Below, piece by piece: positions 1 through 55,451 of a stretch of 55,451 nucleotides of DNA (position 1 is its first letter; each line of letters starts with the position of its first letter). Source of the DNA: an uncultured Ignavibacteria bacterium (GTDB lineage Bacteria; Bacteroidota; Ignavibacteria; Tepidaquicellales; Tepidaquicellaceae); contig CALMST010000299.1 in assembly GCA_937872315.1 (NCBI GenBank), forward strand, positions 1 to 55,451, written 5' to 3'. Both the position numbers and the translations under genes were made by a program. Under the pieces are notes generated by a model that saw only the letters and a list, made by a program, of their open reading frames with translations, made no database searches and was not told the origin of the DNA.

Positions 1-1673
1 TATTTTATTAAAATCATTTTTTTAGTTTCCTTATAATCTTCTGCACTTATGGAGTAATAATAAACTCCGCTCGGAAGCTCCGATGCATTCCATTGAAGGT
101 TATATGTTCCGGCTGCAAGTTTTTCATTAACCAAATCAGCAACTTCTTCACCCATTGCATTATATATCTTTAATGTAACATATCCCGGTTCCGAAATGCC
201 AAATCCCAGATTCGTAAGCGGGTTGAAAGGATTGGGATAATTCTGTCCTAGATAATATTCTGATGCAATTTGATTTATTTGGTTTAACATTCCGGTTGTC
301 TGTGAATATTTTATGGTGACTATATCGAAATTTGTAGTGTCACCAATACTGATTCCCGTTACATATACATCAGAATTTTCATTAACTATAACACATGAAA
401 TAAAATCTTCAGAAAGCGTATGATTCTCATAATACTTTTCCCATATGAGATTTCCGTCCGGATCATATTTCAGTAATGCATAGATCAGATGAACATTTCC
501 TTTATCACTGCCCCCGCCGACATATACATTACCTGAATTATCGGTTTTAACATCAATGCCCTGATCAGTTCCGTTGGCAAGTCCGTTGAAAACCCTGCTC
601 CAGAGCAGATTCCCCGAAGGAGATATTTTAAGCGTAAGAATATCTTCCGATCCTGAAGTTGTATTCTGAGAACTCAGACCTGTTAATAATATATTGCCCG
701 AATTATCCATTGTAACTGCATAAGAAAAATCAAGATAGTTTCCCGCACCGTTATAAGTTCCCTGCCATTCCACGTTCCCGGCAGCACTGATCTTTGCATA
801 AAAATAATCATATGATCCCGGAGTCTGATAAATACTACCGCTGACATAAATTGAATTTTCATCATCCATTAAAGAAGAAGAAGCCTTGTTATCCGAATCA
901 ACGCTTCCGCTGAATGTTTTCTTCCATACAAAATTCAGCTCCTGATCATATTTCATTACTAGTATGTCAGTACCGCCTGAAATTTCTTTTGAAGTAGCTG
1001 TGACCAGTATATTATTCAGATTATCCGTTTTTACAGATACAGGCAGATCATCGCCATTACCTGATCCGTTGTATATCACGGAACCGGTTTCATCTCCGTT
1101 ATCAGAATACTTTAAAGTTACGATATCATAATTACCCGATACATTTCTTATGAAACCGCATACTATAACATTTCCATTCTTATCAGGTGTTATATCCTGA
1201 CCGAAACCATTTGTATATCCTGCAGAATTGAAAAATTTTATCCATTTTAAATTACCTGATGAATCATATTTAGCCGTTGTAATGACATTGCTGCTGCTGA
1301 GATTGGTAGTAAAGCCTGTCACATAAGAATTGCCTGAAGGATCAGTAAAGCCTTTGAAGATCTGATCAGTGCTGCCGGCTTCTCCGTCGTAGTTTGCTGA
1401 CCATAGTTCAGTACCCGAAGAGTTATATTTTATCAAAGCAAAATCGAACAGTGAAGAGGGATTATTACTGCTTCCGTAAACATAAATATTACCCGCCGCA
1501 TCTGAACCCATGTTTGCAACTATATCATAAGAGTTTCCCGGTCCGTTGTATCTTGAGATCCATTCGGTATCTGGCCGGGAAATTAATACCTCCGGATTTA
1601 TTATCAGGAATAATAACGGGATAAATATTCTCGGATTAAATAATGAAATTTTTATATGAGATGACAGGAACAA
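1..1673 (-). CDS. secreted SBBP-type beta-propeller protein with T9SS type A sorting domain (3' end cut by window)
   Basis: The frame is open with no stop from about 1685 down to position 3; the final stop codon falls one base beyond the left edge. Reading begins with a hydrophobic stretch (IFIPLLFLII) like a signal peptide. Repeats of the type SGNIYVYG / NGNVIVCG / SGNVYVGGG follow, as in SBBP (beta-propeller) secreted proteins; the mature start reads WISRYNGPGN. The last ~85 codons form a sorting domain: QNYPNPFNP (about 219-245), then GEEVADLVNEKLAAGTYNLQW and SGVYYYSI, ending KKMILIK. Such tails target proteins through the type IX secretion system (family knowledge). No ATG exists in frame before the signal peptide; TTG at 1671-1673 is the best start, with low certainty. 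The hairpin at 1742-1766 separates it from the polysaccharide genes. Its substrate or role cannot be told from sequence. Confidence 0.85.
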   Translation of the reverse strand, partial: MFLSSHIKISLFNPRIFIPLLFLIINPEVLISRPDTEWISRYNGPGNSYDIVANMGSDAAGNIYVYGSSNNPSSLFDFALIKYNSSGTELWSANYDGEAGSTDQIFKGFTDPSGNSYVTGFTTNLSSSNVITTAKYDSSGNLKWIKFFNSAGYTNGFGQDITPDKNGNVIVCGFIRNVSGNYDIVTLKYSDNGDETGSVIYNGSGNGDDLPVSVKTDNLNNILVTATSKEISGGTDILVMKYDQELNFVWKKTFSGSVDSDNKASSSLMDDENSIYVSGSIYQTPGSYDYFYAKISAAGNVEWQGTYNGAGNYLDFSYAVTMDNSGNILLTGLSSQNTTSGSEDILTLKISPSGNLLWSRVFNGLANGTDQGIDVKTDNSGNVYVGGGSDKGNVHLIYALLKYDPDGNLIWEKYYENHTLSEDFISCVIVNENSDVYVTGISIGDTTNFDIVTIKYSQTTGMLNQINQIASEYYLGQNYPNPFNPLTNLGFGISEPGYVTLKIYNAMGEEVADLVNEKLAAGTYNLQWNASELPSGVYYYSISAEDYKETKKMILIK

Positions 1674-1741
1674 GAATTTGATTGATTATATTTTGCCGAA
1701 AAATTAACGATTAATATTCAAGAGCTTTGAGATCATTAAAA

Positions 1742-1766
1742 ATATAAACTTATGCGAAGTTTATAT
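1742..1766 (-). terminator. hairpin, likely terminator of the polysaccharide transcript
   Basis: A perfect 10-bp inverted repeat (ATATAAACTT / AAGTTTATAT) with a 5-nt loop lies 5 bp after the stop of the Wzi-like gene. On the minus strand it is followed by TTTT (1741-1738). The stem is AT-rich with one G-C pair, so it would be a weak intrinsic terminator. Position at the end of the long co-directional array supports the call; strength is unproven. Confidence 0.45.
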
Positions 1767-1771
1767 AGGGA

Positions 1772-3454
1772 TCAATAATCTACCCTGAAAGTAGCAAACC
1801 CGTAATCATCGGTAAAGTTCACATTCTGATAAATATTATCAATTGCTCTGTGAACATACTGAAACTGAATAAAGAATTGTCTGACAAATTCCCATGTGAA
1901 ATTTGTTGTAATGATGCTTCTGTTTATCCGGTTTCCGTTAAGGAAAGCGGGATTGGAATAAGCGTAACCTGTTGCATTATTAATATTACCACCGTAATTA
2001 ACCAATACTCTTCCTGCTGAATCAGTAATTATTCCGTTTGCAGATCTCTGAAACTGATAGAGTATGTTAAGATTAATTCTGTTTGTAAAATTATAATTAA
2101 GTTTGAAAGCGATCTCATCAGAGTTTGGATCGAGATGATGTCCGAGATGAAGATCCCAGTGCGTGTACATTGTCTTGTTTGAAACATGAGTATAAACAAA
2201 CGGATCGAGATAAGTATATTCAGCTTTCAGGTCCAGATCGGGAAGCGTGAAAGCTTTTGCCCACTGGAGTCCAAACTGGAATCCGAACTTATTGGTAATA
2301 TTTTCATTGTCCTGAAACAATGTACTGAACTCAAGATCATCAATTAACAAAGAACCCTGTACAGCAAGGTTTTTAACAGGGAAGACCATTGCATCCAGAC
2401 CTATGATTGAATTGTTATTATTTTCGGGACCAGACTGGGTAGCTTTACTAAGTTCGGCTGAAGTCAGAAAACTTATAGGATTAAGAAAAGTAAAACTGAA
2501 CGGATTATCAGCAATAGTCACACTTTCAAAAAATCCCATTCTGAAAACATCACCAAAACTGATATCAAGTCTGTGTGTTGCAATATTTTTTGAATCAATA
2601 GGTCTTCCGATAGAATCCCCTTTAAGACTTCCGTACATGAATGAATACTTTACGGCTTTATACCCGAGATCAAGACGCAGGTAATCAAATGCCACAGTAT
2701 TATCAGACAGGTATAATCTGTCGATGAATCCGAATCCCTGATATACAGGGCTTCTTCCTACAGTTATGGCAAGCCATTCATCTTTTGCTCTGAATCGCAG
2801 ATAGCCGTCAAAGGTATCAAAATTTCTTTGCTCATACTGGAATTTATTCTGAGCAAAAAGTTTCGGATCGGTATATCTTGCAAATGTAACATCTCCCGTA
2901 TCTCCTGCAATTTTCTGCCCGTTTGAAGCTCGGAGATAATAACCGACGTTATCATACAATGTACCTCTGACTCTGAATCCGATTTCTCCAAGAGTGATAG
3001 AATGCTTCCCTATGGAATCACCTCTTGAACCTCGCTGGGATAACTCGCCGAGACCGTCAAAGAACAAGGTCGCATTACTGTCGGCAAAAGAGTAGAGATA
3101 TTTTTGCTTATTTTGGGAAAAAAAATTCCTGAAACCTTCTTCAAAAAGAGGAGCAGCCTGTTTCAGCGTTCCGAACATTTCATATTCAAATTCAATTTTA
3201 AGATCACCGAGAATTTTTCTGTCAACAGGAGATATCGAACCTGTCTTCTCATTTATGATCTTCAGGAATGATGCAACTTTTTCTCTCGAGAGAGGAATGT
3301 TACCGCGGTTATAATCCGTAATTATCTTCATTGTCTGCATACGCTGAAGGTAATCATACACCGGGTGTCTGGGCTGTACAAGTTCTACCTGAGCTGAAGA
3401 TACATTTACAAAAAGAAAAGAAACAGATACTATAAGCAGAAAATGTTTTATCAT
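1772..3454 (-). CDS. Wzi-like capsule assembly outer-membrane beta-barrel protein
   Basis: The 560-residue product starts with a clear Sec signal peptide (hydrophobic residues 5-18, cleavage near SSAQ at 19-22). A short helical segment follows (VYDYLQRMQTMKIITDY), resembling the N-terminal region of FCB-group Wzi-like proteins. From about residue 110 the sequence alternates polar and aromatic residues in beta-strand fashion to a C-terminal aromatic residue (FRVDY), as expected for an outer-membrane barrel. Wzi of Gram-negative bacteria binds capsule at the cell surface (family knowledge). It is the last gene of the locus, 33 bp after the CapD-like gene, fitting a role in surface attachment of the polymer. 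Another outer-membrane porin-like family is possible. Confidence 0.65.
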   Translation of the reverse strand: MIKHFLLIVSVSFLFVNVSSAQVELVQPRHPVYDYLQRMQTMKIITDYNRGNIPLSREKVASFLKIINEKTGSISPVDRKILGDLKIEFEYEMFGTLKQAAPLFEEGFRNFFSQNKQKYLYSFADSNATLFFDGLGELSQRGSRGDSIGKHSITLGEIGFRVRGTLYDNVGYYLRASNGQKIAGDTGDVTFARYTDPKLFAQNKFQYEQRNFDTFDGYLRFRAKDEWLAITVGRSPVYQGFGFIDRLYLSDNTVAFDYLRLDLGYKAVKYSFMYGSLKGDSIGRPIDSKNIATHRLDISFGDVFRMGFFESVTIADNPFSFTFLNPISFLTSAELSKATQSGPENNNNSIIGLDAMVFPVKNLAVQGSLLIDDLEFSTLFQDNENITNKFGFQFGLQWAKAFTLPDLDLKAEYTYLDPFVYTHVSNKTMYTHWDLHLGHHLDPNSDEIAFKLNYNFTNRINLNILYQFQRSANGIITDSAGRVLVNYGGNINNATGYAYSNPAFLNGNRINRSIITTNFTWEFVRQFFIQFQYVHRAIDNIYQNVNFTDDYGFATFRVDY

Positions 3455-3487
3455 ATTTTAAATTGAATATATTTAAAGATATTAACT

Positions 3488-5419
3488 TCAGGAAACCTGA
3501 AGATCGGAAGGGATGGTTTTTTCTTCATCGGTTACATATTCGGGTACAAGACGTTTCAGCATGCTGACTATCAGTTCTTTATCATTATCATGCCTCTTAT
3601 CGATAAGAGTTTCAAGATTGTATTCAAAATTTTCTGGGATGAAATGACTGGCATTCGAAGCGATCAATATTTTTTCGTGAAGAGTCTTTTCATATATCTC
3701 GCCGGCTATAAAAAGTTCTTCATAAAGTTTCTCACCTGATCTTAAGCCTGTCTGAATAATTTTAATATCCTTATCAACTTCATAACCTGAAAGTCTGATA
3801 ATATCCTTGGCAAGATCAATGATCTTTATCGGTTTACCCATATCAAGAACAAATATTTCTCCCCCGTTGCCTATGACGGATGCCTGTAAAACAAGCTGCA
3901 CTGCTTCAGGAATTGTCATAAAAAATCTTTGAATATCAGGGTGAGTGATCGTAATGGGACCGCCTTCGGATATCTGTCTTTTGAAAGTAAGAACCACACT
4001 TCCCCTGCTTCCAAGTACATTTCCAAAACGGACAGCTGAATAATTTTTTCCGTAAGTTCTTCCGGCATTCAATACGATCATTTCAGCGACTCTTTTGCTG
4101 GCTCCCATTATGCTTGACGGGTTGACAGCTTTGTCGGTTGATATAAAAACAAAATGTTCCACATTGTGTTTTAGTGAAAGCTCAATAAGATTCTGTGTTC
4201 CTTTGATATTATTACTTATGGCTTCACAAGAATTCACTTCCATCATCGGAACGTGTTTATGAGCGGCTGCATGAAAGATGACATCAGGCCGGGTTTCAGC
4301 TATGATCTTATCTAGTCTCTTATAAGATCTGATATTAGCAATAATAGACTGTACATTTGTCTTATGAGCTTTACCATTAGTCACGGAAAGTCTTTTCAGT
4401 ATTTCATACTGAATATCAAAAATTGAATTTTCGCCCTGACCAAGCAGAATAATCTCCGAAGGATGACATTTGATGATCTGTCTGCATAATTCACTTCCAA
4501 TGGAACCTCCTGATCCGGTAACAAGAACTTTCTTACCCTGAAGAAAATCTTCCACTTTTTTGATATCCGTCTTTACCGGCTCTCTTCTTAAAAGATCTTC
4601 TATCTGTACATTTCTGATGCTGTCTATTCTTACTTTATCATCGAGTATCTCAAAAATTCCGGGAATGGTCCTCGCCTGTACTCCGGACTTTCTGCAGATC
4701 GAGACTATATCTCTTATCTCTGAACCCGGCGCTGTCGGCATTGCAATAATAACCTTATTGATATTCATCTTTGCAATGATCTCAGGAAGATTGTGACGCG
4801 TGCCAAGTACCGGAATTCCTCTTATCTTTAATCCCTTTTTCTCAATATCGTCATCCACGAATGCAACAGGATTTAAACCAAGCTGAGGATTTCTCTGCAT
4901 TTCCTGAATGATGGAACTGCCGGCTTTTCCGGAACCTACTATCAATACCCTTTCACCGTGATATGAGATTTTTCTCTTCTCATTGATCCTTTCTATAAGT
5001 CTTATGCTGAACCTTGTTCCGGCAACGAAAAAGAATGTTATAATTCCGGTAAGTAATGGAAGAGATAAAGGCAGTACTTCAAATCCCAGAATCGAGAATG
5101 AATTTAATAATATGAATACACCTGTCTGAACAATGACAGCCCAGAAGATTATGTATATTAGTTTTGCAAGTTCATCTATACTTGCATTGCTCCAATCACG
5201 GTTGTATAAACCGAGTTTGTAATAAACAATGATGTCAATAAAAAGGAAGATTAATGTACACCAGAAAATTGGTATTATGTAAAGGGAGAAATCTACTTTT
5301 CCGTCAAGCCTTAATAAAAGAGCTACTAAAGGACTGATCAGCAAAAATATACAATCGAAGATTAAGAAATGCCTGTTACGTAATTTAAGTAATCTGTTAT
5401 TTAATAAACTTTCAAGCAT
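3488..5419 (-). CDS. CapD/PglF/WbpM-type membrane UDP-GlcNAc 4,6-dehydratase
   Basis: This 643-residue protein has the full architecture of the large nucleotide-diphosphosugar dehydratases. Four transmembrane helices lie within residues 18-136. A first Rossmann domain carries GSGKAG (162-167). The catalytic SDR domain carries TGSGGSIGSE (301-310), HAAAHKHVP (383-391) and STDKAVNPSSIMGASK (427-442). As in WbpM, the usual catalytic Tyr is Met (M438) with Lys at 442. The family makes UDP-4-keto-6-deoxy sugars from UDP-GlcNAc at the inner membrane. Its product would feed the aminotransferase at 6335-7549 and the initiating transferase at 5743-6333. A 323-bp gap with a promoter-like sequence lies upstream, so it may also be transcribed separately from the main operon. 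Confidence 0.92.
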   Translation of the reverse strand: MLESLLNNRLLKLRNRHFLIFDCIFLLISPLVALLLRLDGKVDFSLYIIPIFWCTLIFLFIDIIVYYKLGLYNRDWSNASIDELAKLIYIIFWAVIVQTGVFILLNSFSILGFEVLPLSLPLLTGIITFFFVAGTRFSIRLIERINEKRKISYHGERVLIVGSGKAGSSIIQEMQRNPQLGLNPVAFVDDDIEKKGLKIRGIPVLGTRHNLPEIIAKMNINKVIIAMPTAPGSEIRDIVSICRKSGVQARTIPGIFEILDDKVRIDSIRNVQIEDLLRREPVKTDIKKVEDFLQGKKVLVTGSGGSIGSELCRQIIKCHPSEIILLGQGENSIFDIQYEILKRLSVTNGKAHKTNVQSIIANIRSYKRLDKIIAETRPDVIFHAAAHKHVPMMEVNSCEAISNNIKGTQNLIELSLKHNVEHFVFISTDKAVNPSSIMGASKRVAEMIVLNAGRTYGKNYSAVRFGNVLGSRGSVVLTFKRQISEGGPITITHPDIQRFFMTIPEAVQLVLQASVIGNGGEIFVLDMGKPIKIIDLAKDIIRLSGYEVDKDIKIIQTGLRSGEKLYEELFIAGEIYEKTLHEKILIASNASHFIPENFEYNLETLIDKRHDNDKELIVSMLKRLVPEYVTDEEKTIPSDLQVS

Positions 5420-5742
5420 TTTTTTAAATTATACTCACTTTTTTCAAAAGTAACATCTGGTCATCGATACAAAAAGAACACTTTGCCAAGTATCTTTTTT
5501 TGAGGGTGTATTTTTGATGCCTTAAATTACAAAAAGTATGTAATTGTTGCAATTTACTTTTTTAAATGTGGATTCCTGTTAAAATTACAGTATAAAGAAT
5601 TGATTGATTCCATTTCCATATTTTTAACGTGTTTTGTATTAAATATAAAGAAGGTTTTTTGATCTGCTATAATGTGTCTGTAAAACAGGTCGACACAATT
5701 CACACAAACTTAACAATCAGAAAATGTAATATTTCTATGAGC
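5420..5742. other. 323-bp intergenic region, no gene seen
   Basis: I see no credible coding frame. The region separates the initiating transferase from the CapD-like gene. It contains the promoter-like sequence listed separately, an imperfect inverted repeat at 5540-5557 (GTAATTG-TTG-CAATTTAC) overlapping the -35 box, a TATAAT at a leaderless-like distance (about 8 nt) before the CapD start but without a good -35, and a 10-bp palindrome ATGAGCTCAT at 5737-5746 over the preceding stop codon. Confidence 0.6.
5524..5552 (-). promoter_or_regulatory. candidate promoter of the CapD/Wzi-like genes
   Basis: On the minus strand TTGCAA (5547-5552) and TAATTT (5524-5529) are separated by exactly 17 bp, roughly 100 nt before the CapD-like start. 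This fits a sigma70-like consensus. Bacteroidota primary sigma factors often prefer a different -7/-33 motif, so the match is suggestive only. An imperfect inverted repeat overlaps the -35 box. Confidence 0.35.
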
Positions 5743-6333
5743 TCATGAGAATACTGAAGTAAGGGTTTTCAATATGACTTTAACATCCTTAAAAACTGAT
5801 CTTTGATTTATGTATTCAAGATTAAGATCTATTTTGTCAGGCATTATTATTTCAATATAATACTTCTCTGGATCATCGGCTTTTTCAAGAAGTTCGTTTT
5901 CATTTCTGTATTTTATTGATGCGACATCAGTGATTCCGGGTGAGACATCAAGGACTTTAATCTGTTCTTCCGTATAAATATCCACATACTTTCTAACTTC
6001 AGGTCTGGGTCCGACGAAACTCATTTCACCGATCAAGACATTTATAAGCTGCGGTAATTCATCCAGCTTGAATTTCCTCAGATAATAACCCGACCGGGTA
6101 ATTCTCGGATCTTTACCTCCTACAGTTAGTAATCCTTTTTTATCCGAATCCGGATCCATAGTCCTGAATTTATATAATCTGAAATCCTTATTGTTCTTCC
6201 CTACTCTCGATTGTTTATAAAAAACCGGTCCTTTGGAATCCAGTTTAACTATAATTGCCACAACAATAAATACCGGTAACAGCAATAATAAACCGGCTGA
6301 AGAAAATATGATGTCAAAGATCCTTTTAAGCAT
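5743..6333 (-). CDS. initiating sugar-phosphate transferase (PglC/WcfS-like monotopic phosphoglycosyltransferase)
   Basis: The 196-residue protein matches the small monotopic phosphoglycosyl transferases in length and motifs. It has one N-terminal re-entrant/membrane helix (about 9-30), the KFRTM motif (55-59), the catalytic Asp-Glu pair in KLDELPQL (D91, E92) and GPRP (108-111). These enzymes move a sugar-1-phosphate from a UDP-sugar to undecaprenyl phosphate and so start repeat-unit assembly on the cytoplasmic face. It begins 1 nt after the stop of the aminotransferase gene, so the two are probably translated together. Their pairing with the CapD-like dehydratase points to an amino-trideoxy sugar as substrate; which isomer cannot be read from sequence. 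Confidence 0.93.
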   Translation of the reverse strand: MLKRIFDIIFSSAGLLLLLPVFIVVAIIVKLDSKGPVFYKQSRVGKNNKDFRLYKFRTMDPDSDKKGLLTVGGKDPRITRSGYYLRKFKLDELPQLINVLIGEMSFVGPRPEVRKYVDIYTEEQIKVLDVSPGITDVASIKYRNENELLEKADDPEKYYIEIIMPDKIDLNLEYINQRSVFKDVKVILKTLTSVFS

Positions 6334-6334
6334 T

Positions 6335-7549
6335 TCACAGTTTCATTACAGAATCATACGAATCCGTCACAGAATTTATAATTATGATCACATCCTCATT
6401 ACTAAGCTGAGGATATACCGGCAATGTGATCTCCCGGGAATAGTTATCATAACTTACAGGATAGTTCAGTATGTCATAATTCCGTTCTTTAAAAATCTTC
6501 AGCATAGGCAGTGGGACAAAATGAACATTGACGGCAACTTCCCTTTTGTTGATCTCTTCTATTATGAGATCCCTCTGATCTTCCGTGATCCCTTTGATCC
6601 GTAAAGGATAGATATGATATGAAGTTTCCTTTATCTCATTTTTTGAAGGCGGTAATTCTGCCCAGTCCTTATCCCTGAATCCTTCATTATATTTTTCAAA
6701 AATTTCTTTTCTGCTGACAAGAAGATCCGAAGTGTATTTTTTTATCTGGGCAAGTCCTACAGCGGCACAGATGTCATTGAGATTAATTTTGAATCCGGGA
6801 TAGACTATGTCATATTTCCAGTTTCCTCCAAGTGATTTTGTAAATGCGTCTTTAGTCTGTCCGTTAAGTGAAAGAAGTCTGAGCCAGCGATACAATTCAT
6901 CATTATCAAACTTTCCCGGAAGATTAAGACAAATAGCGCCTCCTTCGGCTGTAGTCACATTTTTGACAGCATGAAATGAAAACACCGACACATCGCATAA
7001 AGAGCCGCTTGGTTTATTTTTATACATTGCTCCGATAGAATGCGCTGCGTCTGACATTACCAGTATTCTGCCGAGTATCCTCTGAACTTCATTAGTCGAA
7101 ATGAATATTTTCTTCATATCTTCATCATTGACGATATCATAGATCCCTTCATAATCACACGGATAGCCTGCAATATCAACCGGGACAATTGCCTTTGTTC
7201 TTGGCGTTATGTGTTTTTTAATTTCATCCGGATTAATATTAAAATCCGATCCGACATCCACTATCACGGGCTTTGCGCCCAGATGCATTACTGCCAGAGC
7301 AGTTGCGCAGTATGTGTAAGCAGGAACGATCACTTCATCACCTTTGCCAATTCCAAACCAGTGAAGTACAAGCATCATGGCTGAGGTTGCGGAATTAACG
7401 CAGAGCACATTTTCTATTCCGGTCAGTTTTGCAACTTCCGCTTCAAGAGCTTTTACTTTCGGACCGGTAGTGATCCAGCCTGAATTCAGCGACTCCAATA
7501 CTTCATTTTTCACATCATCATCAATAAATGGCGGTGAGAAAGGTATCAT
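6335..7549 (-). CDS. DegT/DnrJ/EryC1/StrS aminotransferase (PglE/WcfR-like)
   Basis: The 404-residue product is a PLP-dependent sugar aminotransferase. Visible motifs are SGWITTGP (23-30), SDAAHS with the PLP-nitrogen Asp (D167), and FSFHAVKN with the Schiff-base Lys (K196), followed by TTAEGG. Such enzymes convert 4-keto-6-deoxy nucleotide sugars to 4-amino sugars using glutamate. Flanked by the initiating transferase and close to the CapD-like dehydratase, it resembles the WcfR-WcfS arrangement of Bacteroides capsules and PglE-PglC of Campylobacter. It is slightly longer than typical members owing to an insert near residues 138-162. It overlaps the next upstream gene by 4 bp (ATGA). UDP-4-amino-4,6-dideoxy-HexNAc is the likely product (inference). 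Confidence 0.9.
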   Translation of the reverse strand: MIPFSPPFIDDDVKNEVLESLNSGWITTGPKVKALEAEVAKLTGIENVLCVNSATSAMMLVLHWFGIGKGDEVIVPAYTYCATALAVMHLGAKPVIVDVGSDFNINPDEIKKHITPRTKAIVPVDIAGYPCDYEGIYDIVNDEDMKKIFISTNEVQRILGRILVMSDAAHSIGAMYKNKPSGSLCDVSVFSFHAVKNVTTAEGGAICLNLPGKFDNDELYRWLRLLSLNGQTKDAFTKSLGGNWKYDIVYPGFKINLNDICAAVGLAQIKKYTSDLLVSRKEIFEKYNEGFRDKDWAELPPSKNEIKETSYHIYPLRIKGITEDQRDLIIEEINKREVAVNVHFVPLPMLKIFKERNYDILNYPVSYDNYSREITLPVYPQLSNEDVIIIINSVTDSYDSVMKL

Positions 7550-9150
7550 TTTATAATTTCCTCCGGATTATTTTTTTTAGAATTATTTAACATTATTAAA
7601 AGAAACGGCAGACTGAAATAATAAACATACTCTACTGTAAGGCTGTACCTCTCCAGCGAAACTTCAACAAGACTGACCAGCACTGCTTTAAACATAAATG
7701 TCATGCACAGCAAAAACGGTATAAACGCATCAGTATCTTTAAATCCGCTTTTGAACAATTTGTATATGCTTATCAAAAATACTGCAAAAAATAAAATTAC
7801 CCATAAAATATTCCTGAATACAATATTGTAAATTTTTTCAAACACATTATATACGCTTTTATAAATTCCGTCACCTATCATTACGATGCCCTGTTCATTT
7901 ACTGTTACCGAACTCAATTTTTTCTGCAGGGAAATTTCATCTCTGAATAATGCTGCCACCTTTTCATTGTCTGATCTGTCGGAAGATATCATTCTCCACC
8001 TTCCTGATGTCAGCTCTTTTATATATTTTTCATCTACAACGGTTCTTTTGTAAACATTCGCCATTTGTTCATAATAATCCATGGTAATCCTCTGATTATT
8101 AAAGAAAAAAATAAAATTACTCATCACAAATTTTCCATAGGAACGCGGACTTTTCTTTATCGCATCAACCGATACCTTTCTCATTATAGGCTGTATTGCC
8201 ACAAATGTAAGATTGGGATCTAGCCTCATCAGATCTTCCGTAAAATTTACCTGTCTGTAAAAATTCTCATTGAAAGTATGATATAATTCAGATATCCCCC
8301 ATGAATTCCTTATGTAATTCTTCTGTGTTCTCGGAATTGAATCCAGCGTATTCTTTATTGCTTCATTAACTATTTCAGGATACTCTTCAGAAGGCTCCAT
8401 AAAAAGGATTGTAACTCCGGAAAGATTTGCTTCGCCGAAAGGGGTTATAGTGAATAATCCGAGTGAGTAATAATTGTATGAACACAAACTTAGTATGATA
8501 ACTGCCGCCGGAAGTATCAGGGATATGAAATATTTAAATCGGAATTTATTTATAAAAAAATAAACGACCAGAAGCAGCAGTATTCCGAATAAAAACAATG
8601 CGGCGGGTCTTATAAGAATTAAAACAGCAATTGATGCAGAGTACAATATCCATATTGATGTTTTATTATTCTTTAAAGCATAAATAAGTAATCCGGAATT
8701 TATCAGAAGAAAATTTACAAAAATGCTTTCTGTGAGTATTGCCTTTTCAAGTACAAGAAAATACGAAGACGACAGATATATACAGAGCATTAAAGCAAAC
8801 AGGAATGTATATCTTTTATAAGTTTTACTGATAATGTATAAAAACAAATAACCTGTCAGAAGCGTGAATAAACTCTGTGCCAGAGCAACTGCGTAAAAAG
8901 ATTTTGAGATTAGCCAGACCGAAGATAAAAAAAACGGATAAGCAGGTGTCCTGATATCAAACAAAGGCGTGTCTGAATTCAGGAGGTCGATCGCAACGGC
9001 GCAGTAAGAAGCACTGTCACTCGATAACACAAGTAAGGGGTAAAATAAAAAATACTGAAGCCGCGTAAAGAGAAATACTAAAGTAAACAAAAGTAAACTA
9101 TAAGAAAACACTTTCCCCGGATCAGATAAGGTCTGAAGGATTTTATTCAT
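7546..9150 (-). CDS. GT-C fold polytopic membrane glycosyltransferase (GT39/GT83-like)
   Basis: This 534-residue protein has roughly ten hydrophobic helices. An early acidic loop SSDSASY (43-49) sits where GT-C enzymes have their catalytic Asp motif after the first helix. A large hydrophilic region near 240-400 would face the periplasm. GT-C enzymes use polyprenyl-phosphate sugars and act on the outer face of the inner membrane. The gene overlaps both neighbours by 4 bp (ATGA): downstream the aminotransferase and upstream a polyprenyl-phosphate sugar transferase. The latter pairing suggests the two act together, one making Und-P-sugar and the other transferring it. A Wzy-type polymerase is a less likely alternative. 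Confidence 0.7.
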   Translation of the reverse strand: MNKILQTLSDPGKVFSYSLLLFTLVFLFTRLQYFLFYPLLVLSSDSASYCAVAIDLLNSDTPLFDIRTPAYPFFLSSVWLISKSFYAVALAQSLFTLLTGYLFLYIISKTYKRYTFLFALMLCIYLSSSYFLVLEKAILTESIFVNFLLINSGLLIYALKNNKTSIWILYSASIAVLILIRPAALFLFGILLLLVVYFFINKFRFKYFISLILPAAVIILSLCSYNYYSLGLFTITPFGEANLSGVTILFMEPSEEYPEIVNEAIKNTLDSIPRTQKNYIRNSWGISELYHTFNENFYRQVNFTEDLMRLDPNLTFVAIQPIMRKVSVDAIKKSPRSYGKFVMSNFIFFFNNQRITMDYYEQMANVYKRTVVDEKYIKELTSGRWRMISSDRSDNEKVAALFRDEISLQKKLSSVTVNEQGIVMIGDGIYKSVYNVFEKIYNIVFRNILWVILFFAVFLISIYKLFKSGFKDTDAFIPFLLCMTFMFKAVLVSLVEVSLERYSLTVEYVYYFSLPFLLIMLNNSKKNNPEEIIK

Positions 9151-10031
9151 TCACCGGATCTTCTGCTTTCATTGGAACTCAAAATATGTTTCAATTGTAC
9201 TGACACAAGTCCGATCCCAAACATTAATATAGAAAGGAATATAAACCCTATCCCGAATACTGTAAATACAGGATTCCTTAAGAGTGCTGCAATTAATATA
9301 CAGATCGTTCCGCCCATTATCAGACCTGAACTAAATACAATGAATATTTTAATTGGATTATAAAACAATATAGCTTCCGTTATAAACTGCAATGTCCTCA
9401 TGGAATCCCTGAACAATCTTACCTTTGTCTTACCTTCTCTTTTTTTATAATCGATCGGAAGATACTGAACAAACTTACCGTTCATCATATATGCCAGCGT
9501 AAGAGATGTCGTAAAGCTGAATGTATCGCAAAGCTTTGAAAAGAACGGAAGCGTTTCCTGTTTTGAAAAAACTCTTAAACCCGAATTTATATCCGGAATT
9601 TTTCTACCTGCCGTGAACTCAACCAGTTTTTTCAGGATAAGCCGTAACATTTTTTTCTTTAGTGATTCGTCATAATTTGCTCCCTGTCTTGCACCTACTA
9701 CCATGTCATAACCTTTTTCGTATTCCCTGTAAAGAATCGGTATCATTTCAAGTGGATAAGTACCATCTGCATCTGTAATAACTATTGTATCATACCTGGC
9801 AGCCTTTATGCCGTCCTTTAAGGATCTGCCGTATCCGATATTATGAGGATGACTTAAAGTAATAGCGCCTGCTTTTATGCTCATCTCTGCTGTTCTGTCA
9901 GTCGAGCCGTCATCAACAACTATGATCTCAGCATCTTCCATATTGTTAATTTTCAATACTTTCATGATATCAAATACTGTTACCGCAATTACAGATCCTT
10001 CATTATAAGCCGGAATAATAATAGAAAACAT
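9147..10031 (-). CDS. GT2 polyprenyl-phosphate sugar transferase (DPM1/GtrB-like)
   Basis: The first ~210 of 294 residues are a GT-A domain with PAYNEGSV near the N-terminus, VVDDGSTD (38-45) and the metal-binding DADG (87-90). The C-terminus adds two transmembrane helices (about 225-250 and 255-282). This combination is typical of GtrB/DPM1-like enzymes that attach a sugar to undecaprenyl phosphate on the cytoplasmic face. It overlaps the GT-C gene by 4 bp, which strongly suggests a functional pair. No GtrA-type small flippase is encoded beside it. The sugar is unknown. Confidence 0.85.
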   Translation of the reverse strand: MFSIIIPAYNEGSVIAVTVFDIMKVLKINNMEDAEIIVVDDGSTDRTAEMSIKAGAITLSHPHNIGYGRSLKDGIKAARYDTIVITDADGTYPLEMIPILYREYEKGYDMVVGARQGANYDESLKKKMLRLILKKLVEFTAGRKIPDINSGLRVFSKQETLPFFSKLCDTFSFTTSLTLAYMMNGKFVQYLPIDYKKREGKTKVRLFRDSMRTLQFITEAILFYNPIKIFIVFSSGLIMGGTICILIAALLRNPVFTVFGIGFIFLSILMFGIGLVSVQLKHILSSNESRRSGE

Positions 10032-10042
10032 TTTTTATAAAT

Positions 10043-10747
10043 TTAATTTTTTTTATAAACACTGATTAAAGAAATTCCTATGGGTGTCTTTAAAGGAAGA
10101 AATTTTCGTGAGAAAGGAACTATGTATTTATCAAACATTCCTATCTCGCCTTCCGTGTCATTTATGTTGCCTGACTTTAATATTTTATATACCGCCCAGT
10201 ATCCGAGCGCTCCTATGAAATTAAAATAATACTGTTCAATGAGCTTTACATCTGCACCGGTATCCAATGACCTCATCATGTTCTTATCGTATCTTTTAAA
10301 ATGCCCGGCTGCTTCATCAAACGTGGAATACAAAAACTGATGCGAAGGCACAAGATGGAAAAGTACACCGCCGGGTTTCAGAAGCTCAAGCAATTTTTTA
10401 AAAAATTTCACATCATCTTTTACGTGCTCCATCACATTCATGCAAACTATAAAATCATATTCGCCTTTGACATCAATAAGATCCATACACTCTATTCTTA
10501 TTTCCTTACTGAACTTTCTTTTCATAATATGATCTATAGCAGCAGTTGAAATATCTATACAGTACATACTGTCAAATTCACTCTGATCCGTTATGAGTTT
10601 TGTAAAAGAACCGACACCGCAACCGACTTCAAGTATATCGCCGTGAATATATTTTTTAAACTGGTCAAATGTCCACTGATTATAATTAGTGGCTTTCTGC
10701 ATTTGTTCCGCTGATGTAAATAATTCCGACATACCGCTATTCTTCAT
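10043..10747 (-). CDS. class I SAM-dependent methyltransferase
   Basis: The ~235-residue product carries a Rossmann methyltransferase core with motif I LEVGCGVGSF near residue 38, an acidic residue ending beta-2 (YCIDIS), and the motif IV-like MNVMEHVKDD followed by LKPGGVLF. This is the UbiE/Methyltransf_11 type often found in O-antigen clusters, where it O-methylates sugars or caps chains. I place the start at ATG 10745-10747; a TTG lies one codon earlier and another ATG at 10732. It overlaps the end of the upstream acetyltransferase gene by about 11 bp. The acceptor is unknown. Confidence 0.85.
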   Translation of the reverse strand: MKNSGMSELFTSAEQMQKATNYNQWTFDQFKKYIHGDILEVGCGVGSFTKLITDQSEFDSMYCIDISTAAIDHIMKRKFSKEIRIECMDLIDVKGEYDFIVCMNVMEHVKDDVKFFKKLLELLKPGGVLFHLVPSHQFLYSTFDEAAGHFKRYDKNMMRSLDTGADVKLIEQYYFNFIGALGYWAVYKILKSGNINDTEGEIGMFDKYIVPFSRKFLPLKTPIGISLISVYKKN

Positions 10748-11399
10748 CAATTGCTTTTACAAAAACCGCGGGATTACCCGCATAAATGCTGTAAGGTTTC
10801 ACTTCACTGATCACGACACTTCCAGCGCCGACTATAGAACCTTTCCCGATAGTTACACCTTTCATAATAAAACAATTCGCTCCTATCCAGACATCATCTT
10901 CGATCTTTACCGGTTTTCTTATGATCTTATCCCATCTTTTCAACCTGTCCCTGTATGGAACATTATGAGAATTTGTATCCATTATTACCGTATTGGCACC
11001 TATCATTATCCTGTTTCCCAAAGTGATCTCCTCTTCTGAAATAATGGATGTTCCGTTCAGATAAACTTCATCACCGGTTGTAATCTTTCCGGATTTTGAT
11101 GTCCTCAGAAAGACTCCGCCTGCAAGATTTCCGGAATTGTATCCGCATTTTGCCGAGATAAGACGCATATTACTTCCGAGCTTTATAGATCCTTTATTCT
11201 CAATTCTCGGAATTCCGAATACAGTTACATTCTTACCGTAACTTACTCCGTTTAAATTCAATATGATCTTTAGGAATGGTGAAGTTATATAAGTTATGAC
11301 TTTTGAAAAATGTAAAAGTGCGTCTTTCAATAATTCATAGTAATTATCATTACCCGTATCAAACTTAAGCTTCTCGTTATATTTGAATAAAAAACTCAT
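10737..11399 (-). CDS. left-handed beta-helix O-acetyltransferase (WbbJ/maltose acetyltransferase-like)
   Basis: The 220-residue protein contains hexapeptide repeats (IMIGANTVI, VWIGANCFI, VTIGKGSIVGAGSVV) in its second half and the catalytic His environment DTNSHNVPY, as in the WbbJ/LacA family. The ending GNPAVFVKAI is also typical of these enzymes. They move an acetyl group from acetyl-CoA to a sugar hydroxyl or amine in the cytoplasm. It lies between two methyltransferase genes with 3-bp spacing upstream, so it probably takes part in sugar decoration. Confidence 0.85.
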   Translation of the reverse strand: MSFLFKYNEKLKFDTGNDNYYELLKDALLHFSKVITYITSPFLKIILNLNGVSYGKNVTVFGIPRIENKGSIKLGSNMRLISAKCGYNSGNLAGGVFLRTSKSGKITTGDEVYLNGTSIISEEEITLGNRIMIGANTVIMDTNSHNVPYRDRLKRWDKIIRKPVKIEDDVWIGANCFIMKGVTIGKGSIVGAGSVVISEVKPYSIYAGNPAVFVKAIDEE

Positions 11400-11402
11400 T
11401 GA

Positions 11403-12194
11403 TTATATTTTAGTACCGCTTCCGCTCCAGCTTACGCCTTTATATGCATTTATATTTACATCCCTGAATTCATTCCCGTCAAACCATTTACCTATCCTGT
11501 CCCTGCTTATAAAATCCACCTGAGGAGCGTTTAGTTTATCAAACACATTTATGTTATTTCTGTAAAATGACATCTTCCTGAAATTCTCAAAGTATTCATA
11601 AAACGGTAAAAATTTCAAAGGTAAAAGATAAAGTGTATAAACAGGAATGTAAAGCATGGCGGTCAGGAATTTTGAAATTCCAAGAAGGGTCTTTCTGCTA
11701 ATGTTTTTCAGAAATGCTTTCCTCAATGGCTCTACTCCGTATTTTACAAGTCCGTTGCCTTCTTCGGAATAAACCCATATGATTAACTTTCCGCCGGACC
11801 TGACATGCCTTTTAAGATTGTCAACTGTCTTATCAGGATCATCTGTATGATGGATCACTCCGATCGAAAATACTATGTCAAACTTTTTTCCGAGATCCAT
11901 TTTTGCAATATCGGCTTCTATAAAATCTATATTATCAAATTTCTTATTTTTTTCTTTTGCAATTTCAGTTGTATTCAGATCAACTGCAGTAATGCTTTTT
12001 GCATATGGAGCTGTAAAATATGTATGCTGACCTCCTCCGCAACCGCATTCCAGGACTTCCTTTCCTCTGAAATCTTCAAGTGTATTCGGCAGTATCCAGT
12101 CCTTGAATAAGAATAGCTCGTTGTCCTGAAGCATTGTCCATTGCTGACTCCACTCTGACTGCTTTACCTGTTCAGTTTCCGATTTTTCTGTCAT
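11403..12194 (-). CDS. class I SAM-dependent methyltransferase
   Basis: Motif I is VLECGCGGGQHTYF, followed by ITAVDLN and the motif IV-like FSIGVIHHTDDP, then GGKLIIWVYSEEG; these identify a Methyltransf_11-type enzyme of ~260-275 residues. The frame stays open up to an ATG at 12231-12233, but that start would overlap the asparagine synthetase gene by 62 bp. I prefer the ATG at 12192-12194 (sequence MTEKSETEQ), which overlaps by 23 bp; ATG at 12198-12200 is also possible. The region after the catalytic core (about 170-215) contains hydrophobic segments (MLYIPVYTLYLLPLKFLPF), which suggests membrane contact. It probably methylates a sugar or lipid-linked intermediate. Confidence 0.85.
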   Translation of the reverse strand: MTEKSETEQVKQSEWSQQWTMLQDNELFLFKDWILPNTLEDFRGKEVLECGCGGGQHTYFTAPYAKSITAVDLNTTEIAKEKNKKFDNIDFIEADIAKMDLGKKFDIVFSIGVIHHTDDPDKTVDNLKRHVRSGGKLIIWVYSEEGNGLVKYGVEPLRKAFLKNISRKTLLGISKFLTAMLYIPVYTLYLLPLKFLPFYEYFENFRKMSFYRNNINVFDKLNAPQVDFISRDRIGKWFDGNEFRDVNINAYKGVSWSGSGTKI

Positions 12195-13953
12195 ATACAT
12201 ATTTATTGAATGTTTTGAATTCATCATTTCCATTTGTTCCTATCCATGAACCGACCGGCGCATTGAATCCGCTTTTCTTTTTTGACAATACAAATTCGGG
12301 AAGAATTCTGCTCAGTGATTTTTTCAAAATAAACTTAGTTTTTAATCCTTTCATCTTCAGCCCTGATGGAATTGATGATGCATAACTGACAAGATGCGGA
12401 TCAAGATACGGACTTCTGGATTCGATGCTGCTGTGCATTGTCGCTCTGTCAACTTTCACCAGTATATCGTCCGGCAGCCATGTCATTCCGTCAACATATA
12501 GATTGCTGTCAAGAGTATCCATTCCTTCTGTCTTGTCATAATATTTTTGAAAAATATTAAATGGATCGGTGTCAGATATCAGTTCTTTGTGACGGCTACC
12601 CATAATCTCCGCTCTTTCTTCAGGTGAAAAAAACTGCCTCCATAAATAATGCGCTTTTTCTTTTGAATAAAGAGTACCGTTAAGAAACTGTTTTTGCTTA
12701 TACTGACGGCTTAGTTTCTTTTTACTGCCGCCCTGATTATTTATTCCCAGCATAAATTTTTTTATCGCTTTCGGAATTGGTCTGGCATATCCGTAATATT
12801 TATCCGCTTTGTATGTAATATATCCCGCAAAGATCTCGTCAGCTCCGTCACCGCTTAAAACAACTTTGACATATTCTGATGCCAGTCTGGAAACTTCGAT
12901 CATCGGAATAAGCGAATTGTCAGCGAATGGTTCATCATATGCTCTGATTGCTTCATTTATAAAGTCCAGTCCGTTCTCAACTTTGCATATCAATCCGTGA
13001 TGCCTGGTACCGAAATATTCTGCCACTCTGTCAGCATCCGGAAGCTCATTATAACTTTTCTGATCAAATCCCACACTGAATGTATGAAGCTCTCCCTGAT
13101 GATGCTTTTTCATTAAAGCCACTATAGAACTCGAGTCAACTCCCCCGCTGAGAAATGCTCCTACCGGAACATCACTTATCATTCTTCTTTTAACTGATTC
13201 ATCAAGCAGGTGAAGTATCTTATTCTCAGTTTCAGTTTCACTGTCCTTATTCTTTGTTCTGAAAGTCTCCGAATAATCCCAGTATTGTTTCTTTTCTGTT
13301 TTGCTTCCTTTTTCCGAGATCTTAAGATAAGTTGCCTGCTCAAGTTTGAATATATCTTCATATATTGTCATTGGTGATAATATATATCCCAGCGCAAGAT
13401 AACAGTTCAATGCTTCATAAGAAATTTTTCTTTTAACGGATCTGTCTTCAAGCAGAGAAGTTAATTCGGATGAAAAAATAATGTTCCTTTCTTTTCCAAA
13501 AGTATAGTAAAGCGGTTTCTTTCCGAATCTGTCTCTTGCCAGTATGAGCTCTTTATTCTTTGTATCCCATATTGCAATCGAGAACATTCCGTTAAATCTC
13601 GTGAAACATTCTGCACCGTAGATCTCAAATGCATATAATATCACTTCAGTATCAGAATGACTTCTGAATTTAATATTATGCTTAAGCAATTCATTTTTTA
13701 TTTCAGGAAAATTATAAACCTCTCCGTTATAAACGCAGATATACCTTCCGTCCGCCGTTGACATCGGCTGATTACCATTCTCAGAAAGATCTATTATTGA
13801 AAGTCTTCTGTGCCCGAGTGTGATACCGTCAAGTTTCAAAAGTCCTTCATTATCAGGTCCTCTGTGATAGATCTTTTTATTCATTGATCTGACAGTTTCA
13901 AGTATCTCCGGATCAGAATTATTCCAGTCGGTCTTTCCGCTTATTCCGCACAT
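12172..13953 (-). CDS. asnB: glutamine-dependent asparagine synthetase-type amidotransferase (complete)
   Basis: The 593-residue protein begins MCGISG, so the catalytic Cys2 of the class II glutaminase domain is intact. RLSIIDL (50-56), NGEVYN (76-81) and SDTE (100-103) also match that domain. The synthetase domain has the pyrophosphate-binding SGGVDSS (269-275) and a GDGADE motif. In general metabolism AsnB amidates aspartate. In polysaccharide loci such proteins are proposed to turn uronic acids into uronamides (WbpS type), and the UDP-glucuronate-epimerase-like neighbour 3 bp upstream supports that idea. This is one of three members in the locus. Substrate is inference. Confidence 0.88.
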   Translation of the reverse strand: MCGISGKTDWNNSDPEILETVRSMNKKIYHRGPDNEGLLKLDGITLGHRRLSIIDLSENGNQPMSTADGRYICVYNGEVYNFPEIKNELLKHNIKFRSHSDTEVILYAFEIYGAECFTRFNGMFSIAIWDTKNKELILARDRFGKKPLYYTFGKERNIIFSSELTSLLEDRSVKRKISYEALNCYLALGYILSPMTIYEDIFKLEQATYLKISEKGSKTEKKQYWDYSETFRTKNKDSETETENKILHLLDESVKRRMISDVPVGAFLSGGVDSSSIVALMKKHHQGELHTFSVGFDQKSYNELPDADRVAEYFGTRHHGLICKVENGLDFINEAIRAYDEPFADNSLIPMIEVSRLASEYVKVVLSGDGADEIFAGYITYKADKYYGYARPIPKAIKKFMLGINNQGGSKKKLSRQYKQKQFLNGTLYSKEKAHYLWRQFFSPEERAEIMGSRHKELISDTDPFNIFQKYYDKTEGMDTLDSNLYVDGMTWLPDDILVKVDRATMHSSIESRSPYLDPHLVSYASSIPSGLKMKGLKTKFILKKSLSRILPEFVLSKKKSGFNAPVGSWIGTNGNDEFKTFNKYVYDRKIGN

Positions 13954-13956
13954 TAA

Positions 13957-14919
13957 TTAATTATATTTATAATATTCCATGAACCATTTTACAAATCTCG
14001 AAAGCCCGTCTTCAATTTTAATTTCAGGTTTGAATCCGGTGTAAGCTGCAAGATCAGAAGAATCGGCAACTGTTATTTTTACATCGCCGGGCTGCATTTC
14101 TTTAAAGACTTTCTTTGCTTCTTTTCCTAAATTCTTTTCAAGTGTCTCTATGAAATAAAGCAGATTAACCGGATGCTCACCTCCGATATTAAAGATCCTG
14201 TACTCGTTGATGATCTCTTTATTAACAAGCCTGTAAACGGATTCAGTGACATCATCCACATAAGTAAAATCTCTCATCATATCTCCGTTGTTAAATATCT
14301 CAATCGGAATGTCTTTCATGATCTTTTCAGAAAAACTGAAATATGCCATGTCAGGTCTGCCGTATGGTCCATAGACGGTAAAGAATCTCAGGCCTGTTAC
14401 GGGTATATTATAAAGATGATGATAAGTATATGCCATGAGCTCATTGGTCTTCTTCGTGGCAGCGTATAGCGAGACGGGATTATCTACATTATCATCAACA
14501 GAAAACGGTATTTTATCCGTGTTTCCATATACAGAACTTGATGATGCATAGATCAGTTCTTTCACGGGATATTCCCTGCAGCATTCAAGTAAATTAAAAA
14601 AACCATTAATATTATTTCTTACGCTTTCATCAGGATGTGAAATGGAGTATCTGACACCCGGCTGCGCCGCAAGATTTATTACAATATCAGGTCTCTCCTT
14701 TTTAAAATATTCCATAAGGTGAGCTTTGTCAGCCAGATCAATTTTTTCAAAGCTGAAATTTTCATATTTCTCAAGTATCGAAAGACGATCCTCCTTAAGC
14801 CTTATATCGTAGTATGAATTCAAATTATCAATTCCCAATACTTCCATCCCTTCCTCACATAGCCTCTTTGAAATGTGATAACCGATAAATCCGGCAGCCC
14901 CTGTTATTAATATTTTCAA
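13957..14919 (-). CDS. UDP-glucuronate 4-epimerase-like extended SDR
   Basis: The product (320 residues) is an extended short-chain dehydrogenase with NAD motif GAAGFIG (7-13), SSSS at 126-129 and the catalytic pair Y152-x3-K156. The stretch RFFTVYGPYGRPDMA (178-192) and later MMRDFTYVDDV are hallmarks of UDP-glucuronate 4-epimerases, which make UDP-galacturonate. GalE-like or other sugar-nucleotide epimerases are alternatives. It starts at TTG (14917-14919); the sequence from there reads MKILITGAAGF, the usual family start, and no ATG is available. It lies 3 bp before the asparagine synthetase gene, a pairing that fits production and amidation of a uronic acid. Confidence 0.83.
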   Translation of the reverse strand: MKILITGAAGFIGYHISKRLCEEGMEVLGIDNLNSYYDIRLKEDRLSILEKYENFSFEKIDLADKAHLMEYFKKERPDIVINLAAQPGVRYSISHPDESVRNNINGFFNLLECCREYPVKELIYASSSSVYGNTDKIPFSVDDNVDNPVSLYAATKKTNELMAYTYHHLYNIPVTGLRFFTVYGPYGRPDMAYFSFSEKIMKDIPIEIFNNGDMMRDFTYVDDVTESVYRLVNKEIINEYRIFNIGGEHPVNLLYFIETLEKNLGKEAKKVFKEMQPGDVKITVADSSDLAAYTGFKPEIKIEDGLSRFVKWFMEYYKYN

Positions 14920-14936
14920 TTCTAAATTCTTATTAA

Positions 14937-15593
14937 TTATAAAATTCTTTTAGTCATTTCAAAATAGCCGGGATGTTCTTTACTGATCTCCCAGCCGTTT
15001 CGCTGATATGACTTTAACGCTTTTTCATTTTCTCTTCTGACTGCGAGTCCCATTTTTTTTATGTCCATGCTCTTAGTCTTATTTTCAAACTCCTGAAGGA
15101 GCACAGATCCTATACCTTTTCCGTGATAATCAGAAGAGACACCGATGACAACAAGTCCCATTTCTTTTTCAGGAAGTTCCTTTTTCTTCTTTTTCTTCAG
15201 CGCTTCACTTTGTTTCTTTTTGCCCGAAAATTTTCTTTTGATGTTTTTATATATCAGTTTATACTTGTTAAGAAATTCTTTATGAACAAGCAGCCAGGGG
15301 CGAAGCATAATTGCTTTTACTGCACTGTTAAAACTGTATTGCATCATTCCGCTTGCCGAACCGGTTGGCTGAGTTCCGTCCAGTATCATTCCCCCGCAAT
15401 AACCAATACACCTTCCGTCGACCTCCGCATGAAAAAGGATCTTGCTGCTATCAGACAGATACCATGCGATCATTTCCTCAAGATATTTTTTTCCCATTCT
15501 GGAACTAAGTGAATCAGGAAAAGCTGACCTATGGCATTCTGCCAGTTTCGGAAGATCGATCTTTTTCGAATATATTATTTCCGGCATTGGCAC
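14937..15593 (-). CDS. GNAT-family N-acyltransferase with lysine-rich insert
   Basis: The 218-residue product has the GNAT acyl-CoA motif in SSDYHGKGIGSVLL (153-166) and a C-terminal GLAVRRENEKALKSYQRNGW. Residues 107-143 form an unusually lysine-rich, probably surface-exposed insert ending in a run of six lysines; it splits the core between beta-3 and the motif A strand. GTG 15591-15593 or ATG 15585-15587 could start it. It directly follows a GT4 gene, and a CapK-like adenylating enzyme lies one gene further upstream, so it may transfer an activated acyl group to an amino sugar (inference). Confidence 0.8.
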   Translation of the reverse strand: MPMPEIIYSKKIDLPKLAECHRSAFPDSLSSRMGKKYLEEMIAWYLSDSSKILFHAEVDGRCIGYCGGMILDGTQPTGSASGMMQYSFNSAVKAIMLRPWLLVHKEFLNKYKLIYKNIKRKFSGKKKQSEALKKKKKKELPEKEMGLVVIGVSSDYHGKGIGSVLLQEFENKTKSMDIKKMGLAVRRENEKALKSYQRNGWEISKEHPGYFEMTKRIL

Positions 15594-15598
15594 TGTAT

Positions 15599-16792
15599 TC
15601 AGTTAGAATAATTTTTTAATGTCTCTGAAAAATTCTTTATGATCTTATTCCTGTCAAATTTTTCCGCGGCAGTCCTCATTCCGTTTGCAGACATTTTATC
15701 TCTGAGATCTTTTGATCCTTTCAGTCTGATTATATTTTCCCGGAGTGCAGTAAAATCTTTTGGCTTCGAAACCAGTCCAACATTATTTTCACTGATTATT
15801 TTAGCGCCTTCACCAGTTCCTGAAAACAGAACCGGAAGTCCGGCTGCCATTGCCTCATAGATCTTGGATGGAACTGCTCCGTAAATGTTCTTTATCAAAG
15901 GTATCAAAGCGCAGTCATGCTGCATTAAAAGCCCGGGAATCTCATCCCTGTTAACACTATTATGAAGAAATACATTTTTATCCGGATTTTTTTTAAGGTA
16001 ATCTTCCAGCATTTTTTTTTCTCCGCCTTCTCCGTAAATATGAAGTTCAGCGCCCACACCAGCAAAATCAATATTCATAGCTATATCAGGTACTCCCTGA
16101 GCCAGCCCGATCAACCCTGCATAAATAATTTTTAAATTTCCTGATCCATCATTTTTCTTTTTGTTAACGGATTCAAATCTTTTAATGTCAACTCCGTTTC
16201 TGAATAAGTATGTCTTTTTGCCGCCTGATTTTTTTATATGATCCGTGATCTCTTCCGATTGACCAGAACAGATAAATGAATTTTTGTAAATATATCTTTC
16301 CAGTTTCTCAAGAGTATTATATAATTTCCCGTCTCCTATCGAACCTAGTTCTTTAGCTGTCAGAGGCCATATATCAGAAACATTCATGATAAGTTTAGCG
16401 CCGCACAATCTAGAAAGTATCACTGCCGTTACTCCAAGTATAAGAGGCGGACTTTCTGCAAGTATATAATCTGGTTTGAATTTTTTAAGATAACTCCTTC
16501 CAAATAAAGTAGTGAACGAAATTGTCAGCATCGAAATTATCCTTGGAATACTTTTCGGTTTATTGGACGCATAAAGCCAGTATCTTAAAATCTGCAAGCC
16601 ATCAAGTTCTTCTTTAATCATGAATTTTCCTTCATACTCTTTGAATATCTTTCCTTTGGGATAATTCGGCATTGCCGTGATCACTGATACATCCCATCCG
16701 TCTTTTATAAACAACCGTGCTAACTCCAGCAGCCTGTTCTGAGGCGCTCCTGTTTCGGGATAAAAATACTGAGTTAAGATTGCTAATTTCAA
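15599..16792 (-). CDS. GT4 glycosyltransferase (WbuB-like)
   Basis: The 397-residue protein starts KLAILTQYFYPETGAPQNRL, very like WbuB/WcaI-type GT4 enzymes. The C-terminal Rossmann domain has the donor-binding EX7E-like region PSKIYEAMAAGLPV near residue 300. It acts in the cytoplasm, adding one sugar to the lipid-linked repeat unit. The start is TTG 16790-16792, which overlaps the TGA of the upstream CapK-like gene (TTGA), so translation is probably coupled. WbuB enzymes often transfer FucNAc-type sugars; the donor here is not determined. Confidence 0.88.
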   Translation of the reverse strand: MKLAILTQYFYPETGAPQNRLLELARLFIKDGWDVSVITAMPNYPKGKIFKEYEGKFMIKEELDGLQILRYWLYASNKPKSIPRIISMLTISFTTLFGRSYLKKFKPDYILAESPPLILGVTAVILSRLCGAKLIMNVSDIWPLTAKELGSIGDGKLYNTLEKLERYIYKNSFICSGQSEEITDHIKKSGGKKTYLFRNGVDIKRFESVNKKKNDGSGNLKIIYAGLIGLAQGVPDIAMNIDFAGVGAELHIYGEGGEKKMLEDYLKKNPDKNVFLHNSVNRDEIPGLLMQHDCALIPLIKNIYGAVPSKIYEAMAAGLPVLFSGTGEGAKIISENNVGLVSKPKDFTALRENIIRLKGSKDLRDKMSANGMRTAAEKFDRNKIIKNFSETLKNYSN

Positions 16793-18123
16793 CTCTTCTC
16801 TGAACCCTCTTTCTCAGACATATCCAGCTCCGAATAAAAATGTTTCATCTTTCCGGCTTTGGTCCTTTTGATCTTTTCGACTCTGTTGATCTCAAAACTC
16901 AATCCGCTTTCCAGATATGTATCAAGATTTTTCTGAATCATCTTTTTAGCATTGTCGGAGATCTCCTCATCCGAGACCACATCAAATATAAATTTGTCCG
17001 GGGATACCTGTCTTATTATAAATTCTTTTAACGAATCAATTTTTTCCATCGTACTTCTTGTAATAAAATAGAATGATACACCCGAAGATTTTTTACCGCT
17101 TGGCAGGATCACGATATCATTAACTCCGCCTAAAATTCTTTTCAATTCGATCTTTCCCTGACCGGGAGCAATTATTGCCTTATCACCAATTTCATATCGT
17201 ATAAAAGGCATTGCCTTGTTATGCAGGGCTGTCAGCAGGATCCTCCCTTCACCGCCATTTGTTACAGGATTACCAATGTCATCAATCACTTCAATAAAAA
17301 TATTTTCTTCCGAAAGCAACCATTTTCCCGCTTCAGTTTCAAATGCGATCAGATCAACTTCAGAAGTACCGTATTCATTAACCGCCTTTACGCCAAATCC
17401 TTTTTCTATGACTGCCTTATCCTCTTCAGTACAATTCTCTGAAGTGCATATGCAAATTTTTAAACCCGGGCAAACATCTTTGAGAATTACATTTATCCTG
17501 ATAAGATATCTTGCAAACAGAACTATTGAATTTGTATAACCATATACATAATCAAATTTTTCCGAACGGAATTTTTTCAGAAACTCTGCAAGCATCCCGT
17601 CAGAGAGATCAAATACAGGAAATCTTACTCTGTTTGATAAAAAGTCTTTTGCCTTTTCTATATAATAATCCTTCCTCTCCAGAGGTATTCCGTAAAACCT
17701 TGCCTGCCTCGAATCCAGTGTCAGACCAAAGTTTCTGTATCTGTCCTTTATCAAAGCCCATGTCATCGCATGCGCAAATTTATCTTTATAATAATTGAAC
17801 GGATGTCCGGAAGATCCCGAAGTGTATCCTGAATATATATTCTTTTTATCAAATGTCTTTGAGATAAGATCATAACCTGAATTCTGATAATCTGTTTTTA
17901 CCAGCAAAGGAATTTCTTCCCATCTGTCCGGTATCTTATCACCATCAAATCTGCTTCTGTAAAATTCATTGTTCTCAAAATGGTATTTAACTATCTGCCA
18001 TTTTTTATTTTCATGCCAGGTATTGAATTCTGATTCCGGAAGTTTTTTAATACTGCTCAACTCTTTCTCCGCTTCCTGAAGCGGAAAGCCTTTGAGCCTT
18101 AGACTTAATTCAAGAAATGACAA
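16789..18123 (-). CDS. CapK/phenylacetate-CoA-ligase-like adenylate-forming enzyme
   Basis: The 444-residue protein shows adenylate-forming motifs in order: YTSGSSGHPFNYY (P-loop, 100-112), NEYGTSEVD (A5-like, mid-protein), RYEIGDKA (A7-like) and a C-terminal RTKAGKMKHFYSEL containing the candidate catalytic Lys. These are the hallmarks of PaaK-type ligases. CapK-like members occur in many capsule loci and are thought to activate an acid for attachment to a sugar (family-level inference, not proven). The gene overlaps the GT4 behind it and lies two genes before a GNAT, giving a plausible acid-activation plus transfer pair. Start is TTG 18121-18123. Confidence 0.85.
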   Translation of the reverse strand: MSFLELSLRLKGFPLQEAEKELSSIKKLPESEFNTWHENKKWQIVKYHFENNEFYRSRFDGDKIPDRWEEIPLLVKTDYQNSGYDLISKTFDKKNIYSGYTSGSSGHPFNYYKDKFAHAMTWALIKDRYRNFGLTLDSRQARFYGIPLERKDYYIEKAKDFLSNRVRFPVFDLSDGMLAEFLKKFRSEKFDYVYGYTNSIVLFARYLIRINVILKDVCPGLKICICTSENCTEEDKAVIEKGFGVKAVNEYGTSEVDLIAFETEAGKWLLSEENIFIEVIDDIGNPVTNGGEGRILLTALHNKAMPFIRYEIGDKAIIAPGQGKIELKRILGGVNDIVILPSGKKSSGVSFYFITRSTMEKIDSLKEFIIRQVSPDKFIFDVVSDEEISDNAKKMIQKNLDTYLESGLSFEINRVEKIKRTKAGKMKHFYSELDMSEKEGSEKS

Positions 18124-18132
18124 GATTAATAA

Positions 18133-19152
18133 CTAATTTTTTGTAACTGAATTTATAAGTTCAAACCATTTATGTTTAACTACTTCCCAGTCAAACTCCT
18201 CAACTTTCTTTCTTGCATTTAATGCAAGATCCAAAGCTGTCTGATCATCCGATATAATTTTTTCAATTGATTCTACAAACTCTTCCTTGCTTCCGGGATT
18301 TACCAGGATACCATCTTTGTTGTTTTCAATTAAATATGGAAGACCTCCGACATTTGTGGAAACTACCGGAAGTCCTAATGCCATTGCCTCGATCACGCTC
18401 ACAGGATGATTATCAAAATTTGTAGTATTTATAAATATGTCATAATATTCCGATAGCTTCAGCCACTCTTCTTTTGATAATTTACCTGTGATCTTAAGAG
18501 AATCCCCGAGGCCTAATTCCTTAGCTCTGGCTTTTACGGTCTGAAGACTACCGTCTTTGTCAGGTCCTACCATACACAACTCCGCATCTTCATATTTACC
18601 CGTTAATGTCTTCAATATTTCCAAAGCCAGAACAGGATTGTATATCTCATGAAATGATCTTACCCATAAAAGTTTTGGTCTTAATGAATCTCTTTTTTTA
18701 AATTTGTATTTTTCTATTGGAATAAAATTCGGTATGTAATCAACTTCAAAACCTTTTTCCTCGAAATGTTTCTTTAAATAAACAGAAGGAGAAATATTTC
18801 TTGCTGAATTGGTAAATATATATTTGCACAGCCCGGGAGAAGATTCTAACCTGTCCGGATATCCGCCACCCCGCAGAATCGGAGCATAGGGTATCTTAAA
18901 TCTTATACAAAGCTTTGCAAGAATATAAGTATACCAGAAAGCTTTTACGCTGTATGAATCAATTAAAACAAACTCGATCTGTTTTCTGTTTGAGATCAGG
19001 GAAGTTACCATATCAGAAAGCCGCAGTATTTTATTTTCTTTTTCCGAGACGGATATCAGTTCATAATGCTCCGATAGCCTGGGTGTAAGTGTTTCTATAA
19101 AGGTTGGTGTGTAACCGAATTTGGAAAGTTTATTTCCGGCATAATAGATCAT
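18133..19152 (-). CDS. GT4 glycosyltransferase
   Basis: This 339-residue GT-B enzyme has LLWVRSFHEIYNP at the start of the second domain and the EX7E-type motif FDNHPVSVIEAMALGLPVVSTNVGG, typical of GT4. The N-terminal domain is short. It would add a sugar to the lipid-linked oligosaccharide in the cytoplasm. Its ATG overlaps the stop of the Wzy-like gene by 4 bp (ATGA), indicating coupling with the polymerase. Confidence 0.88.
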   Translation of the reverse strand: MIYYAGNKLSKFGYTPTFIETLTPRLSEHYELISVSEKENKILRLSDMVTSLISNRKQIEFVLIDSYSVKAFWYTYILAKLCIRFKIPYAPILRGGGYPDRLESSPGLCKYIFTNSARNISPSVYLKKHFEEKGFEVDYIPNFIPIEKYKFKKRDSLRPKLLWVRSFHEIYNPVLALEILKTLTGKYEDAELCMVGPDKDGSLQTVKARAKELGLGDSLKITGKLSKEEWLKLSEYYDIFINTTNFDNHPVSVIEAMALGLPVVSTNVGGLPYLIENNKDGILVNPGSKEEFVESIEKIISDDQTALDLALNARKKVEEFDWEVVKHKWFELINSVTKN

Positions 19153-20489
19153 GCCCTTGGTCTTCGGACAATATTAAGAAATGCCATTCCATAGACGAAT
19201 CCGGGCGCAGCTGTCCTCATGGCAGCATGACCAAGCGTCATGAAGACAAATCCGAGACACATTATCAGTAGTATTTTATTATCTATGCTTTTTTGTTCAA
19301 AAAAATATTTTATAGGAAATAAAACCATGATAGCCATTGCAAGAATACCAAACAATCCATGCTCTGCCAGCATCCGTGAATATTCAATATGAGCAGCCGC
19401 TTCTATTCCCTGCGTCTCGTTCCGGACCTGCGCAGACATACCCGGTCCTACACCCGTAAGGACGTTATCCTTGAAAATCTCAATATCAGCATCAAAAATC
19501 TCCAGCCTTCCGCTGAATAAATTACTCTTATCTTTATTGTACATCGATTCACCTTTAAATCTCATTTCAAGCAAACCTTCACTGGCGTCATTTACATAAT
19601 TAAATCCTATAAGAGAAATACCTCCGATTATAAGAAAAGCATATACCACCTTTCCGATTCTGACTTTAAAATTGCTGTCAGTTAAGGTCATTATTACTAT
19701 GCATAAAACAATTGCTACTATCGGAGAAAGCATACCGCCTCTCGAAAAAGTTGCTAATCCTCTTATCAGAAATCCCAGTAGTAAAATTATATTTACAAAC
19801 TTTAAACGGAACAATTTTATTCCGAGAAAATATGAAATTGCAATTATCAGTATTCCAAGTCCGAAAATCGTTGATACCTGATTTGGACCAAATCCTCCGC
19901 TGGTCTGGAAATTGGATTCTGTCGTAAATGTCGCCTCTTCAAGACTTCCTGATTTGAAATATACGAAAATTGACATAGCAGCAATTGGGTATAACATCGC
20001 CAGCAGTAATCTTCTTAACTGGGGCAGATTGATCCTTCTTCTGTAAAAATAAATTGCCGATATTGCAAGTGACAGCGGTCCGGATAAATTAAATGAAACA
20101 TATTGTCTGGAAAGATCAAAAGTCGGAAAATCTATACTTGGTATGGATGGCAATAAACAAAGTATGAACAGCAGAAATACATACGGAAGAGTTTTTTTTC
20201 TCTGCTCCACTAAGAATCCTACCGAAAGTAAAAATACTACCGCATATTTACCGTACTCATATCCGAATCCTCCTGAGTTTAACCTGAATAATACTTCAAT
20301 CCCAACTACATACGCCGCATATATATGAGCGGCTCCGTCCCTGTTCTTGCTCGCCATGATCTTATAAACTCCGTACATCACGATCAGCACCGAATATAGC
20401 GTGCTGAGCTTGGAATTCAATAACATAACCAATGCAACTGCTATGTTAATGGCTAAATATATCTCGGCTTTGTATGGATTATTTTTCAA
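19149..20489 (-). CDS. Wzy/O-antigen ligase-family polymerase
   Basis: The 446-residue protein has about 11-12 transmembrane helices. In the O-antigen-ligase (Wzy_C) region it shows FSRGGMLSP in a central helix and GVGPGMSAQVRNETQG followed by HIEYSRMLAEHGLFG in a periplasmic loop, the usual position of the functional His. It could polymerise repeat units (Wzy) or ligate chains to lipid A core (WaaL); sequence alone does not separate these. Start is TTG 20487-20489: an in-frame stop lies two codons upstream and an AGG lies about 8 nt before it. It is the first gene after a 438-bp gap, so it may have its own promoter. Confidence 0.85.
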   Translation of the reverse strand: MKNNPYKAEIYLAINIAVALVMLLNSKLSTLYSVLIVMYGVYKIMASKNRDGAAHIYAAYVVGIEVLFRLNSGGFGYEYGKYAVVFLLSVGFLVEQRKKTLPYVFLLFILCLLPSIPSIDFPTFDLSRQYVSFNLSGPLSLAISAIYFYRRRINLPQLRRLLLAMLYPIAAMSIFVYFKSGSLEEATFTTESNFQTSGGFGPNQVSTIFGLGILIIAISYFLGIKLFRLKFVNIILLLGFLIRGLATFSRGGMLSPIVAIVLCIVIMTLTDSNFKVRIGKVVYAFLIIGGISLIGFNYVNDASEGLLEMRFKGESMYNKDKSNLFSGRLEIFDADIEIFKDNVLTGVGPGMSAQVRNETQGIEAAAHIEYSRMLAEHGLFGILAMAIMVLFPIKYFFEQKSIDNKILLIMCLGFVFMTLGHAAMRTAAPGFVYGMAFLNIVRRPRA

Positions 20490-20927
20490 GTATTACCTGT
20501 TTCGATGTAATTTATTATCCGGAATTTTTCTAAGCATAAAAATAATTAATTTTTACCGAACTTAAACAGCAAAAATATTTTATTTATTGAGTTTCTTAAC
20601 AAATCCGTCCATATCGCATTAGTAAAATATAGAATGGATTCAACTCTCCTCTGTCTCCACTTCCCGGACAGTCTTAAAAAGAAAATTAAATTTACCGCAA
20701 AGACATTAAAATTCAAAGAATCTAATTTCAAACACTTTTTTTTGTCTCTTTGTCGTTAATAAAGATTTAACGTACAGTCCCGGAAATAAAGAAAAATCAC
20801 CGGCTAGTTTTATTTGACAACCTGAGTTTTTTGAATATGAATTGGATCTATATCTGATATTAGTTTTAAAAAAATTTTTCGGACTGTACTGATTTTTAAA
20901 TTATATCCCGTTCTCTGAAAGCATTGA
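20490..20927. other. 438-bp intergenic region with degenerate repeat-like sequence
   Basis: No gene is supported; the one 61-codon frame (20546-20731) has no domain-like character. The region lies upstream of the polymerase. An imperfect inverted repeat pairs 20691-20705 (CCGCAAAGACA) with 20743-20762 (TGTCTCTTTGTCG). Further right a perfect 9-bp repeat pair is listed separately. On the minus strand TATTTTTG near 20570 fits the Bacteroidota -7 motif, with a TTTG 22 nt upstream; that spacing is slightly too long, so I treat it as weak. The sequence looks like decayed repeat material plus a leader. Confidence 0.5.
20772..20889. repeat. 9-bp perfect inverted repeat pair, ~100-bp spacing
   Basis: GTACAGTCC at 20772-20780 is the exact reverse complement of GGACTGTAC at 20881-20889. 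Beyond the nine bases the arms stay partly similar (CGGAAAT against GAAAAAT). The enclosed ~100 bp has no gene. It could be the ends of a small non-autonomous element, or a long-range stem. No target-site duplication is evident. Confidence 0.4.
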
Positions 20928-22061
20928 TTATTTATTTACTTTTCCCTTATCCAGTATCTTTGTCTTAAGATCATTCATATATTTTCTGAATGTAAACAAC
21001 TCCGCAACTTTCAGACATTCCAGTGACATATTTTTTAATTTTGCCCTGAATTTTAATGCTGAAGTGATTTTATCAGCAAGTTCATCGGAAGTTATGTCTT
21101 TTAACAGAAAACCGTTCGAATCATTAAAGTATTGTCCAATGGACGAAACATCTGACACAATCGGAACACATCCGTAAGCAGCTGCCTCCGCAATTACTTT
21201 TGGAAAACCTTCGGACTCACTGGGCAGAAGTATCAGATCAACTTCTTCATAAAACTTTTCCATATCTTCCCGGCTTAAAGAACCTTCAAATCTGAATTTT
21301 AGATCTGTTAAAGAAGCTGCTTTTTCATAATTTTTTCTTTCATTACTGTCTCCCGCAAAGATCATTTCCTTAATTCCGGATTTATCTTTTATTTTATTTA
21401 ATGCATCTAGTATAATATCCACACCTTTATTTTTTGTAAGTGAGCCGGCAAATCCAAGTGTGAGTTTATCTTCGAATTTTTTTTTAACCGCTATATCTTT
21501 TGCCCTGATAAGTTCTTCATCATCCAGACATGGATTCTGAAAATTCAGCAGATGCTCTTTCTGCCCTTCCCAGTGTCCGTTTATTGTTACATATGATCTC
21601 TGAAAATTATTCTCCAGCCACCACTTCTGAATCCTGTATGATAAAGGAGGATCCTTCATCTGCCAGTTACCCGCATACTTTACCCATCTGTCCGGTTTAC
21701 TTTTAAGACTAAGATATGGAAGCACATAAAGCCCCATTGCTGTAGGAGCTCTGAACTGCACCCAGTCTGCTTTCTTTATCACTTCACTTATCTTTTGCAA
21801 ATTGGAGATTGAAGTCGTAAGAATGGAGATCTTATCCGTAAGTTTTTCCCCGCCGTATGGTTTTATAGGAATGAATTTTATTTTTTTATCGGAATAACAT
21901 AATGAACTCTCGGGCGCATTTTCACTGTGAAGAGGCGCAACATGATAGATCTCTTCAAATAATTCAGGTAAATGATTTATCTCTCTCACCGTAGGTCCCC
22001 AAGCTTTATATACCCCGTTATCCGAATAATGCGGAGTGTGTGAAATTATCGCAAGCTTCAT
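20928..22061 (-). CDS. GT4 glycosyltransferase
   Basis: The product (about 377 residues from the preferred start) has LGFAGSLTKNKGVDIILDAL opening the donor domain and SEGFPKVIAEAAAYGCVP as the EX7E motif. The preferred start is ATG 22059-22061 (MKLAIISHTPH), which overlaps the asparagine synthetase stop as ATGA; the frame stays open to another ATG at 22076, but that would extend the overlap and add five residues before a typical GT4 N-terminus. It would act in the cytoplasm on the growing repeat unit. Donor and acceptor are unknown. Confidence 0.88.
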   Translation of the reverse strand: MKLAIISHTPHYSDNGVYKAWGPTVREINHLPELFEEIYHVAPLHSENAPESSLCYSDKKIKFIPIKPYGGEKLTDKISILTTSISNLQKISEVIKKADWVQFRAPTAMGLYVLPYLSLKSKPDRWVKYAGNWQMKDPPLSYRIQKWWLENNFQRSYVTINGHWEGQKEHLLNFQNPCLDDEELIRAKDIAVKKKFEDKLTLGFAGSLTKNKGVDIILDALNKIKDKSGIKEMIFAGDSNERKNYEKAASLTDLKFRFEGSLSREDMEKFYEEVDLILLPSESEGFPKVIAEAAAYGCVPIVSDVSSIGQYFNDSNGFLLKDITSDELADKITSALKFRAKLKNMSLECLKVAELFTFRKYMNDLKTKILDKGKVNK

Positions 22062-23941
22062 AAGGATCCGTACCATAGATTCAGGCTGTAAAACATAAGT
22101 ATCCTCTGATATACGCCCGCTCTGCTTATTTCATCATCAGCTGAAACTTTTTTCTCAAGTACATCAAATAGAAACTTAACATATTCTTTACTAATGTATT
22201 CACTCAAAAAATTTCCGGGAGATGTGATGCTGTCTTTTATTAAATTAAAATCTTCTTTGCTTAATGAACTGTCCAGAGGAATAGTAAATCCCTTTTTAGG
22301 CGCTTTACTTGTATCTGCAGGATAAATTCTGCTGTGAATATCTCTTAAAATTTTCTTTGTTGCCTTAAGACTCGATTTCTGATCAAATGGAATCGACAAA
22401 GCAAGATCCGTAAGATCTTCATCAAGCAAAGGCACTCTGTATTCTACACTGTTAAGCATTGACATCATATCAGTCTTTCTGAGATAATCGCTGAGCATCT
22501 GCTTCCTGAAATAATCAAACACAACTTTGCCTTTGAATTTGTGCGGCATCTGATCTTCAAAGATCTTTTTATAATTATTCAGACCTGAAGTTGCATCAAA
22601 AAGAAACGGGCTTTTCCCGTTAATCAACGTTTTTCTCGGAAACCATGAATGCCAGTCATAAAGCAGTTCACTCTGGTCATCCTTCCACAGATCCGCAATT
22701 CTTTTTACAGATCGTTTGTGATTTATATTCAGAATTTTTTCCGCAGCTTTAAGAAAAGCACTTCCGCTCCTCTTCAGCAAAGCATTGTTGTTAAATCTTT
22801 CAATATAGGTCAGCCATGTCATGGACGGATATCCGTTATACAATTCATCACCGCCGTCACCTCCCAATAGAACTTTTGTGATCTTACCTGTTGCTTTAGT
22901 CAGATAGTAAACATTGATAGCCGATGAGTCCGCATATGGCTGATCGAAATTGATTATTATCTTATTTAATGTTTCAAGATTTAACTCCGATTCCACTTCT
23001 ACGAATTCGTGTTTTCCTTCAAGTGTTTTGGAATAGACCTTGGACAGCTCTTCTTCGTTATATTCTTCATCATCGAATTTTACTGTTAAACCTTTAATAT
23101 CACTGTCAGACTTGTTTGCATATGCATAGATCAAGGAAGAATCTATTCCACCGCTTAAGGCAACCGCAACTTCCACATCCGATGTTAAATTTCTCTTAAC
23201 TGCAGTTTGAAGGTGAGTCTCTGTATCAGATGTATTCCGGTTTACATCATTGCTATTTTCATATTCAAAATCATATTTCTTAAAACCGGTCTTTGAAGTT
23301 TTACCGTTCTGAATTTCATATACACTTCCGGGAGCCAAAGCAATTATTTCTTTATATACCGTATCAGGCTCGGGACAATATCCGAGATTGAGAAATGTTT
23401 TTATAACGTCTTCGTTTATTGTGACTTTATCCTTTACACCCGGAAGAAGCGCTTTTATCTCACTCCCGAATATATGAAAACCACTCTTATTAAAATAATA
23501 CAGGGGCTTTACCCCTGCGGGATCCCTTGCCAGTATTACCTTTTGTGTCAGCCTGTTATCATAAATTGCAAACGCATATATACCTCTAAGCTTTTTGAAA
23601 AAGTCCGTACCTTCTTTAAGATATCCTTCCATTACAACTTCAGAATCAGAATTTGAATTGAATCTTGTTCCCTTTAATTCATTTTTCAATTCCATGTAGT
23701 TATATACTTCGCCGTTATAAATAATATAAGCCTCCGCATTCACTGACTTCATTGGCTGATTACCGCTTTCCGAAAGATCGATAATGCTTAACCTGTTGTG
23801 TCCGAGATAAACATTGTCAAAAAATTGTTCTTTACTGCTGTCCGGTCCTCTGTGCGCAATGGCTTTCAAACCCTTTGAAAGCAAAGGCTGAATCACTTCG
23901 AGTCTTTTATCAAAATCAACTGCTCCTAAAAATCCGCACAT
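22058..23941 (-). CDS. asnB: glutamine-dependent asparagine synthetase-type amidotransferase (second copy)
   Basis: The 627-residue protein starts MCGFLG with the catalytic Cys2, and has RLSIIDL (50-56), NGEVYN (76-81) and the synthetase-domain SGGIDSS (263-269) plus GGDGGDELY. Both halves are therefore complete. It is only moderately similar by eye to the other full copy (12172-13953), so it is not a recent duplication. It is embedded between GT4 genes and probably amidates a sugar carboxylate rather than free aspartate (inference from context). Confidence 0.88.
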   Translation of the reverse strand: MCGFLGAVDFDKRLEVIQPLLSKGLKAIAHRGPDSSKEQFFDNVYLGHNRLSIIDLSESGNQPMKSVNAEAYIIYNGEVYNYMELKNELKGTRFNSNSDSEVVMEGYLKEGTDFFKKLRGIYAFAIYDNRLTQKVILARDPAGVKPLYYFNKSGFHIFGSEIKALLPGVKDKVTINEDVIKTFLNLGYCPEPDTVYKEIIALAPGSVYEIQNGKTSKTGFKKYDFEYENSNDVNRNTSDTETHLQTAVKRNLTSDVEVAVALSGGIDSSLIYAYANKSDSDIKGLTVKFDDEEYNEEELSKVYSKTLEGKHEFVEVESELNLETLNKIIINFDQPYADSSAINVYYLTKATGKITKVLLGGDGGDELYNGYPSMTWLTYIERFNNNALLKRSGSAFLKAAEKILNINHKRSVKRIADLWKDDQSELLYDWHSWFPRKTLINGKSPFLFDATSGLNNYKKIFEDQMPHKFKGKVVFDYFRKQMLSDYLRKTDMMSMLNSVEYRVPLLDEDLTDLALSIPFDQKSSLKATKKILRDIHSRIYPADTSKAPKKGFTIPLDSSLSKEDFNLIKDSITSPGNFLSEYISKEYVKFLFDVLEKKVSADDEISRAGVYQRILMFYSLNLWYGSL

Positions 23942-23967
23942 TATCCGATTATTTAATTATTTTAAAA

Positions 23968-25095
23968 TTATTCAATTCTGCTGATCGCTTCCGTATACCG
24001 TTTTACAATCTTTGACCAGTGATGCTCCAATGCCCATTCCCTCGCGTTCTTACTGAACGTATTGTAATTTTCCGAAATTGTTTTTACGGCTTTCAGTATT
24101 TCATCGGGATCTTTCGGATCAACAAGTATTCCGCTCACACCGTTATTGATAGAATCTTCAAGTCCGCTGTTCTTTGAGCCGATGGCAGGCAATCCGAAAT
24201 AATTTGCTTCTATTACTGCTATTCCGAATCCCTCAAAATCCCCGCTTGTCTGTGTTTCACTCAGCAGAATAAAAATATCACTTTTGCTCAGAGTATCTGT
24301 TTTTACATTATCTGATACCTGCCCGAGAATGTTTACAATATTTTTATATGATCCGTCTTCAAAATAATTTTTAACTAAAGAAAGATCAGCATGCCTTCCG
24401 ATTATATTATATTTAAGATCCGGAAATTCATTCAATAATTTTGGCAATGCTTTGTAAACATTGTGATGTCCTTTCCTCGGCCATACCGTTCCCACTGTTA
24501 CCAGATCAAGTTTTGCATTCGATGATATTTTCTCATGCATTGATACCCCTTCCGGATCTTCAAGATCAAATCCATTGGGTATCACTGTAACTTTCTCCGG
24601 AGAAATATCCGCTGTAATAAATGTCTTGGAAAAATTTGATACGGAAACGACAAGATCAGATTTCTTCAGGGCATTATTGATCAGACCTTTCTGAAAAATA
24701 TCATTCGTATTTATATCTCCGCCGTGAACAATAGAAATGTACTTAGCATTATATCTAACTTTTGAAAGCATTGCGCTGCAAAACAATGCAAACCTTCCTG
24801 AAAAAATAATGTGAGTGAAGCTTTCTTCGATTAAATTTTTCTTTATAAGTTTAATTCTTTCAATATATGTTTTAACTCTGCTATCATATCTTTCAAATCT
24901 GATGACATCAAAATTCTGCTTACTGTCAAAAACATCTGCTTCCTTTTTATCAGTATAGTCGGAAACAGTCAGTACTTTGATTTCTTTTCCGTTTATTTCA
25001 AGATATTTCGCAAGATTATAAGCATGATTTCCTATACCGCCAGGTCCGGGAGGAAACTCGGATGTGATCATAAGAAATTTCTCAGAGCCACTCAA
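23968..25095 (-). CDS. GT4 glycosyltransferase
   Basis: The 375-residue protein opens with KFLMITSEFPPGPGGIGNHA, a classic GT4 acceptor-domain loop, and carries FEGFGIAVIEANYFGLPAIGS in the donor domain (EX7E). TTG 25093-25095 is the best start, overlapping the upstream GT2 gene by 14 bp; ATG at 25069-25071 would cut off the first beta-strand. It adds a sugar to the lipid-linked intermediate in the cytoplasm. Confidence 0.88.
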   Translation of the reverse strand: MSGSEKFLMITSEFPPGPGGIGNHAYNLAKYLEINGKEIKVLTVSDYTDKKEADVFDSKQNFDVIRFERYDSRVKTYIERIKLIKKNLIEESFTHIIFSGRFALFCSAMLSKVRYNAKYISIVHGGDINTNDIFQKGLINNALKKSDLVVSVSNFSKTFITADISPEKVTVIPNGFDLEDPEGVSMHEKISSNAKLDLVTVGTVWPRKGHHNVYKALPKLLNEFPDLKYNIIGRHADLSLVKNYFEDGSYKNIVNILGQVSDNVKTDTLSKSDIFILLSETQTSGDFEGFGIAVIEANYFGLPAIGSKNSGLEDSINNGVSGILVDPKDPDEILKAVKTISENYNTFSKNAREWALEHHWSKIVKRYTEAISRIE

Positions 25096-26452
25096 TTTTG
25101 TCTCCTTCCTTTAACATTTTGGATGACCTGCTCCAAGAAATTCCCAGCTGTATCAAAAGTACCGGGAATATAAAAACTGCAGCCAGAGCGCTGAGAGGAT
25201 AAAGATATTTTTTGCTTTTCCATTTATACGGAATCAAAGACGGATACATTCCAAGTATCAAAGCATTTACAACATAGCTTCCCGGAAAATATTTTCTGTA
25301 ATAATATAAAACGCTAGGTATGGGTCTTGGAGCAAAAAAATTCTTCGGTCTGAATGCATCCCATGAACCTAACTCCCTTAATCCGCCCGTTCCGATCTTT
25401 AAATGAATTCGTTTTGCCAATGGATTTGAAATGCTTCTGAATCCTGCAAGAAAAGCCCGCATGCCAAATTCACCGTCGCCCATCCTCTGCTTGTCAAACT
25501 GCCTGTCAAACATCCCTGTCTTTAGAAACACTTCCCTTTTGACAAGCGCATTTCCTGAATCAAACTGATCCGCCCATCTGAAAAAACTGTAATTTTCCGG
25601 TACACTGTCACCTGTGGTCGAAAGCGAAACTCCCGCTGAAATATCAGCATTGAAATAATCCAGACTTTTTAAATGCTGAAAAACCCAGTCCTTATCTACT
25701 CTCGAATCATCATCAAAAAAAAGAAGATAATCTCCTTTGCAGTTTCTTACAGCCTCATTCCTTGAAAGCCATTGTCCCTTACCTTTCTGAAAAATCACTT
25801 TCAGACTTATGCTGAAATTTTCATAGAATTTTTTATCCGGATCATCTGTCTGATCAATAATAATTATCTCAATGTTTTTGTAATCCTGACCTTCAAGATC
25901 TTCGATTACGTCTTTGAGATATTTATACCTGTTGAGTGTCGGTATTATTATGCTGACCAAAGGCGATGACTCTACAAGCTTCGATCTGTATCCATCATAT
26001 TCACTGTATTCACAATGCGGATTTATAAGAAAAGTTTTCCTTATTCCCTTTGTTGAATTTAATGCCTTCAGTTCTTTAACAGGATTTGAAAAACGAAGTA
26101 TGTTTTTCAGAAAAAAATAATATACTCTGTGAGATTTGAAATATTTTCTTACAAAGATATAGTTGTCCTTCAGTGATGGCTTTTCATTAAACATCAGTTC
26201 AGGAAATTTTACTTTACCGGTGTAAAGAAGCTCACCTTTGTTCCATAACTGGTAACCTATATCAAGCAGTTTCGCCGTTTCGTTTGAATATCGTTCATCT
26301 CTTTCATAAAGCCTGGAACCGTCTTCCGAGATCTTTACATACTCCGGATTATAATAATACGTAGAGAAGCGCTCTGCATTTTCCGGATAAAGATTAAAAT
26401 ACCAGATAGGATTTATGTCTTTGAGAAATGTAAAACTGTTGAATACTTTCAA
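25082..26452 (-). CDS. GT2 glycosyltransferase with ~150-residue N-terminal extension and C-terminal membrane segment
   Basis: The GT-A domain begins near residue 145 with PLVSIIIPTLNRYKYL and contains IIIIDQTDDP and the metal-binding LFFDDDSRVD. The first ~140 residues match no family I recognise and may be an acceptor or partner domain. The C-terminus has hydrophobic helices (LSALAAVFIFPVLLIQLGI) anchoring it to the inner membrane. Start is TTG 26450-26452 (MKVFNSFTFL). Gene order places it after the GNAT/deacetylase pair, so it may transfer the sugar those enzymes modify (inference). Confidence 0.85.
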   Translation of the reverse strand: MKVFNSFTFLKDINPIWYFNLYPENAERFSTYYYNPEYVKISEDGSRLYERDERYSNETAKLLDIGYQLWNKGELLYTGKVKFPELMFNEKPSLKDNYIFVRKYFKSHRVYYFFLKNILRFSNPVKELKALNSTKGIRKTFLINPHCEYSEYDGYRSKLVESSPLVSIIIPTLNRYKYLKDVIEDLEGQDYKNIEIIIIDQTDDPDKKFYENFSISLKVIFQKGKGQWLSRNEAVRNCKGDYLLFFDDDSRVDKDWVFQHLKSLDYFNADISAGVSLSTTGDSVPENYSFFRWADQFDSGNALVKREVFLKTGMFDRQFDKQRMGDGEFGMRAFLAGFRSISNPLAKRIHLKIGTGGLRELGSWDAFRPKNFFAPRPIPSVLYYYRKYFPGSYVVNALILGMYPSLIPYKWKSKKYLYPLSALAAVFIFPVLLIQLGISWSRSSKMLKEGDKIEWL

Positions 26453-26487
26453 TGTAAATTCTTGATATATCTGATTGGATAAATTAA

Positions 26488-27498
26488 CTACAAATTCAGA
26501 TCTGTGTCATAAAGAGTAAAATAAAATCTTCCGGGATCTTTGAAAGGATCATCTTTAGCATAATAGATTACCTTTTCATCATTCCTTGATTTTATGAAAC
26601 CCGCTCCTGAAAGCCATTTCATCTCTTCAGTGGAGTTGGCAATTGCCTGAATCATTTGCGTCTCGTCATTTTCACATTCTCTGAATAAATATGCAAACAT
26701 ACCCAGAAAATCTGATTCGTCAGCGCAATGCCATTCATATAAATTAAAGTTGACTCCGAAATGTGAATACAACACATAACTTCCTTTTGGAGACATTATA
26801 GTTTTAAGTTTTGGAAAATAATTTAAAAATCCTGTTGCTCTCCATTCAAGAAATTCTTTATCATGTTTTATCTGGGGGTTACTGTCATTCTTTTGCCTCT
26901 GCGAGATAAGCAGTTCTACATCATTCAGTTCGCAGATATAAAATTCTGATTTTAATTTTTGAATATTATTTTTCTTTAACTTAAAATATGGTTTAATGAT
27001 TTTTGCAATTACCGGATTTACCGGTGATAATTTTTTTGGAACTGCCCAGCTTACTAATTTTCCGGGATCAACAGGAAAGACCATTAATCTCCCGCATTTA
27101 AAAGGCTTAAATCCCGCCTTTGTCATCAGCACATTTGCCTTTGGACTGGGATTGTTACCGAGAGTGATCATATCCCTTTCCATTGCCGCTTTGAAAAGTT
27201 TATTGCCTACACCTGATTTTCTGTGATCATGATCTACGATCAGATCGCATGCCCACTGCGCATTGTAATCATTTCCTTCTGAAGTTAAAGTAACAGGTAT
27301 AAGGCCTAGCTGTCCCAAAATTACATTATCCGATAATGCAAGAAGGAGCCCGTTTACAGTCCCTTTTTCAGGTCCTCTGAATTTCCATCTGTTGTAGATC
27401 TCTGATCTGCGTCTCTTCTTGCCGGGCCAGAGTTTAACGGAAAACTCTTCATGCATTTTCACAAACTCGTCGGAATATGGAAGTATCTCAATATTAAT
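26488..27498 (-). CDS. GNAT-family acyltransferase, probably starting at a non-canonical ATT
   Basis: The GNAT core shows WACDLIVDHDHRKSGVGNKLFKAAM with the acyl-CoA loop and then GNNPSPKANVLMTKAGFKP, a pattern seen in acyltransferases next to exopolysaccharide deacetylases. With the first standard start (GTG 27460-27462) the protein would lack the first GNAT strand. The frame stays open upstream and reads INIEILPYSDEFVKMHEEF, a good GNAT beginning, from ATT 27496-27498. An AAGGA sits 10 nt before this ATT, just at the upstream stop. No ATG, GTG or TTG exists in that stretch; a CTG at 27502-27504 is too close to the AAGGA. A C-terminal half of ~130 residues has no recognised domain. It probably N- or O-acylates a sugar exposed by the neighbouring deacetylase. 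Confidence 0.75.
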   Translation of the reverse strand: MNIEILPYSDEFVKMHEEFSVKLWPGKKRRRSEIYNRWKFRGPEKGTVNGLLLALSDNVILGQLGLIPVTLTSEGNDYNAQWACDLIVDHDHRKSGVGNKLFKAAMERDMITLGNNPSPKANVLMTKAGFKPFKCGRLMVFPVDPGKLVSWAVPKKLSPVNPVIAKIIKPYFKLKKNNIQKLKSEFYICELNDVELLISQRQKNDSNPQIKHDKEFLEWRATGFLNYFPKLKTIMSPKGSYVLYSHFGVNFNLYEWHCADESDFLGMFAYLFRECENDETQMIQAIANSTEEMKWLSGAGFIKSRNDEKVIYYAKDDPFKDPGRFYFTLYDTDLNL

Positions 27499-27511
27499 TT
27501 TCAGTAATTCC

Positions 27512-28363
27512 TTATTTAAAATATTTTCTAATGTAATCAGTTACCGTATATGCTTCAAGCGATCCGCTCTCTGTCTTTTCTCTGACAATTTCCATGAATT
27601 TATTAAAATGAATTTCACTTTCCGATTTATTCCTGCTCAGTGCCGCTGGATGTCCGACTATTACCAGAGTCTCATTTTTTTCAACTGCTTTTTCAAGATA
27701 CTTTTGCGCAAAATCATCAAACCCTGTATAATGCTGAGGGACGCAAACAATCCCGTCATGCATTTCCCATCTGTAAAAAAACATATCCTCGCTTCCCCTC
27801 CCGGCTAATTTCTTCCAGACAGGTTTATAGTTCTTCAAAACCCTGCACCATTTGTAATCAAGAGCATTCAGCTGTTTTAATATATACCCCATATCAGAAC
27901 CCTTGTGCAGAGGATAAAAACCCCTGTCCCCAAAACTTAATGCAAACTTTTTATACCAGCTCATTGGCCTGCTGTGAGGAGGTACAAATCCCGTAACAGA
28001 ATTTTTTATTCCGAGACACTCTTCCAGCGCATACTTACTTCTCTCCAGTGAACTGGTGATCTGCTTTTCCGACAGGTAAGGAAACCACTCATGCTTCCAT
28101 GAGTGTGATGCTATCTCATGTCCTTCACTATGGATTTTTCTGATCTGCTCAGGATTATTAAAAGGCATAACGCCTTTCTCAGCAGCAAAGCCAACACAGG
28201 CAAAGGTCATTTTTATATTTATCTCTTTTGCCCTTATCAAGATCTTTTCCACATTCTCAATCTCCTGATATATAGGATCATACTTGAAATTATATGGGAA
28301 TGTAGAATTGATCTGGCCTAATGCGGTATCGTAATCCCAGACTATCAGTAATTTTGCCGGCAT
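27512..28363 (-). CDS. polysaccharide deacetylase (CE4/NodB-like)
   Basis: The 283-residue protein has the NodB motifs: the metal and base aspartates in WDYDTAL (D10, D12), the zinc histidines in HEIASHSWKH (H87, H91), and the PPHSRP loop (128-133) as motif 3. There is no signal peptide, so it should work in the cytoplasm on a nucleotide sugar or lipid-linked intermediate rather than on exported polymer. It is followed immediately by a GNAT gene, suggesting removal of an acetyl group and replacement by another acyl. The start ATG 28361-28363 is 3 bp from the upstream GT-C stop. Confidence 0.87.
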   Translation of the reverse strand: MPAKLLIVWDYDTALGQINSTFPYNFKYDPIYQEIENVEKILIRAKEINIKMTFACVGFAAEKGVMPFNNPEQIRKIHSEGHEIASHSWKHEWFPYLSEKQITSSLERSKYALEECLGIKNSVTGFVPPHSRPMSWYKKFALSFGDRGFYPLHKGSDMGYILKQLNALDYKWCRVLKNYKPVWKKLAGRGSEDMFFYRWEMHDGIVCVPQHYTGFDDFAQKYLEKAVEKNETLVIVGHPAALSRNKSESEIHFNKFMEIVREKTESGSLEAYTVTDYIRKYFK

Positions 28364-28366
28364 TTA

Positions 28367-29809
28367 TTATTTTGGTTTAATCAGATTATATTCATCTTTA
28401 TCCTCATCTTCCCTCTTGCCGATCAGTGCGACAGCAAATACCGGAAAGAGAATATACGGAAAATTATATCTGGATCTAGTCTCGGATATCGGCATCAATG
28501 CCATTGTATAGATCAGGTAAGCCCATAAAATGTAAACGGAAAGCGATGAGAGTTTTTTATTTCTGTATAAAAATACAAAGGGAAAAAATAATATTATCCA
28601 GAAGAATAAATTTTCTATTGACTGAAAAAATCCTTCCGTATATGCGTCCAGAGGATAATTAGTGTACTGGAAAAAATAACTTATCGTCCAGTCCTGTCTT
28701 CCGGAATATTTTATCATTTTGAAAGGCATACCCTTTATTATTACATCCGGATTACTTTTGATAAAATCAAATGTTTCCTTCTGAAGAGCTTTATCAAATT
28801 CCATTTCAGACAGTTTATCATATTTGGCAATAACAGAATCAGGAACTCCATTATAATCACCAACTCTTTTCGGATCCTTCGTAACGTTACTGCTGTACAT
28901 CCCCAGACCGGTAGTCGGCATTAATCTTACTTCGCCGAACAATAAATAATTCCTGTATATCCACGGAGAATAAAATATCAGAAAGCTTATGTAAATTACA
29001 GCAAGCTTTTTTAATGCATGAAAAAGATTCTCGTCTTTGTGCTTCTCTATAAGAAACGGGACCAGTATCAGTATCATCAGAAAATTAAATCTGACATACA
29101 TCTCGGCTGTTAATAATATTCCGATCAGAACAAGCTGATACAACTTACCGGTATAGTTTTTTAATACAATGAAAAGTAAAATTATAAAAAAGAAAAATGA
29201 TAACTGGGTATTTGAGTTTGATGCCATGAAAAGCATATTCGGAGAAATGGCTATATAGGCAAATGCTATCAGTCCGGCTATGTTTCCTGTATCCCGGAAA
29301 AGATAATAGCCGCCTATCAAAACGCCAAAGGAAAACAGTATCATTATTACGGAGAAAGTCACAGGATTATTATAAATAAAAAGCCCCGCTGCAAAAACCG
29401 CCGGAAGCCCGGGCTGCCTGAAATTCCTTAACTCAATCCCGGAGAAATCATAAAACTCTCCTTCTGTCGCCATTCTCATTCCCAGCTTTTCATGCTTCTC
29501 ATAATCGCTGTCCTGTACGGGACGGTCAATCATGTCATGGACAGCAAACAATAATCTCAAAACAATTCCGGTAATCATTAGTGTTTTAAATAACTTCTGT
29601 TTGCTGATTTCAAATACATCTCTTTTAAAGATCCTCCGCACAACATAGAAAGCAGCTGCAATCAATAGTATCTCGAGTAGATAATCAGGGAATCTGTATT
29701 TTACAGCCAGCAATAACCTGTTGAATAATCCAGTAATTATCAGCAAAGCCAGAAGAATGATATTCCCCCATCTCCCCGTTGAATCATATAGCTTTAATAG
29801 TTTATTCAT
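28367..29809 (-). CDS. GT-C fold polytopic membrane glycosyltransferase (GT39-like)
   Basis: About twelve hydrophobic helices and the acidic motif VQDSDYEKH after the first helices (near residue 100 from the preferred start) identify a GT39-like GT-C enzyme that uses polyprenyl-phosphate sugars on the periplasmic side. I choose ATG 29807-29809 (MNKLLKLYDS), overlapping the WecE stop by 8 bp. A longer start at 29860 would overlap by 59 bp and add a hydrophobic lead with no clear role. It belongs to the cassette with WecE, WbqC, the PglD-like protein and the GtrB-like enzyme, and may transfer that amino sugar from Und-P (inference). Confidence 0.75.
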   Translation of the reverse strand: MNKLLKLYDSTGRWGNIILLALLIITGLFNRLLLAVKYRFPDYLLEILLIAAAFYVVRRIFKRDVFEISKQKLFKTLMITGIVLRLLFAVHDMIDRPVQDSDYEKHEKLGMRMATEGEFYDFSGIELRNFRQPGLPAVFAAGLFIYNNPVTFSVIMILFSFGVLIGGYYLFRDTGNIAGLIAFAYIAISPNMLFMASNSNTQLSFFFFIILLFIVLKNYTGKLYQLVLIGILLTAEMYVRFNFLMILILVPFLIEKHKDENLFHALKKLAVIYISFLIFYSPWIYRNYLLFGEVRLMPTTGLGMYSSNVTKDPKRVGDYNGVPDSVIAKYDKLSEMEFDKALQKETFDFIKSNPDVIIKGMPFKMIKYSGRQDWTISYFFQYTNYPLDAYTEGFFQSIENLFFWIILFFPFVFLYRNKKLSSLSVYILWAYLIYTMALMPISETRSRYNFPYILFPVFAVALIGKREDEDKDEYNLIKPK

Positions 29810-30947
29810 TTTCCGGATAATAATTTTTAATGTTGGTAATAACGTAGTCCAGATCTTCATCCGTTAGCTCATAATAAAATGGAAGTCTTAACAAATGTTC
29901 AGTATAAAAATCTGAATACTTAAATTCATTGTCACCGTTTTTATCTTTATAGAACTTACTTTTATTGAGTGAGAGATAATGAAACACTGCATCAATACCT
30001 TTTGATTTAAGATGTTTGATAAGCCCGGATCTGTCTTCAGGAGTTCTGCAGAGAATGTAAAACATGTGAGCATTATTGGTTGCATATTCCGGAATTTTCT
30101 GAAATCTCAGATACCCCTTTTCCGCAAGACCTGATAAATTCTTATAATAATATTCCCATATATGCTTTCTCTTCTTCTGAATGTCCTCTAGATTTTCCAG
30201 CTGTGCATAGAGAAAAGCCGCAATTATATCAGATGGCAGAAAAGATGATCCTATATCAACCCATCCGTATTTATCCACTTCACCTCTGAAAAAAGCTGAC
30301 CTGTTTGTTCCCTTCTCCCTTATAATTTCCGCCCTGCCGGAAAATGTCCCGTCATTAATTACAAGCATACCGCCTTCGCCTGATATTACATTCTTGGTTT
30401 CATGAAAAGAGAAAGCTGCAAGATGACCTATGGAACCCAATGGTCTGCCTTTGTAAAAAGAATCAACAGACTGCGCAGCATCTTCGACTACATATAAATT
30501 ATTCTTTTCCGCGATTTCCATTAACGGATCCATATCGACTGCTATGCCCGCATAATGCACCACAACAATTGCCTTTGTCTTATCGGTGATCAGACTTTCT
30601 ATTTTTTGAATGTCAATGTTCGGCGTCCCCTCTTCACTGTCGCAAAATACTATCTTTGCTCCTCTCAGTACAAATGCATTAACTGATGAAACAAAAGTGT
30701 AAGCTGGCGCAATCACTTCATCCCCGGGTTTTATCTCAAGCAGTATCGCTGCCATTTCAAGAGCGTCTGTACATGAAGTGGTAAGCAATACCTTTTCAAA
30801 ACCGTAACGCTTTTCAAAAAAACCATGACACTTCTTTGTGAAAATTCCGTCCCCTGAAATTTTCCGTGTCTGAACAGATTCAAGAATATACTCAGTCTCT
30901 TTACCGGTCAGATAAGGTTTGTTAAATCCTATTTTTCTCTTTTCCAA
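29802..30947 (-). CDS. wecE: TDP-4-keto-6-deoxy-D-glucose (dTDP-Fuc4N) transaminase WecE/RffA
   Basis: The 381-residue protein follows WecE closely along its length: ISGDGIFTKKC, VLLTTSCTDALEMAAILL, AFVLRGAKIVF, VHYAGIAVDMD, VVEDAAQ (D156), SFHETKN with the PLP Lys (K185), IREKGTNRSAFFRGEVDKY and NAHMFYI. WecE makes dTDP-4-amino-4,6-dideoxy-D-galactose from dTDP-4-keto-6-deoxyglucose with glutamate. The PglD-like acetyltransferase two genes upstream could then give dTDP-Fuc4NAc. No RmlA or RmlB is in the window to supply the substrate. Start is TTG 30945-30947. Confidence 0.92.
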   Translation of the reverse strand: MEKRKIGFNKPYLTGKETEYILESVQTRKISGDGIFTKKCHGFFEKRYGFEKVLLTTSCTDALEMAAILLEIKPGDEVIAPAYTFVSSVNAFVLRGAKIVFCDSEEGTPNIDIQKIESLITDKTKAIVVVHYAGIAVDMDPLMEIAEKNNLYVVEDAAQSVDSFYKGRPLGSIGHLAAFSFHETKNVISGEGGMLVINDGTFSGRAEIIREKGTNRSAFFRGEVDKYGWVDIGSSFLPSDIIAAFLYAQLENLEDIQKKRKHIWEYYYKNLSGLAEKGYLRFQKIPEYATNNAHMFYILCRTPEDRSGLIKHLKSKGIDAVFHYLSLNKSKFYKDKNGDNEFKYSDFYTEHLLRLPFYYELTDEDLDYVITNIKNYYPENE

Positions 30948-30978
30948 ATTTTAATAAATATTTTATCGATTGATTTTA

Positions 30979-31881
30979 TTATTCCAGTATTGCCAGTCCG
31001 AATCCTGATTTACCATGGCTGTTGCCGTTATACAACATATAAGTATTTTCTTTATGTGTTAAAACAAACGGATAACACACCATCTCTGAATCCCATCCTT
31101 CCTCTGAAGCTTTTATTCCGGAGTTTAAATTGTCAGACTCCCAGTTGATCCCGTCATTACTTCCGGAATAACCAATTTTATACTTCGAACCGTCTCCGCT
31201 CCTGTATGAATACCACATATGATACTTTCCGTCTTTAATCAATAATGCCGGTCTTGAAAATGCCTGAGCTTTTCCGATCTCATAAGGAATAGCCAATCCC
31301 TTCCTGTCCCAGTTAACCCCGTCTTTTGATTCAGCATATTTGATCACATGTATCATCTCTCCGTTTTCAGAACTCCAGTCTATAGTTGTGCCATACCACA
31401 TTTTGTATATTCCATTCTCAAATATCACATAAGGATATGACAGACTTACAGGATCTTCTTCATCTGTTGTGATAAAAGGTTTAGCAGGATCGAGAAACAA
31501 TTCCGAATTTTTGTTTCTCAAAATCAACCTGCCTATGTCTCCTCTCCAGTGCATGCCTTCGGGACACTGCCAGCCCATGAATAAGATGTATTCATTTTCA
31601 CCGGTTTTATAAGAACCGCCGATGCTCACTCCATGCGAATAAAAAGTATCGTCTTCCCCGTATTTAAAAACTGGTTTTTTATGATCATATACAATTTCGT
31701 TTTTTATTATGTCAATATCCGCATAGGATACTGAAGATCTGTTATCTGCATTTCTTCCATTGTAAAATATCCTGTAAACATCATCATGCAAAAAAAGCGC
31801 AAGAGGATTTGAAGAATGAGTCAGCAAAAAAGGATCATCATTTTCAGGAAGATAGATACGTCCCAGCTTATTCCATTTCAT
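30979..31881 (-). CDS. five-bladed beta-propeller glycosidase-like protein (GH43/GH32 clan fold)
   Basis: The 300-residue protein has repeated blade signatures: LSYPYVIFENGIYKMWYGT, SRPALLIKDGKYHMWYSYR and CYPFVLTHKENTYMLYNGN, plus DPFLLTHSSNPLALF at the start. This is the pattern of GH43/GH32-like propellers. There is no signal peptide, so it is cytoplasmic, unlike degradative glycosidases. Homologous propellers occur in surface-glycan loci with no known function, to my knowledge. It sits between WecE and a PglD-like acetyltransferase, so it could be a transferase or a binding protein for this sugar rather than a hydrolase. Function is unassigned. Confidence 0.7.
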   Translation of the reverse strand: MKWNKLGRIYLPENDDPFLLTHSSNPLALFLHDDVYRIFYNGRNADNRSSVSYADIDIIKNEIVYDHKKPVFKYGEDDTFYSHGVSIGGSYKTGENEYILFMGWQCPEGMHWRGDIGRLILRNKNSELFLDPAKPFITTDEEDPVSLSYPYVIFENGIYKMWYGTTIDWSSENGEMIHVIKYAESKDGVNWDRKGLAIPYEIGKAQAFSRPALLIKDGKYHMWYSYRSGDGSKYKIGYSGSNDGINWESDNLNSGIKASEEGWDSEMVCYPFVLTHKENTYMLYNGNSHGKSGFGLAILE

Positions 31882-31910
31882 GAATTGTAATTTTAAATTT
31901 ATCTGATCTG

Positions 31911-32579
31911 TCAGGATATCTTTATCTCATCGCTCTTTTTTTCAAAGAGAGTTGACCGTGCCGGAAGGTAAACACCTTTCTCGACCGTGTCTTTCATAAT
32001 AATGGCACCAGCCGCTATAAGAGTCTCCGGAGCAATTGTTATCCCGTCACGGATAGTTGCATTCACTCCTATGAAACAGTTATTCCTGATCTTTACAAAA
32101 CCGGAAACCACCGCATGAGAAGTTATAAAATTATGGTCATCTATTTCCACATCATGACCTATATGATTCCCGCTCCACAGGACTACATTGTTTCCGATCT
32201 TTACATATGGCTGGATAGTATTATCCTCCAGAATAAAACAATTATCACCAGCCGGAAATTGTGAAAGAAACGAACACCTGGAGCTGATGTAATTTGCCAT
32301 TGCATATCCTTTAGCTTTGCTTTCATTATACATTTTTTCCCGTATCTTATTCATGTCAGTATATCCCACTGCCACAAATGCTTCATACTCACCGGGAGGA
32401 TATTTTTTTTCTATATCTTCAAATGCTTCCACAGGAAGTCCTTCAAATGTATTACCGGAAATATATTTTTCATTTACGGAGAATGCAACAACTTCTTTAT
32501 CCGAATCAATATCAAAAAAATATCTGGCAAGTCTGGCATTTGATGTATTACCTATTATTATTAATTTTTTCTTATCCAT
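31911..32579 (-). CDS. PglD/NeuD-like sugar acetyltransferase
   Basis: An N-terminal Rossmann-like PglD_N domain (residues 1-90, KKLIIIGNTSNARLARYF) is followed by left-handed beta-helix repeats. The candidate catalytic His lies in NHIGHDVEIDDH (H142). The end, LIAAGAIIMKDTVEKGVYLPA, is typical. Family members acetylate the 4-amino group of UDP/dTDP-amino sugars or sialic acid using acetyl-CoA. As neighbour of WecE, dTDP-Fuc4N is the obvious substrate, but the 4-amino-trideoxy sugar made by the CapD/PglE-like pair is a second possibility. Confidence 0.87.
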   Translation of the reverse strand: MDKKKLIIIGNTSNARLARYFFDIDSDKEVVAFSVNEKYISGNTFEGLPVEAFEDIEKKYPPGEYEAFVAVGYTDMNKIREKMYNESKAKGYAMANYISSRCSFLSQFPAGDNCFILEDNTIQPYVKIGNNVVLWSGNHIGHDVEIDDHNFITSHAVVSGFVKIRNNCFIGVNATIRDGITIAPETLIAAGAIIMKDTVEKGVYLPARSTLFEKKSDEIKIS

Positions 32580-32624
32580 ATTTATTTATCAGTTTTTGTT
32601 ATCTGTTAATTGTTATTTTCTGCA

Positions 32625-33314
32625 TTAAAATGATTTCATGAATTTTATAGTATCAGGACCCTCATTGAATATAAGATCAAGTATGCTCACGGCATGAGTG
32701 AATTCTCCGTGAAGCTGCCTGTACTCAGGATATCCCGAATAATCAAAATAATGCACTTTGATGTTTTCTTTATCGAAAAGCTCTTCGTTCATATATGCCT
32801 TTGCCGCGGGTCCGGAATAATAATCGGTAGCTCCTTCCTTTTTGCAAATATCAACAAGCCGCTCCGTCTTCTCCTCCAGTAATTTGAATTCAGAAGACCA
32901 TTTCATCTCAGTCCTGATACCAAGTATTTCACATATAGCTTTGATAAAGTTATAATTTATTTTACTCAGGTATTCTTCATCTGAGTTAAGATAAAGCTCC
33001 TCGAATATTTTCTTATACTCGTTAAAATATTTTGCTTTGGAATAATTATGCACTATTGTGTTCCAGTGCTTCTCTCCCCAGTCCGGTTCGCTGACCTTTG
33101 TTTCATTTATCTTCTGAAAATATTTCCCTTTTACTTCAACAGGTATGCTGAGCCATTTTAAACCGTCTTTAGTTTTGATCTGATTCCTGTTTCGCCAGTC
33201 CCTTCTTGTATACTGCATGTCATCATACAGAACGAATTCATCCGCCATGTTTATAGAATCAAAATATCCCTTCCATGGAATGTAGTTGGATTGCGTTATT
33301 ATTATTTTTTTCAA
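32625..33314 (-). CDS. WbqC-family protein
   Basis: The 229-residue protein starts IIITQSNYIPWKGYFDSINMAD and continues FVLYDDMQYTRRDWRNRNQIK, the signature of the WbqC family. Members are found in O-antigen and capsule loci near amino-sugar aminotransferases, but their reaction is not established, to my knowledge. Here it is in a run with WecE, a PglD-like acetyltransferase and a GtrB-like enzyme. Start is TTG 33312-33314, giving MKKIIITQSN. I assign the family with high confidence and no function. Confidence 0.9.
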   Translation of the reverse strand: MKKIIITQSNYIPWKGYFDSINMADEFVLYDDMQYTRRDWRNRNQIKTKDGLKWLSIPVEVKGKYFQKINETKVSEPDWGEKHWNTIVHNYSKAKYFNEYKKIFEELYLNSDEEYLSKINYNFIKAICEILGIRTEMKWSSEFKLLEEKTERLVDICKKEGATDYYSGPAAKAYMNEELFDKENIKVHYFDYSGYPEYRQLHGEFTHAVSILDLIFNEGPDTIKFMKSF

Positions 33315-33320
33315 ATGTAA

Positions 33321-34259
33321 TTAAAGATTTATTTTTTTCTCAATAATATAAAGTGGTCTGTCTTTGGTCTGCTCAAATATCTTTCCGATATAGATCCCTG
33401 CTATGCCAATGCTCATAAGTATCAGTCCTGTAGAGAAAAGTATAGCTACAATTATACTTGGCCATCCCGGCTGATATTTCAGAAGAAAATAACTTACGGC
33501 TATAAACAATGAAGCTAAAAATGATAATATGGAAATTACAAGACCGGTATAGATCGAAAGCCTTAAAAGTTTATCCGAATAAGATGTCCAACCCTGTAAA
33601 GCAGTCAAAAATAATTTGGATACAGAGTATGTAGAAGTTCCTTCGAATCTTTCTCTGTGCTCTACCGGAACATATGTGGAACTGAATCCCACCCATTTCA
33701 GCAGCTGTATATACAATCTGTCCTGATCCTTTAATTTCAGGAATTCATCCTTTACTCTTCTGCTGATCATTGTCATGGATCCGACATCAAGGTCATAATC
33801 TTTATTCGAAAACAAACTGAACAATGTATTATAGATCTTGGCTGTTATTTTTTTAAAGAATGAATGTTTCCTTCCGATCCGTTTCGTGAAAACAACATCA
33901 TAACCTTTATTGAATTCATCAAAAAGTTTCTTAATATGAGCCGGATCATCCTGAAGATCACAATCCATTATTACTATAATATCACCTGAAGCCTGACTCA
34001 AACCGGCGGTTATTGCATAATGCTGTCCGAAATTTCTGCTGAGCTTTACGCCTTTAACAAAATCATATTTCTTACAATTTTCCTCAACCTTCTCCCAGGT
34101 GCCGTCACCGCTGCCGTCTTCCGGAAGCACTATTTCAAAATCACCGGTGATCCTGCTTAATTCTTCTGATAGTCTTTTTACAAGTTCATCAACGATCTTT
34201 TCAGACTTATAAACAGGACTTACTATTGATATTGAAACCGGTCTTTCAGTATTATTCAT
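33321..34259 (-). CDS. GT2 polyprenyl-phosphate sugar transferase (GtrB/ArnC-like)
   Basis: The GT-A domain has SIVSPVYKSEKIV near the start, VLPEDGSGDGTW and the DXD region VIMDCDLQDDP. Two C-terminal transmembrane helices (about 235-260 and 268-295) precede the typical IGIAGIYIGKIFEQTKDRPLYII, as in GtrB and ArnC. Such enzymes load a nucleotide sugar onto undecaprenyl phosphate. It opens the WbqC/PglD-like/WecE/GT-C run, so Fuc4N(Ac) is a candidate cargo. No GtrA flippase gene is adjacent. Confidence 0.88.
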   Translation of the reverse strand: MNNTERPVSISIVSPVYKSEKIVDELVKRLSEELSRITGDFEIVLPEDGSGDGTWEKVEENCKKYDFVKGVKLSRNFGQHYAITAGLSQASGDIIVIMDCDLQDDPAHIKKLFDEFNKGYDVVFTKRIGRKHSFFKKITAKIYNTLFSLFSNKDYDLDVGSMTMISRRVKDEFLKLKDQDRLYIQLLKWVGFSSTYVPVEHRERFEGTSTYSVSKLFLTALQGWTSYSDKLLRLSIYTGLVISILSFLASLFIAVSYFLLKYQPGWPSIIVAILFSTGLILMSIGIAGIYIGKIFEQTKDRPLYIIEKKINL

Positions 34260-34261
34260 TT

Positions 34262-35443
34262 TCAGGGTTTAAAAAAATTAATGAATCTTTCTTTCTGATC
34301 TTCCAGATTAAAATCAGTTTCAATTCTCCTCCTTGCATTTAATGCTATCTCTTTTCTCTTCTCTTCAGACAAATTCATGATCATTTCTATTTTATCCGCA
34401 AAGGCTGCCGGATTTCTTTTTTCTGAGATCCAGCCGGTCTTCTCATCGATCACATTTTCCTTTAAACCGTCTGCATCACTTACCACACACAGAAGGCCTT
34501 TTGCCTGAGCCTCCAGCACTGATCCGCAAAATCCTTCCTGCATGCTGGTCTGAAGATATATATCAGCTTTTTCCATCATTTCATTAATTTCACCGTGAGA
34601 TTTCTTTCCGTGAAAAATGACATCTTTCTCCAATCCAAGCTGATAAGCGCAAAATATAAGACGCTCCAGTTCAGGTCCTGAACCCGCAATATTATATGTC
34701 ACTTCTGCTCCTCTATTTTTCAGTTTTCCGACAGCTGAGATTGCAGTTTCATAATCCTTTATCCAGTTAAGTCTCCCGACTGTCAGAAGATTTAGTTTTT
34801 TGTTAATCTTTCCCGGCTCACTTTTCAGGCTGAACTGTTTTAAATCAATGGCAGGTGAAATTTTTTCAAACGGTACATCTTCCGGCAATCCTGTTTTTAA
34901 GGCTTTATCCCTGAGGTAATCTGAAATAGTATGAACTTTATCTGTTTTCTTCCATGCCCTGACATAGCATCCGGGATTTTTTAACGGATAAACATTTACA
35001 TCGTATCCTCTTAAGCTCACGCTCATTTCCGCACCGATTGCTTTGGCGGTATTTTCCCTCCTTAATGTCATTGTCATAAATCCAAAATGCAGCCTGTCAA
35101 CTTTCTCCGACAGAATATGTGAATTGATATAAACAGATTTTAATGAATCAGAAAATGAAATACCATCTCCCCTTTCCAGCTCAAACAGTCTTCTGGAATT
35201 TTTGTAATTCAATAAAAAGGTTTTTAATAAAATTACCGGGATAAAGAATAACTGTTTGAATTTACTTTCTTCATAAACAGGATAGGCGCTCTTTATTTTA
35301 CATTTAATTTCATCACTGTCATCACCGGGTTTATTACTGAAAACTGTTACTTCAAATCCCGCATCTGTCAGATTCCTGATCTTATATTTGAAAAATGTTT
35401 CTGAATACTGTGGAGCTTCAGGTAATACAAGACCTATCTTCAT
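34262..35443 (-). CDS. GT4 glycosyltransferase
   Basis: This 393-residue GT-B enzyme carries LLTVGRLNWIKDYETAI at the start of the donor domain and QEGFCGSVLEAQAKGLLCV as EX7E motif. The N-terminal domain resembles colanic-acid WcaL-like acceptors (MKIGLVLPEAPQYSETFF). It is 2 bp from the GtrB-like gene downstream. Donor sugar unknown. Confidence 0.88.
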   Translation of the reverse strand: MKIGLVLPEAPQYSETFFKYKIRNLTDAGFEVTVFSNKPGDDSDEIKCKIKSAYPVYEESKFKQLFFIPVILLKTFLLNYKNSRRLFELERGDGISFSDSLKSVYINSHILSEKVDRLHFGFMTMTLRRENTAKAIGAEMSVSLRGYDVNVYPLKNPGCYVRAWKKTDKVHTISDYLRDKALKTGLPEDVPFEKISPAIDLKQFSLKSEPGKINKKLNLLTVGRLNWIKDYETAISAVGKLKNRGAEVTYNIAGSGPELERLIFCAYQLGLEKDVIFHGKKSHGEINEMMEKADIYLQTSMQEGFCGSVLEAQAKGLLCVVSDADGLKENVIDEKTGWISEKRNPAAFADKIEMIMNLSEEKRKEIALNARRRIETDFNLEDQKERFINFFKP

Positions 35444-35447
35444 CTTC

Positions 35448-36629
35448 TTAACTGTTCAGGGTTGTACTGTACAAATCCGCAAAATCTTTTATCTGTCTTT
35501 CCGGAGAAAATTTTTCTTCAATGACAGCCTTTGCATTTTTTATTAATTCAGGTACTGACTTACCTTCACTTCGTATATACTCGGAAATTTTATCAGCCAT
35601 TAACTCCGGCTCTCTTATTCTTACAATGTATCCGTTTATGTTATCTTCAACTGCTTCATTCATCCCCCCGCAATCTGTAGTGACGACCGGTACACCTGCA
35701 GCCATTGATTCCAGTACTACATTTGCAATTCCTTCTTCCACACTTGGCAATATCAGCATATCAGATCTGATCAGTCTTTTTATAAGTTCATCAAATTTCA
35801 TACCCGGAATTATATTTACTTCACCGTTAAGTTCATATTCATTTATCAGGAACAGGATCTCTTCAGGAACTTTCCCCTGAGCTATTATTGTATATCTGAA
35901 TTTTATTTTTCTGTCTTTAAGTATTTTCATGGTATCCAAAGCATAATGATATCCCTTCTTCCAGTGAAATCTTCCTATCGAAATTATCTCAAATGATCCG
36001 GCTGCAGGTTCTTTTTCACTATTGAGTTGCAGAAGATCTTTATTCACGCTGGAATATATAACCTTTATTCTGTCCCCGGCTGCACCGTATTTTACAGTTT
36101 CTTTTTTTATGGCTTCCGATACAGCATGATATCCGTCTATTACAGGAAAATATTTTCTGTATGCTTCCGAAAGTTTTTTATCTGTAAGGGGTGAATAATT
36201 TATATGCGCTCCTCTCAGACTCAGTATTATTTTACTGTCCAGCAATTCAAACAATTCCGGATTCTGTAAAACTGTCTTTGCCCATTGTATGTGAAAAATG
36301 TCATGCTTTTGTATCAGTATCGGAAGGATCATTCCCATATTTTTTAAAAATGCTCCGGTACTTTTATTTTTTCTGTTTATTGCTTTGATTGCTTTAAAAA
36401 ATTTTCCCGGATCCTTCATCATCAGAATAAAGGAATTCTTTATGATGAAAAAAATCAATGGAAGCTGTCTTACAGGAGTCGGATATACCTTCACATTCTT
36501 ACCGTAATTTACGGTACCTTTTAATTTACCGAATAAAAGTATCTCAAATCCATATTTATCAAGACCTTTTATAAGATTTTCTATAAAAGTAGTGGATGGT
36601 ATATTTCCCGAATAGACGGCTACTCGCAT
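35448..36629 (-). CDS. GT4 glycosyltransferase
   Basis: The 393-residue protein shows IISIGRFHWKKGYHYALDTMK and the EX7E motif EEGIANVVLESMAAGVPVVTTDCGG. Its layout is close to the next downstream GT4 (34262-35443), with the same length, so the two may be ancient duplicates. It overlaps the end of the asparagine-synthetase-like gene by 10 bp. It should add a sugar to the lipid-linked repeat unit in the cytoplasm. Confidence 0.88.
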   Translation of the reverse strand: MRVAVYSGNIPSTTFIENLIKGLDKYGFEILLFGKLKGTVNYGKNVKVYPTPVRQLPLIFFIIKNSFILMMKDPGKFFKAIKAINRKNKSTGAFLKNMGMILPILIQKHDIFHIQWAKTVLQNPELFELLDSKIILSLRGAHINYSPLTDKKLSEAYRKYFPVIDGYHAVSEAIKKETVKYGAAGDRIKVIYSSVNKDLLQLNSEKEPAAGSFEIISIGRFHWKKGYHYALDTMKILKDRKIKFRYTIIAQGKVPEEILFLINEYELNGEVNIIPGMKFDELIKRLIRSDMLILPSVEEGIANVVLESMAAGVPVVTTDCGGMNEAVEDNINGYIVRIREPELMADKISEYIRSEGKSVPELIKNAKAVIEEKFSPERQIKDFADLYSTTLNS

Positions 36630-38050
36630 ACAGGCAGATCCTTGAACTGATTTTTTTTACAGAACATGGAAAGAACAAGAAGCATGTTTACCGAATGCGA
36701 ATATTTAACATCCTCTTTTTGAAATTTTTCATAAAAGTCTGCCACCAGATCAGCGGATAAGAATTCGCCGAATTTTTTATTCTGAAATAAATGCTCTTTA
36801 AGTTGCTTTGAATTTCTTTCACCAAGAAACTGTATTTCCCAGTTCCTCTGTATCATTTTATTTTTTAAAAATTTTTCCTTCAGCAGTCTCTTTCCTTTTT
36901 TAACCGCCCGTAAAGGTAATCTCATCTTTGAATCAAACTTCCTGTAATTATACAAATTCATAGGCGCATAATCCTGCCAGGCTATCTTTGCTATCCCGGA
37001 ATTTTTTAGTTTAATGTAATTGATCTGAATCTGTCTTCCCGCAAGATGTTTCTCGGGAACCCTGCAGATAAACTTGCAGATCTCATCATCATAATAAGGC
37101 AGTACTGCAGGTCTGTAACTGCTGAATATATCCAGGTTTGCGCTTGTCCATCTTGGAGCCCAATACATTGATTTAAAAGCCCTGATCTTTGAATTTGCAT
37201 TTTCTATTTTTATTCCATCGAGCAGATCTGAGATCCTTTCTACGAGATGATCTTTAAAATTTCCCTCAAGTCCCCAGCAATTCCACATGGAATCTGCAAG
37301 CTCAAATCCGCCTTTCTTAATGATCTTCTTAATAACATTTTTAATCAACTCTTCATTATTCAAATTATCATCCACTCCCATATCATCAAACAGAACATCT
37401 CCCCAGTGACCCAGAAAAAAAACATCCCCGAGTTCTGATACATCATCGATGACTGCCATTTGCCTTGGACTTGTAAAGTCCGCATAACATTTATTTATTT
37501 CCGCAAGCTCATCTATGCAATTCCATAAATAACCTACAGGTATTGTATATTCCGAATAAGGGTAAGACCTTACCTTGCTGATCTCCCTTCCGTAACTGGT
37601 TTCATCAAAACTGTCCTGAAATTTATAAGAATAACTTCTGACATTAAAATTATCAGGAAGTGCAACTGACTGCGTCCTGCTGTCAAGTCCGCCCGATAAA
37701 GGCAGTATAACATTCCTGTCAGAAAGTTTTTCTCTGCAGATCTTTTCAAATAAATGCGCAAACTCTTCTGTAACTTGTTTTAAAGATCTTTCCTCAGGAT
37801 CGTAATTCCATTTCCAGTACTGCTCTGATCCGGTAACAATATTATTTTCATCTAAAATATAATCCGTAGCCGGCTGAAGCGCTATTTTATTTACATAGTA
37901 TGAATCTTCTCCAAGAAAGAATCCTGTCGCAGCAAATATACAAATTGCTTTATGGTTAATATCCTGACCATTGCCTTTTAATGCAAATTTTTGAGTCTGC
38001 GGAATTATTGATGTTTTTATATTATTCAACCGAATCTTTAAACCAGACAA
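36620..38050 (-). CDS. asparagine synthetase-like protein lacking the glutaminase active site
   Basis: The 476-residue product has the synthetase PP-motif LPLSGGLDSR (117-125) and later GHWGDVLFDD and YWAPRW, so the ATP-dependent half is present. The first ~90 residues are only a remnant of the glutaminase domain (KIALQPATDYILDENN resembles its end), and there is no MCG start, so no catalytic Cys is available. Compared with ~600 residues in the two full copies it is ~120 shorter. It may use free ammonia, take it from a partner, or ligate another amine. Start TTG 38048-38050 overlaps the upstream GT2 gene by 29 bp; a later start is possible. Confidence 0.8.
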   Translation of the reverse strand: MSGLKIRLNNIKTSIIPQTQKFALKGNGQDINHKAICIFAATGFFLGEDSYYVNKIALQPATDYILDENNIVTGSEQYWKWNYDPEERSLKQVTEEFAHLFEKICREKLSDRNVILPLSGGLDSRTQSVALPDNFNVRSYSYKFQDSFDETSYGREISKVRSYPYSEYTIPVGYLWNCIDELAEINKCYADFTSPRQMAVIDDVSELGDVFFLGHWGDVLFDDMGVDDNLNNEELIKNVIKKIIKKGGFELADSMWNCWGLEGNFKDHLVERISDLLDGIKIENANSKIRAFKSMYWAPRWTSANLDIFSSYRPAVLPYYDDEICKFICRVPEKHLAGRQIQINYIKLKNSGIAKIAWQDYAPMNLYNYRKFDSKMRLPLRAVKKGKRLLKEKFLKNKMIQRNWEIQFLGERNSKQLKEHLFQNKKFGEFLSADLVADFYEKFQKEDVKYSHSVNMLLVLSMFCKKNQFKDLPVCE

Positions 38051-39014
38051 ACCGGATTTTAGCTGATAGCTTCGAAGCTATCCTGAACGGCAGTATAAGA
38101 TCGAGTATAAAATCTTTACTGTATTTTTGTTTTAACTCAGGGAATTTATCAAGTTCATTTTTAAGAATTCTCCGGCTTCCCGCATATCCTTCTTTGCCGG
38201 CAATTTTTTTCAGACAGGTATAATATGTAAATTCATAATCTTTAACTATGCTCTTATTGTAAGAACTTCCTTTTACAAAATCAATTACCCATTTATAAAA
38301 AACAAGATTCCACTCATTCATCTTTCCGCTTCTGTGTTCCCTTCTTAATGTAGAATCAAAATGCTTTCTGTATTTTACTATTATCCTGTCATCAAAATAT
38401 ATATTAAATTTATCGCCCGTTTTGATCCAGAGGACAACATCTTCAGAGCCTTTGACAGATTCTTCAAATCCGTTTACTTTATCAAAAATACTTCTTCTGA
38501 TAATGGTTGCGCTGGGAAGCGGAGTGCTTCTGAGATCATTCAGAAACATTTCCACCATTTCACCCGGTTTATAGACTCCTGTTTTTATTTTTTCATTATT
38601 CATCAATACAGGCTGTTCGAAAGTTCTGTCTTCATACCAGTACAGAGCAGGACTCCATATCATCGAACAGTCTTTATGTTCTCTTAGGATCCTGATCTGA
38701 TGTGTTAATCTGTCATTATACCAGATATCATCCTGATCAATAAAGGCAATGAATTCCCCTTTTGATTTTTCCACTGCCCTGTTTCTTGTATAAGCTGTTC
38801 CATGGTTCCTGTTACCTTCATGTTCATAAAAGAATATTTTATCCGGATGATCCTTCGAATACTTCAGAGCTAATGCTTTCGTATCATCACTGCTGCCGTC
38901 TTCATAAAGTATCCATTCCCAGTCATTATAATCCTGCCCCATCACGCTTTCATAAGTTTCGTGAAGAGTTTTCGAACCGTTATAAAGAGGAGTTATTATT
39001 GAGACTTCAGGCAT
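38022..39014 (-). CDS. GT2 glycosyltransferase
   Basis: A GT-A domain starts at MPEVSIITPLYNGSKTL and contains LYEDGSSDDT and the DXD motif FIDQDDIWYN. The C-terminal ~100 residues are helical and basic. I set the start at ATG 39012-39014, 1 nt after the upstream stop; a TTG five codons earlier is less typical. It should act in the cytoplasm on the lipid-linked oligosaccharide. Confidence 0.88.
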   Translation of the reverse strand: MPEVSIITPLYNGSKTLHETYESVMGQDYNDWEWILYEDGSSDDTKALALKYSKDHPDKIFFYEHEGNRNHGTAYTRNRAVEKSKGEFIAFIDQDDIWYNDRLTHQIRILREHKDCSMIWSPALYWYEDRTFEQPVLMNNEKIKTGVYKPGEMVEMFLNDLRSTPLPSATIIRRSIFDKVNGFEESVKGSEDVVLWIKTGDKFNIYFDDRIIVKYRKHFDSTLRREHRSGKMNEWNLVFYKWVIDFVKGSSYNKSIVKDYEFTYYTCLKKIAGKEGYAGSRRILKNELDKFPELKQKYSKDFILDLILPFRIASKLSAKIRFVWFKDSVE

Positions 39015-39015
39015 A

Positions 39016-39672
39016 TTATTTTCTGGCAATTGAATAGATTGTTGTCTCCGGCATCAGTCTTGATAACTGAAAGATACCTTTTCCGAAAAATTTTCTGTGA
39101 ATCCTTCTCAGCTGATATCCTAAAACTGATTCATCTTTATGTCTTTCATGCAGTAGTTGAGGAAAAGGATTTACAAGTTCTGACAGATTCACATCTTTAT
39201 CCCTGGTAAACGATATTTTCGCTCTGGAATCTATAAACTCAAGTTCTGAAAATAACTGCTTTGTTCCGTCATATGTAAATCTCCAGAGATCTACCGGCAT
39301 TTTTGAAATTTTTCTTACAAAGCATTCAGAGAAAACTGCGCTTCCCCCTTTTTTAAGCATACCTGTAATATTATCTGCTGCAATAAAAGGATTCTTTACA
39401 TTAGTTAATATTTCCATGCAAATTATAGTGGAATAATGATCTTTATGACCTTTAATGAATTCTGAGTCTGTATCAGTTATGTCCACTTTATGATCTACTC
39501 CATCGCCTTCAAAAAGATCTATTCCGGTAATATCTGATAAACCGGATTTAACCAGAAAACTTCTGATATCCTCTTTATCGAAATCATATAACTTGGAACC
39601 TACTATCAGCACAGGATCATTGATAAGATCCTTGTTTAAATCGAGATAATTTATCTGGTTTTTTGTTGCCAT
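39016..39672 (-). CDS. methyltransferase-like protein with degenerate SAM-binding motif
   Basis: The 218-residue protein has the overall pattern of a small class I methyltransferase: VLIVGSKLYDF as beta-1, ITGIDLFEGDGVDH as beta-2, YSTIICMEILTNVKNP as motif IV, and LKKGGSAVFSECF. Motif I lacks the usual GxGxG (it reads VGSKLYD), so SAM binding may be altered or lost. It overlaps the deacetylase-like gene by 22 bp. It could be a methyltransferase or an inactive partner protein. Confidence 0.65.
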   Translation of the reverse strand: MATKNQINYLDLNKDLINDPVLIVGSKLYDFDKEDIRSFLVKSGLSDITGIDLFEGDGVDHKVDITDTDSEFIKGHKDHYSTIICMEILTNVKNPFIAADNITGMLKKGGSAVFSECFVRKISKMPVDLWRFTYDGTKQLFSELEFIDSRAKISFTRDKDVNLSELVNPFPQLLHERHKDESVLGYQLRRIHRKFFGKGIFQLSRLMPETTIYSIARK

Positions 39673-40712
39673 AATATTTCATTTAATTTTTGTGAATGTA
39701 TGAATTCTGAATCCGGCCAGTTCTTTTGAATGTTTGTCAAAAGTAATGAAAGTTCTTTTAAAGTGTTTGTTCTGTATTCCTTATCATATCTGCCAGCAAA
39801 GTTAACTCTGTGAAAATCTATAACAGCCGGCAGATTGTACCTGAAAGCCTTTCCGATTGAGTCAAGACACTGCTCATGATCAAATTTATAGGAAACATGA
39901 GGATCAAGTCTTGCATTTCTGACAGACCAGAAGAGCCCTTTTCTGTTCTGAAGATACGGAAATTTATATCTCTTACCTTCAGTTGTTAAAAGCCTGTTTG
40001 AAGACTGGATCATTTCTATTTTATTTCTTTTAACTTCTTCAATGTAATCAGTATCAAAAATAAAAGTCGGCGGAATCAATGTTGCAGAATAAAACCCAAA
40101 ATATTTTTTAAACTCTTCTGATGCAATATTTAAAAAATCTATTGAGGAATTTTCTTTGCTGAATTCCCCGTGAAGAAATTTGAGATTACCCCTGGTTGTG
40201 GTCTTTGCATAAAAAAATTTGTTTTCGAATGATTCCTTCCCTTCAGAAGTGTCAAAATATTTTTCTGATTCACTGATATTGTAATGACTATACCCGTGTA
40301 ACTGTGGAAAAATGTAACCGCTGTCAATTCCTTCTTTATATTTCTCTTTGATTTTATTATCCGCATTATTGAATCCTTCAGTGAGAGACCTGAATTTAAG
40401 AGAATCCTTATTTGTATAATCCACATTATGAGTTATGAAATTTGCAGTTATAACAGGTGGACTTTCAAATTTATTTTTAAATCTGCTCATTACTTCAAAT
40501 AGCTCATTGAGATCATCCTCAGTTTCCAGAGAATCAAAACTCCAGCGGCTTAATTTTTCCGGTGTGTATTTTTTTTTCATCCATTCAACGGAATCTTCCG
40601 TTAAAGCTCTTTCAAGTCCCCAGTCATCACTTTCAATTAGCAAATATTTTTTTTTCTGTTTGTTTCTCAGAAAATGAGGCAGATGTTTTTTAAAATTTAA
40701 AGGGTTTCTCAA
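39651..40712 (-). CDS. polysaccharide deacetylase-like protein
   Basis: The 353-residue protein has YLLIESDDWG near the start (D29, D30), PQLHGYSHYN in the middle, a long insert, and AVIDFHRVNFAGR toward the end. The Asp pair and HGYSH resemble the metal site of NodB-type deacetylases/glycoside hydrolases, but the third motif is not standard. No signal peptide is present, so it should be cytoplasmic. Start is TTG 40710-40712. Substrate unknown; the fold call is moderate. Confidence 0.6.
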   Translation of the reverse strand: MRNPLNFKKHLPHFLRNKQKKKYLLIESDDWGLERALTEDSVEWMKKKYTPEKLSRWSFDSLETEDDLNELFEVMSRFKNKFESPPVITANFITHNVDYTNKDSLKFRSLTEGFNNADNKIKEKYKEGIDSGYIFPQLHGYSHYNISESEKYFDTSEGKESFENKFFYAKTTTRGNLKFLHGEFSKENSSIDFLNIASEEFKKYFGFYSATLIPPTFIFDTDYIEEVKRNKIEMIQSSNRLLTTEGKRYKFPYLQNRKGLFWSVRNARLDPHVSYKFDHEQCLDSIGKAFRYNLPAVIDFHRVNFAGRYDKEYRTNTLKELSLLLTNIQKNWPDSEFIHSQKLNEILWQQKTR

Positions 40713-40721
40713 CTATGCCTT

Positions 40722-41843
40722 TTATAATTTTCTCTCATATATTTTCTGATACAACTTATCTAAATTTGAAATTTCATTTTCAATGGAATAGTATTTTTCT
40801 ATGAATTCTTTCTGAATCCGGATTCTGTTGTTTATTTCATCTGCGCTTAGATTTGACCAATGCAGAATTTTATTGGCTATGGATCCCGGATTTTCTGATT
40901 CGAACAGCTGATCCTGCAGATCCCTGAATTGGTCTCTAATCCCCGGTACATCACTTCCATAGCTTATTATCCCGCTTGCCATTGCTTCAAGGACTGAAAT
41001 GGGACCACCTTCTCCTGTTTTCATTGAAGGCAGCATGAAAATATCGGCAACACTGAAAAAAGATTTTATGTCACTTTGCTTTCCGGTAAAAATTATATTC
41101 TTATCCAGATTCTTTTCCTTAACTTTATCCTTAAGCTTATCTGCATATTCAGTCTTATCCTCTCCCACTATAAGTAATTTCGGTGATGCAAAATCTTCCA
41201 GTATGAGTTCAAAACCCTGTATAAGATAATCGATCCCTTTGATGGGAATAATGTTTGCAATTGTTAATATAACAGGACTTGATCCGTTGAGGTTATATTT
41301 TTCGGATACCTCCGAACTTTTTTCCATCTTTGAAAATTCTTTCAGATCAATTCCAATGGGAATCAGCGAATAATTTGTTTTTTCATTAAAAAACACTTTG
41401 ATCATTTCATTGTTCTGTGGGATAATGGCATCGGCGAGTCTCGATCTTATTTTCCACGCATTGCTTCCCCAGCTCATGTTCTTTTTTGTATAGATCCATT
41501 TTATTCTTGCAAGCTTAGCTGCAAGCGCTTCGGAATAATCGTCAGAATAATTATAAGAATGAATAATATCAGGATTGATCTTTTTAAAGAATCTTGAAAG
41601 TTTATACACACTTTCGAAACCTTTTACCCTTGGCTTCATGGGAGCCGAAAATTCAGAAATATATATAGGTATGTCCAGATTTTTTGCGGAATTAAACAGA
41701 TCTCCCCTTTCGTGTCTGCAGCAAATACTTGGTTCATATTTATTCTTATCAAGTCTGGAAATCACATTCAGCAAAGCCTTTCCGCTTCCGGCAGTATTGA
41801 AATTAGGTATAGTATATAATATTTTGATTTTTCGTTTTGACAA
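40722..41843 (-). CDS. GT4 glycosyltransferase
   Basis: The 373-residue GT-B enzyme begins IKILYTIPNFNTAGSGKALL and has VILTIANIIPIKGIDYLIQGF plus GEGGPISVLEAMASGIISYGS (EX7E). TTG 41841-41843 is the only usable start, since the first strand begins at once. It is one of four glycosyltransferases in this stretch and should extend the lipid-linked unit. Confidence 0.88.
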   Translation of the reverse strand: MSKRKIKILYTIPNFNTAGSGKALLNVISRLDKNKYEPSICCRHERGDLFNSAKNLDIPIYISEFSAPMKPRVKGFESVYKLSRFFKKINPDIIHSYNYSDDYSEALAAKLARIKWIYTKKNMSWGSNAWKIRSRLADAIIPQNNEMIKVFFNEKTNYSLIPIGIDLKEFSKMEKSSEVSEKYNLNGSSPVILTIANIIPIKGIDYLIQGFELILEDFASPKLLIVGEDKTEYADKLKDKVKEKNLDKNIIFTGKQSDIKSFFSVADIFMLPSMKTGEGGPISVLEAMASGIISYGSDVPGIRDQFRDLQDQLFESENPGSIANKILHWSNLSADEINNRIRIQKEFIEKYYSIENEISNLDKLYQKIYERKL

Positions 41844-41871
41844 TTATGATCTGATAGATAAATTCATGGCT

Positions 41872-43110
41872 TCAGTTTATTGATAAATAAAGTTCTCTGT
41901 ATTTATCATCCACTACTTCATCAGACCAGTATCTTTCAGCTTTAGCCCTGGCCCTGATCCCGCATTTCTTCATTTCATCTGAATCAACAAGTAGTCTTTC
42001 CAGTAATTCTGAAAGTTTATCGGAATTTCCTGACGGGAAAATGAATCCGTCCTTTCCGTCATCTATCTGAGCTTTAGCTATCTCAGGGATATCTGATCCT
42101 ATTACCGTCAGGCCGCACGACATTGCTTCTATTACTGAGATCGGAAATCCTTCCTGCCTGGAAGGTAATATAAAGATATCTGAACTCTTCATATATTCAT
42201 CCACATTACTTATACTCTTTTCAGTAAAGATCACTTTGTCTTTCAGATCTTCTTTAAGAACTTTTTCTTTTAAGCCTTCTACATAATTTTGATCATATTT
42301 ATATGTTGGTCCGACAATTAGAAGTCTTAAATCCGGGAATGAACACGCTATTCTGGTAAATGCATCTACAAGCAGATGCACTCCTTTTCTTTCATTGATC
42401 CCGCCTACAAATAATATGATCCTGCCTTCCTCCCATAAATTCAATTTTTTTCTTAAATCTCTTTTTTCCTCATCTTCAGTCGGGTTGAATTTTTTTATGT
42501 CCACAGAATACGGGATCTCACTGACCTTGCTCATTGGTATTTCAGATCTTTCATATATTTCCGTTATGACTTTTGACTTACTGACATACCTGTCGGCCAT
42601 CTTGTAAAATTTATATCTCAAATGTTTTGGTTTGAAATAGTCTGTCCAGTGAGGAAATCTTCCCAGTGATAATGGATCATCATCTCCGATCAGGGATGTT
42701 TCGGTAATTACTTTTTTTCCAAGCATTTTCCCGATGAATATAGATACTCTGTTAAATGCAAATCCGGAATTGAAATTATGTATATAGTCATAATGCTTTC
42801 TCAGCCTGTACATTGGTTTTACAAGCGCAAAAAAACATTTCAGTAAATGATATGACTGTTGAAAATATATTAATAAACCTTTTGCATCTTCAGGATTCTC
42901 ATAAAATGAAAGAGGATAAATAAAATCATATTTCTGATCACTTGCCAAGTAACTTCCGCTTCTGTCCCAGCCGATAATGATCACTTCAGAATCTTTCCTG
43001 CTGTTTAATCTAAGTGCATATTTCAAAGCCGCAACTTCCGCACCGCCATATGACGGAGGGAGTATTGCCGTTACTATGCAGATCTTTAAATTATTAGTTT
43101 TATTATGCAA
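41872..43110 (-). CDS. GT4 glycosyltransferase
   Basis: The 412-residue enzyme has LKICIVTAILPPSYGGAEVAALKYAL at the N-terminus and FVGGINERKGVHLLVDAF plus QEGFPISVIEAMSCGLTVIGS (EX7E). Start is TTG 43108-43110; upstream the frame is open only to 43138. A 166-bp gap lies before it, so it may head a transcript. Cytoplasmic, sugar unknown. Confidence 0.88.
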   Translation of the reverse strand: MHNKTNNLKICIVTAILPPSYGGAEVAALKYALRLNSRKDSEVIIIGWDRSGSYLASDQKYDFIYPLSFYENPEDAKGLLIYFQQSYHLLKCFFALVKPMYRLRKHYDYIHNFNSGFAFNRVSIFIGKMLGKKVITETSLIGDDDPLSLGRFPHWTDYFKPKHLRYKFYKMADRYVSKSKVITEIYERSEIPMSKVSEIPYSVDIKKFNPTEDEEKRDLRKKLNLWEEGRIILFVGGINERKGVHLLVDAFTRIACSFPDLRLLIVGPTYKYDQNYVEGLKEKVLKEDLKDKVIFTEKSISNVDEYMKSSDIFILPSRQEGFPISVIEAMSCGLTVIGSDIPEIAKAQIDDGKDGFIFPSGNSDKLSELLERLLVDSDEMKKCGIRARAKAERYWSDEVVDDKYRELYLSIN

Positions 43111-43167
43111 TAATCTTTGTGAAGGCAGGTTCAGGTTTTACAAAAAATCTTGTTTTTTTGTCTTTAT

Positions 43168-43197
43168 ATGATCTGAAAATACTGACCAAACTGTCAA
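43168..43197 (-). promoter_or_regulatory. candidate internal promoter
   Basis: On the minus strand a perfect TTGACA (43192-43197) is followed after 18 bp by GATCAT (43168-43173), which matches four of six positions of the -10 consensus. It lies about 60 nt before the GT4 start at 43110, within one of the few gaps of the locus. Low certainty, since Bacteroidota promoters often differ. Confidence 0.3.
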
Positions 43198-43276
43198 ATG
43201 CTTTATGGTATTGGATATCCTGTTTATGAAAAAATAATGCTGATAAATTTCAACAGATGTTTATAAACTTACGGAT

Positions 43277-44401
43277 CTAACTTAATGCTTTTATCTTGTC
43301 ACAGAAATAACCAACCGGATCTTCAGGAATAAGTTTAACTATATTTTCACGGGCTTTTTTCCCGATCTCTTTCCATTCCGTTCTTCTTGCCCAGGCACGT
43401 TCAAGCGCTTCATCCACAAGACCTACTTCAGCGGCTTTCGCAAGGAATCCGTTTACGTTATCAATGACTATCTCCGGATTACCGCTTACTGCTGTGACTA
43501 TTCCAAGCCTTGAACATAACATTGCTTCCACCAGCGCCAGCGGCAAACCTTCATACCTGGACGTAAGGATCAGAGCCTGATTTTTTCCCCAGATATCAGA
43601 TACATTAACATGTCCGCATACATTGACTTTTTCCAGCCCGAAATATTTTTTAAGCTTTACAATTGAATTTGTATGATCGCCTTTGCCGTATAAATTCACT
43701 TCAAGATTTCTTTCTCTCCATTTTTTTTCGTTTAAAACCTGAAAAAGTATATCCTGTCCTTTTGCATAATATTCATGCCTTGCTACATTTGCCAGAGAAT
43801 ACATATCGCCGGGCTCCGGATATTCCATATCATTCCTGAAATCAGTATTGAATGGATTATAAATAACTTCAGCATTCGGGATCTTTCTTCCGATCTGAAT
43901 TTCAGTTAATCTTAAATTTGCCCTGCTTACAAAATAATTCTTCAGCGCTTTTGGAAATACATCACTTAATCTGTAACTGATCCTGTCAGTCGGCCAGCTG
44001 GCTTCATTAGCAGCCTGAGCTATTGTGGCAAACTTAAAATTATTCTTCACGCAGAACTCCATCAAAGCCAGTCCTCCCGTGTTTCCTCCCTGGTTTATGA
44101 TCGTAAGATCGGGTTTCTCACGTTTTAAGAACTTGTATCCGTCAACCGCATAGCTCAACTGGTGTGTAGCTGGCAGTATTCTGTTGATTATTTTTTTAAT
44201 ATTGGAATTGTCGGTATTATATCTGACCTTAATATTTTTCGACTCAAGCTTCAGTATCTCTTCAGGTATATGCCTCCATCTCGGGATACTTACATTTACA
44301 TTATAACCGTCTTTAGCTAACCTTAAAGCCGCATAATACCATAAATATTCACTTCCGCCCCAGGCTGATTTATTGGTCGAAATAAAAGAAATCTTCTTCA
44401 A
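43277..44401 (-). CDS. GT4 glycosyltransferase
   Basis: The 374-residue enzyme starts KKISFISTNKSAWGGSEYLW, with a Gly-rich loop for the acceptor domain, and has YEGLPLALVEAMLCSRLGIVTA as EX7E motif with VNVCGHVNVSDIWGKNQAL before it. Start is TTG 44399-44401. Both flanking gaps (67 and 166 bp) are wider than usual in this locus, so it may be a more recent insertion (inference). Confidence 0.87.
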   Translation of the reverse strand: MKKISFISTNKSAWGGSEYLWYYAALRLAKDGYNVNVSIPRWRHIPEEILKLESKNIKVRYNTDNSNIKKIINRILPATHQLSYAVDGYKFLKREKPDLTIINQGGNTGGLALMEFCVKNNFKFATIAQAANEASWPTDRISYRLSDVFPKALKNYFVSRANLRLTEIQIGRKIPNAEVIYNPFNTDFRNDMEYPEPGDMYSLANVARHEYYAKGQDILFQVLNEKKWRERNLEVNLYGKGDHTNSIVKLKKYFGLEKVNVCGHVNVSDIWGKNQALILTSRYEGLPLALVEAMLCSRLGIVTAVSGNPEIVIDNVNGFLAKAAEVGLVDEALERAWARRTEWKEIGKKARENIVKLIPEDPVGYFCDKIKALS

Positions 44402-44468
44402 TAGTTGATAAAAATTTACATAAAAATTTGTTTGCTAAAATAATTCTATTTTTCGAAAAATGCTTACC

Positions 44469-45605
44469 TTATTTTTTTAGCATACTATTTGTTTTATTAA
44501 TTATCTTTATAATTCTGTCCAGATTAAGTCTTAAAAGCATTGCCTTAATCTTTAATTTATTATTTATCTTTCTCTGATCACTGTTAAGATATTTTTTTTC
44601 AACGATGGATAAACATAATTTAAGCATTTCCCTGTCTCCTGATGTATAAGCTTTTCTGGCTTCAGCAAAAATGAGACTGTTGATCACTTTTGCAGCAAGT
44701 TCAGGATATTCTTTTTTTTGATCAAATTTGAAATCAAGATCGTAATCTTCTTCAACTTTAAAACCGTAAATTCTTTTTAATGCTTCAGCGTGTCCGGTCA
44801 ATCCGTTTTTTATCGCTATGGAATAATATATATTTATATGCTCATCCATAAAGTCGTTATTGGAAGTCTTCGACCCTAAATGAAACCGGAAATATGCGAG
44901 CTCTTCATTCAGTATCCTGATCTTATTCTGACCATATTTGAAGAGATACTTTATCCACATCTCCTGATCCATTATAAAATGGAGCTTATTGTTAAGACCG
45001 CCAAATTCTTTTATGAGATCAAGTTTTATAAATGTTGAAGGCTGATGAACATGAACCAGCGCGATGGATTCTGCTATGGTATCTCTTAATTTTAATTTTA
45101 CGGTCTTATATCTGTCTTCCCCTTCATAAAAAAATCTGTAATCACCTGCTATAATATCCGTTAAAGATGGATCATAATATTCTGCCAGTCTTTTAAAACA
45201 ATCCCTGTCATAATAATCATCACTGTTGATCCAGTTAAAGATCTCTCCGGTGCATTCACTCAAACCTTTGTTTATAGCATCTGACTGACCTTCATCATTT
45301 TCACTTACCCAGTACTTTATCCATTTATCATATTTTTTTATAATCTCAACAGAATTATCGGTACTTCCTCCGTCTATAATTATATATTCCAGATTCGGAT
45401 AATTCTGCAGCAGGACCGATCTGATAGTCTCTTCAAGGTATTGACCCTGATTATAACTCGGAGTTATAATTGAAATCTTTGGAATGTTCTTTAAATCTTT
45501 ATAATCCGACTCTGATCTCTCATATTCCCATGGCCAGCCTTTTTTGCCGGCAGGCGGCTCAGGAAATTTTGTTGAAATTTTATTTAAGATTAATTCATTT
45601 TCCAT
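44469..45605 (-). CDS. GT2 glycosyltransferase
   Basis: The GT-A domain (from about residue 43) has KISIITPSYNQGQYLEETI, IIDGGSTDNS and NWINSDDYY, typical of GT2 enzymes acting in O-antigen synthesis. The first ~40 residues include PEPPAGKKGWPWEYER, a stretch common to this subgroup. The C-terminal ~100 residues are helical and lysine-rich. Cytoplasmic, donor unknown. Confidence 0.9.
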   Translation of the reverse strand: MENELILNKISTKFPEPPAGKKGWPWEYERSESDYKDLKNIPKISIITPSYNQGQYLEETIRSVLLQNYPNLEYIIIDGGSTDNSVEIIKKYDKWIKYWVSENDEGQSDAINKGLSECTGEIFNWINSDDYYDRDCFKRLAEYYDPSLTDIIAGDYRFFYEGEDRYKTVKLKLRDTIAESIALVHVHQPSTFIKLDLIKEFGGLNNKLHFIMDQEMWIKYLFKYGQNKIRILNEELAYFRFHLGSKTSNNDFMDEHINIYYSIAIKNGLTGHAEALKRIYGFKVEEDYDLDFKFDQKKEYPELAAKVINSLIFAEARKAYTSGDREMLKLCLSIVEKKYLNSDQRKINNKLKIKAMLLRLNLDRIIKIINKTNSMLKK

Positions 45606-45613
45606 AAAATATT

Positions 45614-46813
45614 CTATTGGTAATAACTGCCAATCTCAGACATAAAATTGTTAATACTCACTTCCGGATCCAGAACCTCTTTGAATAAATTATTACAACC
45701 CGAAACTTTTGTTTCATATCCGGAAATTATGTTACAGATCCCTTCTTTAATGTCATCTGCAGAATTTATAATATAACCAAAATTATATTTTTCATTAAGA
45801 GAATTATAAATTTTATTTGAAGTCGTGATGGTAGGTTTACCAAGCATTATGTATGTCGAAAATTTCCCCGAAGATAATCCGATCTCCTCCACGTTCTTTC
45901 CTGAAAACGAATCCTCATAATTCGGGAAATAAACTGCAAGCCCTATATCACAACCTGATAAAAATCCTGCATATTCTGAAAAATCCGTAAATGGCTTGTT
46001 GTGAAAAGTTATGTTGCGCTTGTCACTTATCAGCTTTCTGATCATCTCTTTAGTCTCACTGTCTTCCGGAAGATCATTGTGAGTATGTATCAGAAGCCAG
46101 TGCTCGTTATCCCATTTCTCAGGAAATAGATCAAGTATTTTTCTTATTCCGCTCCAGTTTTGAAGAGAACCTGAATAAACTACTATAGTTTTATTTTCAG
46201 GAATATCTAATTCATTATTGAGATCGATATTGCCAAAATGATGTCCGGTTTTTTCAGGTGAAACCGGAATGCGTAAATACTTTATTCCGCTTCCCAGATC
46301 ATTTGCTGACTTTAACAATTTCTCTCTTTCACTATCCTGTATTACAATAAATTCAGAATTGTTTGAATATTCTTTCTCAAGTTTCTTAATTTGCTTTTTA
46401 TCCGGATCTTTGATCTCATCTTCAAAAAATATTTCAAAAGATGCATAGATCAATTTTATGTCTATGATCTTTTTTATTCTTCCACCGAGTACGATACCCA
46501 TCGGATCAACACATATTAAAGCTTTTACATCATTATCCTTTCTTAATATCCGGAATAGCTCTATATATTGTCTGATCAGTTTAAAAATGTCAAACAATCG
46601 TCTTGAGGGCTCAGGTCTTCCGAAAAAAGAAACAAAATTAAATGGTAAAGAATGAAACTCCATTTTCTCTTTTATCTCTGAAGGAATGAATATCTGCTTA
46701 TGTCCGAAAAAAATAATTTTATAATTCCGGCCGATCAGTTTCTTTATCATTATCAGTAAAGTAGGATTGCTGAACGTGTCGGTATTAGGTGTTATTATCG
46801 CAATCGATTTCAA
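45614..46813 (-). CDS. GT-B fold glycosyltransferase, divergent
   Basis: The 399-residue protein shows a two-domain GT-B pattern: KSIAIITPNTDTFSNPTLL at the N-terminus, IVVYSGSLQNWSGIRKIL opening the donor domain, and SSGKFSTYIMLGKPTITT in place of the usual EX7E motif. It is therefore related to GT4/GT1 but divergent. Start TTG 46811-46813. Likely a cytoplasmic sugar transferase; donor unknown. Confidence 0.75.
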   Translation of the reverse strand: MKSIAIITPNTDTFSNPTLLIMIKKLIGRNYKIIFFGHKQIFIPSEIKEKMEFHSLPFNFVSFFGRPEPSRRLFDIFKLIRQYIELFRILRKDNDVKALICVDPMGIVLGGRIKKIIDIKLIYASFEIFFEDEIKDPDKKQIKKLEKEYSNNSEFIVIQDSEREKLLKSANDLGSGIKYLRIPVSPEKTGHHFGNIDLNNELDIPENKTIVVYSGSLQNWSGIRKILDLFPEKWDNEHWLLIHTHNDLPEDSETKEMIRKLISDKRNITFHNKPFTDFSEYAGFLSGCDIGLAVYFPNYEDSFSGKNVEEIGLSSGKFSTYIMLGKPTITTSNKIYNSLNEKYNFGYIINSADDIKEGICNIISGYETKVSGCNNLFKEVLDPEVSINNFMSEIGSYYQ

Positions 46814-46833
46814 TAATTTTTCAATCTGTTAAT

Positions 46834-47607
46834 CTAATTCTGATTCTTTAAAACAGTGAAACCATACCAGGTCTTATCAGATAAATTTTTCCCGGTTAAC
46901 CATTCTTTGGCATATATGCTCTCCAGTTCAAACTTTCCGCATAAGCTCTCAATCTCAGGCAGAAATAAATACCTCATGTTATGTTTTTCATTAAACTTTT
47001 TTATTCTTTGAGTTTGAAGATCCTTAACCTCAACTTTAAAATTTATTACTGCAAGATTTTCATTTACCTTCATTTCCGGAACCGTATGTCTGGTTATTTG
47101 AATTTCATCGCTCTTAATTATCTTTGTTTTTTTCAAAGGTCTGTCACTTAAAACTGCCGGACCATACCAGAAATCAAATATAAAAAGACCATCTTTCTTT
47201 AAATGATTTTTTACAGTTTTAAATATAGATTCCAGATCTTCATTCGTTGTCTGGTAATTTATCACATGAAACAAAGATATGATCACGTCAAATTTAGACA
47301 GCAACTTAATTTTTCTGATATCACCATTATAAAATTTAAGGGATAACTCTTCATTTTTATTTTCATTCAGAATTTCTCTGGCAGCAGAATACATTCTCGG
47401 GGAGAGTTCAACACCTGTAGTTTTAAATCCTTTACGGGAAAATAAAAGGTCATGTCTTCCGGTACCACATCCCAGATCCAGGATAGACCGCGCATCAGGT
47501 TTGTATTTTCTGATAAACTTCAGTACATATTCGGTTTCCTTCTTATAATTTTTACCTTTGTACAACAGGTTGTAATATTTTGCATAAGCATCAAATACTT
47601 TGCTCAT
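46834..47607 (-). CDS. class I SAM-dependent methyltransferase
   Basis: This 257-residue protein has SILDLGCGTGRHDLLFSRKGFKTTGVELS (motif I and post I), YNGDIRKI and FDVIISLFHVINYQ, as in Methyltransf_25-type enzymes. The C-terminal third is a beta-rich extension (TRHTVPEMKVNENLAVINFKVEV) seen in sugar methyltransferases. It lies between a sulfotransferase gene 1 bp upstream and a glycosyltransferase, suggesting methylation of the same glycan. Confidence 0.88.
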   Translation of the reverse strand: MSKVFDAYAKYYNLLYKGKNYKKETEYVLKFIRKYKPDARSILDLGCGTGRHDLLFSRKGFKTTGVELSPRMYSAAREILNENKNEELSLKFYNGDIRKIKLLSKFDVIISLFHVINYQTTNEDLESIFKTVKNHLKKDGLFIFDFWYGPAVLSDRPLKKTKIIKSDEIQITRHTVPEMKVNENLAVINFKVEVKDLQTQRIKKFNEKHNMRYLFLPEIESLCGKFELESIYAKEWLTGKNLSDKTWYGFTVLKNQN

Positions 47608-47608
47608 T

Positions 47609-48400
47609 TCATTTTAAATATTTAATGTATTCTGTTTCTTTGAAATAATCATACACTTCATTATAATTTAAAATTACTTCCTCCAGATCCTCAGGCACAA
47701 TTCTCTTCAGATCTGTCCTGACTTTTACAGATTCCAGTCCTAGATACCTGAAAATTTTATCCGCAGTTTCCTGATGCTTCGAATTTTCTATCAGATCATC
47801 TTCATATGTAACAGTTATGTGGTCTATGTTCCTTAAATTTTCCGCTTCAGTTTTATTTACAACCTCTCCGTATTTAATTCCCTCCATCAGCTGCTCGCAA
47901 TCCACTTTTACTTTGAAAGAAGAGTTTTTATCACCATTTTTGAGATGAAAAATTCTGGTCTGCGCTGAAATTATATTTGAAAGCTTATGACGGAAATAAT
48001 TGTCCCGCCTCAGATAAATGAATTTGTATCCTTCATTGAATAATTTTTTTAGTATCTGTTCATAATTGTCATATTCGTGCTCATATCTTAACTGGGCTAT
48101 CTTTACTTTAAATCCATAGACTGTCTTGCCGTGCTTTGCCGCTCTTTTACTGCAGCTTTTTATGTATATCTCAGGAAATTTAATTTTGCTGCCGCTGTAG
48201 AGAAAATTAAAAATTTCAACGTCACAGAAGATATCAGGATGGCAGTTTAAAAGATCCGTAAGTACTGTGCTGCCTGTTCTTCCTCTGGTGTAAATTAAAA
48301 ATTTTGATTCCGGATAACTTAAACGCGGATTTACCAGATCTATGTATTTATTTCTTTTTAATGACCTTTTTATATCTCTGAAATTTTTACCGAGCTTCAT
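47609..48400 (-). CDS. sulfotransferase (LPS/NodH-type, PAPS-dependent)
   Basis: The 263-residue protein has YTRGRTGSTVLTDLL (37-51), the 5'-phosphosulfate binding loop, followed by HPDIFCDVEIF, and GYKFIYLRRDNYFRHKLSNIIS in the place of the 3'-phosphate binding region. This pattern is typical of bacterial carbohydrate sulfotransferases. It overlaps the aminotransferase gene by 1 bp (TAATG). PAPS would have to be made by enzymes encoded elsewhere. A sulfated or amino-sulfated sugar is the expected product (inference). Confidence 0.85.
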   Translation of the reverse strand: MKLGKNFRDIKRSLKRNKYIDLVNPRLSYPESKFLIYTRGRTGSTVLTDLLNCHPDIFCDVEIFNFLYSGSKIKFPEIYIKSCSKRAAKHGKTVYGFKVKIAQLRYEHEYDNYEQILKKLFNEGYKFIYLRRDNYFRHKLSNIISAQTRIFHLKNGDKNSSFKVKVDCEQLMEGIKYGEVVNKTEAENLRNIDHITVTYEDDLIENSKHQETADKIFRYLGLESVKVRTDLKRIVPEDLEEVILNYNEVYDYFKETEYIKYLK

Positions 48401-49527
48401 TAGTTCAGGATCTGTTTTAAAGTATTTATAATATGAGTTATGTCTTCCGGATCCATTGGCGCATATAAGGGTATCATAATACTCCTGTCACATGCATCTT
48501 CTGATACCGGGAGTCTCAGATCTTTATATTCATCTCTGTATGATGTTTCCCTGTGAGCGGTGAGCACTCCCCTCCGGGATGAGATACCTGCATTAAGAAG
48601 TTTTTCCATAAGCTCATTCCTGCCAACCGGAGCGCTGTCTTTAAGATAAATTGAAAATGACTGATAGTTTGAAAAATATCCTTCCTTTTCAATTGGTAAT
48701 TCCAGACATTCAATACTGCTGAGCTCTTTAATATATTTCAATGCTGTCTTTCTTCTTTCTTCAATTATATGATCAAGCTTTTCAAGTTGCCTCAATCCTA
48801 TAGAAGCCTGTATGTCTGTCATTCTGTAATTGTATCCGAGAACAATGTGATCTTCAAAAATTATTTTCCCTGATTCGTGTCTTGCTCTGTCATTGACAGA
48901 CATTCCGTGCTGTCTGAGTAATTTCACCTTTTGATAAATACTCTCATCATCAGTGGTGATCATTCCGCCTTCGCCAGTTGTAATTACTTTTCTCGGATGA
49001 AATGAAAAACAAATTATGCCCGGATTAGAACCGATTTTTTTACCTTTATAAGAAGATCCTGCCGCGCATGCCGCATCCTCAATAATTTTAATGTTATACT
49101 TTTCTGATAATTTTACAAAAGCATCTATGTCAGCAGGCATTCCGAGCTGATGAACAAGGATTATTGCTTTCGTTTTTTCAGTGATCAGACTTTCGGCATG
49201 TTCAGCATTCAGATTATATGTATCCCTGTCAATTTCACCGAACACAGGTGTTGCTCCCGCATACCTGATGCAATTTGCTGATGCCACATAACTCATCGAC
49301 GGTGTTATTACCTCATCTCCTTCACCTATTTCCGATACTATCATTGCAAGATGCAATGCCGTTGTGCAGTTCGATACTGCTGCAGCATATTTCGCGCCTG
49401 TATATTCACAAAACTTTTTTTCAAATTCCTCCACTCTCGGACCCTGAGTAACCCATCCGGTGAGTATTGTATCATATGCGCTCTTTGCTTCATCAGAAGT
49501 AAGATATGGTTTTGCAATTGGTATCAT
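48400..49527 (-). CDS. DegT/DnrJ/EryC1/StrS aminotransferase
   Basis: The 375-residue enzyme has GWVTQGPRVEEFE (24-36), IIEDAACAAGSSYKGKK (D151) and FSFHPRKVITTGEGGM with the PLP Lys (K180). It would form a 4- or 3-amino nucleotide sugar from a keto sugar. Neighbours are a formyltransferase 69 bp upstream, then a Gfo/Idh oxidoreductase and a second aminotransferase. A C3-oxidation plus transamination route, as in the WlbA/WlbC pathway, is one option; a perosamine-like route is another. Confidence 0.9.
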   Translation of the reverse strand: MIPIAKPYLTSDEAKSAYDTILTGWVTQGPRVEEFEKKFCEYTGAKYAAAVSNCTTALHLAMIVSEIGEGDEVITPSMSYVASANCIRYAGATPVFGEIDRDTYNLNAEHAESLITEKTKAIILVHQLGMPADIDAFVKLSEKYNIKIIEDAACAAGSSYKGKKIGSNPGIICFSFHPRKVITTGEGGMITTDDESIYQKVKLLRQHGMSVNDRARHESGKIIFEDHIVLGYNYRMTDIQASIGLRQLEKLDHIIEERRKTALKYIKELSSIECLELPIEKEGYFSNYQSFSIYLKDSAPVGRNELMEKLLNAGISSRRGVLTAHRETSYRDEYKDLRLPVSEDACDRSIMIPLYAPMDPEDITHIINTLKQILN

Positions 49528-49596
49528 ATATCAGATAATTGTTTCTTCAAATTTATTTTAAACATTTTATAGCGATTTAGCTTTTTTCAAACTGTC

Positions 49597-50526
49597 TCAT
49601 AAAAGAGTATCAGAATAAGATCTGACACCGGCTGAAGGATTTTCAATTTTTCCTGTCCCGGTGTTTTCCCATTCCGTAATTTTCAATGAACCTGAACCGC
49701 ATAATACTTCTATGCCATTTTCATCAATATCTATAACTCTTCCCGCTATTCTTCCATCAAATGATTTTTCATTCATTTTTCCTGATTCAGCTTTTCTTAT
49801 GATATACTTGTTATTATTATGAATGCAAAAAGCTCCTGTAAAAGGAAATGCCAGAGCTCTTATCAGATCATATATCTTTTCTGAATCCATATTCCAGTTT
49901 ATCTTTCCGTCTTGAGGCGTTCTTTTGCATGTGTAAGTTGCTTTACCATCTTCCTGCCTGATCAAAGATTTTTTGCTTAAAGTTTTCTTTTTGATAATAT
50001 CAAGAAATGCTTTAACAGTTACCCGGATTAATTTTCTTTCAACATCATTTGCATATTCGTTTCTTCCGATCTTTAATTTTTTCTGAAAAAGGATCTTACC
50101 CGAATCAACCCCGCCTTCTTCTATCCTGAAAATAGTCACTCCGGTATTCCTGTCTCCGTTTATTATAGCCCATTGCATAGGGGCAAATCCTCTGTATTTT
50201 GGCAACAGTGAATAATGCGCGCCGAATATCCCGAATCTGCAATATGAATTCAGCCCTGTTTCAATAAGAGTTCTCCAGCCATATACAAAAATTAAATCCG
50301 GTCTGATCTTTTTAATGATCGCATGATCTGTTTCAGATAGTTTCTTCCTGACTGTATATCCTATTCCTTTTTGTTTTAACAGATTTATAATCTTATCTGA
50401 ATATTTAATGTTCTCGTGATCATCTTCTTTGCAAATGACAGAATATGCGGGGAAAATATTTTTTGAGATAGCTGTACTGATAAGTTCTAATCCTCCGCGT
50501 CCGCCGCCTATGAATATATATTCCAA
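49597..50526 (-). CDS. sugar N-formyltransferase-like protein with altered active-site motif
   Basis: The 309-residue protein has the formyltransferase core GAHYSLLPKYRGFAPMQWAIING (102-124) and GGVDSGKILFQ (138-148) and a C-terminal OB-like domain. ArnA and Fmt have Asn-x-His plus Asp as catalytic residues. Here His104 and Asp141 are present but the Asn position is Gly102. The likely reaction is N-formylation of an amino sugar with N10-formyl-tetrahydrofolate, as WbkC does on GDP-perosamine in Brucella. A perosamine-synthase-like gene lies two genes upstream. Start is TTG 50524-50526. Confidence 0.82.
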   Translation of the reverse strand: MEYIFIGGGRGGLELISTAISKNIFPAYSVICKEDDHENIKYSDKIINLLKQKGIGYTVRKKLSETDHAIIKKIRPDLIFVYGWRTLIETGLNSYCRFGIFGAHYSLLPKYRGFAPMQWAIINGDRNTGVTIFRIEEGGVDSGKILFQKKLKIGRNEYANDVERKLIRVTVKAFLDIIKKKTLSKKSLIRQEDGKATYTCKRTPQDGKINWNMDSEKIYDLIRALAFPFTGAFCIHNNNKYIIRKAESGKMNEKSFDGRIAGRVIDIDENGIEVLCGSGSLKITEWENTGTGKIENPSAGVRSYSDTLL

Positions 50527-50569
50527 TGTTATTTACAGTTAATTTATTTTTTGTATTGATCCGTATAAA

Positions 50570-51574
50570 TTATTTTATAAATACTTCTTTTCCTTTATTC
50601 TTTATTGACTCCTGTGAAGCTTCAAGAATTTTGATTACTTCCAGTCCTGAAACAAAATCCGAAACAGGCTTTGTGTTATTCATTATTGAAGAGATAAAAT
50701 CCACAGCCATAAGAGAAAGAGCTTCTTTCTGATCAAGCTTCGGGGTGTAAATATCACCTGTCCGGTAATCAACAAGTATGTTTTTTTTATCTTCATCGGT
50801 CTTGTGTTCATAACCGGTATCATAAACTTTTATTTTTTCGGTCGGCTCTATGTCATTGAATACTATCATTTTCTTATCACCGCCTATAAGCATCATTCTT
50901 ATCTTTACGGGCGAGCTCCATGAGCAGCTGAAATGCGCTATCAATCCGGAACTGTAGTTTACGATTATATATGCAATGTTCTCAATTCCGTTGTTAGTAT
51001 GCGAAACACCGTTTGCATTCAGACTCAATGGCTTTTCTTTTATCAGATAATTCAAAATTGAAATATCATGAGGAGCAAGATCCCATAATACATTAACGTC
51101 GGGTTGAAATAATCCGAGATTTATCCTTGTCGAATCAAAATACTTTATGTTCCCTATTTCTCCGTTTGTAATAAGTGATTTCATTTTCTGAACCGAGCCG
51201 GTATATAGAAATGTATGATCTACCATCAGAACTTTATTTTTTCTTTCTGCTAATTCAATAAGCGTAATTGCCTCTGCAGTTCCTGAAACCATCGGCTTCT
51301 CAAGCAGCACATGTTTATCATTATTCAATGCTCTTAATGCAAAATTGTAATGAGTATGTACAGGTGTTGCAATAACTACAGCATCAATTTCCTTATCATT
51401 TAAAATAATATCGGCTGAGGTGATAAATTGCGCGGTGGGGCATAGCTTTTTTAATCCGGCTTCTCTTTCCTGTCTTATATCGGCTACATATTTTACATTT
51501 ACATCCTTAAGAGCTGCAAAATTTCTTACCAGGTTTGTACCCCAGTATCCGAATCCGATTATACCAATGTTCAT
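50570..51574 (-). CDS. Gfo/Idh/MocA oxidoreductase
   Basis: The 334-residue enzyme has the Rossmann GFGYWGTN (7-14), IATPVHTH, the EKP motif (92-94) and DLAPHDISILNYL with the catalytic His region. Family members oxidise or reduce sugars and nucleotide sugars using NAD(P). Between two DegT aminotransferases and a formyltransferase, it probably oxidises a hydroxyl of a nucleotide sugar before transamination, as WlbA does, but the substrate is not determined. Confidence 0.88.
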   Translation of the reverse strand: MNIGIIGFGYWGTNLVRNFAALKDVNVKYVADIRQEREAGLKKLCPTAQFITSADIILNDKEIDAVVIATPVHTHYNFALRALNNDKHVLLEKPMVSGTAEAITLIELAERKNKVLMVDHTFLYTGSVQKMKSLITNGEIGNIKYFDSTRINLGLFQPDVNVLWDLAPHDISILNYLIKEKPLSLNANGVSHTNNGIENIAYIIVNYSSGLIAHFSCSWSSPVKIRMMLIGGDKKMIVFNDIEPTEKIKVYDTGYEHKTDEDKKNILVDYRTGDIYTPKLDQKEALSLMAVDFISSIMNNTKPVSDFVSGLEVIKILEASQESIKNKGKEVFIK

Positions 51575-51592
51575 GTAAATTTTTATATTTTA

Positions 51593-52705
51593 TTAATTTT
51601 TAAAAATTGCTCTTATGCTGCCAATGGTTCTGTCTATCTGATCATTTGATATTGCAAGCCCGCTTGGTATATAAAAACCCATTTCCGATAATTCTTCAGA
51701 AACAGGATAATTTTCATTTACAAACAGATCCATTTTTTTAAACACCGGCTGAAGATGCATGGGATAGAAAAAAGGTCTGGTTCCGATCTTTTGATCCGCA
51801 AGTTTTTTCATTGCTTTAACTGCATTTATTCCTGTTTCCTTTTTTATCACGATCCCGTAAACCCAGTATATGTTATCGGAGTATTCTGTTTTTTCAAGTG
51901 GCAATCTTATACTCTTCAGATCTTTTAAACCTTCGTTATACATTTTGCCGATATGTCTTTTCTTTTCAATGAATTCATCAAGTCTTTCAAACTGAGCCAT
52001 TCCGAGCGCAGCCTGAAGATTTGTCATTCTGAAGTTAAATCCGAGTTCATCATGTACAAATCTTTTTCCGGACTGAAAACACAAATTTCTCAATGACCTG
52101 CATCTCTCTGCAGTTTCTACATCATCAGTTAAGATCATTCCGCCTTCACCTGTTGTAATATGCTTATTGGGATAAAAGCTGAATGTGCTCACATCTCCGA
52201 AACTCCCGCATTGTTTTCCGTTATAAGTCTGGCCAATGAGTTCTGCGGCATCTTCTATTATCTTCAGTTCATATTTTAAAGCAAGCTTTTGGAGAGGTTC
52301 CATATCCACGGGCAGTCCGTAAATATGAACGGCCATAATCGCTTTAGTCCTTGAAGTAATTTTGTCCTCTATCTGCCCGACATCCATATTCCATGTTTCA
52401 GGATCCGAATCTACAAGTACAGGCATTCCGCCTGCCCGTATTACTGCAGATGCGCACGAAATTATTGTAAAAGCCGGCATTATTACTTCATCACCTTTTC
52501 CAATACCTGCCGCAATCACAGCAGCTTCAAGCGCTGCAGTTCCGTTGCAGACTGCTATACCGAATTTTCTTCCTGCCCGTTTTGAGAATTCTTCTTCAAA
52601 CTTTTTTACAAAAGGACCTTCAGATGAGATCCATCCGGTATCTATGCATTCCTCGAGATATTTCTTTTCATTGCCGTCCAGCAATGGTTCATTTACCGGG
52701 ATCAT
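51593..52705 (-). CDS. GDP-perosamine synthase-like aminotransferase
   Basis: The 370-residue protein shows the perosamine synthase pattern: GWISSEGPFVKKFE (24-37), CNGTAALEAA, TWNMDVGQIEDKIT, AVHIYGLPVDMEPL, EDAAELIGQ (D152) and FSFYPNKHITTGEGGM with the PLP Lys (K181). Perosamine synthases use GDP-4-keto-6-deoxymannose. The Rmd-like SDR upstream uses the same compound, which supports the call. No GDP-mannose 4,6-dehydratase is in the window. Its ATG overlaps the cupin gene stop (ATGA). Confidence 0.85.
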   Translation of the reverse strand: MIPVNEPLLDGNEKKYLEECIDTGWISSEGPFVKKFEEEFSKRAGRKFGIAVCNGTAALEAAVIAAGIGKGDEVIMPAFTIISCASAVIRAGGMPVLVDSDPETWNMDVGQIEDKITSRTKAIMAVHIYGLPVDMEPLQKLALKYELKIIEDAAELIGQTYNGKQCGSFGDVSTFSFYPNKHITTGEGGMILTDDVETAERCRSLRNLCFQSGKRFVHDELGFNFRMTNLQAALGMAQFERLDEFIEKKRHIGKMYNEGLKDLKSIRLPLEKTEYSDNIYWVYGIVIKKETGINAVKAMKKLADQKIGTRPFFYPMHLQPVFKKMDLFVNENYPVSEELSEMGFYIPSGLAISNDQIDRTIGSIRAIFKN

Positions 52706-53142
52706 TCCTTATTGTTTTTGATTATGATCTTTTCATCACTTACTGAATCAAATCTTGTTTTGTCTCCGTCACCGGCATAGGGTCCCTGTTTGACCTCTAC
52801 CATTTCCAATTCCTCAATTACTTCAAATCCGTGACCTCCCGTTGAAAGCAAAATTATGTCTCCTTCAGACAAGACCCTGCTTTCAAGATAACTCTGATCA
52901 TCATCATAAAAATCAACTCTGAGCTTCCCCTTTTTTATGATCAATACTTCCTGTGTGAATTGTACTTCTCTTTTCACGGGGTTGTGAACATGCGGATCGA
53001 TCTTTTTCCCGGAAGGATGCTTCATATATGCAAGCTGCTGGGATAACTCATTTGGAGTAAAAAAATGGATCCCCTCTTCCCGGAAACTGCTCTTTAAAAT
53101 TATCGCGAGGAGCTGTTCATTTTGTTTTATATATTCGACCAT
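52702..53142 (-). CDS. cupin-fold protein of amino-sugar locus
   Basis: This 146-residue protein has a cupin-like metal site candidate HVHNP (H51, H53) and the turn KKGKLRVDFYDDD and SEGDIILLSTGGHGFEVIEE for the second cupin motif. It is coupled to the perosamine-synthase-like gene by a 4-bp overlap. Cupins in such loci are often sugar isomerases or epimerases, but this one does not resemble RmlC or FdtA closely. Function not assigned. Confidence 0.75.
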   Translation of the reverse strand: MVEYIKQNEQLLAIILKSSFREEGIHFFTPNELSQQLAYMKHPSGKKIDPHVHNPVKREVQFTQEVLIIKKGKLRVDFYDDDQSYLESRVLSEGDIILLSTGGHGFEVIEELEMVEVKQGPYAGDGDKTRFDSVSDEKIIIKNNKE

Positions 53143-53177
53143 TAAATTTTTATTAATAAGCTGAAAAAAGGATTTTA

Positions 53178-54164
53178 TCAGTGGTAAACAACAAATTTCT
53201 CACTTATACTTTTTTGTATATAATAATTAAGAATATCTTTTAAACTCCTCTCAAGCGGAATCATGTTTTCCCATCCGGTCTCGGATTTGATTTTTTCATT
53301 GCTGCCAATAATAACAGGGTTTTCTCTGGGACGTTTTAATTTTTTATCTTCGCAGATAATTATCTTTATGTCAAGTATCTCACTCATAATCTGTATTATG
53401 TTGTGAAGTGAAATTCCGGATCCGCTGCATACATTATAAACTTCACCTTTTTTTCCTTTAAGAAACAATTCCCGGTAAGCGCGAACTACATCCCTGACAT
53501 CAATAAAATCCCTGATGACTGATACATCTCCTGCTAGAAGGAACTCATTTTGATTATTTCTTTTTATCTCCGCTATTTGTTTTGCAAATGATGAAATTGC
53601 AAATTCATCACTCTGTCCCGGTCCTATATGATTAAAAGATCTTGTCATCACAATATCCATTCCGTAAACATCTGAATACAATTTACCAACAAGCTCCTGT
53701 GAATATCTTGCGATTCCAAACGGGCTGGTAGGATTCAGTTTATTATCTTCCTTTAAGGGAAGTCTGGAAACTTCCACCGTTCCGTATTCTTCCGAAGAAC
53801 CCACAGAAATTATCCTGGAATTGATACCGATCTTTCTGATATCCTCAAGCAGATCAATAAAAATATTTAAATTGTTTTGAAAGCTGCTGACAGGACTCTT
53901 CCAGCTTTCGGCTACACTGCTGCTGGATGCCAGATGAAGAATGTAATTAGGACTGAAATCATAAATGATCTTACTGATCTTTTCACGGTCACGTAGATCC
54001 GACCTTATGAATTTTACTTTTACATTCTGAAGTTCGTTAATGTTAAATGAAGGATTTAAAATATCTATTCCCAGTACAGATGAATCATAAGAATTATCAT
54101 TAATGTATTTTGTAAAATTCTTTCCTACAAAACCTGAGAACCCTGTGATTAAATATTTATCCAA
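53178..54164 (-). CDS. GDP-4-keto-6-deoxymannose reductase-like (Rmd) SDR with altered catalytic pair
   Basis: The 328-residue extended SDR has ITGFSGFVGKN (6-16), HLASSSSVAES, VGSSEEYG and the GMD/RMD-specific TRSFNHIGPGQ (174-184). Rmd-type enzymes reduce GDP-4-keto-6-deoxymannose to GDP-D-rhamnose. The expected Tyr-x3-Lys is here SPFGIAR: Phe149 and Arg153. The DNA reads TTT and AGA, so this is not my reading error. Either catalysis uses another residue, or the protein is inactive or binds only. Start is TTG 54162-54164 (MDKYLITGFSG), the usual family beginning. Confidence 0.82.
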   Translation of the reverse strand: MDKYLITGFSGFVGKNFTKYINDNSYDSSVLGIDILNPSFNINELQNVKVKFIRSDLRDREKISKIIYDFSPNYILHLASSSSVAESWKSPVSSFQNNLNIFIDLLEDIRKIGINSRIISVGSSEEYGTVEVSRLPLKEDNKLNPTSPFGIARYSQELVGKLYSDVYGMDIVMTRSFNHIGPGQSDEFAISSFAKQIAEIKRNNQNEFLLAGDVSVIRDFIDVRDVVRAYRELFLKGKKGEVYNVCSGSGISLHNIIQIMSEILDIKIIICEDKKLKRPRENPVIIGSNEKIKSETGWENMIPLERSLKDILNYYIQKSISEKFVVYH

Positions 54165-54170
54165 ATTTAT

Positions 54171-55451
54171 TTATTTTTCCTCTGATTTTTTCAAGAGTCC
54201 GCTTTCTTCAAGCTTTAAAGCTGACCGGTGTAACAGCTCAAATGGTAATCCGCTTTTTTCCGCAATGCTTATCATATCATTCTTACCGTCAGACATATTC
54301 AGTACCCACATTAAAGAAGAAACCATTTCTTCAGTATTTTTTGAAGAACCAAGTGTAGGGTAGAGGTCTCTTTTACCAAGCTGTGGTTCACATTCAGGCA
54401 GCTGATTTATGTATGTAAAATTATTTTCAATAACATCCAGGATCTCAATGTACGTTCTCACTGATTCTTCCATTGCTTCAAAAGAAATGAATTCCTTATT
54501 GTCGGCAGATGTATGATACTCTTCATATTTTCCGTATCTTGTTCGCATTAAAGATCCGACAGGCAGATCGAAACCGGGTGAACAATACTGCCTTTCATCG
54601 CTTCCCGTCGGGAAAAAATCTTCAGCATTGAATTCATTTCCCTTCTCTCTTAACACAAGCAATGCCGCTCTGTCAGATAATGTGTCTCCGCGTCTGCTTT
54701 TCTTGTATGTAAATTTTCCATTGTCTCCTATACATGTTATCACAAATCCTGCTTCAAGTTCTCTCTTTAGAAATTCACCGTTTACTGACAGATAATAAAT
54801 GCTGCCGATCGTTTCGGGTAAAAAAACAGTTCGGTATGTGTATCTCAGATTTTTCCTGTTGTTTAATTCCCTGTTAATGAATGCCGCAACCAGTGGTCCG
54901 GATAATTCATTATTTGCCATGGAAGGATGACAGATATATGTGGAAAGTAAAATTTCTTTATCAGTATCTCCTTTGATCATACTCTCACCAATTGTCATTG
55001 ATCCTGAAGGATCAAATTCCGAATCGATCAGAACTTCATAAGTATCTTCCTTTAATTTTCTAAGCTGTCTGTCGCTCATACAAAAACCCCAGCGCTTTTT
55101 ATAATATGATGTAAGATAAGGTATTGAATCAGGTTGCCCGGGAAGTGAAAACAGATGTTTCCTTAATTCTGAAAGATCAAGTTTGCCGGAATAACTCTCT
55201 GAATATCCAAGCAAATGAAGATTGTTATCTTTATAATCAATAATTTTATTCCCCTTACTGTCCGTTATCCGGGCTTCGTTTACGTTCCATTCCTCGGGGA
55301 CTTTCCAGTCAAAACATTCCGTACCTGAAGGGATCTCAGAAATATTTATTCCGGTTATCTCCGATAATATTTTCAGAGTCTCTCTGTTACCGTCTCCGGT
55401 TAAACTCCTGTTCAAAGGCCAGAGTCTGTCAAAATATTTTTCGAGTTCTTC
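54171..55451 (-). CDS. DUF4910/DUF2172 aminopeptidase-like protein (5' end cut by window)
   Basis: The frame is open to the right edge and reads EELEKYFDRLWPLNRSL then TGDGNRETLKIL, the usual N-terminal stretch of DUF4910 proteins, so the TTG at 55413-55415 is not the start. The aminopeptidase-like metal site is suggested by TYICHPSMANNELSG, SDERQYCSPGFDLP and YHTSADN. The last ~60 residues form the small winged-helix tail common in this family. These proteins occur in capsule and O-antigen loci; their substrate is not established, to my knowledge. At least 427 codons are present. Confidence 0.85.
   Translation of the reverse strand, partial: EELEKYFDRLWPLNRSLTGDGNRETLKILSEITGINISEIPSGTECFDWKVPEEWNVNEARITDSKGNKIIDYKDNNLHLLGYSESYSGKLDLSELRKHLFSLPGQPDSIPYLTSYYKKRWGFCMSDRQLRKLKEDTYEVLIDSEFDPSGSMTIGESMIKGDTDKEILLSTYICHPSMANNELSGPLVAAFINRELNNRKNLRYTYRTVFLPETIGSIYYLSVNGEFLKRELEAGFVITCIGDNGKFTYKKSRRGDTLSDRAALLVLREKGNEFNAEDFFPTGSDERQYCSPGFDLPVGSLMRTRYGKYEEYHTSADNKEFISFEAMEESVRTYIEILDVIENNFTYINQLPECEPQLGKRDLYPTLGSSKNTEEMVSSLMWVLNMSDGKNDMISIAEKSGLPFELLHRSALKLEESGLLKKSEEK

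Follow-up and report, generated by a model that had tools for sequence, protein, structure and literature searches.

The six genes packed between positions 28367 and 34259 of the window, i.e., the whole stretch of 55,451 nucleotides analysed here, constitute a genuine, conserved and widely exchanged, mobile amino-sugar module. The reading towards which we lean, with reserve, is that the product of this cassette is a 4-amino-4,6-dideoxy sugar in aminoacylated form, that beyond the inner membrane this sugar is added to a polysaccharide, and that WbqC acts as the aminoacyl ligase. Gene content, conservation, the WbqC fold, the pairing of subtypes and the setting in E. coli O121 are observed, whereas each reaction is inferred. 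Amino-acid-bearing amino sugars are known from many surface polysaccharides; to our knowledge, no enzyme that attaches the amino acid to such sugars has been characterised so far. The pathway originally predicted holds in outline; three features go beyond it, namely the likely modification with an amino acid by WbqC, a wider cassette that includes a deacetylase and a GNAT-like protein, and a swap of the propeller gene.

All six ORFs are encoded close together on the minus strand, at the coordinates and with the family assignments first proposed for them (Table 1). The genome assembly that contains the window comprises 4.56 Mb, and the named genomes closest to it are MAGs that bear the labels Ignavibacteria and Bacteroidetes. 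In four loci from MAGs with these labels (L011-L014), the order GtrB-WbqC-PglD-propeller-WecE-GTC is kept, and it is extended in the same order by a gene for a CE4 deacetylase and then by one for a GNAT-like protein, which is 44-50% identical to its counterparts. The neighbouring glycosyltransferases are also syntenic with these loci. Because the four loci share this gene order, the grouping is not a matter of chance, and the view that the six genes form one module is borne out. Elsewhere in the window, a 476-aa protein without a Pfam match (36620-38050) is likewise kept in L011-L014, at 55-59% identity, and positions 47609-52705 hold a second amino-sugar module, with two DegT aminotransferases, a formyltransferase, a MocA-type oxidoreductase and a sulfotransferase-like gene.

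Table 1. Genes of the conserved cassette, with assigned or proposed products
Position	Strand	Product	Basis
33321..34259	-	GtrB/ArnC-like GT2, probable undecaprenyl-phosphate sugar loader	PF00535; PDB relatives sll0501, ArnC
32625..33314	-	WbqC, proposed aminoacyl ligase/transferase on dTDP-4-amino sugar	PF08889; HUP fold model; O121 context
31911..32579	-	PglD/NeuD-like hexapeptide acyltransferase, proposed N-acyl cap	TIGR03570 just below cut-off; PglD structures
30979..31881	-	Five-bladed propeller, cytoplasmic, GH130/GH137-like fold	AlphaFold model and structure matches
29802..30947	-	WecE, predicted dTDP-4-amino-4,6-dideoxygalactose transaminase	TIGR02379 and NF008687 above cut-off
28367..29860	-	GT-C-type membrane glycosyltransferase (likely start 29809)	Invariant motifs, five syntenic relatives
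27512..28363	-	CE4 polysaccharide-deacetylase-like protein, possible ArnD-like deacylase	PF01522; D10, D12, H87, H91 invariant in five relatives
26488..27462	-	GNAT-like protein, end of conserved cassette	PF13527; syntenic in L011-L014

When genome contigs were scanned with a WbqC profile, the best 80 matching loci came from many phyla; these are the top matches to the query, and the fractions derived from them therefore hold for close WbqC relatives only. Neighbours were counted in those 46 loci that have 7 kb or more of sequence to either side, WecE being scored within 10 kb. WecE is found in 35/46 of these loci and a DegT aminotransferase of any kind in 38/46, followed by a loading-type GT2 (29/46), PglD (28/46), the propeller (19/46), a module methyltransferase (18/46) and EamA (10/46); WecE and the GT2 occur together in 22/46. 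One candidate for the module methyltransferase, encoded in the window at 39016-39672, was dropped, as it gave no match to that profile. The same set of neighbours is present on annotated plasmids from Rhizobium, Azospirillum and Bernardetia. Two Sulfurimonas loci have the minimal order GtrB-WbqC-WecE-EamA, with no PglD and no propeller, which places WbqC on the WecE product. WbqC and WecE are also encoded in Flavobacterium johnsoniae CI04 (L017), and F. amnicola (L016) has the propeller as well. At the level of the phylum, 209/395 genomes have PF08889 matches, many of them of a diverged type, and no module genes were found near WbqC in four loci of this diverged type that were examined. At one of them (L188:9230-9874), the diverged WbqC adjoins genes for a signal peptidase and dapB, and sugar genes are absent from its surroundings.

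The subtype of WbqC also follows the aminotransferase encoded beside it. W-type WbqC has WecE within 10 kb in 55 loci and another DegT only in 7, and Y-type WbqC has WecE in 0 and another DegT only in 15 (Fisher p 5e-11, with relatedness ignored). In addition, WecE scores above the cut-off in 7/7 genomes of the phylum that encode a WbqC of the QSNYIPWKG[YF]F type, versus 50/395 overall. This pairing suggests that WbqC works on the product of the aminotransferase with which it is paired. A second WbqC, of the Y type, is encoded in the window genome (L002:1193-1891; G000:C272), where it adjoins a 326-aa protein without a Pfam match.

WecE itself scores 518.7 bits against TIGR02379 (cut-off 434.85) and 556 bits against NF008687 (cut-off 375). 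The proposal that its product is the substrate of the module is supported; the name Fuc4N for this product derives from membership of the WecE family. RmlA and RmlB are required for dTDP-4-keto-6-deoxyglucose, and both are encoded outside the cassette in the window genome, above cut-off, so that the WecE substrate can be made.

WbqC is a member of PF08889 (281.9 bits; cut-off 21.3), a family for which the Pfam text reportedly suggests a glycine transferase. A search of the literature on WbqC, wbnG and glycyl O-antigen clusters, with most subscription journals outside its reach, found no functional paper. The AlphaFold model of WbqC (pLDDT 91.5) has a HUP (Rossmann-like) fold, whose best match is class I LysRS (1irx_B; Z 10.6, rmsd 3.0, 172 residues aligned), followed by PPAT, TyrRS and cytidylyltransferases with Z about 7. 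Indeed, each of the 50 fold matches listed is either a class I tRNA synthetase or a nucleotidyltransferase, from the class I aminoacyl-tRNA synthetase / HIGH nucleotidyltransferase superfamily; cyclodipeptide synthases are absent among these 50. Foldseek gave no match to the model at E < 0.001, and the likeness to the synthetase fold therefore rests on the second aligner. Alignment of the WbqC profile with class I LysRS by hhalign gave a probability of 0.2, i.e., no sequence relation, so the link between the two is one of fold only; a search of the PDB with the WbqC sequence produced no credible match. The modelled fold suggests a function in amino-acid or acyl transfer, and, as judged from this model and by analogy, WbqC probably forms an amide between the dTDP-4-amino sugar and an amino acid. 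Long ORFs with WbqC towards the C-terminus (L049, L071, L086 and L186) were considered as fusions and set aside, their upstream part being judged by eye to be read-through and no second domain.

The HIGH-type histidines are absent from WbqC; the equivalent loop, set by eye from model and sequence, reads [WY]xG[YFL] in 109/109 readable proteins. Nor did a search of the C-terminal 75 residues in 117 WbqC proteins find a KMSKS-like pattern, although diverged forms may remain. Given these two absences, ATP-dependent activation by WbqC stays putative. A variant of our preferred reading, which we put forward tentatively and with some doubt, is that WbqC takes the amino acid from aminoacyl-tRNA, without ATP. 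The synthetase-like fold that has lost its HIGH histidines would fit such a route, as would the precedents of cyclodipeptide synthases and SbzA, which are class I synthetase relatives that draw on aminoacyl-tRNA (PMC4159871, PMC9437257); however, a tRNA-binding part was not identified in the 229-residue WbqC.

In the published O-antigen of E. coli O121, according to a passage of the review PMC3210612 (its ref. 147), Qui4N bears an N-acetylglycyl group; E. coli O114 has an N-acetylseryl sugar (PMC2905691), which we count as a reserve on our reading. A probe consisting of two primer sequences detected wzx, annotated as the flippase gene of O121, in 13/5426 E. coli genomes, and the O121 wbqC gene is also found in 13/5426, the first-listed strains being the same. 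The locus has the order rmlB-rmlA-DegT-WbqC-GNAT-wzx, with the genes from rmlB through GNAT abutting or overlapping. The aminotransferase being assigned to Qui4N, WbqC and the GNAT are left, by elimination, for the glycyl and acetyl groups. The O121 WbqC is of another subtype than that of the window and is 28% identical to the window WbqC; this difference, and the GNAT in the place of PglD, speak against our reading. An E. coli genome labelled O103 carries the O121 wbqC at 100% identity (NZ_CP193495.1, 1893763-1894479); the label may be wrong.

The O121 locus also bears on a plain acyl-Fuc4N pathway, in which the PglD-like enzyme acetylates WecE-made Fuc4N, and WbqC O- or C-modifies, or binds, the sugar nucleotide. 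The PglD-like enzyme scores 158.4 bits against TIGR03570, 2.4 bits below the cut-off of 160.8, and matches the structures of PglD and perosamine N-acetyltransferase, i.e., solved amino-sugar N-acetyltransferases. From these relatives, its step may be an acetylation, as originally proposed. These matches, the frequency of PglD in the WbqC loci counted above, and its position directly after WbqC in 12/80 of the best-matching loci all favour such a pathway. We nevertheless regard it as rather improbable, since some loci have WbqC and WecE without PglD, and since the amino acid and the acetyl group in O121 both need enzymes, with only WbqC and the GNAT between the aminotransferase and the flippase.

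In the aminoacylation pathway that we prefer, WecE would yield dTDP-Fuc4N, as expected at the level of its family; WbqC would attach an amino acid, which may be glycine, at the 4-amino position by an amide bond; and the PglD-like enzyme would then acyl-cap the free amine of that amino acid, a part apparently played by the GNAT in E. coli O121. The ArnC-like GT2 would move the sugar to undecaprenyl phosphate. The nearest NCBIfam models of this GT2, PgfS and ArnC, are both below cut-off (159 bits against the ArnC equivalog NF007986, cut-off 529); its PDB relatives are sll0501 (E 7e-53) and ArnC (E 2e-40), and the latter likeness supports the predicted Und-P loading, though the ArnC cut-off is missed. 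The loaded sugar would subsequently be flipped; EamA/GtrA genes are found in some other loci, and none in the cassette. The GT-C enzyme would transfer the sugar outside the inner membrane, the CE4 deacetylase could strip a protecting acyl group in the manner of ArnD, and the propeller might bind or modify the acylated sugar.

The AlphaFold model of the propeller (pLDDT 92.9) confirms the five-bladed fold. Its closest structures are BT_0996 (Z 29.4, rmsd 3.0, 284 residues) and Teth514_1788, a GH130 phosphorylase (9gph_B; Z 29.1, rmsd 2.4, 268 aligned). Among sequence profiles, GH32N is barely above its cut-off, and GINT1_N scores 19.9 bits, below its cut-off of 27. In GH130 enzymes, the Asp of the EDPR segment is catalytic; its place appears to be taken by A-[IF]-[SG]-x-P in an alignment of the propeller-family profile, at about 15% identity. 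This aspartate not being seen, hydrolysis or phosphorolysis by the GH130 route is doubtful, and the propeller is probably not a hydrolase. Its identity to the syntenic copies in L011, L013 and L014 is 34-37%, whereas WecE, PglD, WbqC and GtrB are 70-82% identical to the same relatives; a Flavobacterium copy, in contrast, is 62% identical to the window propeller. It therefore looks as though the propeller gene was swapped in the window genome through transfer. True propellers are encoded in 12/395 genomes of the phylum, with WecE above cut-off in 6/12 (p 0.002). In 11 propeller loci outside the window genome, WbqC is near in 5/11, DegT in 6/11, PglD in 5/11 and WecE in only 1/11. Thus, the tie between propeller and Fuc4N is loose, and the propeller belongs to amino-sugar modules generally rather than to Fuc4N specifically. 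The original prediction had linked both WbqC and the propeller to WecE and GtrB; the link stands for close WbqC relatives, and partly fails for the propeller.

A Pfam search with the GT-C protein gave no match. The motifs RPVQDSDYEKH, FRQPGLP and ETRSRYNFP are invariant among its five syntenic relatives and support its proposed role as the transferase. Its true start is probably at 29809, not 29860, since 3/4 syntenic relatives begin there. The GNAT-like protein scores 26.2 bits against PF13527 (cut-off 25). The transfer genes raise the question of an Arn-like protect-load-deprotect scheme, in which PglD or WbqC only protects the amine, CE4 deprotects it on Und-P, and the GT-C enzyme transfers a cationic, free-amine Fuc4N. 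WecE, the ArnC-like GT2, CE4 and GT-C do parallel ArnB, ArnC, ArnD and ArnT, and the four invariant CE4 residues are in line with such a scheme; yet we consider it quite unlikely. The CE4 gene occurs in only 4/80 of the best-matching WbqC loci, and is therefore a local addition; an ArnA formyltransferase is absent from the cassette, a formyltransferase lying 15 kb off (49597-50526) beside other aminotransferases; and the GT2 falls short of the ArnC cut-off.

If WbqC does aminoacylate, its presence would predict aminoacyl sugars from genomes across many phyla, and its synthetase-like fold would tie surface-sugar chemistry to the translation machinery. This would explain how many bacteria build amino-acid-carrying sugars, and WbqC, long annotated as a family of unknown function, is now directly testable with purified enzymes. 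A broader proposal, which we regard as possible though doubtful, is that WbqC proteins are small, HIGH-less, HUP-fold sugar-nucleotide aminoacylases, possibly acting via aminoacyl-tRNA, at the core of a mobile kit for aminoacyl-sugar decoration shared by many phyla, in which the propeller would be a part that confers specificity and can be exchanged.

The proposed chemistry has a counterpart in MshC, the mycothiol cysteine ligase, a relative of class I CysRS that couples an amino acid to the amine of a sugar by an amide bond, as a passage of PMC9437257 reports (citing Sareen 2002). The two share a class I synthetase-like fold and, for WbqC as proposed, this kind of bond. However, MshC depends on ATP and is related to CysRS in sequence, whereas WbqC is without the HIGH histidines and without a detectable sequence relation to the LysRS tested. 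For the propeller, two Bacteroidota proteins (L211:2666-4288 and L212:3133-4740) carry a GINT1_N propeller fused behind a formyltransferase-like domain. In both proteins a propeller is linked with an N-acyl transfer domain, which, by analogy, hints at a role of the propeller in N-acylation, but the propeller of the window stands alone as a protein and falls under the GINT1_N cut-off. The O121 cluster resembles the cassette in that an aminotransferase, a WbqC-family protein and an N-acyltransferase are encoded in one operon for a dTDP-6-deoxy-4-amino sugar. It differs in its aminotransferase, in its WbqC subtype and in having a GNAT for PglD; it lacks a propeller, neither an ArnC-like loader nor a GT-C gene is named in it, and its product is a Wzx/Wzy polymer. 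Lastly, the Arn pathway, which places L-Ara4N on lipid A, likewise combines an aminotransferase, an ArnC-like Und-P transferase, a CE4 deacylase and a GT-C transferase, and an EamA-like flippase is found in related WbqC loci. The cassette, in contrast, employs a dTDP-6-deoxyhexose and not a UDP-pentose, has WbqC and PglD and not a formyltransferase, and its target is probably a polysaccharide. The parallel with Arn is real in logic, not in membership.
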